Origin: Alloascoidea africana | Lineage: Eukaryota; Ascomycota; Alloascoideomycetes; Alloascoideales; Alloascoideaceae | Length of the DNA stretch: 51,579 bases | Reading direction: 5' to 3' | NCBI GenBank assembly: GCA_030581615.1 | Contig: JAKTTT010000096.1 | Span: 1 to 51,579, forward strand | Part shown: piece after piece, positions 1 to 51,579 of the stretch | How the letters are laid out: every line of letters begins with the position of its first letter | Position numbering within the stretch: the first letter of the stretch is position 1 | Made by a program: the position numbers and the translations under genes | Notes under the pieces: model-generated | The model's input: the letters and a program-made list of their open reading frames with translations, nothing else | Database searches by the model: none | What the model was told of the DNA's origin: nothing

Positions 1-352
1 ATGGCGATTTCTCCTCTTCTCCTGTCTCGCTAAAACAGGTTCCAACACGGAAGCACTACTGTGCAGAAAGTATCGATTCTTTTACTTTTAAGATGTATAT
101 TCAATCTGCTGAATCCAGAGTGTAGGCCAGAAGGGCCAAGTCCTAAACGCCAGGTTCTGAGCGATGCGTAGTTATTCCTTACTGAATGGCATGTAAAAAT
201 AAACGATGAAAACATGATGAAGATAGGAGTCGTAATGAGGAAGCACAATAATAACCTGGAAGTATTAACGCTCTGCCCTTTTTTCTAAATTTTTCAAGTT
301 TACTTGTTCGTGCTGTGCCACTTCACCTAACGCCCATCAGCAATAGTTTCAG
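1..352. other. Left-edge intergenic/upstream region of the F-box gene
   Basis: No convincing gene is visible; open frames on the minus strand are short and unlike known proteins. A CTAAC branch-like motif at 327-331 is followed by two AG acceptors (CATCAG and TTTCAG) that run up to the ATG at 353. This looks like the 3' end of an intron just before the start codon, so a leader exon may lie in this stretch or left of the window. No clear 5' splice site was found. Confidence 0.4.
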
Positions 353-1969
353 ATGTGTTCACAAACAACACAAAGAGTAGCAGATTCACCAGCTGAAGAT
401 CAACCTTTGCCATCGCCAACCATCCCCAATGAAATACTTTGGAAAGTCTTTAGTTATTTGGATCTCGATATACGTTCTCTCAACAAAGCAAGCGTTGTTT
501 GCAAAGCCTGGCGGGAAGTTGCATGCTGTAACGATATTTGGAAACCGATTTTTGTCCGCGATTTTGGAACTGACTCTTTTCCAAGCACCTCGAAAGCCAG
601 GGAATGGAGAACGGAATACTGTTACCGAAAGTTCTGTCTCGGGAATTGGGCCAAAGGAGAAGAGAATCGCTACATATTCATGGATTACTCACCGTCTATT
701 GATTACCTCGAGATCGACTTCAAAGCGAATCAGATAGTAGCGCTCTCACCTCGGATTATCCACATACTTGGTGCAGAGACAAGATGTAGACGTTTCCCCA
801 TGAGGAAATTCAATTTGAAGGCATTTGTGTCCTCGGGCGAAGCCATAATATATGGATTTATAGATGGCATTATCAGGATGTTGTTGCGTTCTCAAAGCGG
901 TTCAGATCAATGGACCTGCGACGAGATCGCACTATCTAAAAAAAAATATGTTACCGCATTATGTGTCAACAAGCAAGATGTCTACAACAACCATAGCCAA
1001 GCATCGTTTTATAGTGGACACAGGGATGGCACGGTTTGTGCCTGGGATCTCAAAACCCACGAGATGATTAGCGAATGGCTACCAGGAACAAAAAAGATCA
1101 TGATTACCTACATAATCGCTGACTTCCAGGGCTCTATCGTGGCCCGAGATGTAGAGAATAACATATTCTACAAGGCTGCAACTAGCGAGAAGTTTTCTTT
1201 GGTAGTTGCCAATGAGCCAAAGCTATCTTTTACCAGGGGTGACCCTAAAACCAGGTGGATGACTGGCAAAAAAAACTATATCTTCGAGGTCGATTTTGCT
1301 GCCGGATTTTGCTTAATAGGAAAAAACGATAAAGTTACTCGTTATGACATGAACCAAAGCCAAGACGGGACTGCCAGGTGGCCGTCACAGACTTTAAAAG
1401 TCCACTGGCAGTTTGATCACAGTGCGATTGACAATAGAGCACTCTTGACCTACGATAAATCAGTAGTAGGTGGTGACGCTTGCTTGGCTTGTCTTCTAAT
1501 TGATAACGACCAAATTGTAATATTTGACACTCGCCAGCATATACAGGGCAAATACTTGAAGCCATTGACAATCATTCAAAATCCGGCCCCATACCCCGGA
1601 GCTAGGGCCTATAAGGCCAGGTCTAAGGTCTTTGATATAACGCATGTTAGCATCAATTCTTCGGTTCTCGCACTTGGCTTTCGTAATGGAAATATTGTAG
1701 TGTGTGATGTACTCACTGGCACTCCAATTAAGTGGTTCTACTGCCAGTTTCCTTCAATTGTTAATGGCGAAGTGGATGATTACTCTAACGTTTGGTTTGT
1801 AAAAGTCAATGAGGATCCTGGTGTAGCTTTGGGCGCTAGTTCTAACAAACACGCAGTGCAGTACTTTTGGTGTACGAGGAGCAAACAGTTTAAAACAGGC
1901 ACGTTATCTGAAAAGGTCATGGACTTGGAAAGCAACGCACGATTATTTCTGGAAAGAATGTCCGGTTGA
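353..1969 (+). CDS. F-box protein with predicted C-terminal beta-propeller
   Basis: A 538-residue protein, probably the substrate-binding subunit of an SCF (Skp1-cullin-F-box) ubiquitin ligase. The F-box is at about residues 23-65: IPNEILWKVFSYL, then a helix with VCKAWREVA and the terminal IWKP. The rest is beta-rich with WD-like strands such as SGHRDGTVCAWDL and ALGFRNGNIVVCDV, which suggests a propeller that holds the target. There is no transmembrane segment. Neighbouring genes match the S. cerevisiae YLR22x-24x/YDR19x-22x duplicated regions, where the F-box genes UCC1 and MFB1 lie. Orthology to that pair is possible, but it is inferred from position only. The first ATG was chosen; an intron acceptor-like sequence lies directly upstream. 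Confidence 0.8.
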   Translation: MCSQTTQRVADSPAEDQPLPSPTIPNEILWKVFSYLDLDIRSLNKASVVCKAWREVACCNDIWKPIFVRDFGTDSFPSTSKAREWRTEYCYRKFCLGNWAKGEENRYIFMDYSPSIDYLEIDFKANQIVALSPRIIHILGAETRCRRFPMRKFNLKAFVSSGEAIIYGFIDGIIRMLLRSQSGSDQWTCDEIALSKKKYVTALCVNKQDVYNNHSQASFYSGHRDGTVCAWDLKTHEMISEWLPGTKKIMITYIIADFQGSIVARDVENNIFYKAATSEKFSLVVANEPKLSFTRGDPKTRWMTGKKNYIFEVDFAAGFCLIGKNDKVTRYDMNQSQDGTARWPSQTLKVHWQFDHSAIDNRALLTYDKSVVGGDACLACLLIDNDQIVIFDTRQHIQGKYLKPLTIIQNPAPYPGARAYKARSKVFDITHVSINSSVLALGFRNGNIVVCDVLTGTPIKWFYCQFPSIVNGEVDDYSNVWFVKVNEDPGVALGASSNKHAVQYFWCTRSKQFKTGTLSEKVMDLESNARLFLERMSG

Positions 1970-3001
1970 AAAATAAGTGGCCTACTGGAGTTGAGAGCGG
2001 TGGACTTTAGAAATATGCTCTCATTATTAAGGCAGAAGAGAAGGGCAGCGAAGTGAGAGGAGAAGCTCTCATGAGTAATAGAATAAGCTGGTTTCATATC
2101 CTCTTACAAAAAGAAGCAGATGGTATAGGGGAAATATACTTAGTGAACAATTATAGTGAATCTCTATATTTTAACAAAAAATATGATATTGAAGGTTTGG
2201 CACATGCACTGAGAACTAGATCAATGTGAGAAGATAATTGGTGATTTGAATACTGAAGCGCTAAATCCTATCCCAACCTAGGTCATTCTGAACTTGGGAG
2301 ACTTTCTTAAGAGACAAGTTTCTAATAAAGTACAGATCCCAAGAGCGGTTTCTTGAGTTAGGTTCACTTAAACTCGAAGCAGAGGGAGGCATTTTGCTGA
2401 AAAAAAGATAGACCATGGGATATCAAGTCTTGATGATGACTGAAAGCACTGTTTAAAATAGGCACACTATGCTTTTAAGAAAAATATTACACTGTAATGA
2501 TATTAATGGGGAGCTAATATTACAATCAAAGTATATAACCTTATTGAACTACTTCTCTAAGTAAGGGGATATGGAGGTCTATATATATGCTATTGCTAAG
2601 CCGGCCTTCGGAAGGTCTTAGCTCAGTTAAGGCCGACATTTCCTGCTGCGTGTGACATACACAGTCTATGATTAATTGATCTAAATACTTCTATATTTCA
2701 TCTATCATATTCGATTAATCCCTTTTCATGACAAGAAAATCGACAAGCAAAAACAAAAGTAGGCGTTAAAAAAAATAGCAAAGAGATATATGGAAACATT
2801 GGAAAGTTATAATAGTTTATAACGCAGACACAATATGTAATGTGAGAATTATGTCCTTTAGTTATTGTGACATTTCTCGATTCGTAAAACAACACAGATG
2901 CAAGATTGGTGAGTCGACCACTTTACCTTCATAAAACGAGACAAAAAAACAAATATACATGAGTTACAAAGTAGACAAAAATGAGTATAGTAGAGGCGTT
3001 A
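1970..3001. other. 1.0-kb AT-rich intergenic region with a hairpin
   Basis: No supported gene. Frames on both strands are short and low in coding character. The region separates the 3' ends of two convergent genes, the F-box gene and the acidic/His-rich ORF. Its only notable structure is the GC-rich hairpin element at 2595-2635, listed separately. Confidence 0.5.
2595..2635. repeat. GC-rich inverted repeat with two alternative hairpins
   Basis: GCTAA at 2595-2599 pairs with TTAGC at 2618-2622, and GGCCTT at 2603-2608 pairs with AAGGTC at 2612-2617 (one G-T), around a CGG loop. The same CGGCCTT (2602-2608) can instead pair perfectly with AAGGCCG at 2629-2635, giving a second, mutually exclusive fold. 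It sits in otherwise AT-rich intergenic DNA. It could be a terminator, a structured RNA or a relic of a Pol III gene (TAGCTCAGT resembles an A box); none of these is established. Confidence 0.4.
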
Positions 3002-3538
3002 CTACTTGGTGGTAGCCAACTTTGCGGAGCGAAGCGCCAAGTTGATATCGATTTTCAAATGTGGCCTGGTGGATGTTGCAGATGTTTGGGGTGGCAGTTT
3101 TGGGATTGTTAGAATAGCAGACCCAAGCTTAATACCTGTGTAGACATATGGGGTTGGAACAGAAGAGTTGACTTTTGCGGATGGGCCTAATTTTATTGCG
3201 GGAATCAGACGCAGTTTTTGATTTTCTTGAAAAGTAGACTGATGCCGATAATGATGTGGGTGGTGATAGTGGCTATGTTTGTGGTGGTGGCTAACAGATA
3301 TGGAAGTCGGAGGAGTTGAGGGCTTTTGCTTACATGTTTCGAGCTCGGACTCTGAACCAGAGTCTGAATCCAGATCGGTGTCAAAGTCAGTGTCTGAATC
3401 TGAATCTGAATCAAACAGAGACGGGTCATGATCGTTATATGATGAGAAACGGGTCCAGTTTCGTGGGACCTTTTCACCTCTTGCCCGTGCGAAGAACCGT
3501 TGATAAGGGCATTGGGACCAATTTGGAGTACTCTTCAT
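3002..3538 (-). CDS. Hypothetical acidic and histidine-rich protein
   Basis: A 178-residue reading frame from its first ATG, which sits in a purine-rich context (GAAATGAAG). I do not recognise a family. In order it has a short basic/aromatic N-terminus (QCPYQRFFARARGEKVPRNW), an acidic Asp-Ser run (about residues 45-70), a His-rich stretch (SHHHKHSHYHHPHHYRH), and a more ordinary C-terminus ending in LKIDINLALRSAKLATTK. There is no signal peptide or membrane segment. The frame stays open upstream of the ATG with no further ATG. It lies downstream of RPL24 on the same strand, with 0.9 kb between. The ordered N- and C-terminal segments make it more likely real than a chance ORF, but it may be missing an exon. 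Confidence 0.5.
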   Translation of the reverse strand: MKSTPNWSQCPYQRFFARARGEKVPRNWTRFSSYNDHDPSLFDSDSDSDTDFDTDLDSDSGSESELETCKQKPSTPPTSISVSHHHKHSHYHHPHHYRHQSTFQENQKLRLIPAIKLGPSAKVNSSVPTPYVYTGIKLGSAILTIPKLPPQTSATSTRPHLKIDINLALRSAKLATTK

Positions 3539-4452
3539 TTCTATTCTTTTTTGTTTTTGTTTTATAGGTTTCTGCTCCAGAAAGAACACCACATCTTTTT
3601 CATGGAGGATAGAGGTATTCTTATATAGGAAAGTAGTAGTAATGCTATAGAAAGACACGTTGGGATAAGAAGGAGTAACATGAGAGGAGGCTAACTGACA
3701 GGTACTGTATATGCGAGACACACCACACCGCGGAACAAGAATTTAGCGGAAGGCGATTCTCAACCAACAACGCTTTCTTAAGATGAATAGGGAAATTTGG
3801 GGGGCTATGTTGAATCCCCCGATTCTCAGAGGCGCATTGCTGTGACAAATATCAGACCGAAACGGTTCTGGTTTCTATTAATCCTGTTATAAGCCTGGAG
3901 AGATGAGATATACCAGTGCGCCTGAACCTCGTTTCCATTCCAGCCTGATCCCAAGCACGCGAGCATATATAACTTTAGCTGTTTTCATGTTTTTTTTTAC
4001 ATTAATGAGAAGACTCTCGGAAAGAGAACCAAGTTCATGGCATCGGATGAAACCACAGAAAAGCACACGAAGATACCGTTCCTAACTTTGCATCGACTTG
4101 GAGCCTGAAAAGACAAGCTCAAAAATAGAAGCTTAGAGTTAAATCTCTAAATCATTAATGTCCTACAAAACATGTGCCCTTCCATACGTGCCACATTTTA
4201 TAAATTCATGCTTGAATGATAGAATCATCTAGTGATGAGCTTTCCTCCTGCGAAACTGGACTCACCTACACCAACCATTAAGAGCCAAATCCAACATTAG
4301 ATAGTACAGAGTTTCTCCATTAGACTATATGTTCTCGTTACTAGAGCATTTTTTTAAAAAATTGGGGGTTAAAGAGCATTTGGATATCCTCCTTATGACA
4401 CCACTCTTTTTTTTCATCAAGATAAAGACAAAATCAGTAATCGATTAACAGC
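3539..4452. other. 0.9-kb intergenic region downstream of RPL24
   Basis: It must hold the RPL24 3' end and the promoter of the minus-strand ORF at 3002-3538. Short ORFs (for example 3903-4085 plus) have no recognisable features. A TATATAA-like box occurs at about 3964, without an evident gene in the plus direction. I see no RNA gene. Confidence 0.45.
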
Positions 4453-4978
4453 TTAACGGGAAGTAGCCTGGACCTTCTGGAATGCACCTTTGGCCTGCTG
4501 CTTGCTGATCTTTGAACCACCTTTGCCAGCTGATTTGGCCTTCTCGGCTCTCTTCTTGTCCTTTGCAGCCTTCTTCTTCTCCTTTTCGAGCTGAGCAGCC
4601 TCCTCACGCTGGGCCTTGCGGGCTTCGGGTCTGATAGAACGACGCTCTTTGATCAACTCCAAAGAGGCACCGACAATAGCACGCTGGTGCTTAACAGTCT
4701 TTCTGGTGCGCTTCTTGGCAACTTCCTCAGTGATACCCTTACGATGCTGTCTTCTGTAGAGAACTGTCCATGAGATTCTTCTTGGGTTCTTTCTCTGAAG
4801 GAAAAGAGAGGCAGATTTTGAGGACTGGAATCTGAAGACCTTGGAGTCACCTCTGACAAATAGTTTGCCCTAACATAAGTTAACAATCAACACTCGGTTT
4901 CTCATCTCGTCAAAATAACACACGTACTCTTCCGGGGTAAATTTTGGCACCAGAAAATGAATCAACTTCGACCTTCAT
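4453..4978 (-). CDS. RPL24: 60S ribosomal protein eL24
   Basis: Two exons: 4928-4978 (MKVEVDSFSGAKIYPGR) and 4453-4869, joined across a 58-nt intron (4870-4927) with GTACGT donor and TTAG acceptor. The product is 155 residues, the usual yeast eL24 length. Exon 2 opens with GKLFVRGDSKVFRFQSSKSA and includes RKNPRRISWT, the eL24 zinc-finger-like core region; the tail is the Lys/Ala/Glu-rich helix ending KQQAKGAFQKVQATSR. It is part of the large ribosomal subunit and contributes to inter-subunit contacts. It is transcribed divergently from RPL30, the same arrangement as S. cerevisiae YGL031C/YGL030W. The branch site is weak (TTAAC rather than CTAAC). Confidence 0.97.
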
Positions 4979-5558
4979 TGTAATCTACAGGAAACAATCT
5001 CGTTAGCAATTGTCACACGTTTTTCAAGGAACCAATGGATGTGGACGGTCAGAGAAAGGGCCAAACTCCGATTGAATGCTTAATAACACACAACACGAAA
5101 AGCTAGGAAACAAGTGTTGAAATTTCTGATCCTGGCTCTGATCTCCACCAATACCGCAATCCATCTCATCAACTCCTTGTTCATCAATGGTCGTTACATA
5201 CCTAAAACTTGCCAATGCGTGCTTGTAGAAGTTGAACTCGTTTCTCTACGTGGGAGCCTTGACTTGCCTCTTGTGCGTGGGTTACCCGCTTTTCACTTAC
5301 TATCAACCTTCCAGATTAGGAAATACCTGTGACTGCGAATAAGCGTAACAACGAGTCATCAAGCGTAACTTGGAGCACGATATCGCCTGTTTGACGATTC
5401 TTCATCAAGATCCGGGTAACCTGCTAGGATTATCGAACTATTCAAAAAGAGACTCAAGCTCTGAAACATTTTCTTTCTTCTCTACAAGTCAAAAACAATC
5501 ACATTCGACCGGAGTGCTTTAAAACTAAAAGAAAAAAAAAACATTTAAAAGCGCAGAG
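4979..5558. promoter_or_regulatory. Divergent RPL24/RPL30 promoter with two Reb1-type sites
   Basis: This 580-bp intergenic region serves two ribosomal protein genes. It carries TTACCCG at 5282-5288 and its reverse complement CGGGTAA at 5413-5419, about 130 bp apart. Both match the Reb1 core consensus (TTACCCG), known for setting nucleosome-free promoters in yeasts. No Rap1 (ACACCCATACAT-like) site was seen. The last 50 bases on the RPL30 side form one arm of the L30-binding RNA element. Assignment to Reb1 rests on consensus match only. Confidence 0.6.
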
Positions 5559-5567
5559 ATGGTCAGT
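5507..5567 (+). promoter_or_regulatory. RPL30 kink-turn autoregulatory RNA element spanning the start codon and 5' splice site
   Basis: GACCGGAGTG (5507-5516) and GCAGAGATGGTC (5553-5564) are the two strands of the kink-turn bound by L30 in S. cerevisiae, recalled from the published L30-RNA structure, and match it base for base. Pairing: GACC 5507-5510 with GGTC 5561-5564, and GTGC 5514-5517 with GCGC 5551-5554, flanking the asymmetric purine loop GGA/AGAGAT. The loop contains the ATG (5559-5561), and the stem buries the non-consensus donor GTCAGT at 5562-5567. In S. cerevisiae, L30 binding here blocks splicing and translation of its own message; the same is inferred here. Confidence 0.9.
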
Positions 5568-5973
5568 ATATACCCCCAATTTGCTATTCATTTTATACCA
5601 AAGATCCCAAACGGTTTCAAATCATTGTAGAATACTAACCTTCCAAACACAGGCACCAAAAGTTAAGAAGAATCAGGAAAACATCAACTCCAAGCTTGCT
5701 CTTGTTATCAAGTCTGGTAAATATACACTGGGATACAAGAGCACTGTCAAGGCTTTGAGACAGGGCAAGGCCAAGCTCATCATCATTGCTCAAAACACTG
5801 AGACCTTGAGAAAGTCTGAGCTTGAGTACTACGCCATGTTGTCCAAGACCAGCGTCCACTACTTCCAGGGTGGAAACAATGAGTTGGGAACTGCCTGTGG
5901 TAAATTTTTCAGAGTTGGCGTTTTGGCCATCATCAACCAAGGTGACTCTGATATCTTGTCAGTTATTAACTAG
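5559..5973 (+). CDS. RPL30: 60S ribosomal protein eL30
   Basis: Exon 1 is only the ATG (5559-5561). A 91-nt intron (5562-5652) follows, with donor GTCAGT, branch TACTAAC at 5633-5639 and acceptor ACAG; exon 2 is 5653-5973. The 107-residue product begins [20 protein letters not shown] and contains [39 protein letters not shown] and ends in [10 protein letters not shown], clear eL30 of the L7Ae/L30e RNA-binding superfamily. The atypical donor and the surrounding kink-turn imply feedback by the protein on its own pre-mRNA. It is convergent with BNA5, 86 bp downstream. Confidence 0.97.
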
Positions 5974-6059
5974 TACGTTTTGTTGTTTGTTACAAATCAA
6001 ATGTATAGTTGTATCTGTATTTAATGAATGTGAATGCATAATCACAAACACTATGGACG

Positions 6060-7445
6060 TCACTGAATTGAAGCTAGTGCTTTGTTCAGGATCTCTACCA
6101 CTGTAACAATTTCCGCAAATGTATTGTAGAGCGGAATAGGCGCAAGACGTATCACATCAGGTCTTCTTTCGTCGCCAATGACGCCGTGATCTGTGAAAAA
6201 CTTGAAGACTTTCTCCATAACCGAGTCTTGGGGTCTGGCTGGATCCACAGAGGGAAAGAAGACAAGCGAGAGCTGGGCACCACGCTCTTCGGGATTCGCC
6301 GGTGTGATGATTGTGAAACCAGGACTCGTGCTGTTCTGAGCTTTCTTCACATCTTGCACTGGGACATAGTACTTGCTGTTGGAAAGTAGACGGTAGAAAA
6401 ACTCTGTCATGGCGATACTCTTCTTTCTCAGAGGCTCAATCCCCCCTGCCTGGGCAAAGATCTCAAGCGAGGTCTTTACAGAAATGACGCTGATAACAGT
6501 TGGGTTGGATTGTCTGTAACCAAGAGCAGTTGGAGAAGGGTCAAATTGTTCACGCATCTCGAATCGATTCTCGGCCTTGTTCCCCCACCAGCCCGCCAGA
6601 CGGGGCAGATTTTGCTTGAGAAGATCTTCATGGATAAACAAACCTCCTATGGAACCAGGGCCAGAGTTGAGATACTTGTAGGTACAGAACGGAGCAAAAT
6701 CAACTTCCCAATCATGAAGTTGTAAAGGAACATTGCCCGTACAGTGGGCCAAATCCCACCCCACAACGATCTGCCCCTGACTCCTTGACTTTGCGTATTT
6801 TGTAATCTTTTCCATCTCAAAGAACTGGCCGGAATAGAACTGGATGCCAGCAAAGCATACTATTGCAATTGAATCTGCCTCCTCGTCAATTTTCTTCAAA
6901 ATGTCCTCTGTCCGGAGTACAAACTCGCCTTCTCGTGGCTTCATCCCCAGGAGGGCCTCATTGGGATCAAGACCATGTAAACTGGCCTGTTGCTGGAACG
7001 CGTAGCGGTCCGAAGGAAACGCATTCTTCTCGTATAAAATCTTGTATCTGGTCTTGGTAGGCTTGTAGAGAGCACAGAAAAGAGCATTCAGGTTGCTTGT
7101 CAAGGTCCCCAAAATTGCAACCTCCTGCTCCTTGGCACCCAACAGAGGAGCCATCAGAGGCACCAGGGTCTCGTCAAGAGTGACCCAGGGCTCGCCCGAA
7201 GAACGACTGTGGTGGGCGTTCACGGCGGTAAGAGCCCAGGCGTCGAGCTCCTCGAGCACGGCCTCTTTTGTCCGCTTGGGCATTAGTCCCAGGGAGTTTC
7301 CACACATGTAGTACGAAGGGCTGTCATCACCGTCCCTGATCCCCAGAGACGCGAACGTCGGGATGGCAAACAGATGGGCATACGACGGGTACTGCTCATC
7401 GAGCACGGCGGCCTCTGCCGCGAGCACTGCGGACGTGTCTGCCAT
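6060..7445 (-). CDS. BNA5: Kynureninase
   Basis: A 461-residue PLP enzyme that cleaves 3-hydroxykynurenine/kynurenine to 3-hydroxyanthranilate/anthranilate plus alanine in de novo NAD synthesis from tryptophan. Visible family features: YYMCGNSLGLMP at about 45-56, FPSD at 143-146, GWDLAHCTGN at 229-238 with the PLP-ring Asp, and the Schiff-base lysine in FCTYKYLNSGPG (K257). The ATG at 7445 (MADTSAVL) fits the usual yeast length of about 450. The frame stays open for 142 more codons, but that part is antisense to UME6 and unlike the family. It is head to head with UME6 (166 bp between the starts). Confidence 0.96.
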   Translation of the reverse strand: MADTSAVLAAEAAVLDEQYPSYAHLFAIPTFASLGIRDGDDSPSYYMCGNSLGLMPKRTKEAVLEELDAWALTAVNAHHSRSSGEPWVTLDETLVPLMAPLLGAKEQEVAILGTLTSNLNALFCALYKPTKTRYKILYEKNAFPSDRYAFQQQASLHGLDPNEALLGMKPREGEFVLRTEDILKKIDEEADSIAIVCFAGIQFYSGQFFEMEKITKYAKSRSQGQIVVGWDLAHCTGNVPLQLHDWEVDFAPFCTYKYLNSGPGSIGGLFIHEDLLKQNLPRLAGWWGNKAENRFEMREQFDPSPTALGYRQSNPTVISVISVKTSLEIFAQAGGIEPLRKKSIAMTEFFYRLLSNSKYYVPVQDVKKAQNSTSPGFTIITPANPEERGAQLSLVFFPSVDPARPQDSVMEKVFKFFTDHGVIGDERRPDVIRLAPIPLYNTFAEIVTVVEILNKALASIQ

Positions 7446-7611
7446 ATCGAGGGAGCCTGGCCGATCTGAAAAGTTGGAGGGAGTGGTGAAGCTGAGAGAT
7501 ACGACGGGACGGCTACAACCGCCCAACCGGGCCCGGGCAGATCTCCAACAGCCTCCTCCAAGATTTGCAACGGCTGCCCAGGATCGCTCCGTCCGCTGAC
7601 GACTCCGTGCC

Positions 7612-9387
7612 ATGTTCTCCACGACCCAGGACGTGTTTTCGTCCTCGCCCTCGGCTGGGCCCCGGATCAAGGAGCCTCGGTGCGAGTCTGTGCCGGAGCC
7701 TTCTTTAGCCGCCGCCAATGGCGCTGCGGATGCCCATGGGAAAGCGAAAGAGGCCTCTCCATCTGGTCTGGGGGACGGATCCTCGCCACTGAGTCTTCTG
7801 AACAAGGCCGATATCCCTAGACCACCGGCCCAGGAGCTTCCACTGGCCGGCTCCAGCGTGGACCCGACCAATCTCTACACTTATGACCCTGCTCCTTCCA
7901 TCTACGACGCTGTGCCTCGCACCTATGCCTGTTTCGACCACTATAGTCCAGTCAACAGCTCAATCAGACACAGCGACGACGCCAACCACAGCGCTTCTCT
8001 TCCAAAACTGCCCTCGTTTGACGTATGGGGATCCGATAATAAGCCTTTTAGCGTTATTTCCCAAAAGCCTTCAAGAATCATAGAAAGGTCTCCTTCATCC
8101 ATGGAGAACCTTGGAAACGACCACCATCCCTCAAACTTTTTCATATCGCCCTCAAAGCTGGCAAATAAAGACTGGAGCTCAGATAGCTACTCTTCCCAGA
8201 ATGACCGAGATCATGCTAGACCAACCCTGCCTAGACTGTACAACTCCAGCGATGCCGCTGGCTCTGGTGTCTCAGGCCCAGATCACACTACTTCAGCTGC
8301 AACTCTATCTTCGTTTCTTTCCTCCGAATTGAACCAATCTCAGCCCAGGTTTGTATCAAACCCCAATGGCATGGCATACGGAGCGAATAGGCCCAGCATT
8401 CGCCCTTTGAGCACTAGGCTGGGCGTGACAGAGCCCTCTATGTACAGCCTCAGTAGTGATTCTTATTATGGTGACAGGCTGCAAGCTGACTACGAGTACA
8501 CACAAGGTTTCCGCATGCGCACTCTTACAGAGAAGTTTCCCAGCGAGGCAGACGATGACAGTGGCAGCAGTGCCCGCCAGTTTCGCATAGGACCCGGGGC
8601 AGTAAAGCCCCAAAGTAAACCACTACCTAAGAAGCGGAGGCGAAAAGAAACTGGAATAGGCACGGACTCAGAGAAGGGCAGGGGCAAGGGCAAAGGAAGA
8701 GGAAAAGGAAAAGGAAAAGGCAGAGGTAAAGGCAAAGGAAAAGGAAAAGGAAAAGGGAAGGGGAAGAAGATGTATTCTCGCACGAAGAGAAGGAAGTTAC
8801 ATAATCAAATTGATGAACAAAAGCCTGAACATGATGTTGGCACAGGCGCTATGAAATTGGAGGAGAACGGTCATAAAGCACTAACAGACCGTGTTGACGA
8901 AGAAGATGAAGCAAAATCGTCAGATGACGCATCGTTAGAGACAAAAGAAGATAACGGGGAGCTTTGGCTGCCCATAGGAAGATCTTCCAAGGCTAGACGA
9001 GGAGGAATTAGATCTTCCACTAGCAGTTATCGTGGAAGTCTGTCCCAAATAACCGCAGAAGGCAGATTAAGACCAACCAGAAGTTGTGTTCTCGAGAAGC
9101 ATGAGGAAATACAACATGATGATGTCAAAAGCTCACCAGTGTCCTCGCGAAAGGTGAACAAACCTCGCTCTAAAAGCGGCTGCTGGACATGCCGACTTCG
9201 AAGGAAAAAATGCACCGAGGAAAAACCATTTTGCAATCAATGCTTGCGACTTGGTCTTGAATGTGATGGCTATTCCGCAGACCGGCCTGAATTTATGCAA
9301 AACCCTGTAAAGTCTCGCAAAAAATTGGACGAGATTAAGATAATTACAGGAGGAAAACGCCGGGCGTTTATGAAAAAGAAAAGATGA
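7612..9387 (+). CDS. UME6: Ume6-type transcription factor with C-terminal zinc cluster
   Basis: A 591-residue protein with its Zn2Cys6 cluster at the far C-terminus: cysteines 524, 527, 534, 541, 544 and 551 in C-x2-C-x6-C-x6-C-x2-C-x6-C spacing. The flanks SGCWTCRLRRKKCTEEKP and RPEFMQNP...KKLDEIK...RRAFMKKKR match the C-terminus of S. cerevisiae Ume6. That protein binds URS1 sites and recruits Sin3-Rpd3 and Isw2 to repress early meiotic and metabolic genes, switching to activation with Ime1. The rest is Ser/Pro/Asn-rich and disordered, apart from a Lys/Arg-Gly tract at about 354-386. It is shorter than Ume6 of S. cerevisiae (836 residues). A URS1-like TAGCCGCCG lies inside the gene at 7706-7714. 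Confidence 0.9.
   Translation: MFSTTQDVFSSSPSAGPRIKEPRCESVPEPSLAAANGAADAHGKAKEASPSGLGDGSSPLSLLNKADIPRPPAQELPLAGSSVDPTNLYTYDPAPSIYDAVPRTYACFDHYSPVNSSIRHSDDANHSASLPKLPSFDVWGSDNKPFSVISQKPSRIIERSPSSMENLGNDHHPSNFFISPSKLANKDWSSDSYSSQNDRDHARPTLPRLYNSSDAAGSGVSGPDHTTSAATLSSFLSSELNQSQPRFVSNPNGMAYGANRPSIRPLSTRLGVTEPSMYSLSSDSYYGDRLQADYEYTQGFRMRTLTEKFPSEADDDSGSSARQFRIGPGAVKPQSKPLPKKRRRKETGIGTDSEKGRGKGKGRGKGKGKGRGKGKGKGKGKGKGKKMYSRTKRRKLHNQIDEQKPEHDVGTGAMKLEENGHKALTDRVDEEDEAKSSDDASLETKEDNGELWLPIGRSSKARRGGIRSSTSSYRGSLSQITAEGRLRPTRSCVLEKHEEIQHDDVKSSPVSSRKVNKPRSKSGCWTCRLRRKKCTEEKPFCNQCLRLGLECDGYSADRPEFMQNPVKSRKKLDEIKIITGGKRRAFMKKKR
8671..8770 (+). repeat. Lys/Arg-Gly coding repeat with near-pure purine strand
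   Basis: About 100 bp within UME6 made of GGN AAR-type hexamers, encoding alternating Gly with Lys or Arg (residues 354-386). On the plus strand there are uninterrupted purine runs at 8692-8720 and 8734-8770. Such tracts can form triplex DNA and slip in replication; the encoded run is a likely non-specific DNA- or RNA-binding or nuclear-import segment. Confidence 0.8.
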
Positions 9388-9568
9388 GGAATTGATGAAG
9401 ATGAATACAAAAATCCCCTTTTTTTCTTCTTGTTTTTCCCTTGACTATTTTGAAGCTTTCTAGCATTTACTTTTACTTCTATATATGTACAGCAAATTCG
9501 CCACACCCATACGTCCAGTACTAATCGTCTCCATTTATAAAACAGCTACTTAGGACAAAAATCTGGAC

Positions 9569-10288
9569 ATGTTGATTCTTGGTCTTACGGGCGGGATTGC
9601 TTCTGGAAAGTCCACCGTATCCAACCGGTTATCTAGCCACCATGGACTTCCCGTAGTGGATGCTGATCTAATTGCACGACAGGTTGTCGAGCCAGGGACA
9701 CGCTGCTTCCGGGCCATAGTATCACACTTTGGACCGCTTGTTCCAGATCTGGTTCTCCCTTCTGGCAAACTCAACAGACCCGCTCTAGGACGCGCTGTCT
9801 TTGGAAATCCAGAGGCCTTACGCATTCTTAATGGAATCACACACCCCGCCGTGCGCTGGGAGATGTTGAAACAACTTGCCTGGGCATATCTACGCGCAGA
9901 GAGTTTGGTTGTACTGGACGTACCACTTCTGTTTGAAGCTCAGATGGACCTTCTCTGTGATATCGCCGTGACTGTTTCATGTAGTGGCGAAATCCAGAAA
10001 GAGCGACTTTTAAGAAGAGACCCTGGGCTGAGTGAAGAGGATGCAAGTCGACGAATCGCTAGTCAGATGAACGATAGTGAAAGACGAGCTAGGGCAGACC
10101 TTGTCATTACAAATTCCCAAAGTTTGGAAGATTTATATATACAGGTTGACGATATGGTTAGGACTGTGAAACCGATATGGCTTTTAACATGGGCTGCGCT
10201 CTTGTTCCCACTCCCATGGCTTTTAACAAAGGTGTATCAGTACTTTAAGCGACAGCGAGCAATTAGCACAATCAAGAAACACAATTAA
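9569..10288 (+). CDS. CAB5: Dephospho-CoA kinase
   Basis: A 239-residue P-loop kinase for the last step of coenzyme A synthesis (3'-phosphorylation of dephospho-CoA). The N-terminus MLILGLTGGIASGKST carries the CoaE Walker A (residues 8-15), followed by VVDADLIAR, the GKLNRPALGRAVFGN segment, LRILNGITHP, VVLDVPLLFE and the lid QKERLLRRD. A hydrophobic helix near the C-terminus (WLLTWAALLFPLPWLLTKVY) suggests membrane anchoring, in line with reports of CoA enzymes at mitochondria and lipid bodies. It follows UME6 on the same strand (181 bp) and ends 65 bp from the VPS34 stop. PAN5, also in the CoA pathway, lies 10 kb away. Confidence 0.96.
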   Translation: MLILGLTGGIASGKSTVSNRLSSHHGLPVVDADLIARQVVEPGTRCFRAIVSHFGPLVPDLVLPSGKLNRPALGRAVFGNPEALRILNGITHPAVRWEMLKQLAWAYLRAESLVVLDVPLLFEAQMDLLCDIAVTVSCSGEIQKERLLRRDPGLSEEDASRRIASQMNDSERRARADLVITNSQSLEDLYIQVDDMVRTVKPIWLLTWAALLFPLPWLLTKVYQYFKRQRAISTIKKHN

Positions 10289-10353
10289 TTAGATTAGGCC
10301 AAGAAACAAAAAAAAAAACAAACATGCTATACTTTATGTCATTGGTGTTTCCA

Positions 10354-13219
10354 CTATGCTCTCCAATATTGAGCCAGACTGTGAAGCCGGTCAATTACCA
10401 CTGGTAAGAACGCATTCACACTATCATTAATCAGATTCTGGAAATGGATAATAGCTTCTTCCTCACTCATCTCGAGACAAAACTTTTCTTTCACCTTGTA
10501 GAGTGCTCTTTCGGGCTCAATTTTGATATCAGGAATATTTGAATCAATCATGAGTGTGAACAGATTCAAGATCAGATTTGCAGATTTCCGTAATGTTGTA
10601 AAAGCCGTGAAACAATAACTTCGGAACTGTGCATAGTTTTCTGATTGTGCTCCCCCCATTCCCTCGATGATCTGGATTGGGAGCTTCATTAACGGTGGGA
10701 AGGGCTTGGGGTCTCTCCCCAATATGTATCCAAAATCAGCATGGAAAAAATGGCCATCTGGACAGATCAACAGGTTATCAAGATGTCTATCTCCAACACC
10801 TAGCAGATATGTGATGACACAGTAACCAGCACACGATTTTACAAAAGTGTCCATGGCCTGCCTCGTAACGCCATATTGACTCGAATCGAGCGTTTGTGAA
10901 GGATTGTGATGCCGTAGATAGGACAAAATATCGTGGTACTCGTTAAGCACGTTTGTTAAAGTCAGGTTTTGTACAAATTGGATTGCCCCGTCTGCGTTAC
11001 CCGTGGCCAGAATATGGTACGGCGTCAATTTTAGATCGAGATTCTCACTCTGTAAGAGCTGGTCCATTAAAGTGATGATTTGGATCACAAGCTGATCCTG
11101 TCGCAAATCATCACCTTTCTTAAACATGAGTGGGTATTTGTCTCCAGTGGAGGTGCGAAATGTGATTTTCAACGGTGCCAGACTGCTTTTAAAAACACTG
11201 CTTTCTTCTGGTATACATCCAACTATCTGGACAGATGGATCAAGGGGCAAGTCCATGGGCTCAAAATGCAACAATCCAATCTTGGGGTCTGCAAGCATGC
11301 TTCTAAATTTCTCTATTCTTTTTGGTGTTGACTCCTTTAGCGCCTTTATCTTATCAGACATGGAGGACAGAATCGAAACAAACTCAATCTGTCGATGTAA
11401 AAGCTGGACTCGGTCAGATGGCAGCGCCGTTATGTACTGATCCAATATGAACTGGAACAAAGATCCCGGGCCCTTGTCTTGTGCCTCGACTTTGACATAC
11501 CAGTAGAAAAAATTGCCAAGTGTCGAGTTTTCAACTGCTCTTTTGATCAAAAACGATCCAAGTGGAGTCGGCCTTTGGCCTTGCAATGCAATATCCACTA
11601 TGGCTGCGGCATCCTCGTTCTCGCTCTCTTCAAATTCGGACTGCTGCTGCTCAAATGAAAGTGCTTGCACAAGTTGAAGCAGATATAGTTGTAACTTTGA
11701 GTCGCCAGCCTTGCGTAATCTGTTTACCGCATGTGCACGAACAGCGCTATTTCGATACCCCGGTCCTAGTAATTCAAGAGCATCCGCAACGTCTATCTCT
11801 GTCCATTGAGGTAGCAGCGCAATGGCCTCCGCAACCTCCTGTTCGTTCTCCCATGACACAGACTTGAGAAACTTGGTCAGACCTCTTTTATCTCTCGTCA
11901 AGTAATACCGGAACTTCCAAACCATGCTTTTCTCCGACTCTGTAAGCTCCTGGACAGGCGAAAAGCTTAAGATTAGATTCAGTTCATCCCGCATGTTTGC
12001 ATTTGGTTTGATCTCCCTCACAAGAGGACTATTTTGATACTTTCGTTCCAATCTCCTGTATTTTTGCTCGACTGGATTGTCGAGGTATTGTTCTGGGTCA
12101 TATACGGTTACTAGGGAACTCTTCCCGTCGCCGCTTTTAGTTGACTCCTCTTTTCGCTGTTGTTGTTCTTGTTGTGTAGGTGATGTTGTGTTATTTGAGA
12201 CCGTCAACAGAGGAGAGGAAGATGAGAATGATGAAGAGAGCGTAGAGGTATAGTCATAATCCGAAAACACAATCGGCATATCAAATTGTAGAAACTCAAG
12301 GATAAGAAAATGTGGTCCACCACTGCATTTATTCGTATCCTCTTCACTCTCATTACTTCCAGTGTTTTTGTTGTTACGATTCCGTTGTTGCTTTTCATAT
12401 CGTGCACTTTCGAACTTGTTAATCTGCTCAATCTTGCGAAACGCAAGGTTATCGAGCCAGTCCAGCGCAACCATCTCTCCCGCTTCGTGCTTCTTAATCA
12501 ACTTTTCAAGTCTATCCATCTCGCCACCGTCGTTGTATGGAAGACTTGCAGGAGTTGTTGAATGTGCAAACCCATCTGCTTTTCTATTTAGCCAGACTCG
12601 AAGTTTCTGTCTTCCGCGCCGCAGGGTACCATCTATTTCTTCAAACAAGGGTATTGTTGTACCACCATAAGGAACCTTCTCCTGTGGGCCTCGAAATTCC
12701 CATATTGTGATAGCGAGCTGTGATGAAAAGGGGAGCTGTGAATATTGGATGGGTAGAGTAAGCCATTCAGACCAACTGTGGACCCAGTTAGAACTTGTAA
12801 ACAACTAAATCAAAAAACATTGCTGAGTACCCACGTTCTGCTTGATTGGAATGCAACATAGGATGTCGTTATAGGGATCGTGAGCGGTTTCCCATCCGCG
12901 AATATCTGAACAGTTACGAATAGATCTGAGGTTTCACTTTACACACAAGAGTTGGGTTAGCGAATTCTGCGCTATCCAATTGCAATTCATTTGTATAGTA
13001 TATACCTGACGTTTGATCGAAGTAGAGTCTCTTCTGGATTTGTGACCTGGGCAGAATACGGTATCAGTGGCTTTTTGCCCTCAAGTGCACAACTTGTAAT
13101 CTCATTTGTTAGCTTCATTACCCAGAGTATATTGAAAACAAATTGCAGATCTACATTTTGACTTTGAATTGGAGGTCTATCTCACTGGAAAGCCCGAATA
13201 TGAACGTTCGGCGGTCCAT
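10354..13219 (-). CDS. VPS34: Phosphatidylinositol 3-kinase catalytic subunit
   Basis: Four exons: 13155-13219, 13006-13092, 12835-12936 and 10354-12775, with introns of 62, 69 and 59 nt; each has a CTAAC branch close to its acceptor. All phases agree and the joined N-terminus (MDRRTFIFGLSSEIDLQFKV...ICALEGKKPL) aligns with yeast Vps34 through the C2 domain. Protein: 891 residues (875 in S. cerevisiae). The C2 domain is N-terminal, a helical PIK region lies in the middle, and the kinase has GDRHLDNL at 746-753 (D748, N752) and the DFG triad at 765-767. It makes PI3P for endosomal sorting and autophagy with Vps15. Donors GTAGAT and GTGGGT are atypical, so the first exons need cDNA support. Confidence 0.95.
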
Positions 13220-13601
13220 TAATACAAGTTGATGTTGATACTGGGGATGTAGGTGTAGAGTGCACACCACCAAAATCAGGTCTTGTTTCCACCACACATC
13301 TTTGGTATGGTTATCAAAGAGTAATAAGAAGGTATGGTTAAAGATGAGATCCTCTTATCCAAACTAGCAGAATTTATGTACAACAATCATTAGATCAGAA
13401 TGGGAATCGCCTGACTAAATGTCAATCATGATGATGATGATGATGATGATGTGAATGACCCCAGAGAGAATAAGAACTAATTACATAAAGGCAAACCTCT
13501 ATCCATAACCAAAAAAACCAAATCAGACAACCACAAATATTTTACCCTTCCAAAATCCCTAAAAAGTAATTCCCGGAAAAAGAAAGGACGCTGTAGTTGT
13601 C
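13220..13601. other. Intergenic region between VPS34 start and MSS116 stop
   Basis: A 382-bp stretch holding the VPS34 promoter and the MSS116 3' end (both genes on the minus strand). It contains a perfect GAT/ATG trinucleotide run at about 13429-13452. No gene is visible. Confidence 0.6.
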
Positions 13602-15542
13602 TTAGTTCCAGTTATCAAAATCGTCAAAGTCTTTCTGTCGACTTCTTTTACCACCGCCTCTTGAAGAGCCACGACCAGAATTTCTTCCAGAGCCTCTTCC
13701 AGAGTTTCTGTTTGACTTTCTATCAGAAAAATCACTGTTCCTATCCCAACTGTCATCGTTATCGTCTCTTTCATATTTCCTGCCTCGAGAACCACCACCA
13801 AAACCACCGCCGGTTGCAAACAGCTCTCTTACTTCTCTGGGACGAAGACCTAGCTGTTCGACAACACGTTTGGGGACAGAGGGCTTACCCTCAAAACCCA
13901 GGTCTCTATGAAACTCGGAAAATAGCTCGCCAACCTCGTAAGTGTTGAGTCTATAAGCACCAGAAACCTGACAGTAAAATCCGAGAAGAGAACCTATCAA
14001 ACCGTCCCAGTCATCTCGAATGTTGTCCAAAGCAGTTCCTGTTGCCTCCACGACGCTCTGATTCTCACTGTAAGCCACATCGTTCTTCATCGTGATCCCT
14101 CGTTTCTCCAGAGCTTTCAAAAACCTCGTTTCAGTGCCCGTCAACACCGTAATTGCCTTTCCAGCGTTGCCGGCCCGTGCGGTACGACCAATTCTGTGCA
14201 CATAGGTAGCAGGCTCGTCCGTGGGTCCAAACTGGATAACGTGGGAAATGTGTGGAAAGTCCATGCCTCGCGCACCCACGTCGCTCGTCACCAGAATTCC
14301 TTTATTTGAATTTCTGAAAAACTCAACAGCCCGTTTACGTCCAGCGACCGACATTTTACCGTGTAGCTTCCTCACAGCCACTTTTATCTTGGTCTCTTCC
14401 AAAAAGTTAAACAACAGCTCGTTGAAGAAATCAACAGCTTTCACAGTTGGGAAAAACACCACTGCTTTGAACTGTTTGTTTTCTTTCTCCGCTTCAATCA
14501 CTGAGAGAACGGAGTAAATGGATTCTATAAACGAATTTGTGCGTATCACTGTTTGTTCAACGAGATGGTGTGTTTCAGGCTCATTTGGATCCACTGTATC
14601 AATGTACTCTTGGTTCGAGCCCAGTTCCTCTCTCGCAAATTTCTTCACAGTGCCATCAATTGTGGCTGAGAAAAGAAGTGTTCTAAAATCTGGAGAGAGA
14701 CTTTTCAACTCATCGTCGATTCTCTTCAAATCTGGACCAAAGCCAATGTCAAGAAGTCGATCAGCCTCGTCCAGCACTTTAAATCGGATGTTTCTCAGAA
14801 AACCAGGCGCATCGTTAGAAGTTGTGAGAAAGTCTAGTAGTCGTCCAGGAGTGGCAACGATAATATCAGCTGGGTTTCTGCGTGAAAAGGCCTCAAAAAA
14901 CTGATCTCTTTTCGATTCTCCTCCAACCAAACACGCAATCTTGAGACGATCCAGTTGCTTGTCCCGAGATATAGCCTTCACAAGCTCGTCCCTGATCTGG
15001 TGGGCGAGATCGCGGGTGGGGGCTATAATCACGGAATTGGCGCCCTCGATTCTGCCCTTTGTTCGCATACGGTTTTCGAGCGCAGACTGGATCAGCGGGA
15101 GACCAAAAGCAAGAGTTTTGCCTGTTCCCGTTTTGGCCCGTGAGATGATGTTTTCCTCCGTTGTCAAAATGGGTCGAATGGCCTTCTCCTGCACTTTGGT
15201 CATCTTGTCGAATCCTATTTTGTTCAGGGACTGGATAATTCGTCGGTCAATAAGCCCATCGGATTGCAAACTGGCAAACAGGCTCTGGTCCACAGCAGCA
15301 ACGGGCTTTTCTGTCGCGATGTCTTCTCCTTGGACCTTGCCAGCTTGAGGTGCTGTTCCAGCACATCGCTTTGCGATTGTGACGAAGAGCGACTGGTACA
15401 CAGGCAGCTTCCCTCCCACGCCGAAGCTTGTTCTGGCCGTAGCCCGCAGTGGCGCACACTGACAGGCTATGGGTCCTGTGAGAGACCGTCTGGCCACGCC
15501 TAGAGCACTTGGGACAACTCTGGAAGCAGCGGCTCTGATCAT
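13602..15542 (-). CDS. MSS116: Mitochondrial DEAD-box RNA helicase
   Basis: A 646-residue DEAD-box protein whose basic, acid-poor N-terminus (MIRAAASRVVPSALGVARRS) reads as a mitochondrial presequence. Motifs in order: Q-region KMTKVQEKAI, AKTGTGKT (136-143), PTRDLA, TPGRLLD, VLDEADRLLD (DEAD 258-261), SAT (292-294), GARGMDF and HRIGRTARAG (449-458). A helical C-terminal extension and a basic Arg/Gly/Ser/Asn tail follow, as in Mss116, the RNA chaperone for group I/II intron splicing and mitochondrial translation. The start lies only 64 bp from the ARV1 stop on the same strand, so the promoter is very short or overlaps ARV1. Assigned by domain order, tail and gene order. Confidence 0.92.
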   Translation of the reverse strand: MIRAAASRVVPSALGVARRSLTGPIACQCAPLRATARTSFGVGGKLPVYQSLFVTIAKRCAGTAPQAGKVQGEDIATEKPVAAVDQSLFASLQSDGLIDRRIIQSLNKIGFDKMTKVQEKAIRPILTTEENIISRAKTGTGKTLAFGLPLIQSALENRMRTKGRIEGANSVIIAPTRDLAHQIRDELVKAISRDKQLDRLKIACLVGGESKRDQFFEAFSRRNPADIIVATPGRLLDFLTTSNDAPGFLRNIRFKVLDEADRLLDIGFGPDLKRIDDELKSLSPDFRTLLFSATIDGTVKKFAREELGSNQEYIDTVDPNEPETHHLVEQTVIRTNSFIESIYSVLSVIEAEKENKQFKAVVFFPTVKAVDFFNELLFNFLEETKIKVAVRKLHGKMSVAGRKRAVEFFRNSNKGILVTSDVGARGMDFPHISHVIQFGPTDEPATYVHRIGRTARAGNAGKAITVLTGTETRFLKALEKRGITMKNDVAYSENQSVVEATGTALDNIRDDWDGLIGSLLGFYCQVSGAYRLNTYEVGELFSEFHRDLGFEGKPSVPKRVVEQLGLRPREVRELFATGGGFGGGSRGRKYERDDNDDSWDRNSDFSDRKSNRNSGRGSGRNSGRGSSRGGGKRSRQKDFDDFDNWN

Positions 15543-15568
15543 CGTTTACAGGGTGTGCTTTCTACTGA

Positions 15569-15596
15569 AAAATGCAAAATGCAAAATGCAAAATGC
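15569..15596. repeat. Four tandem copies of AAAATGC
   Basis: Four perfect 7-bp units fill much of the 64-bp gap between the ARV1 stop (15607) and the MSS116 ATG (15542). In the direction of transcription the unit reads GCATTTT. It may act as an MSS116 leader or promoter element, or simply be a microsatellite. Confidence 0.75.
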
Positions 15597-15606
15597 CCAA
15601 ATGCTG

Positions 15607-16593
15607 TTACTGCGAGAAAATTTTAAGAGCGGTTACCCGCCCCAGCGAGATGCTCAGGTCGCGAAAAACCGCGTCGCGCCAGCCAGCCCGCGCAAACAGG
15701 AACAGCGAGCCCGCGAAGAACAGCTTCGCGAGGCAGAACCGGAGCAGCAGGGCCGTGGCGACGATCAGCGTGGCCAGCGGGTACCCGCACGCGAGGATGA
15801 TCTCGATGGCCTCGACCGTGTTGACGTGGCCGGCCAGGTTGATCCACACGGCCGCCACGGGGATGTCGTAGGACCAGATGAGCATCAGAATCGGCAGCAG
15901 CTTGCTGGAGCCCGAGATGAGCACCGCCGTCGACAGCGCGTTGGGATAGTCCGCGGCCGAGTAGGCGGGCCGTCTGGGTCTCCGTTGGGGTCTGCTGGTG
16001 CTGGTGCTGGTGCTGGTGCTGGGCTTCTTGCCCCAGCCCACGAGAAGACGAGCTAGCCACTGGATCAGAAACTGCGTGAGCACCGTCTCGGCAGCACACT
16101 GGGCCAGGTAGAAGAGATACTGGTACATGACCTCCTGCTCCAGAATGAACTGGTCGATCCAGGAGAGCTCCTCCCGGGGCCTTTTTTCCTTGCCGGCCCA
16201 CGTCAGATAGACGTCAAACAGGGTGATGAGCACCCACATCCGTCTCACAGCTGGGTGGAGCTTTGCTAGCGTGCTGTCCTCTCCGAGCAGTTGTATGAGC
16301 CAATCTTCTTGCTCTTGCTCGTTCGGGCCGTCTTCTCGTTCGGCAGTTGGCGATTGTGACTGCGTCTGCGACTGGTAATTTCCAGACTTGTTTTCAAAGA
16401 CATTAAACACGAGATGCCTGTAAGCCTGTCGTTTCATCAGTAGAAGGTCGATACACAGCAGCACGCTGTCGTGTTCAATGTACCGGTCGGCAACTTTGTG
16501 ACAATACGAGCAATCCGTGAGTTTGATGTAGTCTCCGCCCTTGTAGGCCGTATAGAGCGACGAGACGGGTTGCGTACACTCGATACAGATCAT
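15607..16593 (-). CDS. ARV1: ARV1 sterol/GPI lipid homeostasis membrane protein
   Basis: A 328-residue ER membrane protein. The N-terminal ARV1 homology domain is intact: MICIECTQ, with C3/C6 and C28/C31 forming the zinc ribbon (LTDCSYCHKVADRYIEHDSVL), then LLLMKRQAYRHLVFN. Several hydrophobic segments follow (around HLGLQQ-equivalent positions: SGSSKLLPILMLIWSY, TLIVATALLLRFCLAKLFFA). ARV1 affects sterol movement out of the ER and GPI-anchor synthesis. The ATG at 16593 places the conserved cysteine at residue 3; a longer frame upstream has no support. It is head to head with NUP42, with 89 bp between the starts. The coding DNA is GC-rich compared with its neighbours. Confidence 0.94.
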   Translation of the reverse strand: MICIECTQPVSSLYTAYKGGDYIKLTDCSYCHKVADRYIEHDSVLLCIDLLLMKRQAYRHLVFNVFENKSGNYQSQTQSQSPTAEREDGPNEQEQEDWLIQLLGEDSTLAKLHPAVRRMWVLITLFDVYLTWAGKEKRPREELSWIDQFILEQEVMYQYLFYLAQCAAETVLTQFLIQWLARLLVGWGKKPSTSTSTSTSRPQRRPRRPAYSAADYPNALSTAVLISGSSKLLPILMLIWSYDIPVAAVWINLAGHVNTVEAIEIILACGYPLATLIVATALLLRFCLAKLFFAGSLFLFARAGWRDAVFRDLSISLGRVTALKIFSQ

Positions 16594-16682
16594 TGTGCTG
16601 TGATGGTGATTGTGATGATGGAGTCTGTGTAGAGGAATTGGTGTCCACACCCACCCACTCTTTCACCTCCATCACCTCCAGC

Positions 16683-18467
16683 ATGAGAAACAGGAACGAC
16701 GCTGCGAAGGAGCTGGATGACTTCACAAGAGACATTCAGGTCGGCCTACAACGGGGTCTCTTTTTTTCGTCCTTCTCGATCGCTCCGGCTAATGTGAACC
16801 TGATCTCCGGACGGGATTTGTCCTACGAGGAACAGCGCGTTGCTGCCTATAGAGCAAAAGAGAAACAGGCTCTACCATTGTACGAGGACTGGATACGGAA
16901 CCGTATTGCAGACTCTAAAAAATGCTTCTCGTTTGTGAAAAAAGACATGCGAAAGGCAGGAAGGTATCTACAACTGGCGAACGAAGCTTTGGAACAGAAC
17001 AAGACGGTCAAGCCCTACATCAGTTTTGACCCTCCAGAGTTTGCCTTGGCCACGACTATGGAGCCTGCAAAACCAACAATACCATCGACGTCCACAGGAT
17101 CTGCTTTTGGAGCATTTTCGGGGTTGGGTGGTGGGAGCAGTAGTGGCAGTGGCAGTGGCAGTGGAAGCGCATCAGGACCATTTTCTGCTCAAAGTTCAGC
17201 AGCTCCCACATTCGGTCAATCTTCATTTGGAAGCAACAGTGGATCAGCGTTTGGGTCTCAAGCTGTGTCAAAAGGACCCTTTGGCACCGGATCTCTTGGT
17301 AATACTACTACCACAGGTGGTTCCACCTCTGGCTTTGGAGCATTTGCATCCAACCAGCCAAATAACGTGTTTGGATCCAATTCTTCAACCACAGCAACAG
17401 GATCTGGCTCTGCTTTTGGAAGCCTAGCAAACAAGTCTGGCGGTAACATATTTGGGAGCTCAAATAACACTCAGCAGTCTACAAATCCGTCTTCTGGTTC
17501 AGCATTTGGTGCTCTGGCGAATAAACCAGGAAGCATTTTTGGGAGCGCCCAACCAAGCACAAACTCTTCGTCTGGTTCAGCCTTTGGCAATCTGCCAAGT
17601 AAGCCAGGTAGCATCTTTGGAAATGCCAGTAGTACAACCCAACAGGCTACAAACACGTCATCTGGTTCTGCTTTTGGATCACTTTCCAAAGGTACTAATG
17701 ATTTGAAAAAGGAAGGCGCTTTCGCTAGCTCTTCTGCACCGGCTTTTGGCCAATCGAGCTTTCCTTCCTCTTCTTCAGGTTCAAATTCAGGACCTTTTGG
17801 CACCACTACATTTGGACAGACTTCAGCAAACTCGGAGAAGCAATCACCGTTTGGATCTAATAAAGCGTCTCCTTTTGGTCAGGTCTCCAATTCGGATAAA
17901 CCATCTGTGTTTGGTTCTACCAATGCCTCGCCTTTTGGACAGGCTTCAGCAAGCTCAGAAAAATCATCACCATTTGGCCAAGTTGCAAACTCGGACAAAC
18001 CATCTCTGTTTGGATCTAACAAATCGTCCCCTTTTGGCCAGGTAGCACAATCATCTGGGCCATTTGGAAACACATCTAATAATACCCCGCCATCCACTAC
18101 AGCACCATCATCTTCTCCTTTTGGCAATGTTGCTTCATTTGGCCAACAACTTCCTTCAACCACCACATCCACTTTAGGTACACAGACTACCACAGCTGGA
18201 TGGGGCACAGACAAGCCTTTCGGATCAGGAACCAGTGCTTTTGATACAAAACCCAAACCTAGTGGTGGCATTAACTTTGCAAACCCTCCTCAATTTGCGT
18301 TCGGAGCTGGTAAAAGTGCTCCAACGTTTGTGCAGAGCGAAAATGATGAGTTGTATTCAAAGTTGGATGATGAAAATTTAGTTGAGGCAGTGAGAAAAGA
18401 ATTTGAGAATTTAAAATTCACCTTGGGTCGTGTGCCTGATGGTCCACCACCGTTGGAATTATGCTAG
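16683..18467 (+). CDS. NUP42: FG-repeat nucleoporin, Nup42 type
   Basis: A 594-residue protein from the ATG at 16683. Residues 1-130 are non-repetitive and look helical (SYEEQRVAAYRAKEKQALPL, FVKKDMRKAGRYLQLANEAL). The middle has about 30 FG motifs of the SAFG/PFG/IFG type in Ser/Gly/Asn-rich linkers. The end, ENDELYSKLDDEN...FTLGRVPDGPPPLELC, matches the conserved C-terminal motif of Nup42/NLP1 that docks on Gle1 for mRNA export by Dbp5. There is no CCCH zinc finger at the N-terminus, unlike some relatives; S. cerevisiae Nup42 also lacks it. It ends 65 bp from the TOP3 stop. Its neighbours MSS116 and CAB5 are near NUP42 in S. cerevisiae too. Confidence 0.9.
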   Translation: MRNRNDAAKELDDFTRDIQVGLQRGLFFSSFSIAPANVNLISGRDLSYEEQRVAAYRAKEKQALPLYEDWIRNRIADSKKCFSFVKKDMRKAGRYLQLANEALEQNKTVKPYISFDPPEFALATTMEPAKPTIPSTSTGSAFGAFSGLGGGSSSGSGSGSGSASGPFSAQSSAAPTFGQSSFGSNSGSAFGSQAVSKGPFGTGSLGNTTTTGGSTSGFGAFASNQPNNVFGSNSSTTATGSGSAFGSLANKSGGNIFGSSNNTQQSTNPSSGSAFGALANKPGSIFGSAQPSTNSSSGSAFGNLPSKPGSIFGNASSTTQQATNTSSGSAFGSLSKGTNDLKKEGAFASSSAPAFGQSSFPSSSSGSNSGPFGTTTFGQTSANSEKQSPFGSNKASPFGQVSNSDKPSVFGSTNASPFGQASASSEKSSPFGQVANSDKPSLFGSNKSSPFGQVAQSSGPFGNTSNNTPPSTTAPSSSPFGNVASFGQQLPSTTTSTLGTQTTTAGWGTDKPFGSGTSAFDTKPKPSGGINFANPPQFAFGAGKSAPTFVQSENDELYSKLDDENLVEAVRKEFENLKFTLGRVPDGPPPLELC

Positions 18468-18532
18468 GAAAATGCAGAAAAGAAAAAAAAGATAGAAACA
18501 CAGAAAAATAGACAAAAAAAATAGGTAATTGG

Positions 18533-20440
18533 TCAAGTTATCGATCGTAGCTTTTGGTATGCTTCAGTCAACAGTTGCCTCTTTTGACTACAGAGACAAA
18601 ACGTATCTCTATACATGTGTAGTAGTTCATCCAGAACGTGTTGTTTCAACTTTTGACCATTACATATATCTTTTAATCCCAGCTCGAGTTGTTTCCGCAG
18701 ATATGGTTTTGAAAGGGAGACCTCGAGACCAAGTCCATCATAACCATCGATAAGCCCCACCCCCAACGTTGTAGGCACGAGATAAGTGGTATTTGTCTGT
18801 TTAACTTTCTGCACATATTGCCGCTCGATGATTTTTTCAATGTGGTCTGCGATGGTGGCGTCTGTGCCAATACCATTCGCATCCATAAGACTGATCAGTT
18901 CCGGCTCAGTAAGACACTCGGGTCCAGCAGTTTTGCCCTCCTTAACATTTGCAACAGACACCTGAAGCATTTCTCCTACTTGGAAAGGTGGTAGTTCTTT
19001 TGAGCTCTGCCATGTCCAATATGGATACACGTCGAGAAAGTTGCGCTCGAGAACTTGAAGTCCCGTTGCAGTAAACTGTTCACCTTCCCAATCCACAGTC
19101 ACATTTGTCATGTTTCCTTTCGCGTCATCGGAGCAACAAGCCAGGAAGTGTCGCACTATGAAAGTGTACACCTTGTGCTGTTCAGCACTCAAAACATTCC
19201 GCGCAACGTGTGATACAGGATGAATAGGCGGATGTGCCCTATCATTGTTCTTACCTGCTCTAGGAGTTTTATACCTTCCTTCATTGATGAGAGAATCCGC
19301 ATATGCCCCCCAGTTTTCATCCCGGGTCTGGTTCTGAACAAGCTTTCTCAAATCCATTGCTTTATCGAATTGGTCCGTTTCCGTTCGCGGATACGATACA
19401 AACCCTTGTTGATATAACTTTTCCGCAATATCAAGAACCTGTTTCGCGCTCATCTTGAGAAACTTTGCACCGCTTTTCTGTAATTCCACCGTTGTAAGCG
19501 GTAGAGGTCTCCATTTGGTTGTGGGCTTGCTTGTCGCTTTCAACACTTTAGCCTTATCGTTTTCCATACAGTTTTCAAATATCACTGCGGTCGCCAGTCG
19601 GTCAAACAATCTGCCTCTGGCCCAGGTAAACGGTGCACTGTTATTGGTACTACCAGTACCTGAATCGCCATCCTGAACCTTTGCTACCTCAATGCTAATG
19701 TACCAAAATTTTTCCGGCACAAAGTTTCGTTTCCGTTTATACCTATCCACAATAAACCCTAGGGCAGGGAACTGGCATGTACCATAAGATACAGTAATCT
19801 CGCCAAGTTCGCTAAACCTGTTTTTAAACTCTGCGTTTTGAAATCTGGTGAAGGCAGCCCCAACGCGTAGATCAAGCTCCATTCGTGCCTCAACGGCCTT
19901 CACCTGTTGCATATCCAGCTTCACAGGATGGGTTGCCGCGTACAATACGTGGTTACGTTCGAGATTGTTGAAGTTTGCCCGTGCAACGTTCTCTTCCATG
20001 CCCAGTCGTGGATTCGTTTTCGCCGCAGCAAGTTGAATCTCATAGCCGATAAACTCGCCTTCTCTATCGCAATCTGTCCAAATCATTAACTTGTCAGCGC
20101 CCCTACTTTCTTTACCAATGTTCGCTGCCATCTTCTTCCCCTGTGTGTTGCCGCCGTTGCCAGCTCCATCATTAGAAACAACAACTGGCGCTTCAAATAG
20201 CTGAATAGGTGCAACTTTGCCCCATCCGTACTGAGCAGGAAAGTCAATGTTCGTAATGTGACCGGCTACAGATGTCATTGTAACCTCACACGATCCTCCC
20301 CATTGTGGGAAATTGAAAGTGAAATCGTAGTTTTTGATAAATTTGATCTGACTAGAACGCACCCTGACGCGTCCTCCTCCAAGTGTATGTGATATACTTT
20401 TTGCTATAGAAGGTTTTTCAGCAACACAGAGAATCCTCAT
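18533..20440 (-). CDS. TOP3: DNA topoisomerase III (type IA)
   Basis: A 635-residue enzyme (656 in S. cerevisiae) that relaxes and decatenates single-stranded crossings together with the Sgs1 helicase and Rmi1. The TOPRIM domain starts at MRILCVAEKPSIAKSIS and has the acidic motif WTDCDREGE (D123, D125). The gate/active-site domain carries ARMELDLRVGAAFTRFQ, VSYGTCQFPALGF and the catalytic tyrosine in FVSYPRTETDQF (Y350). ANGIGTDATIADHI is the downstream conserved motif. No C-terminal zinc finger is present, as in yeast Top3. It is divergent from PAN5 (167 bp to its chosen start) and convergent with NUP42. Confidence 0.97.
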   Translation of the reverse strand: MRILCVAEKPSIAKSISHTLGGGRVRVRSSQIKFIKNYDFTFNFPQWGGSCEVTMTSVAGHITNIDFPAQYGWGKVAPIQLFEAPVVVSNDGAGNGGNTQGKKMAANIGKESRGADKLMIWTDCDREGEFIGYEIQLAAAKTNPRLGMEENVARANFNNLERNHVLYAATHPVKLDMQQVKAVEARMELDLRVGAAFTRFQNAEFKNRFSELGEITVSYGTCQFPALGFIVDRYKRKRNFVPEKFWYISIEVAKVQDGDSGTGSTNNSAPFTWARGRLFDRLATAVIFENCMENDKAKVLKATSKPTTKWRPLPLTTVELQKSGAKFLKMSAKQVLDIAEKLYQQGFVSYPRTETDQFDKAMDLRKLVQNQTRDENWGAYADSLINEGRYKTPRAGKNNDRAHPPIHPVSHVARNVLSAEQHKVYTFIVRHFLACCSDDAKGNMTNVTVDWEGEQFTATGLQVLERNFLDVYPYWTWQSSKELPPFQVGEMLQVSVANVKEGKTAGPECLTEPELISLMDANGIGTDATIADHIEKIIERQYVQKVKQTNTTYLVPTTLGVGLIDGYDGLGLEVSLSKPYLRKQLELGLKDICNGQKLKQHVLDELLHMYRDTFCLCSQKRQLLTEAYQKLRSIT

Positions 20441-20607
20441 GGCTGAAGATTATGTAAGGTGAATAAAAAACAGTATTTTTGTAAACACTGGAGATGGAAG
20501 TCTCTTTTGCCAACATGCAGAGGGGTTACCCAGACATGGTTCAAAAGTAGAAGTGGATCGCTTGAAAAATGGAGAACCAAAAAAAAAAGGGAAAAAGTTC
20601 AACTATC

Positions 20608-21885
20608 ATGGCTTCAGCTGTTGCAACTGGTGCTGTTCCCAAGGTCCACATCTTGGGTGCTGGAAATATTGGATGTCTTGTTGCTCATTCGATTGCATCG
20701 CTTCCTCGTCAACCGAGCATTCCACAAGTTATCCTTTTTCTACGCACAACCCGAAGACTACGGAGTTTCATGGAAGATCATGGACGTTCAGTGACAATTG
20801 AGAGAAGTAAATCCGAGCGGCCGATATCAGGGCAGCATCTTACAAGCTCATCTTCTATTCGGCTCAAGGCTTATAGCGCGCCGCCAGTTTTTGTCAGTGG
20901 GGATCCTATTCCAGTTGATAATCTGATTGTTGCAACCAAGGCACAGGATACCTTAGGGGCTTTGAAAAGCGTGGTTCCAGCATTAACAGCACAGTCAACA
21001 GTGCTGTTGCTTCAGAATGGGATGGGGGTTGTGGAGCAGTTATGCGAGGAGTTCTGGCCTGACCCTTCAATAAGGCCAACACTTCTCCAGGGAATCACTA
21101 CGCATGGAGTTTACAAAATGGGTACGGGATACCGGTTCCATCACGTTGGGTTTGGGGACTTGAAGATTGCCAAGGTACCTGACTACTACCTTGCAAGGGA
21201 CAAAAAGGAGAAATTGGTGAAACAAGAGGGAGAAAATGGGTTTGTGAAAATGCAGGAGCCGCTGAGGAAGAAGAAAAGCAAAGAACAAAAAGAACTGGAG
21301 CGTGGGAAAGAGCGATTGCTAGCCTCGCCGTACAAAGAAACGTCTGAAGACCTGAGCTCTGTGGAACAGATCCCTTTGGTGTCTCTACTCAGCGAATGCA
21401 CCGATTTAGGAGTGACGCTACTGGACCACTGCGATTTCGAAGTGCGCCAGTACGAAAAGCTCGTTGTCAATTCGTGTCTAAACCCGCTCACTGCGATCTA
21501 CGACTGTCTCAACGGGGAGCTCCTCCATATTGACGGAGTGAACCATGCTGTGCGACAACTTGTGCGGGAGGCGATTCGTGTCATATTCGCAGCCCGTCCT
21601 CACCTCCATCAGAGCCCGTTCGCCGTGAACCTGCTCTCCACAGACCGCCTGTGCGCAGTGGTTCGCGAGGTTGCAAAGCGTACCAGTTACAACTCCAGCA
21701 GCATGCGCCAGGATATTGCCGCCCTTGTGGAGAAGACCGAGATCTCGCACTTAAACGGCCATCTCGTTCGCCTCGGACGGGTCCACGGCGTGCCCACTCC
21801 ATCGCACTCGCTGATGGTGGATCTCGTCAATGCCCGCGCTTCTCTGTCCAGACGCCGAGCACACGATGCGCTGCCTCTCGCTTAG
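20608..21885 (+). CDS. PAN5: 2-Dehydropantoate 2-reductase (ketopantoate reductase)
   Basis: A 425-residue NADPH-dependent reductase making pantoate for pantothenate and CoA. The nucleotide-binding motif is HILGAGNIG (G17, G19, G22). VATKAQDT, LLLQNGMGV and THGVY are family motifs, and the C-terminal helical domain has the active-site lysine in RQYEKLVVNSCLNPLTA (K284) and the NSSSMRQDI substrate-binding loop. An ATG at 20569 would add 13 residues, poly-Lys coded; the second ATG at 20608 directly precedes the family start. A charged insert at about 192-252 (KKEKLVKQ, RKKKSKEQKEL) makes it longer than S. cerevisiae Pan5 (379). LIP2 starts 92 bp downstream. Confidence 0.94.
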   Translation: MASAVATGAVPKVHILGAGNIGCLVAHSIASLPRQPSIPQVILFLRTTRRLRSFMEDHGRSVTIERSKSERPISGQHLTSSSSIRLKAYSAPPVFVSGDPIPVDNLIVATKAQDTLGALKSVVPALTAQSTVLLLQNGMGVVEQLCEEFWPDPSIRPTLLQGITTHGVYKMGTGYRFHHVGFGDLKIAKVPDYYLARDKKEKLVKQEGENGFVKMQEPLRKKKSKEQKELERGKERLLASPYKETSEDLSSVEQIPLVSLLSECTDLGVTLLDHCDFEVRQYEKLVVNSCLNPLTAIYDCLNGELLHIDGVNHAVRQLVREAIRVIFAARPHLHQSPFAVNLLSTDRLCAVVREVAKRTSYNSSSMRQDIAALVEKTEISHLNGHLVRLGRVHGVPTPSHSLMVDLVNARASLSRRRAHDALPLA

Positions 21886-21977
21886 TGCTCAGATGTACGC
21901 GTGCGGTTTCCAATGTGCGCACGCTTTGGGCAAGGCACTCTCTTCTTACCTTCTTTCTCGTCTTTTGGCAACCATAG

Positions 21978-22835
21978 ATGAGCTGTTCGCAACACTGTTC
22001 TATAGTAAGAACCGCTCTGAAGCAGGTCAAGCCCCAGTACCCGCAACAGTCTCTGCTTCATATCCATTTCCCCCATCGCATTACGTACCAACAGGCTTCC
22101 CAAGTACAAGAGGCACGAGTTCGTACTCTTCTCGATTTCAAAAAACGACAGAGTGCAAGAAAAAGAGATCCAAGTAGCCAGGATGTTGATGAGGAATTAG
22201 CGCCCGAGCCAGCCATATATACGTTTGAACTAGATCCCGTTTACACGCTTGGTAGACGTCAAAACAAAAACAGTTATCATGAGCATGATCAAGTAACGCC
22301 TAGGAATCCAAATCTTGAGGTGCCAGCTCAAGTACCCCAGATTTTTTCCAAGCGTGGTGGACAAACCACTTTCCATGGTCCGGGTCAACTAGTGGCGTAT
22401 CCCATATTAGACCTTAACAATTTCACGAGTTTGCCTTTAAAAGCATACGTTGCGCTTCTTGAGGCCTCAACAATAGCATCATTACAGACTTTTAATGTAC
22501 CTGCACAAACCACATCGAATACGGGGGTCTGGGTAGATGAGAACCACAAGATTGCATCATTGGGGATCCACTGTCGAAGGAATGTTACCTCGCACGGTGT
22601 AGCGATAAACCTTTCAACGGATCTTTTGTATTTTGATAGGATTGTTGCCTGTGGATTACCTGATAAAGAAATGACTTCGATACAAAATTTTTATTTATCA
22701 GAAATGTCATCCAATAATACTAAACCTCTGGTTCCTCTGGTTCCATCCGTTGAGCAAATGGCGGATGAATTTGTAAAACAATTTGCCAATATGTTTGGAA
22801 TCAAATCTGTTGTAAAGTCCTATTTACGTTTATAG
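21978..22835 (+). CDS. LIP2: Lipoyl(octanoyl) transferase
   Basis: A 285-residue mitochondrial enzyme that moves octanoyl groups from acyl carrier protein to H protein and the E2 subunits, the first step in making lipoyl cofactors. Family motifs: FELDPVYTLGRRQ, the substrate motif KRGGQTTFHGPGQLVAYP (RGG...GQ at 126-137), the conserved lysine K191 in HKIASLGIHCRRNVTSHG, and the catalytic Cys225 in IVACGLPDKEMTSI. The N-terminal 50 residues hold several basic and few acidic residues, consistent with import. It is tandem with PAN5 (92-bp gap) and convergent with FAR10 across 1 kb. Confidence 0.95.
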   Translation: MSCSQHCSIVRTALKQVKPQYPQQSLLHIHFPHRITYQQASQVQEARVRTLLDFKKRQSARKRDPSSQDVDEELAPEPAIYTFELDPVYTLGRRQNKNSYHEHDQVTPRNPNLEVPAQVPQIFSKRGGQTTFHGPGQLVAYPILDLNNFTSLPLKAYVALLEASTIASLQTFNVPAQTTSNTGVWVDENHKIASLGIHCRRNVTSHGVAINLSTDLLYFDRIVACGLPDKEMTSIQNFYLSEMSSNNTKPLVPLVPSVEQMADEFVKQFANMFGIKSVVKSYLRL

Positions 22836-23874
22836 AATGCATTCTTGTTTACTACTCATTTTGATAGGTTTAACTTATTTTTTATTTATATTTGTTCAAT
22901 GTTTCTTTTTTTTTGTGTCTTACAACAATAATAATCGAAGAAAAAGAAAGGAAAAGATGGTAAAGTGAAGAAAAAGAAGACAAACAAAACAGCAATTTCC
23001 CATATATAAAAACGCCAGAAATCGTAAAAACATATTGAGCTACTACTATCACGGCAAAAGACAACAACAAAAAAAAAAAAGAAAGAACGAAACTATTTTG
23101 AAAATTTTATTTTGATTCACTCAAACAACAAAAAACAATTTTTTTTTTCTGAATTGTTTTTGTTTGTTTCGTGTGTAATTGGAATCCTTCGCCGACCAAC
23201 CTATAAGCACCAATGCTCTTAACCAAAAACAATGATGATGATGATGATGATCAAAAAAAAAAAAAATTGTAGAAAAATAAACACAAGAAATATTAAGCAA
23301 AGGGTATCAAGTGGATGGTCATAAGGGTTCCAACATTCGGAAAAGTTCTTGTTTTTTTTTTTTTTCTGTTTCTGTCATTTTTTTTTTCGTGTGTGGTTTC
23401 ATTGCATTGCTCCTTCTTTAAATCTCACTGGTAAGAACATTTTACCATTGATCAAAAACAAAAAATATTAATAAACGTCCAGCAAGGCAAAATATCAACA
23501 AATCAAGAGGAAAAAGGAAAAGAGGAAAAGAGGAAAGCATTAGAAAAGACCAAATTCATAGAGATAGTTAGATAGACAGGCATATTTCAAAAAATCGGAT
23601 AGCTAGATAGATGGGATGGTTGACTCAAGTCTTGTTTCATTCCTTTCATCGTGATTGAGCTCTCCAATGACTTGGCCAAGACAAAAAAAAAGGAAAGATG
23701 TATTAAAGGTTCTCAAAGAGAGAGCATAATAATGATAAAAAAAAAAGGAGGAGAAGGAAGTGAATTGAGTTGATTCTTTTTGAATTGAGCGTTTATGGTG
23801 AATGCTAGAATAGAATGCCACTGGTTTTTTTTTTTTGATACAAACAAAAAAAGTACACAAGTTTTTGGGGTTTT
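22836..23874. other. 1.0-kb AT-rich convergent intergenic region
   Basis: Lies between the 3' ends of LIP2 and FAR10. It is dominated by poly(A)/poly(T) runs of 8-13 bases and a GAT microsatellite at about 23232-23251. No ORF or RNA gene can be supported. Confidence 0.6.
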
Positions 23875-26800
23875 TCATACAGGTAATTCAATCACTTTTG
23901 ATTCCGAAATCCAGAATTCGAAATTGTTTATCATAAACATTGTGATTATACCTATGATTAAAACTCCAAAACTTATGGACATTACCGATTGCATCATTGT
24001 GGCAATTTTGCTTTGTTCATTCATTTTTTCCACAAACTTGAATCGCCAATAGTTGACCATTTCAACATAGGAATTGAAATAATCAGTAATGTCGGAACTT
24101 GATTGTAAGTAAAAGGATCCCAAGGTTAATAAAACCATGCTGATAAAGCTCTGTAGCCATGTCCATTCCATTACAACTTTGTCCGTTACATGGTTCCCAA
24201 AAGTTTGAATATTCTTGGTACATGATTTCCCCGCATTCACCAATCGTCGTTCTCCCTTTCTTGCCATTCTTGTTGCAAAATGCTCTTCCCGCTTTGCCTT
24301 TTCATCTTCATCTTCATCTTCTGCAGTGACAGCGGCGGCAGTCATCTTCATATTTGAAGTTATCCATTTTCGCATATGAACCAGTTTAGAATCTGGATCT
24401 GATAAAGGTGAAGTCGAGGAAAGTGATATGGTGCTTGTTGAAGATGTACTATCTCCATCCTTTTCAGTGGTTTGTTCTATAGTCTCCTCACCATTACTAT
24501 CACCGAAAAGAAGTCTTGATTTGCTCTCTTGTTTCAAACCAAAACCTTTCGTTTCCATATGTACCACAGAAGAGATCTGATCATTATCTGTACCATCATC
24601 ATCATCGCTATTTCCAAATAATGGAGAATGCGTTAAAGAGGATTTGGAATGTTCAGGATGGTTATAAAGATGTTTCCTATCCAGATTACGAATAGGTAGA
24701 TCGGTGGAATAGAGATATAAAAACCGTTGTCTAGGGTTTTTTGCCAATCTGCTTGAGGACAAACTATTTCTCTTTGATTTATAATGTGGATGTTTCTTGA
24801 TATTTCCAGCAGTAGTGGTTGTACTGAGGAGATGTGGTTGACCAGAATGATTCAACATTTCGAGAGTACTTTGCAATTGAGCATTTGTCTTTGCATAGTT
24901 TAAACTGATATCTTCAGCAGCTTTGACCCGTTTTTCGAGTAAATGAAGTTGACATTTGGATGATTCGAGATCCATAAACAACTGTTCCAATTTAGAAGCA
25001 GAAATTGTTCTCAAATTGTTATCCCGAGCGGTGGTCACTAATCGATCAGATGAAGGACTTGACGACAAGTCATCATCATCATCATCATCATCATTTGCAA
25101 ATTCATCATATTCCACGTCCGCTTCATTTTCTTCTTCAAAATGAGAAGCTCGAGAAATGGCAGAATGATGTTTCAACATTTCATGTTCGCTAATTGGTGA
25201 ATCAACACCAGGTAACTGGGGTTCTTCTTCTTCTTCATCATCATCTCTTTCAAGTTCATAATTTGGATTATTATTGGCACCAAATTTGAAAGAATAATAA
25301 ATATCCAAATCTTTTGAATTTGAATTTTCGGTTGAATTTGGTTGGGAAAAAGACAATGGATGGCGACCCAAAGTTTGAGTTCCTTTCTCTTCTTGGGTCT
25401 GTTTTTTCCTCAATCTCTGTAAATCCAAAGTATCCTGTTTTTGTTTCAAAGTTTCGAATTTTTGTCTTTGATTACTCAATTTCTCCTCCATTTCCACCGC
25501 CTGTCTTTTATAAAGATCCACTTCTCTTTGAATATCGAACAACGATTCATTCAACAACATGACTTGTTTATTTTTCTCCTCGAGTTCTTTCTCCTTTTGT
25601 AACATTTTCTGTTCCAAAATTGCAGTTGAATCGATTTGTTCCTGTAATAGAGAATTGTATTCCATTTTTTTACCTTTAAAGCCGGTCAAATAGGTCTCGA
25701 CACTTTCAAGCTTCAAGTTTTCTAATCTGGATTTATGGATTTCTTCCAATAGTAGACGAATTGTGGTCTCAATAGGAGTGGAACTTCCTATTCCCGAATT
25801 CATAAACAAACCAGCGACGGAGTTTTGGGGTAAACCAAGAGCAATCTCTTCAAGTGCTTGGTTATCGCCTCCTACACCAAACAGCACGGAATCGAGACCG
25901 CTCCCAAAATGCGCATTATTCCTTTCATTTTTCGCATCAGTGAGACCAGTTTTAGCTGCTCCCGCAGCCGCAGCCGCAGCCGCAGCCACTGCCGCGTGAC
26001 CTTCATCAGCAGTGGCGGTCAAAGGAGAAGCAGATTGCTGATGTTGATGCTGATGGGTTGGATTGGTGGTGGTGGTGGGTTTCAAAGGCACTATTTTGAT
26101 TCGCTCAATTCTTGCTGTGATTTTTTTATGTGCCAAAGTCTTTTCATCGTCACTTTTAATGTCTATACCCAGCTCGAGAACGTCATTCTCGAATAGTTGA
26201 TGGGGTTGACTTTCTTGATTATCGCCACTTAGTCTAACGCCGTTAACGTAGGTGCCATTAGAAGACTTTGTATCCTTGATGAACAGCCTCCCACTTGTCT
26301 TGTCAACCCAGCATTCAGCATGTTGGCGGGACAAAACTCTTGAATCAAAGTACCCGTTATCTGTTCTAGGAATGGAACGAGCGTTTGTTTGACGACCCAA
26401 TTTGAGAACGCTTGGGTAGAAAGGCACAATGAGGGTTTTTTTTTCAAACGTTTCGTTTAAGGAGGAGAGAATCATGGTGTATGCGACCTGGTTTCTGCTT
26501 GCCGGAGAAGGCCGCAGAACCATGGTGGCAGCAGAAGGCGTGATGGAGGAGGATGACGAGGGTAGAGAAGAAGAAGATGATGATGACACAGAAGATCTGG
26601 AATTTGCTCCTAGGGTCAAAAAATATGTGAGTTAGTAGGGAGATCCATGACGAGATGCAGCGAGACCCAGCGGTACGAAATGGAATAGCTTAAAAGAAAG
26701 AGGAAGAGACATACTTTTTCTGCCAGGCGGCCGTTGGGAAGGAGTGGAAGATGCGAAACTGGGGGGTTCTTGATGAGACTGGAATCGAGAAGGTGGTCGT

Positions 26801-27447
26801 TGGAGAGGCTTTTGCTGCTGGAGCTGTTGCTGATGCTGAAGCTGAAGCTGATGCTGATGTAGCTGTGGGTTCGAGTTTGAGTTTGAGTGTTGGAGTTGTT
26901 GCTGAGAGTCCAGTTGAAGATGAGAGGGCAGAACAGGATCTCTAGTGTTGTTGATGATGGAGTTGTGGATCTGGACCTGTGGTTGAGACTTTTCTGCAGC
27001 AAACACATCCATCGAATCTTTGACAGGGGTACTTGGGGGGTGATTTCCCAGGGCTCTGGAGCTGTTTTGGGATTTGGTCTGGTCTGCAGACTCACACTCG
27101 GGCATTGGCATTATCTCCAGATGAGTGTCAGTGGTGGTGGAGGAGTCGTCTGCAAATAGAAGGCTAGGGGATGCAGAGGAACCGTTTTGCAGGGTCTTTA
27201 TCTTTTGGTTGATTCTTGGGTATGTGGGGTTTGGAGCGGGCAGAAAGGCGCGGGACCGTTCCAGAGGAGACTGGAGAGACAGCTGTTCGTGCTCTGGAAT
27301 GGTTGGTGTGTCGGGATGGGATAGCTCACGCGAGGTGTTGGAGTTGGTGCCTGAGCCAGTGCCAGTGGAACAGTTGGAGGAACAGTTGGAGGTGGTGGAC
27401 GGGGCCGGGACGCCCACGCCCATAGCCATGCCGATGCTCATGCTCAT
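23875..27447 (-). CDS. FAR10: FHA-domain tail-anchored protein, Far10/Vps64 (SLMAP) type
   Basis: Two exons: 26715-27447 and 23875-26609, split by a 105-nt intron with GTATGT donor, TACTAAC branch (about 26631-26637) and CCTAG acceptor; phases agree. The protein has 1155 residues. Exon 1 encodes a disordered Ser/Pro/Gln-rich arm with Gln-His runs. The FHA domain is at about 303-396: LKLGRQTN, VLSRQHAE (S338, R339, H341), DTKSSNGTYVNG, LELGID. Coiled coils, acidic runs and a C-terminal hydrophobic anchor (SISFGVLIIGIITMFMINN) follow. This matches Far10/Vps64, the SLMAP-like subunits of the STRIPAK-related Far complex at the ER/nuclear envelope (pheromone arrest, TORC2 antagonism). It is single-copy here; S. 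cerevisiae has two from genome duplication. Confidence 0.9.
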
Positions 27448-27832
27448 GGTCGTGCTGGTGCTGGTGCTGGTGCTCGTGCTGAAGCTGGTGTTGAAGCTGA
27501 AGCTGGTACTGGTACTCGTGCTCCAGGCCTGGTCGCGCTGTAAGGCCTGCTCCGGGGGTCGTGGACGAGGACTAGGAGGTCAAGTCCAGCTGGAAAAGGC
27601 CCGCGCGCCTTGCACACGCCTGTCGGAGAATACACCCAGACGCCCAGGCTCACTCACGCACACGCACACGTGAATGTCACATTCACGTGTGTGTGCCCGT
27701 GTCACATGGTACAGCCACGTGACACATCAGGTGACACGGGCGAACCCGCACCCGCACACACTCGTGTGGTGTGTGCCCCGGTCCTCCCACTGGCTCTTCG
27801 ATCGCAGCCCGCGACTCTCCTTCCTCTCCATC
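27448..27832. promoter_or_regulatory. Shared promoter of the divergent FHA genes with E-box dyad
   Basis: 385 bp between the ATGs of FAR10 (27447) and the DMA gene (27833). It has three CACGTG boxes (27667-27672, 27684-27689, 27716-27721) and GTCACATG at 27701-27708. The last CACGTG (as GTCACGTG on the minus strand) and GTCACATG both fit the Cbf1/CDEI consensus RTCACRTG. The first two lie in a 13-bp perfect inverted repeat (27665-27677 and 27679-27691) centred on 27678. The FAR10-proximal 110 bp are GGTGCT/GAAGCT hexamer repeats. Binding by Cbf1 or another bHLH factor is inferred. Confidence 0.6.
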
Positions 27833-28036
27833 ATGATCCCCTTTGTCACCGCCCAGGCCTCGTCCTCGTCCTCGTCCACGGGCCCGTCCTCGTCCTCGTC
27901 CCGCCACCAGACCCTCGCGGCCTCGGCCCATGACTCTGCCCAGCACCCGCCGTCCCGCGCACGACGGCTCTCGCGGCTCTCGCTGTCGACCGTCGCCCAT
28001 CTGGCCTCCCGGGCCTCTGCCAGCAACTCCAGCTCC

Positions 28037-28067
<31 letters not shown>

Positions 28068-30289
28068 GCAACGCCCCCGAGCTGCTCGCGCCCCAGGACC
28101 TCGCAACCCCCCAGCTCCCGCCGCCCAGCTCGTCGGCCGAACGCTCGCTGACCGCGGGCTCGTCGCACAGCTCGGCCAGCGGAGGCTTTTCCACCTGGTC
28201 TCGCAACTTTCTGTCACGCTCCTACTCCCACGGCAACATTCTGACGGCCATCATGCCCTCGCGCTCGTCCACCGCAAACACCGGCCCCAGCTCCAGCTTC
28301 AACTCCCAGACGTCGCCGCCTCGATCTGCTGCCCAGCTACGCCACGGCAGAAGTGCCTTGAGCCCGTCCGTGCCGCCGCTGGACGCTCCCGCAAATCTCG
28401 ATGCCCCCCTGCTCGCGAGAAGCCCCAACCATGACCTCTCCAATAATACCAATAATATCACTTCCACAACTGCAACTGCAACCGCAACCGCAACCGCAAC
28501 TGCCAGCTCTTCTCTCCCGCTGCCGGATTCCTACTCTCCTCTGCCCTCGCCCTCAAACGAAACCCCCTTCGCAAACGACATTTCCACCTTTTCAAGTGCC
28601 ACGCCCGAATTGGCTGCTCCCGGAATCTCCCAAACCCCTGGTGCCGCCACCGCTCAACCCCCCAAACCAAACCAAACCCAAAAACAAAAGCAAAAGCAGA
28701 AGCAAAAGCAAAAATATTCCATCAGATTGTCCCCCTTCATAGATCACTCCTCTTCAACGCCTGCCCTCTACTTTGGCCCCATCAAGCGCAAAGCTGTTTC
28801 AAACACCCTCATCAGCATCGGAAGGAGTACCGATCGGAATAAACACCGCGTCAGCTCCAACAATGACTCCAACGCCTCTGCCCACATTCCTGGCGACCCC
28901 ATCACTTTCAAATCAAAAGTCGTTAGCAGAACCCATGCCGAACTGACCGTAGATCCAAACGGCCAGTGGCTCATACGTGATGTCAAATCCAGTAGCGGCA
29001 CTTTTGTAAACCATATCCGCCTTAGTCCCGCCGGCGTCGAAAGCGACTATCTTGCCTTGAAAGACGGCGATTTACTACAATTGGGCATCGATTTCCGTGG
29101 CGGAAATGCTGACATCTACAAATGTGTAAAACTAAAAGTAGAGTTGAATCGTTCTTGGAAAAGATCAAAATCTCAATTCAACGTTACCGCTTTAAGCAAA
29201 TTAAAACGACTCGCTCTCGAAAACACCCAACAAGAATTGCAAAATGAAACAATGGTGAAAAAAGATGATCCATGTATGGAATGCTCCATCTGTCTGATGA
29301 AAATCTCCGCATATCAACCTTTGTTCTTTGCTCCTTGCTCCCATTGTTGGCATTACAAGTGTATACGGCCTCTGGTGGTGAAATCATACCCCCATTTTAG
29401 TTGTCCAAATTGTAGAGCAATTTTCAACCTTGAAGCAGAAGGTGATATCGAAGGAAGTGAAAGTGAAAGCGAAATTGAAAATGAAAATGAAAATGAAAGT
29501 GAAAACGAGAGTGAAAGTGGAAATGAAAATGAAAATGAACATGAGAGTGAAAGTGGGAACGAGAGCGAAAATGAATGCGTGGGTGAGAGTGAAAGTGCAA
29601 GTGCAAGTGAAAGCGAAGCCCGACGTGATCAAGTTGGAAGCGATAGTAGAAATGAATATGATGAAACACAGGGAAATATCGTCACTCGGTCCACAAGCAT
29701 AGAGCCTGCAAATGGTCCACACGACATGAATCGAAACAGTGGCTCGGATGTCAATAGACCAACAGTCCACATCTCGTCTGCCTGTTTTGACGATGATCAA
29801 TATCAAGATCAAGATCAAGGGTCTTCTGCACGTTTGTCCAATCACAGACAACAACCTTCTTGTTCAACAGCGGTTCCTCATTTAACTGAAACTGGTCACA
29901 GTCCTATAGGCTCAAATTCACTCTTTATCTCAGAATTGGAACCTCAACCTTTGCAAGAAACTTCCGCTGGTCAATCTCTAGCAGTTGCACCTATTCCCGT
30001 CTCTTCTCAACAGGAAGCGGTTATCATGTCGAGATCCCCAGTAAAATCAGATATAAGCTCAACATCTGATTCAGAAAACAACTACAATGTTCCTTCCTCA
30101 GCATCAGAACAATCAATTGAAGATCCTGGATTACCAAATGCACATCATGCATCCACCACCACCACGACAAGTCCAAATCTACAAAATTTAGAAAACGTTT
30201 CTTCGGATCTTTCCTCAAATTCAAATTCTCAGTCTTCTCAGTCTAACCTTGATGATCTGACACATCCACAAAAGCGAGAAAATCTCTGA
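27833..30289 (+). CDS. DMA1: FHA-RING ubiquitin ligase, Dma1/Dma2 type
   Basis: An 818-residue protein from the ATG at 27833. A long Ser/Thr/Pro-rich arm with Asn and Gln-Lys runs precedes the FHA domain (about 320-435: ISIGRSTD, VVSRTHAE, DVKSSSGTFVN, LQLGID). The RING follows at 484-527: ECSICLMKIS...PCSHCWHYKCIRPL...SCPNCR, whose spacing and the trailing NLEAE match Dma1/Dma2. These E3 ligases (Chfr/RNF8-like) control septin rings and spindle position, and reach targets through phospho-threonine. The tail has an acidic Glu-Ser/Glu-Asn repeat. An ATG at 27674 would add 53 residues but lies in the loop of the promoter dyad, so it was not used. The first half is GC-rich. Confidence 0.92.
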
Positions 30290-31378
30290 AATCGAAATTC
30301 ACCAAAAGAAATATAAATCATTACCTACTTAGACCGGGATCTTGGACACAGTGGATCTCATGAAAAATGGATCGAACAATCGGAAAAAAGGGGGGTCTTG
30401 GTTCAATTTCATGTGTGTGGAGAAGACTCGGTTTATTCCTATTTTCTTTTTTTGTTTCTTGCTTTATGTATTTGACTGGTGTGCCCTGTCTTGTCTTGAC
30501 TACATGCAAAGAATTCATATTTTTTTATTATGTTTTTTTAATTTGAATGTGTAAGAATTTACCAAAAAATTAAAAGAACAAAAAATAAGCCAAAGCATGA
30601 GGAAAAATGAATTTCTGAATAGTTGGGGAAAAAAGATGAGATTGAGCAGAATCGATTGAATGAAAAACAGAGGCACAAACAGGTGTCATTGCAGATGGCA
30701 TTGGCATTGGCATTGAATTATTATTATTATTATTATTATTATTTCTTTCTTTTTTTATCCCATTCCCATTCCCATTCCTATTGTTTATTGTTTATTCCTT
30801 TTTGCATATATCCATTGTCTTTATCGCTTTCAAGCGTTCGTTTTGTTTCTTTGGCAAATTCAACCAATCAATGAAAATCAAATGATACAAAAATAAATCT
30901 TTCCCTTTTTTTTTATATTATTCCTATCCTAGGATCCTTTTTTTTTTGTTTTGCTCCAAGACATACAATATATCTAACTAACAATTACATCATTTTAAGT
31001 ATACCAATCATCATTCTTTATTCATTGTCTCTTTTTCTCTTTTTAATCTAATGATTATTTTAGCTTTTTACATTTTCTGCTAACTTACTTTTAAGATTGT
31101 TGTTTATGGATTCAATATTCAAGAAGAACTGAACCCCGAAAGTGAAAATGAAAAAAAAAAAAATCATCGTCTAACTCCCAAAGTTACAAGTGTTTGTTTG
31201 TTATAGTTATATGATTTTAATCTAAAGGTTTGTCAAATGATGACGCTGAAAATTTATTTATGGAAGGTTACAATTTTCATACAATGACATACATATATTT
31301 CCCTTTTATTCATGATTTTTAAATACCCAGTTTACCATCCGAAACAAACAAAATAAATAAATACAAGCAACAGTTTCA
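30290..31378. other. 1.1-kb AT-rich convergent intergenic region
   Basis: Between the 3' ends of the DMA gene and the hydrolase-like gene. It contains a TTA microsatellite (about 30716-30741), a CATTCC hexamer run next to it and many poly(T) tracts. No supported gene. Confidence 0.6.
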
Positions 31379-33085
31379 CTAAAAATCAAACAAGAGAGAA
31401 ATTAACAAATCTTGCAACTTTGTCTTACCCTTTCCAATTTTCCAAATTTCATGATCAACTCCTTCAACAATCTCCCATGCCAAACATGTCCCCACATTTT
31501 TCGAAATTTGTCTTTGCCAAATACTCCATTGATGGCCTCCTTTTGATCGTGATATCATCTGTCCACTTGAAACCACAATCGTTTGAATTTTGGAATTCAA
31601 ACCCATATCGGAATCAACAACGTCTTTAAAAGACCTGCGACGTGAAGCTGTTTCCTGAAGTTTGGATCTCTGCACCTTGCCTCTATACTTCATCGACCGG
31701 CCATATATCCGATCCAAAGTCGTGTGATGCTGAAAGATCCAATTGTACTGTAGACTAAGACCAAGTGGTGAGAAAATCCCTTCTAACCAGATTTTAAATC
31801 CTTTCCAATGTGAAAGTGGGTTTAAATCAATCTTTTTGGAATTCGATCTGATTCCCTTATCATCATCATCATCATCGTCATTGTTGTTGTAATAATCTGA
31901 AGTCCTCCCAGTCAACAAATCCTCATGCCAAGTGTCCACGAGGAATAGTGATTTCACAGAGTCTCCCAATAGACTAGCAGCGACCCGTGAATAAAGACCT
32001 CCAATTCCATGAGATACGAAAACAAGTGGTAAACCTCCAGTTTCAACAGTCAAATTCTTTTTTTCCAAAGCTTGTACCAAAAGTTCTGCAATATCCCCAA
32101 CAGATATTGGACTTGGTGCACTATCACTAAATCCTTGACCAGGTCTATCCCAAACGCAATAATTCCGTATCTTGTTTTGATGATACAATTCTGCAACCCA
32201 TGAACTAAACTCTTCAGATGAAGTGGATCCCGCTTCCACAATAATTGTAACGTTTCCTCGTTCATCTTCAACCCCTCTTGTTGATCCAGTCTCATTCGTC
32301 TTACAGGACAAATGAACTTTCAAATCCGTATTATGCACACGAACAGGTATCATCTCACCTATAGGTTTAATTCTCGAATCGTACCAACTCAAACAGGTGT
32401 TTAGAGTTATAAAAACCGCAATAATCAAGAGTAATGCACGAAGAATAGTACGAATTGATACTTCAACCCATTCAAAACATGTACGTCGAGTTTCAATCCT
32501 TCCTGTAAGTCTTGTTTCTTCATGATATTTGCCCAATTCCACAACCTTGTTGCCAATTATAGAAAGTAACAAGCTTGTAATTGTCCATATCAAAACTCCA
32601 ATTCCAATTCCACCGAATTGGATTCGTAAATAAGGAACAAACACCACTATTAAAGTGTTTAAAACGATAAAGCTTAAAGTGATAATTCCAATTGTCCTCT
32701 CTGATCTCGAAGGAACACTGAAAAATGTTAGAGAAACTGAACATGTTCCGAGAGAAAGAAGTACCATTGCAATCTCCGTGAAACCTTTCCCCCGGTTGTT
32801 GAAACCAGGAACACTGACAAAATCCGAAATCACCAATACAATTAACCACAAAAATCCCAAAATTGTGGCAAACACAGTTAATGAACGCACAATGCGTACT
32901 GCCGGTATGTTATAAGGCGAAACGTTGGGATCATCGGGACTCAGTAAATGTGTTCGCTCATCTGGTTCAGGAACAGTAGGATGGTGTTGTGGTTGTCGTC
33001 CATCCCCCCCACTACGCTGGTTCAATTGAGCACTTGAATTTCGTGAAGCAGCAGCTTCAATATCGTTTTCATTAGGTGTAGACAT
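31379..33085 (-). CDS. Multi-TM protein with alpha/beta-hydrolase-like domain (YNL115C-like)
   Basis: 568 residues. The N-terminal tail has an acidic dileucine signal (ERTHLL, 43-48). About five hydrophobic segments follow (roughly 69-91, 104-124, 131-151, 158-178, 211-232). The C-terminal half reads as an alpha/beta hydrolase: CVWDRPGQGFSD resembles the oxyanion-loop region, LVFVSHGIGGLYSR the nucleophile elbow, and VEGVDHEIW the catalytic-His loop. At the elbow the expected Ser is Gly (G360). I relate it to S. cerevisiae YNL115C mainly because it neighbours the DMA gene (YNL116W), and by general architecture from memory; its function is unknown. An Asn/Asp run interrupts the domain at about 400-410. 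It is divergent from CMR2. Confidence 0.75.
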   Translation of the reverse strand: MSTPNENDIEAAASRNSSAQLNQRSGGDGRQPQHHPTVPEPDERTHLLSPDDPNVSPYNIPAVRIVRSLTVFATILGFLWLIVLVISDFVSVPGFNNRGKGFTEIAMVLLSLGTCSVSLTFFSVPSRSERTIGIITLSFIVLNTLIVVFVPYLRIQFGGIGIGVLIWTITSLLLSIIGNKVVELGKYHEETRLTGRIETRRTCFEWVEVSIRTILRALLLIIAVFITLNTCLSWYDSRIKPIGEMIPVRVHNTDLKVHLSCKTNETGSTRGVEDERGNVTIIVEAGSTSSEEFSSWVAELYHQNKIRNYCVWDRPGQGFSDSAPSPISVGDIAELLVQALEKKNLTVETGGLPLVFVSHGIGGLYSRVAASLLGDSVKSLFLVDTWHEDLLTGRTSDYYNNNDDDDDDDKGIRSNSKKIDLNPLSHWKGFKIWLEGIFSPLGLSLQYNWIFQHHTTLDRIYGRSMKYRGKVQRSKLQETASRRRSFKDVVDSDMGLNSKIQTIVVSSGQMISRSKGGHQWSIWQRQISKNVGTCLAWEIVEGVDHEIWKIGKGKTKLQDLLISLLFDF

Positions 33086-33311
33086 TTGTTGTTGCTGTAG
33101 AGCCTAAAAGAGCAAGCTCCTTCCTTGCCTGTAAAAGACAAGATCATGAACTAGACACTAAATATCCAGCAAGCGATGATGGGTGTACGGGCGTTGCTCT
33201 TTTTCTGCTCCCGGGAGTTGAGGCTTGAAAAGTCCGGGAGCCACACAGGGAGTGGGCCATTACACATTATTGATTCCACTTCTTGACATCCATCCACAAC
33301 GCTACAAGATC

Positions 33312-36300
33312 ATGGATTTTTCCATTCCGGAGGGCGCAACCGCGGACCTCGTACATGCTCTTCAAGAGCTAAGGCTGGAGTTTGAGGTATGCACATGATG
33401 CTTTGTCTTTTAGGGCCATTTTTTTTTTGTCTTGCTTGTGGGTGGTGGAGATGACCAGATCTAACCTGTGAAATGCATTGCAACAGGAAGGTGATATCAC
33501 AGCCAAGGGGTACAAGAAAAAGAGAAATCAAATACTGGAAAGGCTTAATCAACCACAGGCTTCGGGACCTTCTTTACAACAGGGTTCTGTCTCCGGATAT
33601 GCTCGAACACATACCCCTTCTTTATCCTATGGGAATGTATCATCCCCAGGAAACTCGGTCGTTGATGTAAATGTTTCAAGACAAAACACCTCCAGTACAA
33701 ATCAAAGTGGCTCCGGTGCACATTATTCTTCAGGTCAAGTACCAGGATTAATATCCGCTACTGGGTCTCTGTCTGGGAAATGGCCAGCAGATATTTCACA
33801 TTCAAACTCGAGATCCGGTGCCCCAAGCATAAAATCGATTCCTCTGTCTCAGCAATCAACAGATGATTATCAAACTACCCATGATGCGAATGTAAACGCA
33901 TATCTGGCACCGAATGTACGAGGCAGTATGTATAGTCATTCACAGGGCTCGATTCAAGCTAAAGGGCTTTCCCAGCAGCAATTTCAACAACAGCGAAATA
34001 GTTTGTATTACAGCTCAGGACAAGCTCAAAACCAACCTGTTGGATATGAGAGTGGCTTCAAGAATGAAGAAAAAGATCGAGCTCAGGGTGGTCCTCCTGT
34101 AAAACTGCAGAAACCTCTTGATCCTCGGGAACTACCCGATAATTATACCCAGCCAATGGAACGATTTGATAACTTGCCTTCTATTCTACGGCATAGAGGA
34201 TCAACGTATCAAAGAGAACAGGCCTTTATTGTTGTTGATTCAAAGGGGAAAGAAATGGCCAGCATCACTTGGGAGAAACTATATTTGAAAGCGGAGAAAA
34301 TCGCACAACAAATAAGAGACAAGTCTTCTTTGTACAGGGGTGATCGAGTATGTCTATTGTACCGTGAAGCAGAGATTATTGAATTTTCTATAGCACTTTT
34401 AGGATGCTTTTTGGCGGGAGTCGTTGCTGTTCCAATAAGCCCGAATTTGCCATTTTCAGATGTTGTATACATCCTCACAAATACCCAGTCACACCTGGTC
34501 TTAACAACAGATACTGTTTTCAAATTCTTGCAAAAGACTACTTTGGGCGTTGATGGGAATGGGAAACATCATTGGCCGCGGGGGGTAGAGGTATGGCGGA
34601 CAAATGATCTTGGAACCTATCATTTCCCAAGTAAAAAAGCAGATCCACCAGCACTACAAGTACCTGATTTGGCGTACATTGAGTTTTCGAGATCCCCTAT
34701 TGGCGAACTCCGTGGAGTTGTGATTTCACATCGAACTCTTCTTCATCAAATGGCATGTCTGACTGCAATTTTATCCTCAAAACCAGATGAAGATGGTAAA
34801 AAAGTGATCAAAAGATCAGAAACAAGTTTTACCAGATACAAAAATGTTGTTCTTAGCACTTTAGACCCAAGACATTCTATTGGCTTGATTCTAGCTGTTC
34901 TTTTCACTGTTTACTCCGGAAACACTTTGATCTGGACTCAACAATCCAGTATGGAGGTGTCTGGCCTTTACGCGCACATCATTTCCAAGTTTGAGGTGAA
35001 CATTCTTTTGGCTGATTACGTTGGTCTAAAACAAGTCGCTTATAACTATCAATCATTCCCACAACTCACAAGAACTTTTTCAAAAAAGGTCAAAGTTAAC
35101 TTTGCTCCGGTGAGATGGTGTCTTATAAATACACTCACCGTGGATAGTGAATTTCATCAGGTCCTTGCAGATCGATGGTTGAAACCACTAGGAAGTAAAG
35201 CTGCACGGGATTGTGTTGCTCCGATTCTAACACTGAGCGAGTATGGTGGCATGGTAATTTCAATGAGAGACTGGCGTGGAGGACAAGAAAAATTGGGCTG
35301 CGAGTTTCACAGTATATCGATAGATGAGGATGGAGGAAACATTACAGATCCTACAGAGCTATCTGAAGTATTCATTGATAAGCCCTCACTCACCACCAAC
35401 GCTGTCAAAATTATAAGTGATAACCCTCCAAAGGATGCGCTCTCGGATGAAGAATCTGCAAAGTATTTACGTGTGGCTGCTTTTGGTTATCCCTTACCGG
35501 ACGCAACTCTTGCTATTGTGAATCCAGAGACTAGCGAACTGTCTAGAGAGATGGAGGTGGGCGAAATTTGGATAGACAGCCCTTGTCTCAGTGGTGGCTT
35601 TTGGGGACTAAGTAGGGAAACCGAAAATATCTTCCATGCCAGGTGCCGTGATGAAGAAGGAATCTTAGATTTGGAATTTCTCCGAACAGGTTTGCTGGGA
35701 TTCACTTATAACGGTAAAATTTACGTGTTGGGATTGTATGAGGATCGTCTACGTCAGAAGCTGTCCTGGATGGATGAAAAAGATCCAGCAGCAGCAGCCA
35801 CAACCTCTGAGAGTGAAACCACTGCCTCTGAAACTTCTTTGGCGATTAGACTCAACAATAAGCTTCCTGATAATGGTTACCGGTATCACTACTCGGCTCA
35901 TCTTGTGCGAACTTTGGTGCGAAATGTCCCTAGGGTCTATGACTGTGCTACATTTGACATTTTTGTGAATGAAGAGCACCTTCCTGTGGTTGTGATGGAA
36001 TCTGCTTCAGCTGTTCCAACTCCATCGGCCTCAAATCCGTCGGTGCAGCAGATCAACATTGCATCGCTCGATGAGATCGCAACAAAGTGTATCAAAGTTC
36101 TGAGAGATGTTCATAAGGTCAGACTTTTTTGTGTGCTGATTACCCCACCTGACACACTTCCAAGGACAATAAAAAGTGGCAGGTCAGAGATTGGTAATAT
36201 GCTGGTGAAGAGGAAATTCGAACTTGGATTGCTTCCGGCAATGTACGTCAAGTTTGGTATAGAAAAGGCAATTGATAACATACCTCATGGAAAAGATTTG

Positions 36301-38756
36301 GAAGGAGGCATATGGTCACCCTATATTTCGAACCTACGGTCGGACTCTTTGTGTGATGCCGAGAAACAATATTCAGGTGTCGATTTTAGAGATGTATCCA
36401 TCGATGATCGTACATTTGTGCCTCTGAGCGATTTCAAGACCATAATTGACATTTTGACTTGGAGAGTGAAACACCAACCAGATGAGTTGGCTTACTGTAC
36501 GATTGATAGTAGAAACAAGGAGGGAAAAGGCTTGTCATGGAAGAAACTTGATCAAAAAGTGGCCGCAGTTTGTAACCTTATCGTCAACAAACTGTTTTTG
36601 AAGAAAGGTGATCATGCCATTCTAATGTACACGCTTTCAGAAGACTTCATAACCGCGCTATATGCTTGCTTTTTAACTGGTATTATTCCAATTCCCTTGT
36701 CTCCTTTGGATCCAAATCGAATGGAAGAGGATGGCAGAGCATTCGTGAGCATCGTGAACGACTTTGATGTGAAAGTAACTCTTGTGAACAACGAGGTAGA
36801 CGCGGCAATGAAAACGAAACCCATTGCACATTCTCTAAAACAACTTACTTTTTCAATGAAGACAAAGATGCCCAAGACGTTTAATACAAGCAAATTCAAA
36901 TCTAATTTAACAACAAATGACTTGAAATCCAAGCTGTCAAGAATCCATTCACAAATTGTTAGTGATAGAGATAGTACTGCACTGGTTTGGATCTATTGGA
37001 CACCAGATCACTACCGAATTGGAGTTGCTATATCACACAAAATCATGCTTGGAATGTGCAAGATTTTCAAAGAGACGTGCCAAATGACAAGTACAAAGCC
37101 GCTTGTTGGATGTGTTCGACATGTGAGTGGGATCGGGTTTCTACAAAGCAGTTTGCTCGGTGTTTTTCTTGGTGCCTCCACATATCTTGTCTCGCCTGTC
37201 GATTATGCTGCTAATCCCTACACTTGGTTCTCTACTTTATCAAGGTACAAAGTCAAGGATACGTATGCAACTCCTCAAACTATTGCGCATGCTATATATT
37301 CGCTGCGACCGAAGGGATTCAACCTGAGTGAAATGAAGAATTTGATGATATCTTTTGATGGGAGCAGACCACACATTGACATTGCCAAAAATATGAGATT
37401 AACATTTTCAGATACTGAACTTGCCTCAATATCTGTCAGTAATGTCTATTCTCATTATGTGAACCCAATGATAACTACTCGATCATACATGTGTTTTGAC
37501 CCAGTTAATCTGTGGATCGATCCAATAGCTTTGAGACAGGGGTACATCTCTATAGTGAATCCCGAAAGTTATCCCGATGTTCTACATTTACAGGATTCGG
37601 GGATGGTCCCGGTTTGCACACAAATATCAATTGTGAACCCTGAAACCCGCAAGCTATGTCGTATTGGAGAGTATGGCGAGATATGGGTTTGCTCTGAAGC
37701 GACTGCCCTTGGCTTTACAAATGGTATAAAGGGCAGAAAAGATGAATTTGGTGAAGAAAGGTTTAAAGGCAAGATCGTTGATGGCAATCCAGATATTTCT
37801 TATTTCCGAACTGGTGATTTGGGATTTTTACATAACATTTCAAGACCATTGACAACAGATGGCCCTGCTATGGACATGCAAACGCTTTTCATCCTGGGCT
37901 CAATTGCAGATACTTTTGAATACATGGGGTTGAACCATTTCCCTATCGACATTGAAGCAACAGTGGAGAAATCTCATAACGATATTGTACGAACTGGTTC
38001 ATGTGTTTTCAAAGCGGATGGATATATTGTTCTGGTTGTTGAGGTGTCTCGCAAGTCGCATTTAGCTTCACTTGTTCCTGTTATTGTGAATGCTGTTTTA
38101 AATACCCACCAATTGGTGATCGATATTGTTGGCTTTATGGAGAAGGGACAATTCCCTAGATCAAGACTTGGCGAGAAGCAACGGGGAAGAACTGTTAACG
38201 ACTGGGTCAGAAGGAGATTGTAAGTTTGTTTCCGGTTATTGAAAACTATTTCCATTTTACTAACTGTTATTCTAGAAAACTGATATCTCAGTATGGCGTA
38301 AACTATGGCGAAAAGAGTTCAATTGCTACAGTCCACGAGATGGAGGTGAATAAGCCAACCACTTCCAACATGGATTATGCAATGACACCTGCGCTATCCA
38401 CCTGGTCAGAAGATGACGTGTACAGCAACAGAGCCAGTGTTGATTTACAGCGATCTCCAATGTCCTATACAGGAGGTCCATTGGTTGACCAGTTTATTCC
38501 TGTGGATAGTAATGGTGCTCCAGTTGCTCCAGTACAAAGCCCCAACCCTTCAGTTTTGAACTATGGGAATACCAGAATGAGCGTTGTCAGTGGTAACAGT
38601 TTATCCAGTCCGATTACCGAGGAGTATCACCAGCACCAGTTTCAGCCACAGCTACAATTGAGTCGCTCGAGAACGGGGGAAACCATGGCCTCTGTTGCTA
38701 ATTCTTTCGAACAGCAACAGCAACAACGTTATAATCAATTTCAGGGTTACGGTTAA
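33312..38756 (+). CDS. CMR2: CMR2/DIP2-family protein with DMAP1-binding and two adenylation-like domains
   Basis: Three exons: 33312-33386, 33487-38219 and 38276-38756. Introns are 100 nt (GTATGC donor, TCTAAC branch) and 56 nt (GTAAGT donor, TACTAAC branch); phases agree. The protein has 1762 residues. Exon 1 plus the start of exon 2 encode the DMAP1-binding motif (LVHALQELRLEFEEGDITAK, then GYKKKRNQILERL). A disordered stretch and two tandem AMP-binding (fatty acyl-AMP ligase-like) modules follow, from about 252 and 1007. The P-loops are degenerate: SRSPIGELRGV in the first and WTPDHYRIGVA (from W1196) in the second. DIP2 proteins, including yeast Cmr2, have been reported to control diacylglycerol species levels. 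Without splicing the last intron, the final 160 Gln/Ser-rich residues would be lost. Confidence 0.93.
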
Positions 38757-39117
38757 TCTAGGAGAGAAAAAGTAGTAGGATGAAAGGATCATTAGGGCGT
38801 CAGGAACAGTCAACTATTTACATTACTGGCATTCATCTTTTAATGGCATAGACCACCTTAATTTTGTGTTTTTTTCATTTCTTTGTCTTCTTTAGAATAT
38901 TGATCTGGCTTAATTATGGAATATGTGCTCGGCTGGAAATGCATGTAAACTAATGCCTCTCTGAATGACCAAAAAACAAAACAAAAAAAACCCCGTTCAT
39001 AGTTTATATAGAGATTCTTTGCACACGCACACTCATGCAATTAATTACCCATTGACTAGTAGTTATTTACATTACGAACTTTTTTGGTTTTTGTATTAGA
39101 AAAAGTATAAACTGTAC
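38757..39117. other. Convergent intergenic region CMR2/NST1
   Basis: 361 bp, AT-rich, between the two stop codons. I see nothing beyond expected 3' ends. Confidence 0.6.
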
Positions 39118-42100
39118 TTATAGCTTGTAATCTCCATCTCCAAGATCAGACATTAAAGCGGAGCTCAAATAATTTGAGGAAAGCCCACCGCCAGAGCTTG
39201 GAATTCCCATCCCCCCAAGAAAAGGTTGTTGAGGCTTCAACTCATCTTTAGCACCAGTAAGGGATCCAGGAGCTTGATTTTGAGCTTGAGCATTTACAGG
39301 AACAGCCTTTAGGTGCACGCTTTGGCCAGAATCGTCATACAAAAATTCAAATCTCTCCAAATTTGAGCTTTCAGAAGTTTCTTGGTTGACAAGTGCATTG
39401 AGAAATTCGCTCTCTTCCACGGCATTTAGCTGTTGATTTATGCCTCTTGCAGTATGAAGAACGTATTGCAGAGGAATGTATCCACCTAGCGAAGAAGAGT
39501 TCTCCACCAAATGATAGGCTCTGAAAGCGGCATCTTGAATCACTTCTTTCTGCGGCGGCAGTGGAAGAAACCCAGACCTTAAGCGGCTTGCATCTAAGCT
39601 GCCTATTCCAGCAAGATTCGAACTACTCCCTGAACCTGGATTATTACTTACATTAACAGTGCCAGTAGTCTTTCCATTTGACCAGAGAGAGGAGGTACTG
39701 TTTAGAGGAGTGTTTGACCAAAGCGTGCTTGGCCTGCCTGTGCCCGAGCCCATAATACCACTAGGGGAAATCCAGGACCCAGGACCACCACTTAGCGAGT
39801 CTCTCTTAGGCTCGAAGTTGAACAACCCAGAACCGCTCAAGCTTCCTGTCCTGTTGCTTGTGTTGAAAAAATTCGATGAACCCAAAGAGTTATCAGGATT
39901 AAGCATATCCTTTGAGCCCGAACGATCCCCGTCCAGACCTGTTTTAGCAAAGAGGTTACTCAGCTCATCAATATTGGCGGTTTGAGGATCTCCTGCAGGA
40001 TTGCCAGGCATACTGTTTATGAAACCTTGGGTTGGGTTTGAAGCTACACCCAGTGGGATATTTTCTTGCAAACGAGGAGACTGAACTCCAGGCAAGCTGC
40101 TAATGAGAGAAGATCGTTGCGATCCATTGGTGCCTCCCGTGCTACCTCCAACTCCACCAGTATTAAGTAGTGGGTTCAATATACCTGGAGGCGGAATTGG
40201 AGAATGAGCTTGGTACCCAAAGCTGGAAGTGGCTGAGAGACCCATTGGCGGGCCCCAGGGCGAATTCACCGCTGATTGGGGCTGTTGCGGTTGCTGAGGG
40301 TTTCCCAAGAGCTGTGAGGGACCAGATTGTATCCTTATTCCTGGTGGAAGTTGGGGCGGTGGCGCCTGAGAAAATGGTGGAGTGGATAGAGGAACTTGTC
40401 CAGCATACTGGGCTCTAGGATCACTCAGTCCTGGCTGCGGAGGCATTGAAAACTGAAACTGATCCAAAGGTTGAGAAAGGGGAATAGGGGGAATCATTCC
40501 AGGAGAATATGGGCCATTCACCAATCCACCATTGTGTGGCAGTCTAGATATGGGTATTTGTTGAAGAGAGCTATGAGAAGAAAGTGAAGATGGAGCCACT
40601 GGATTAACAGAAGGAAGATATCCTGGAGAGTCCATCACCGAATGTGGAGAAGTTGACTGAGAATGAGGCTGAACTGATAGTCCAGGTGGTAGCGCTGAAT
40701 TTCCAGGTATTGTTATAGGCTGCTGTTGTTGAGGTTGGGGTAGTTGCTGACTTGATTCCGAGCCTTTTCCATAGAGCTGCTGTAGCAACTGACTTGATTC
40801 CTTTGGAGTGCTTTTAACAGGCAGAGATTCAATCACTGAAGGAACACTTAGAGGTGAGCTCTGGAACGCTTTTTTAGAAACCGAGGATACTCTCAAGTTT
40901 CTACTTTCCTGAGATTTGGGAGAAGGACTTGGCTCATCAGTCGTTTTCTTCTTCTCCTTTGCGGCTGCGGCCTCTTTCTCACTTGCTAAACGTTGTTCCT
41001 TTTCTCGTTTCTCCTTTGCTAGACGTTCCTTCTTTTGTTGAACCTCCCGTTCTTTCTTCTCTCTGGCCTCTTTGGCCTGTTTCCTTTTCAATTCGATTGC
41101 TTCCCGTTCTTCCTTCTTCTTCCTTTCAGCGGCCTCCCGTTCCTTTCGAACTTTTTCTTGTTGCTCTGCTTCTTTCCTTCGTTGCTCTTCTAACTTTTGA
41201 CGTCGTTCTTCTTCTTGTGCTCGACGTTCAGCCTCTCGTTTCCTTCTCTTTTCCTCATTTTGCTTCTGAATCAGTTCTTGCTTCTTTTTTCGTTCTTCTT
41301 TCAAAAGCCTATCAGCCTCTGCCTTTTCCGCTTCCTTACGTTTTCGTTCTTCCTCTCTCGCGAGCCGTTGTTGTCGCTTCTTATCTTTCTTGCGTTCTTT
41401 GTCCTTCAATTTTTTCTTTTCCTTTTCCTTGCTCAGTCGCTCTTCTTCTTCCAACTCTTCGAGGAGTTTCTTCGAACGCTCCTCAGCAACATTCGCTCGA
41501 TACGCATCCATTATTCTTTGATGGAATAGTCTGGTGGTGAACATTTGGAACATTCGTCGTCCTTCTTCCTTCCGTTGCTCTTCTGTTAAGCTGTCATCGT
41601 CAATTTCATCATTTTCGTCATCGTACTCTGCTTCTTCATCCTCCAATTCGTCGCCACAGAATTCATCCGAATCTTCCAGATCGTCATTTGGAATAGGTTC
41701 TTCTTCTCCAGCTAGACGCCTCTGAGCCAATTTTTCGATCAAATCAATAAATTTTTGCCCATCGTTCTGTAACAAGTCATCTGCAACAGTCATGATGCCG
41801 CCTTGTGCCGTTAAATTGTTGCTAAAATTGAAAAACGACTCTAGAAAATCATTTTCGTGCTTACCCTCCTGATTATCATAATTCGAATCCTCTTCATCTG
41901 AATAATACTCATCGTCAGCATAATCATGGCTATGTGAGTGAGAATAACTTCTTTCGTCGGGGTTATGGCTATAGCTGGCGCTATATGAATGGGTATGAGA
42001 GTGAATTGCAGGCTGTTGTTGGTGGTTGTGCTGGTGATGATGTTGTGGTTGTCCCTGTCGTCCATTTGCGTTGATGCTGAGGGGTTTGCGACCCATTTGC

Positions 42101-43116
42101 ATTGTTCCCTGTGCAGAGTTTTCGGGGAAGACAGAAGGATGTCCAGCTCTCTCGAGTTCGCCGTAATACGTATCATAGAGTTGTTCAAGTTCTTCCTGTA
42201 TAGCCAGACGTTTTCTTCCACATTTGGAGCAGCTACAACTGGACCGTTGCTGTTCTCTCATTGACTGCATCAAAGTCTCCTTTTTTATCTTGACAAGGTC
42301 TCGGCGTTCAGCTTCACTCAAGCTTAGCCAAAACTCTCTGATTCGGTGTTGCTCTTCAGAAGTATTCGTATCCCATATATTATCCTTATGGTTATTGAAA
42401 TTGTTCGTGGAAGTGCTGTTTTTGCGGTTCTTTTGTTTGGAAGAAGTCGTGGCAGCCGCCGCAGCGGCTGCATTAGCGATCGACTGGCTCGATAAATCAT
42501 CGATTCCTTGAACAATCACTTCTCCATTGGCTCCTTGCTTTATGACTCTTGAGGTTGGGTAAACAAAATTTGGGTCTGAAAAATCCAAGGGAGCGGTGGT
42601 GGGGCCATTGTTGATTCCCGTAGTGTCTTTCCGCTTCTTCTTCTTCTTCTTCTTCTTTTTCCTCGAAGACGACGACGACCCTTCTTGCGACTTTGGTGGA
42701 GGTAGTTGATGCGGTGGGAAATCGGTTTGCGTTTGTGTTTGCGTTTGAGTCTGAGCTTGAGAATAAGGCTGTGGGTCGGTAGAAGAGTATTCAAAACTCA
42801 CATCCTGTCCAGCAATAAAGGTGGGCATAGAGTCATCATCGCTGCTGAGATCGTCGTAGTGGAAAGCATTCACCATTTCACCAGTGCTGACAATGTTGTT
42901 AGGGATATGACTATTCGAGTTTGCAACTCGATGAAGCCTGTAGTTATTCGAAAACTCCTTGACGTTGGAGAGCATTCTCACGCGAGGAAATTCGTTTGGT
43001 TTGGAAGGTGGAAGGTCTGTTCTGACCGACAATGAGAGGGATTTATCGGAAGAGTAAATGGTCTTAAAGGTTTTATTAGCGGATGAGTCTTCTCTAGGGT
43101 GAATTTCTGTGCCCAT
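39118..43116 (-). CDS. NST1: Stress response protein Nst1
   Basis: 1332 residues from the ATG at 43116 (1240 in S. cerevisiae). An N-terminal arm has an acidic DDLSSDDDS segment and a Gln-Thr run. A Lys cluster (RKKKKKKKKKRK) is followed by the conserved NST1 block DFSDPNFVYPTSRVIKQG. Next come DSDEFCGDELEDEEAEYDDE and a roughly 250-residue highly charged coiled coil (EEERKRKEAEKAEADRLL). The rest is Pro/Gln/Ser-rich. Nst1 binds the splicing factor Msl1 and has been tied to salt tolerance and P-body condensates. The frame continues past 43116 through a hydrophobic stretch with ATGs at 43287 and others. However, TACTAAC (43145-43151) followed by acceptors at 43128-43129 and 43117-43118 marks that stretch as intron, so an upstream exon may exist. 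Confidence 0.88.
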   Translation of the reverse strand: MGTEIHPREDSSANKTFKTIYSSDKSLSLSVRTDLPPSKPNEFPRVRMLSNVKEFSNNYRLHRVANSNSHIPNNIVSTGEMVNAFHYDDLSSDDDSMPTFIAGQDVSFEYSSTDPQPYSQAQTQTQTQTQTDFPPHQLPPPKSQEGSSSSSRKKKKKKKKKRKDTTGINNGPTTAPLDFSDPNFVYPTSRVIKQGANGEVIVQGIDDLSSQSIANAAAAAAATTSSKQKNRKNSTSTNNFNNHKDNIWDTNTSEEQHRIREFWLSLSEAERRDLVKIKKETLMQSMREQQRSSCSCSKCGRKRLAIQEELEQLYDTYYGELERAGHPSVFPENSAQGTMQMGRKPLSINANGRQGQPQHHHQHNHQQQPAIHSHTHSYSASYSHNPDERSYSHSHSHDYADDEYYSDEEDSNYDNQEGKHENDFLESFFNFSNNLTAQGGIMTVADDLLQNDGQKFIDLIEKLAQRRLAGEEEPIPNDDLEDSDEFCGDELEDEEAEYDDENDEIDDDSLTEEQRKEEGRRMFQMFTTRLFHQRIMDAYRANVAEERSKKLLEELEEEERLSKEKEKKKLKDKERKKDKKRQQRLAREEERKRKEAEKAEADRLLKEERKKKQELIQKQNEEKRRKREAERRAQEEERRQKLEEQRRKEAEQQEKVRKEREAAERKKKEEREAIELKRKQAKEAREKKEREVQQKKERLAKEKREKEQRLASEKEAAAAKEKKKTTDEPSPSPKSQESRNLRVSSVSKKAFQSSPLSVPSVIESLPVKSTPKESSQLLQQLYGKGSESSQQLPQPQQQQPITIPGNSALPPGLSVQPHSQSTSPHSVMDSPGYLPSVNPVAPSSLSSHSSLQQIPISRLPHNGGLVNGPYSPGMIPPIPLSQPLDQFQFSMPPQPGLSDPRAQYAGQVPLSTPPFSQAPPPQLPPGIRIQSGPSQLLGNPQQPQQPQSAVNSPWGPPMGLSATSSFGYQAHSPIPPPGILNPLLNTGGVGGSTGGTNGSQRSSLISSLPGVQSPRLQENIPLGVASNPTQGFINSMPGNPAGDPQTANIDELSNLFAKTGLDGDRSGSKDMLNPDNSLGSSNFFNTSNRTGSLSGSGLFNFEPKRDSLSGGPGSWISPSGIMGSGTGRPSTLWSNTPLNSTSSLWSNGKTTGTVNVSNNPGSGSSSNLAGIGSLDASRLRSGFLPLPPQKEVIQDAAFRAYHLVENSSSLGGYIPLQYVLHTARGINQQLNAVEESEFLNALVNQETSESSNLERFEFLYDDSGQSVHLKAVPVNAQAQNQAPGSLTGAKDELKPQQPFLGGMGIPSSGGGLSSNYLSSALMSDLGDGDYKL

Positions 43117-44443
43117 CTTAGACAAAACTAGTGGCATAAAGAGGGTTAGTATCGACAGAGAAAAAATTGAAAAAACTTCGAATAGGAGGAGGAAAAGAGT
43201 TATGGGGTCGGGAACAAGCACATTGCCACAAGTGAACAGGTCCAAAAGGACGGTACTGTTATAAGAGATCATTCCGAAAGGAGGCATTTCATAATGACAT
43301 TCTTGAAACTTGAGGTTGTGTTGGGTAAGTGTTTTGAGACCCGGAGAAGAAGGGTCATGTAGTGGTGAGGGCAAAAACCACGTATTGGTGCACCGGTGAT
43401 TTGGAAGAGATTTGTGAGCTATCTCCCGGAAGCCTGGGCCCAGCCCACGACCTTGCGATCTCTATTGAGCAGAGCTTGGATGGCTTCATAGATATGTGAT
43501 TGCGATGCCAACGGTGACCCTTTGCGGCTCTTCTGGAGATGGAATGAGTCCGTGCCACAGGGCTGTTCTGACGACTCCAAGCCCCAATCCCATGTCGACA
43601 ACAGAGCTCTTGGGAGGAGCTGGAAGGGGACAACTCCGTGTAAAAAATAAAACCGACGAGCGCTTTGTATCGCAGTACTTACAAGTTTCCTTTTACCTCT
43701 AACACCGTGATGGGCTGTGGTGGAAAAGGAGTAAAAGAGAGTGGCTAACAGAGTGTTTGTGGTGGTGTAGCAGGAACACCAGTATAGTGGAGCCTGTTGT
43801 GGTTTAGTGTAGAAAGTTAGGCAGGTTAACATCGGGGGAGCACACCACCACGTCTACGGGCCTACTTGCTCGCGGGCCAGTCCAGGTGCTCAGGACATGG
43901 CGGACTAAGAGAAGAGAAGGCATTCAGGCCGGCTTCAATGGGACAGGCCCCAGGAGACGGGGCCCAGTGCGTGGAGCTGGAAGAGGCCCAGTAGGCACCG
44001 GAAGCCGCGAGGGCTCCTGCTCCCCGGGCAGGCTCGGTTCTAAACTCTACGACGCCCAATTCGCAAGAAGCCGCCTGGCGGGCCCGAGCAACACAGACCT
44101 CGACCGCCAGCAGCAAACGGCCACGCGAATTCGCCCGGCTCCAAACCGTCTTGTCAAGATCATGTCCCTCTCGCTGCCCTGATGACTGTGTGTACATCTG
44201 GGAACGCCTGCGTATGTCTGGGACCTGGGAAATGGGAACTGGTAGAGGTGTGCTGTGATGTTCGCAGAGGACGCCGTTGCAGCGAACATCCCAGAACAGC
44301 CGCTCCTGCCAATCATAGCGAGGGAAATCTGGCTCACGAACTTCGTAATCTCATCACCGGTGTTTTCCAAGTTCACAGGACATCACGGCGTTGCATTCAC
44401 ACGGAGCAGGAGCTGTTCGAACAAGAATCTGGATACAAGCAAA
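43117..44443. promoter_or_regulatory. Divergent NST1/NDUFB9 upstream region with a probable NST1 leader intron
   Basis: 1.3 kb with no supported protein gene. On the minus strand, TACTAAC at 43145-43151 and acceptors just before the NST1 ATG define an intron 3' end; GTAAGT at 43682-43677 is a possible donor (intron about 555 nt). The segment at about 43860-44180 is clearly more GC-rich than its surroundings; ORFs there (about 100 codons on both strands) have no family features. An in-frame ATG at 44258 could extend NDUFB9 by 62 residues, but that sequence is unlike the family. Confidence 0.45.
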
Positions 44444-44934
44444 ATGTCGGCAGTCACTCCCTTCACAGAGGCGAACAAGAAGATTGTTGCATCTCTATAT
44501 CGCCGGTCACTGAGGTTGGCCTTCAGTTGGATCAATAGAAGAGATTTATACCGACAGCAGTGTGTCGAGATTAGACAGAGATTTGATGCAAACAAAGATA
44601 TTAAGGATCCTCGTCAGTTAAGAGTACGTTCAACATTCCCGTCATGTTTTTTTTTCCCCCTTGGCGCGAATTGGTCCAGCATATGCCAAGTGTGAGTGAG
44701 TGAGGCTAACAATGGACATGGTTATAGCAAGTGATTGAAGAAACAGAAGCTCTTCTTCTCAAGTACAAGCATCCCGATCCCATTATTCCCCCATGCCGAC
44801 CAGGTGGTACCAAGTACGAAAGAAACATTCCTCCTCCTACAGAAATCCGTAAGTTTGCAGAATTCTTCGTATTACCCTTTTCCTGGCACTAACCGAAGAA
44901 ATTCAAAATTATAGCCATTCCTGGAGATTACTAA
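44444..44934 (+). CDS. NDUFB9: Complex I LYR-motif subunit NDUFB9 (B22)
   Basis: Three exons: 44444-44623, 44728-44848 and 44915-44934. Introns are 104 and 66 nt, with GTACGT and GTAAGT donors and CTAAC branches (GGCTAAC at about 44705, CACTAAC at about 44888). The 106-residue product has the LYR motif at 18-20 (ASLYRRSLRLAFSWINRRDL), RFDANKDIKDPRQLR and the family C-terminus RPGGTKYERNIPPPTEIPIP. It is an accessory subunit of mitochondrial NADH:ubiquinone oxidoreductase, in the distal membrane arm where it binds acyl carrier protein (NI2M in Yarrowia). Its presence shows the species has complex I, unlike Saccharomyces. The third exon is only 20 nt including the stop. Confidence 0.95.
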
Positions 44935-45444
44935 AATATTCGGTTTTATTATGATGAGTATTACGGCATGAGATTGGAGAGCTTTCAATTTGTTTGAATA
45001 ACAAAATAGACTGCGCTGTTGTTCATAAAGGCATGGGCAGGACATCCAAAAAGATCTTTGTTCCCGATGAGGATTCAATTATATATGAAACATTTTCCCC
45101 CTTTTTTGTTCGTTTGTTTTCATAGAAGGCAGACTATTTGGCATAATATATATAAAGCTTTTCCCCGTGTATTTGATTCATTCATTCGTTGATTAGACAC
45201 CCGAATTTTCAGTTTGGCCAGTTCCCTCAATATCGGTGTCCGGGTAAACTGGTGGTAAGATACCAATGACACTTTATAGCCACATTATCACAAGTCTCAA
45301 AAGTACCTGAATCCTAAAGGTTTCTATTCTGGTATTGACTTGGCATACAAAAAGAACTCATCTTTTTACTATTTCGCTGGATATAAAAAGAAAGAGAGCC
45401 TATAATCAGGTCTACCAATTGACAGACAGAATATAATACACACG
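44935..45444. other. Intergenic region NDUFB9 to VPS21
   Basis: 510 bp holding the NDUFB9 3' end and the VPS21 promoter. It has ATATATATAAAG at about 45146-45157 and TATAAAAAG at about 45381, either of which could act as a TATA element. No gene seen. Confidence 0.5.
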
Positions 45445-46324
45445 ATGGATTCCCATTCAACATTTAAACCGACAAAAGCCGTCAAGCTCGTGCTTCTGGG
45501 GGAAGCAGCAGTTGGCAAGTCTTCGCTTGTTTTAAGATTTGTCAGTGATGATTTCCAGGAAAATAAAGGTATGGAAAACAGGTGGCTTTCTATGTGGCAA
45601 TTTCGGACCTGACTGGAGCTAACAATCAAACGATGCTAGAACCAACAATTGGTGCCGCTTTTCTAACACAGAGATGTAATATTGGCGACAGGACAATCAA
45701 GTTTGAAATATGGTAAGTCTTTTCCTGTTCTTTTTTTTATTGCAGGTGCATGTTTGAAGTGATTTGGATGAGAGTTGCTAAACAATGCTTAGGGACACTG
45801 CGGGTCAGGAACGATTTGCCTCTTTGGCACCGATGTATTATAGAAATGCCCAAAGTGCCCTGGTAGTTTACGACATTACCAAGCCAGGCTCTTTTATTAA
45901 AGCTCGTCACTGGGTCAAGGAACTACAACAACAGGCCACGCCCGGAATAGTGATTGCCCTTGTGGGTAACAAGTTAGACTTGGTTAATGGTGCGCCTAAT
46001 AACGAAGGTGATGAGGAAGGTGAAGAACTTAATGCAGACCAACCAAATGAATCGACTAATGGGGCAGAGGATGCCCGTAAAGTGGCTGTTGAAGAAGGCA
46101 AAAAGCTTGCTGAAGAAGAAGGATTGCTATTCTTTGAAACGTCTGCAAAAACAGGATATAATGTAAACGATGTGTTTATGTCTATTGCAGGCAAGATTCC
46201 TCAAGAGCCCAAACCCCGGGGACCTGGGGGACGAAGCGAAGGTGAGAGAAGTAGCATCGATGGTAGAGTTGACTTGACTACACCAGTGAATGCACAGAGT
46301 TCTGCTGGTGGATGTGCTTGTTAA
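45445..46324 (+). CDS. VPS21: Rab5-family GTPase Vps21
   Basis: Three exons: 45445-45568, 45640-45712 and 45793-46324, with introns of 71 and 80 nt. The 242-residue protein has GEAAVGKSS (from 19), [12 protein letters not shown] effector loop (42-53), DTAGQE (67-72), NKLD (125-128), ETSAK (181-185) and a C-terminal CAC for geranylgeranylation. Sequence such as [18 protein letters not shown] and ETSAKTG.NVNDVF is closest to Vps21/Ypt53 rather than Ypt52. It acts in Golgi-to-endosome and early endosome fusion through PI3P effectors, functionally linked to VPS34 in this window. An acidic insert of about 28 residues follows NKLDLV (131-159). The second intron has a weak branch (GCTAAAC). It lies next to PTC5 as in S. 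cerevisiae (YOR089C/YOR090C). Confidence 0.95.
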
Positions 46325-46697
46325 TCAAGTTTGCAAATTCTTTCACCATTCTCTTCCTGCTTTCCTTTTATTTTACTTTTTTTTTTTTTGTTTGCCATTG
46401 ATAACTTAGAGACTTGGGTAATGTTCTATTCTAATGTTTAGAAGCTTTAATAGTCTCACATACATTGTGTGTTATTTTACTATATTTGTTTCGGTCAAGG
46501 AAGACATATAGGCACCCTCTTTGTCCATTATGGAGTTGATTGTCTTAACATTATGTCCATTACGATCAGTATTCAGTTGTCGCGTTCCAATTTGAGATCA
46601 ATTATGCTTCTCTATTCTATAGGTTTGCCTGTGTGGTTGCAAACCTTTACCTATTAAACTAAAATCTGGTCTCCCTAATTTTCCAAATGTCTAAAGA
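46325..46697. other. Convergent intergenic region VPS21/PTC5
   Basis: 373 bp, AT-rich, with a poly(T) tract at about 46377-46390. No gene is supported. Confidence 0.6.
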
Positions 46698-48515
46698 CTA
46701 TAGTTTGGACTTTACGTTGGTTACTCCATTCTTGGTTCCTGGGAAGTTGATTTCAATCTTTCCGGAATCATTCTCCGACGATTTATCACCAAAGAAGACG
46801 ACTGTAACGGTTAAATCATCTTTATGTCTTCTGGAAATTGGATAGGGCAAACTCAGTAGCATAGCGGTTTGTTGCCAGTCTGCACCTCCAAGCGCATTCC
46901 TTATCAAATGCGTCGCAACGTTCTCGTCACAAACAGTAAACTTGGGACTCGAAGTTCTCCTAAATGGCGGTTTTGCGTCCTTATCTGTTGACGCATCGAC
47001 AACTTTAGGCAGATCATAAACGCCATCCTCTTTAGTCCCGCTACCGAATAGAGATTGCCATACTCCAGCACCGGTGCTGGATTGAACTGTAGGACTGGAC
47101 TTTGAAAACGACAGCTTTTTCGCATTCATCCATTGTACCACCAACCCTACAATCTCTTCGTTCGATAATAGCTCATACAACCCGTCACACCCAATAACCA
47201 TAAAGTCACCATTTTCCGGTTTTATCTGAGCAGTTGTAATCACAGGCTCAGCAGTTACGTATGGAGGAGTTTTAAACTCAGGAGGTGGCGGGCGTCCAAA
47301 GTATTGTTGTTGCAGTTGCTTTTGGATGTCCAGGGACCATTTATACCGAGCATCACCAAAAGAACGGGTGGGCTCCAAAGAACCCAAAACACGGCCCCTA
47401 TAGATCACCCTTTTCTCACCAGGATGCTCTGCTCTCATTCTTGCCTCCTCGTCTTTGTTGCTTCCTGTTTGATCCACGGTCAATGCCCTGGAAGTCCATT
47501 GTCCCTTGTCGTTCAGTGATCCCAACACAACTCTCGAGTCTCCAGTAACCGCAACTCGCAATTGTTTGGTATGTGAATCAAAAAATGTCAACAATCCACA
47601 AGAGCCAGAGAGAGCGGGCATTATGAGCTTAGCAGCGCCATTCTTCTGAGGATTGGCCAAAAGCTTCTCAACACTTTTATTCACGATATCATCATCGAGC
47701 TTGAGAAAGCCCATTTGAATGGCTTTATCTATTAACTCCGGGGACGGGGTAACGAATCCGTTCTTTTCCTGACCAGCGGCTCCAATATTAACCTTATAAG
47801 CTTCGCTTAACTCGCTCACGACATAGTTTATTAGGGAATCCCGTAGTTTCGCACTTGTGGTCCACCCACTATGTCCGTCGTAAATTCCCCAAAACATCCA
47901 ATCGGTGTTTTTCACAGTGGATTTGTCCCCATCTAAAATCGGAACCTGGACTGTTCTCTCAGAGCGGTCATCTTCGATTGGACTGTTGCTAGCGACTTGG
48001 CAAATGTCATATCTGGCGACACCCTTGCCTCTGTGCACAATGTAGCTTTCTTCAAATTCTCGTAGTCGTCGGGTCGCCTCTTGTTCGGTCATCAGGCCTA
48101 ATCCCTGTTTGTTGTACTGTGCGCTTATCCCGTTATAAGAGGAAGTGGAAAAGCTGTTGGAGTTATTTTCATCAAGTAAAATCAATGACTTTCCTGAAAA
48201 GTAAGACCAACTGTTATAACCAGCCAACAATGCCAAACCCGAGTACAATACAATTTTGTAACTTCTTCTCCTGTTCTGAGTATTGTAACTGTAGGCCGTG
48301 GCAGCTCCACGACCAGAGCTAGAGATCTTTTCTGCTGAATCTTTTCTGCTGCTCATTCGATAGCTGAGATATCTCTTGGAAGTTGAGCTTCCCAAGCAAG
48401 GTGAAACAGAGATGCCTTTACCCGCGGCTTTGGACCTTAACAATGCATTCACAATAGGACGCTGGGTAAACAAGTTGTACGTGGCCCTAAGCTGGGTCGA
48501 TTTGAATTTCATCAT
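46698..48515 (-). CDS. PTC5: Mitochondrial PP2C protein phosphatase
   Basis: 605 residues (572 in S. cerevisiae). A basic N-terminus and one hydrophobic segment (KIVLYSGLALLAGYNSWSYF, about 87-106) suggest mitochondrial import with inner-membrane anchoring. PP2C motifs: SPIEDDRSE (E181/D182), WMFWGIYDGHSGW (D213, G214), VTGDSRVVLG, GDFMVIGCDGLYELLSNEE, VATHLIRNALGG and KDDLTVTVVFFG, so all metal-binding acidic positions look intact. Ptc5 dephosphorylates pyruvate dehydrogenase E1 alpha in mitochondria. The frame opens with two consecutive ATGs; the first is used. It is divergent from TMA46 (235 bp between starts), the same order as YOR090C/YOR091W. Confidence 0.93.
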   Translation of the reverse strand: MMKFKSTQLRATYNLFTQRPIVNALLRSKAAGKGISVSPCLGSSTSKRYLSYRMSSRKDSAEKISSSGRGAATAYSYNTQNRRRSYKIVLYSGLALLAGYNSWSYFSGKSLILLDENNSNSFSTSSYNGISAQYNKQGLGLMTEQEATRRLREFEESYIVHRGKGVARYDICQVASNSPIEDDRSERTVQVPILDGDKSTVKNTDWMFWGIYDGHSGWTTSAKLRDSLINYVVSELSEAYKVNIGAAGQEKNGFVTPSPELIDKAIQMGFLKLDDDIVNKSVEKLLANPQKNGAAKLIMPALSGSCGLLTFFDSHTKQLRVAVTGDSRVVLGSLNDKGQWTSRALTVDQTGSNKDEEARMRAEHPGEKRVIYRGRVLGSLEPTRSFGDARYKWSLDIQKQLQQQYFGRPPPPEFKTPPYVTAEPVITTAQIKPENGDFMVIGCDGLYELLSNEEIVGLVVQWMNAKKLSFSKSSPTVQSSTGAGVWQSLFGSGTKEDGVYDLPKVVDASTDKDAKPPFRRTSSPKFTVCDENVATHLIRNALGGADWQQTAMLLSLPYPISRRHKDDLTVTVVFFGDKSSENDSGKIEINFPGTKNGVTNVKSKL

Positions 48516-48750
48516 CTTTTGAACCAGATAAAAAGAGAAGGCCAGGGGACAAAATTTAGTGTCTTCACAGCTGCTAGCCTCTCCAATATGGGTTTAACCA
48601 GAAAGTGAGCCCTTCCGCATTGGCATTTCGGAAACAGAAAAGAGTGTCATGTGATGTTTGTTACCCGGAGTATGATTTAGACCACCTCCTACAGAAAATT
48701 TGAATAATGACGAAAAGACCAGCTTTTGTCCAAAAGAAGAGAAGAGAAAA

Positions 48751-49921
48751 ATGCCCCCCAAAAAGAAGCAGCAGCAGCAAAGCGAAAAGACAAAGAACAG
48801 CAAAAGAGCAAAGGATGCTGCTGACAAAACGTTTGGTTTAAAAAATGTGAGTGAGTATTTGTGCAAGTTGCTCAGAATGGTTTTGATATCTCACACCCCT
48901 TTTCAGGAGATCAAAATGAGTTTTCTGGGTATGCTAAATGATGGAACTAATGAAATTTTAGAAAAACAAATCTTCCAAAGTCCAGAGATTTGTAAAACAG
49001 GTTGAACAGGGTTCTGGGGCTGCAAAGAAGAATGCCAACGATACAGCGAGACGGGCTCAGGAGAAGAAAGCAGCTGAAGAAGCGAAAAAAGAGGCAGCAA
49101 AATTGTTCAATCCGGTTATTGCTCCACAGAAAGTTCCCTTTGGAGTTGATCCCAAATCAATTCTGTGTATTTATTTCAAACAAGGACTTTGTACAAAGGG
49201 TAACAAGTGCAAGTTCAGCCATAATCCAGACGTTGAAAGAAAGACGGCTAAGAAAGATTTGTATACTGATGATCGAAAGGCTAAGGAAGCGGACACTATG
49301 GAAAATTGGGATGAAGAAAAGCTGCGGGATGTGATTTTATCAAAGCATGGTAACCTGAAAACCACCACGGATATCGTTTGCAAGTTCTTTATCGAAGCAG
49401 TGGAGAATGGCAAGTATGGGTGGTTTTGGATCTGTCCAAATGGGGAGACCTGTAAATACAAGCACTCTTTACCGCCAGGATTTGTCCTAAAGACAAAGGA
49501 GCAAAAGAGGTTAGAAAAAATGGCATTGGCTGAGCAGCCCAAGATCACACTGGAAGAGTTTTTGGAAACTGAGAGACACAAGTTACCCAAGAATTTGACG
49601 CCGATTACATGGGAATCGTTTTCTAAATGGAAAAAGGAGCGGAACGAGCGGAGAATGAAAGAAGAAGCAGCGAATTCGAAGAAGAAAGAACGGATTCTCA
49701 GTGGTAAACAACTGCTACAGGCAGGCAAATACAAAGATCTATTTCCCGACGAATCCGAAGATACAGATCACGAGGATGGTATTTTGGATGGAAATCATGG
49801 TGAGGCTATGGATTTAAGCGAATACACTGCAAAGTTACGGCTGGAGGACATAGATGAGAATATTAAAGATTATGGAGATGGAAATGCCAACGGCAACGGC
49901 AACGGCAGTGGAGCATTTTGA
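48751..49921 (+). CDS. TMA46: CCCH zinc-finger translation-associated protein Tma46 (DFRP1/ZC3H15)
   Basis: Two exons: 48751-48846 (MPPKKKQQQQSEKT...FGLKN) and 48962-49921, with a 115-nt intron (GTGAGT donor, TTTTAG acceptor; branch probably ACTAAT). The 351-residue protein (345 in S. cerevisiae) has a basic N-terminus with SSKVQRFVKQVE. Two CCCH fingers follow: CIYFKQGLCTKGNKCKFSH (C101, C109, C115, H119) and a second ending ICPNGETCKYKHSLPPG. A long charged helix (TWESFSKWKKERNERRMKEE) is the DFRP domain that binds the GTPase Rbg1. The complex sits on translating ribosomes. An alternative acceptor at 48905-48906 would give an early stop. Confidence 0.95.
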
Positions 49922-51213
49922 GGCCTGATGAACTGGAAGGAAGTGTGGCTAATTGGTTTTGCATCTTTCATCTCTTATATACTATAACGAATTGAATGCT
50001 TTCTTTACGACGAACAAAAGTAGTTTCCTGGGTAGATTTTTGTACGTGATGCTTTTAAGATGTTCAAGAGATTATCAAGGAACCACCATTATGTTGACTT
50101 CTGGTACCTTCAGGGTCTTTGATATCTAGCCCCAAAGCTCAAGTTGAGCCTTCACTGCCAATTTTTCAGTGCATTACAAGCTGGAATTCCAACGTAGAAT
50201 CGAAAGCCCGTACATATTCAAAAAACAAAAATATTGCTTCTGCAAAGTGCCAACTCTTTCTGAGCGTCAAAAATATAAGAAACGCATGCTTGTATGTGCT
50301 ATCAGATTTACTTGGTTCAAAAGAGTATGCACTCGACCTTTTATTGAGGGAGCTCACATGCTCGGCTTGTTATTCCCAGTCCATCTACCAACTGCCTTTG
50401 CCTAATCCTACTCCTTCAGCTGAGGCGAAACACCCTCAAGTAGGAATATATGGGCAATCTTCGAGCTACCAGAAATGTTTCTGTTCTATTAAAATTGGGA
50501 GCGTCCTCACTCGCAATAGCTAGTTCACAGGTATGGGGCTGACCGTTTGTGTCAGGTTGCCTGTCAGGAAGGAGGAACACAAACCTTCCGGCTGGGGTCG
50601 TTGAGCAAAAATAGACGCCAATTTAAGTTTTGCCCTATTATCTTCGGCAATTTCTCGGATCTATTTACCCCCTTTGCCGTTGATCATTTAGAGTGTGAAG
50701 TTTTTTTTTTTTAATTTTTTTTTTTCTTGTCCTCAAAGTACAAAATTCTTTGCCAGATACAGTTTCCAAAGTCTATAGGGCTTGAAAAATTAGTGGAAGA
50801 GCTGTGCCTGTATCTGCACACGAGCGACCAGAAGCCTATGCCGTTACGCCAACGCCAGCAAGATCCTGGACCGGCCAATTAGAGAATCTCCGATAGCAGG
50901 GGGCTCTCCTAGAAATTCCTTCTCTCCGAGTAGAAATTCTGGCAAAGAGGGGGTATTTTTGCTTTGAGCCGTTGGCCGTCACGTGCGCTGTCGCTAACGG
51001 TGTGTGGTTACTCAGCGCTGAGTCACGCTACGAGGGAAAAAAATTTGATTCTCGCTGCAGGGCTGCAGCCAATCAGCGGCGGCGAATCCGGCAACCGCAC
51101 ACCGACCAACCACGAGGAAAGTATAAAGGCTTTGGCACACCTCCCTTGTCGCTTTCTTTTTCTCTTCACAGGACTACTCTCCTTCGAAGTGGTATACAGG
51201 ACTCTCTATCAAC
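49922..51213. promoter_or_regulatory. Long upstream region of the ADP/ATP carrier gene with CCAAT, E-box, palindrome and TATA
   Basis: 1.3 kb without a convincing gene (a 134-codon frame at 50119-50523 has no recognisable features). Promoter-like sequences cluster in the last 300 bp: GTCACGTG at 50978-50985 (Cbf1/E-box), a perfect 14-bp palindrome at 51010-51023 whose right edge makes TGAGTCA at 51019-51025 (Gcn4/AP-1 type), CCAATCA at 51069-51075 (HAP-complex type) and TATAAAG at 51122-51128, about 90 bp before the ATG. A long poly(T) pair at about 50701-50726 may exclude nucleosomes. Factor identities are consensus-based. Confidence 0.55.
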
Positions 51214-51579
51214 ATGGCCGCTACTGAACAGAAGCAAAGTGTAAGTGTCGAGGACTCCCTATCCCCGGTTTCGCTGCCCTCGGGCCGCTGTGAGGATCTG
51301 TGTCTGTGCTCCTCTTGTGCCTCAGATCGTGAAATTTGGCAACTTCTCGGAATCTACAGAAATGCATCCCAACTAACACTATATCTGCCTAGACCTTTCT
51401 CATCGACTTTTTGATGGGTGGTGTTTCCGCCGCCGTCTCAAAGACAGCCGCGGCACCCATTGAGCGTGTCAAGCTTCTCATCCAGAACCAGGATGAAATG
51501 ATCAAGCAAGGCCGTCTCGCTAAGAGATACGACGGTATTCTTGAGTGCTTCAAGCGTACTGCTTCTGAAGAAGGTGTTG
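51214..51579 (+). CDS. PET9: Mitochondrial ADP/ATP carrier (partial, runs off the window)
   Basis: Exon 1 is 51214-51240 (MAATEQKQS). A 152-nt intron follows (GTAAGT donor, AACTAAC branch at about 51371-51377, CCTAG acceptor), and exon 2 starts at 51393 and leaves the window. The 71 residues seen cover the first carrier helix and loop: [20 protein letters not shown] and the signature [15 protein letters not shown] (P-x-[DE]-x-x-[KR]), then [20 protein letters not shown], diagnostic of ADP/ATP carriers. It swaps cytosolic ADP for matrix ATP across the inner membrane. Codons here (GCC, GTC, CTC, AAG) look like those of a highly expressed gene. Which paralogue it is cannot be told from this fragment. 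Confidence 0.95.

What the first reader, a model, noticed from the sequence alone, without database searches (positions are those of the whole stretch)
5507..5567. Base-for-base conserved L30 autoregulatory kink-turn over the RPL30 start codon and 5' splice site
Seen: the two strands GACCGGAGTG and GCAGAGATGGTC, the one-codon first exon (ATG only) and the non-consensus donor GTCAGT. Known: in S. cerevisiae the same RNA binds L30 and represses splicing and translation. Inference: the whole switch, not just the gene, is retained in a complex I-containing, intron-richer yeast, implying strong selection on non-coding bases across deep divergence. The 35-nt loop between the arms is A-rich.
Basis: partly seen in the sequence, partly recalled or inferred. 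Interest (0 to 1): 0.75.

Follow-up and report, generated by a model that had tools for sequence, protein, structure and literature searches.

The report
Twin L30 feedback switches in yeast
A yeast that seems to branch deeply carries, over the start codon and first splice site of its ribosomal protein L30 gene, the kind of RNA kink that baker's yeast uses to let L30 shut off its own production, and a second, strongly diverged copy of the gene keeps the kink through a matched pair of base changes.

Summary
At 5507-5516 and 5553-5564 lie GACCGGAGTG and GCAGAGATGGTC, flanking a 36-nt A-rich loop. They form a canonical kink-turn: 4-bp inner stem, 3-nt bulge AGA, tandem G.A/A.G, U.G at position 3, outer stem. 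The core uses the AUG and intron donor of RPL30, whose coding first exon is ATG alone. The exact pair was found once in the 23.2-Mb genome. The main new result is a second RPL30, on contig C6, beside a second RPL24. Its upstream 100 bases, loop and intron resemble the window's no more than shuffles do, yet 25 of 28 arm columns are identical. The three differences all keep pairing: G-C to A-U across the outer stem (changing donor +3 from C to U) and U.G to U-A. That is evidence from one genome for selection on the RNA structure. A single-gene tree puts the yeast outside a clade holding Saccharomycetales, CUG yeasts and Pichiales. Most likely function: the known one, excess L30 binding the kink-turn and blocking splicing, perhaps also translation. 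Binding is untested here; base-for-base identity with S. cerevisiae rests on recall. A new member of a known kind, with duplication and compensatory change as added interest.

The parts
5507..5511 (+). 5' strand of outer (NC) stem GACCG; pairs with 5560-5564
5512..5513 (+). GA on the non-bulged strand (2n, 1n) of the kink-turn core
   Evidence: sequence; position names as in PMC5061560
5514..5517 (+). 5' strand of inner (C) stem GUGC; pairs with 5551-5554
5518..5550 (+). A-rich loop between the two arms of the inner stem; three further U-A pairs are predicted in this copy, not in the C6 copy
5551..5554 (+). 3' strand of inner stem GCGC
5555..5557 (+). three-nucleotide bulge AGA (L1-L3)
   Evidence: sequence
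5558..5560 (+). G1b, A2b, U3b: the core G.A, A.G and U.G pairs; A and U belong to the start codon
   Evidence: sequence; U.G at 3b,3n is the published state of the S. cerevisiae L30 pre-mRNA (PMC5061560, passage)
5559..5561 (+). coding part of exon 1 of RPL30: ATG only
5562..5567 (+). 5' splice site GTCAGT; its first three bases pair in the outer stem
5562..5652 (+). RPL30 intron, 91 nt; retention gives 23 codons then TAG
5633..5639 (+). branch-point sequence TACTAAC
5653..5973 (+). RPL30 exon 2 with stop
4453..4978 (-). RPL24, divergent neighbour (exons 4978-4928 and 4869-4453 read by eye, intron donor GTACGT); the RPL24-RPL30 pair is duplicated on G000:C6

Best explanation
The element is the L30 autoregulatory kink-turn. 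When L30 is in excess over its rRNA sites, it binds the kink-turn in its own nascent transcript and locks the start codon and 5' splice site into the outer stem. Splicing is then held up and the retained intron runs into an early stop. In the spliced mRNA a shortened version of the same fold may also slow translation. Two RPL30 genes in this genome each carry one, so a single pool of L30 should control both. Shown here: the anatomy, its rarity in the genome, its retention in the second copy with pair-preserving changes, and the early stops. Inferred from the S. cerevisiae system: binding, splicing and translation control.
For: Arms, AUG and donor in the required register. The standard kink-turn features (definition), with U.G at 3b,3n as published for the S. 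cerevisiae L30 pre-mRNA. The second copy keeps 25 of 28 arm columns while upstream 100 bases, loop and intron match within the range of shuffles and 23 of 37 four-fold codon sites are identical. All 9 pairs form in both copies: one changed on both sides, one on one side; sliding the partners by 1-3 columns drops pairing to 17-33%. Both donors have a pyrimidine at +3, which pairs with the arm purine; 0 of 7 other introns do. The contact residue F85 (PMC3706390, passage) is kept in the window L30 and in the C6 copy (sequence). Retention gives stops after 23 and 12 codons.
Against: No binding or splicing data. With two sequences there is one compensatory pair, and the letter-shuffle control reaches every measure in 240 of 500 cases, so the weight lies on conservation, not on covariation statistics. 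For the C6 copy with flanks the predicted minimum-energy fold is a different one, z = +0.69, 143 of 200 shuffles as good; the segment bounded by its arms folds as drawn. No Rfam family matched 4000-8000 at E up to 1. After splicing the outer stem drops to 3 drawn pairs in both copies, so the translation branch may be weak. The donor +3 test is small (p = 0.028), its introns were picked by eye, and it counts duplicate genes as independent.
Confidence: 0.87

Rival explanations
1. The structure is kept for L30-independent reasons: it tunes start-codon or 5' splice-site accessibility as a plain stem, without protein feedback.
For: The outer stem covers the AUG and the donor.
Against: The non-helical core (AGA bulge, tandem G.A, U.G) is identical in both copies although a plain hairpin would not need it; it matches a published feature of the L30-bound RNA.
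Confidence: 0.06
2. The likeness of the two copies comes from recent duplication or gene conversion, not from selection on the arms.
For: The RPL24-RPL30 pair is duplicated; L24 96% and L30 93% identical.
Against: Upstream 100 bases, loop and intron are within the range of shuffles; 23 of 37 four-fold sites identical. A conversion tract limited to two short arms around a diverged loop is contrived.
Confidence: 0.04
3. Only the start-codon context and donor are constrained; the upstream arm is a promoter or leader motif and no RNA structure is involved.
For: 8 of the 28 compared columns are ATG or donor positions other than +3. The longest shared word of the leaders, 11 bases in the 5' arm, is not by itself beyond shuffles (largest 13 of 300).
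Against: The upstream 11 bases end about 40 nt before the ATG in both copies and match 10 of 11; my arithmetic on uniform bases and a register of +/-6 gives a chance of about 1e-4. The one change in it is matched by a change at donor +3.
Confidence: 0.03

Closest known systems
S. cerevisiae RPL30 (formerly RPL32) autoregulatory kink-turn (Eng and Warner 1991; Mao 1999; Chao and Williamson 2004; Macias 2008: not read, seen as references)
   Same: Same gene, same place (over AUG and 5' splice site), same U.G at 3b,3n; the 22 arm letters of the window copy are those I recall for S. cerevisiae.
   Different: Here the gene is duplicated and both copies carry the element; the C6 copy has A-U and U-A where the window has G-C and U.G; 36 or 30 nt between the quoted strands; introns of 91 and 146 nt.
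rpl30 motif of fungi (Li and Breaker 2017, PMC5640933; passages seen)
   Same: Mostly in 5' UTRs of L30 genes, with a conserved purine-rich internal loop; the same hypothesis of L30 binding.
   Different: Described as a long 5' region plus a large hairpin, 47 examples in 26 species; consensus figure and species list not seen, so whether this yeast's element belongs to it is open.
L7Ae leader kink-turns in archaea (PMC5539422, PMC6298567; abstracts and passages seen)
   Same: L7Ae-family protein binding a kink-turn in its own mRNA leader.
   Different: Reported for translation; no intron or splice site in what I saw.
RPS9A/RPS9B splicing autoregulation with cross-regulation of duplicate genes (PMC3315480; passages seen)
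   Same: Duplicate ribosomal protein genes under splicing feedback.
   Different: Different protein, different RNA structure.

Membership tests
Kink-turn (standard) | Three-nucleotide bulge followed by tandem G.A and A.G pairs between two helices | tested here: met
   AGA 5555-5557, G5558.A5513, A5559.G5512, stems 5507-5511/5560-5564 and 5514-5517/5551-5554; definition seen. Sequence pattern only, no 3D evidence
L30 autoregulatory element | Lies in the transcript of the L30 gene | tested here: met
   transcript start itself unknown
L30 autoregulatory element | Core pair 3b,3n = U.G as in the S. cerevisiae L30 pre-mRNA | tested here: met
   U5560.G5511 and the same in the C6 copy; published state seen
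L30 autoregulatory element | Covers AUG and 5' splice site | tested here: met
L30 autoregulatory element | Letters identical with S. cerevisiae | not testable with these tools
   no S. cerevisiae nucleotide record found here; a paper search for the letters showed no L30 paper by title among the 20 listed of 25; recalled only
L30 autoregulatory element | Stem pairing kept by selection | tested here: met
   two copies, 9 of 9 pairs in both, 3 changed columns all pair-preserving; only two sequences, so no formal covariation test
L30 autoregulatory element | L30 keeps the RNA-contact residue F85 | tested here: met
   alignment to the 1t0k chain sequence; residue named in PMC3706390
L30 autoregulatory element | L30 binds it; excess L30 blocks splicing and translation | not testable with these tools
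   needs the bench
Fungal rpl30 motif (PMC5640933) | Match to its consensus structure | not tested
   consensus is in a figure and supplements not seen; no Rfam hit at E up to 1 in 4000-8000, and I do not know whether Rfam holds this motif

The most novel reading that the evidence does not exclude
Two RPL30 genes on different contigs are run as one circuit by two separately evolving copies of the same splice-site switch, so L30 cross-regulates both. In each copy the third intron base is set by pairing with a 5' UTR base and not by U1: a splice donor that drifts in step with the leader. The switch would then predate the split of this lineage from the clade of Pichiales, CUG yeasts and Saccharomycetales.
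Probability: 0.5. Interest if true: 0.55.

Novelty: new member of a known kind. Interest (0 to 1): 0.42.

Why it matters
The L30 switch is a well-known case of splicing feedback, worked out in S. cerevisiae. Finding it in a lineage outside the main yeast clades would date it early. A natural compensatory pair that includes a splice-donor base is nature's own test of the outer stem. The two copies give a ready-made system to ask how a feedback loop behaves after gene duplication.

Tried and rejected
Chance occurrence: rejected. A looser 16-base core gives 3 hits in the genome: both RPL30 copies and C15:377838-377885. The third breaks the inner stem at its second pair (by eye) and fits the 0.33 expected by chance.

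The 22-base pattern in viral contigs gave 0. The RPL30 protein scan of viral contigs gave no relative.

Donor consensus by signal: in 251,579 bases, near 32 branch-like sites, GTATGT stood at 9 against 2.1 expected, GTCAGT at 3 against 1.8 and GTTAGT at 2 against 1.8. Genome-wide, GTATGT, GTCAGT and GTAAGT patterns with TACTAAC gave 33, 11 and 35 matches against 37, 30 and 62 for their reversed controls. A coding-potential scan found 0 candidates; with loosened thresholds it found 8 against 2 and 4 for two decoys, then 4 against 2 and 3 at the next threshold: too few to use, and they include T at +3. Hence the hand-spliced set of 7 introns, which is a chosen, not a random, sample.

Doubled genome: not supported by the three neighbours tested. 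Kynureninase has 1 hit; the next best to the PI3-kinase and the DEAD helicase are 34% and 36% identical over part of their length. An old whole-genome duplication that kept mainly ribosomal genes is not excluded. In 30 kb of C6 around the second locus the ORFs of 60 aa or more that match window ORFs all lie in RPL24 or RPL30, antisense and shifted frames included.

In print: the listings (titles and starts of abstracts) and the passages I opened show nothing on a duplicated L30 switch or a compensatory change in it. These searches cover open-licence papers only; the main S. cerevisiae L30 papers were not read.

RNA model R1 was built but not used, because the genome search does not take it.

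Full report
What is there. They form 9 standard pairs in two stems around a kink-turn core: bulge AGA, G5558.A5513, A5559.G5512 and U5560.G5511 (the last counted in the outer stem). The start codon supplies A2b and U3b of the core and a G of the outer stem; the first three intron bases complete that stem. Exon 1 codes for ATG alone, the intron is 5562-5652 with TACTAAC at 5633-5639, and exon 2 is 5653-5973. The protein is L30.

Chance. The exact two-strand pattern (gap 10-40) is found once in the 23.18-Mb genome, with none for the reversed control and none in 100 shuffles of the window; 8e-5 are expected.

A second copy. A protein search of the genome found 2 RPL30 loci: the window and G000:C6:299215-299523, 93% identical over the matched part. 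The C6 locus also starts with ATG and an intron (donor GTTAGT, branch sequence TGCTAAC, 146 nt) and carries AACCGGAGTG and GCACAGAGATGGTT. The divergent neighbour RPL24 is duplicated too (96% over 138 residues); in the 30 kb of C6 compared, no other gene of the window is matched by an ORF of at least 60 residues. Three other window genes have no second close copy. So this is a duplication of a gene pair or the remnant of an older, larger one, not a doubled assembly.

Selection on the RNA. The upstream 100 bases (57 of 88 aligned identical), loop (19 of 30) and intron (57 of 83) of the two copies lie a little above the shuffled means but within their range, and 23 of 37 four-fold codon sites are identical. 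The longest shared word of the whole leader, 11 bases, lies in the 5' arm but is by itself within the range of shuffles (largest 13 in 300); what is not random is that both arms sit in nearly the same register to the ATG. Of 28 arm columns (11 + 17), 25 are identical. The three differences are G5507 to A with C5564 to T, a compensatory pair that includes donor position +3, and G5553 to A, which turns U.G into U-A. All 9 pairs form in both copies; with the partners slid by 1-3 columns 17-33% of cells pair. With two sequences the letter-shuffle control has no power (240 of 500 reach the observed values), so I rest the claim on conservation and on the direction of the three changes.

Folding. The window RNA prefers the drawn structure (-11.4 kcal/mol, z = -2.14). 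The C6 RNA with flanks does not (z = +0.69), although the segment bounded by its arms does (-5.2). A weak free fold that protein binding completes would be in keeping with what is reported for archaeal L7Ae leaders (abstract and passages of PMC6298567), but this is inference.

Donor. Seven introns spliced by eye (two each in the LYR and Rab genes, one in the TMA46-like gene, one in each RPL24 copy) have +3 A in 6 and G in 1; the two RPL30 donors have C and T (p = 0.028; the test counts paralogues as independent, and the sample is small and chosen). Their overall match to CAG|GTAAGT is ordinary (6 of 9 against 5-7). So the donor departs from the other introns just where the outer stem needs it. 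Wider signal-based surveys were uninformative.

Consequences. Intron retention gives a stop after 23 codons in the window copy and 12 in the C6 copy. After splicing, the outer stem keeps 3 of 5 pairs as drawn in both copies (computed -2.7 and -3.7 against -6.2 and -5.2 kcal/mol for the unspliced), so translation control is possible but should be weaker.

Where it comes from. The top RPL30 hits are Magnusiomyces (83%) and Ascoidea (84% over a slightly shorter part). In a kynureninase tree of 21 rows (the window gene and 20 proteins that I picked from 120 listed), the window gene and a metagenome sequence pair together (100/98) and fall outside a 14-row clade (98/98) of Pichiales, CUG-yeast, Phaffomycetales and Saccharomycetales rows, and apart from Geotrichum, Sugiyamaella, Trichomonascus and Nadsonia. 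The order names are mine, from the genus names; S. cerevisiae is not a row; one gene is weak evidence for placement.

Known background. In S. cerevisiae L30 binds its transcript near the 5' splice site and acts on splicing and translation (passages of PMC5755908; PMC7732827; PMC6298567). The pre-mRNA kink-turn there has U.G at 3b,3n (passage of PMC5061560). Hooks 2014 notes a regulatory feedback loop on the exon-intron boundary and reports RPL30 as apparently lost from Lachancea waltii (passage of PMC4202332). Li and Breaker report a fungal rpl30 motif, 47 examples in 26 species (passages of PMC5640933). A covariation screen of unannotated regions of five fungal genomes does not use the name RPL30 in its main text (PMC8216456). 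None of the passages seen describes a duplicated L30 switch.

Verdict. A genuine L30-type kink-turn, very probably the working autoregulatory switch, in a yeast that seems to branch deeply; ordinary in kind, made more interesting by a second copy that evolved pair-preserving changes.

Noticed in passing
window 4453-4978 (-) and G000:C6 around 300399-300812 (+): The divergent RPL24-RPL30 gene pair is duplicated; I recall the same neighbours (RPL24A-RPL30) in S. cerevisiae, so the order may be ancestral.
   Followed up: partly
G000:C6:299675-299530 (-): The C6 RPL30 intron uses branch sequence TGCTAAC where the window copy has TACTAAC; RPL7B of S. cerevisiae, also autoregulated by splicing, has the same non-consensus branch sequence (abstract of PMC12311795).
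   Followed up: no
window 44258-44934 (+): LYR-family gene (Complex1_LYR) with two introns, donors GTACGT and GTAAGT; a possible basis for 'complex I-containing', which it suggests but does not prove.
   Followed up: partly
window 45445-46324 (+): Ras-family (Rab-like by eye) GTPase split by two short introns (donors GTATGG and GTAAGT).
   Followed up: partly
window 26616-30289: Long ORFs rich in single-residue runs on both strands, with overlapping repeat-driven ORFs; one looks FHA/RING-like to my eye, untested.
   Followed up: no
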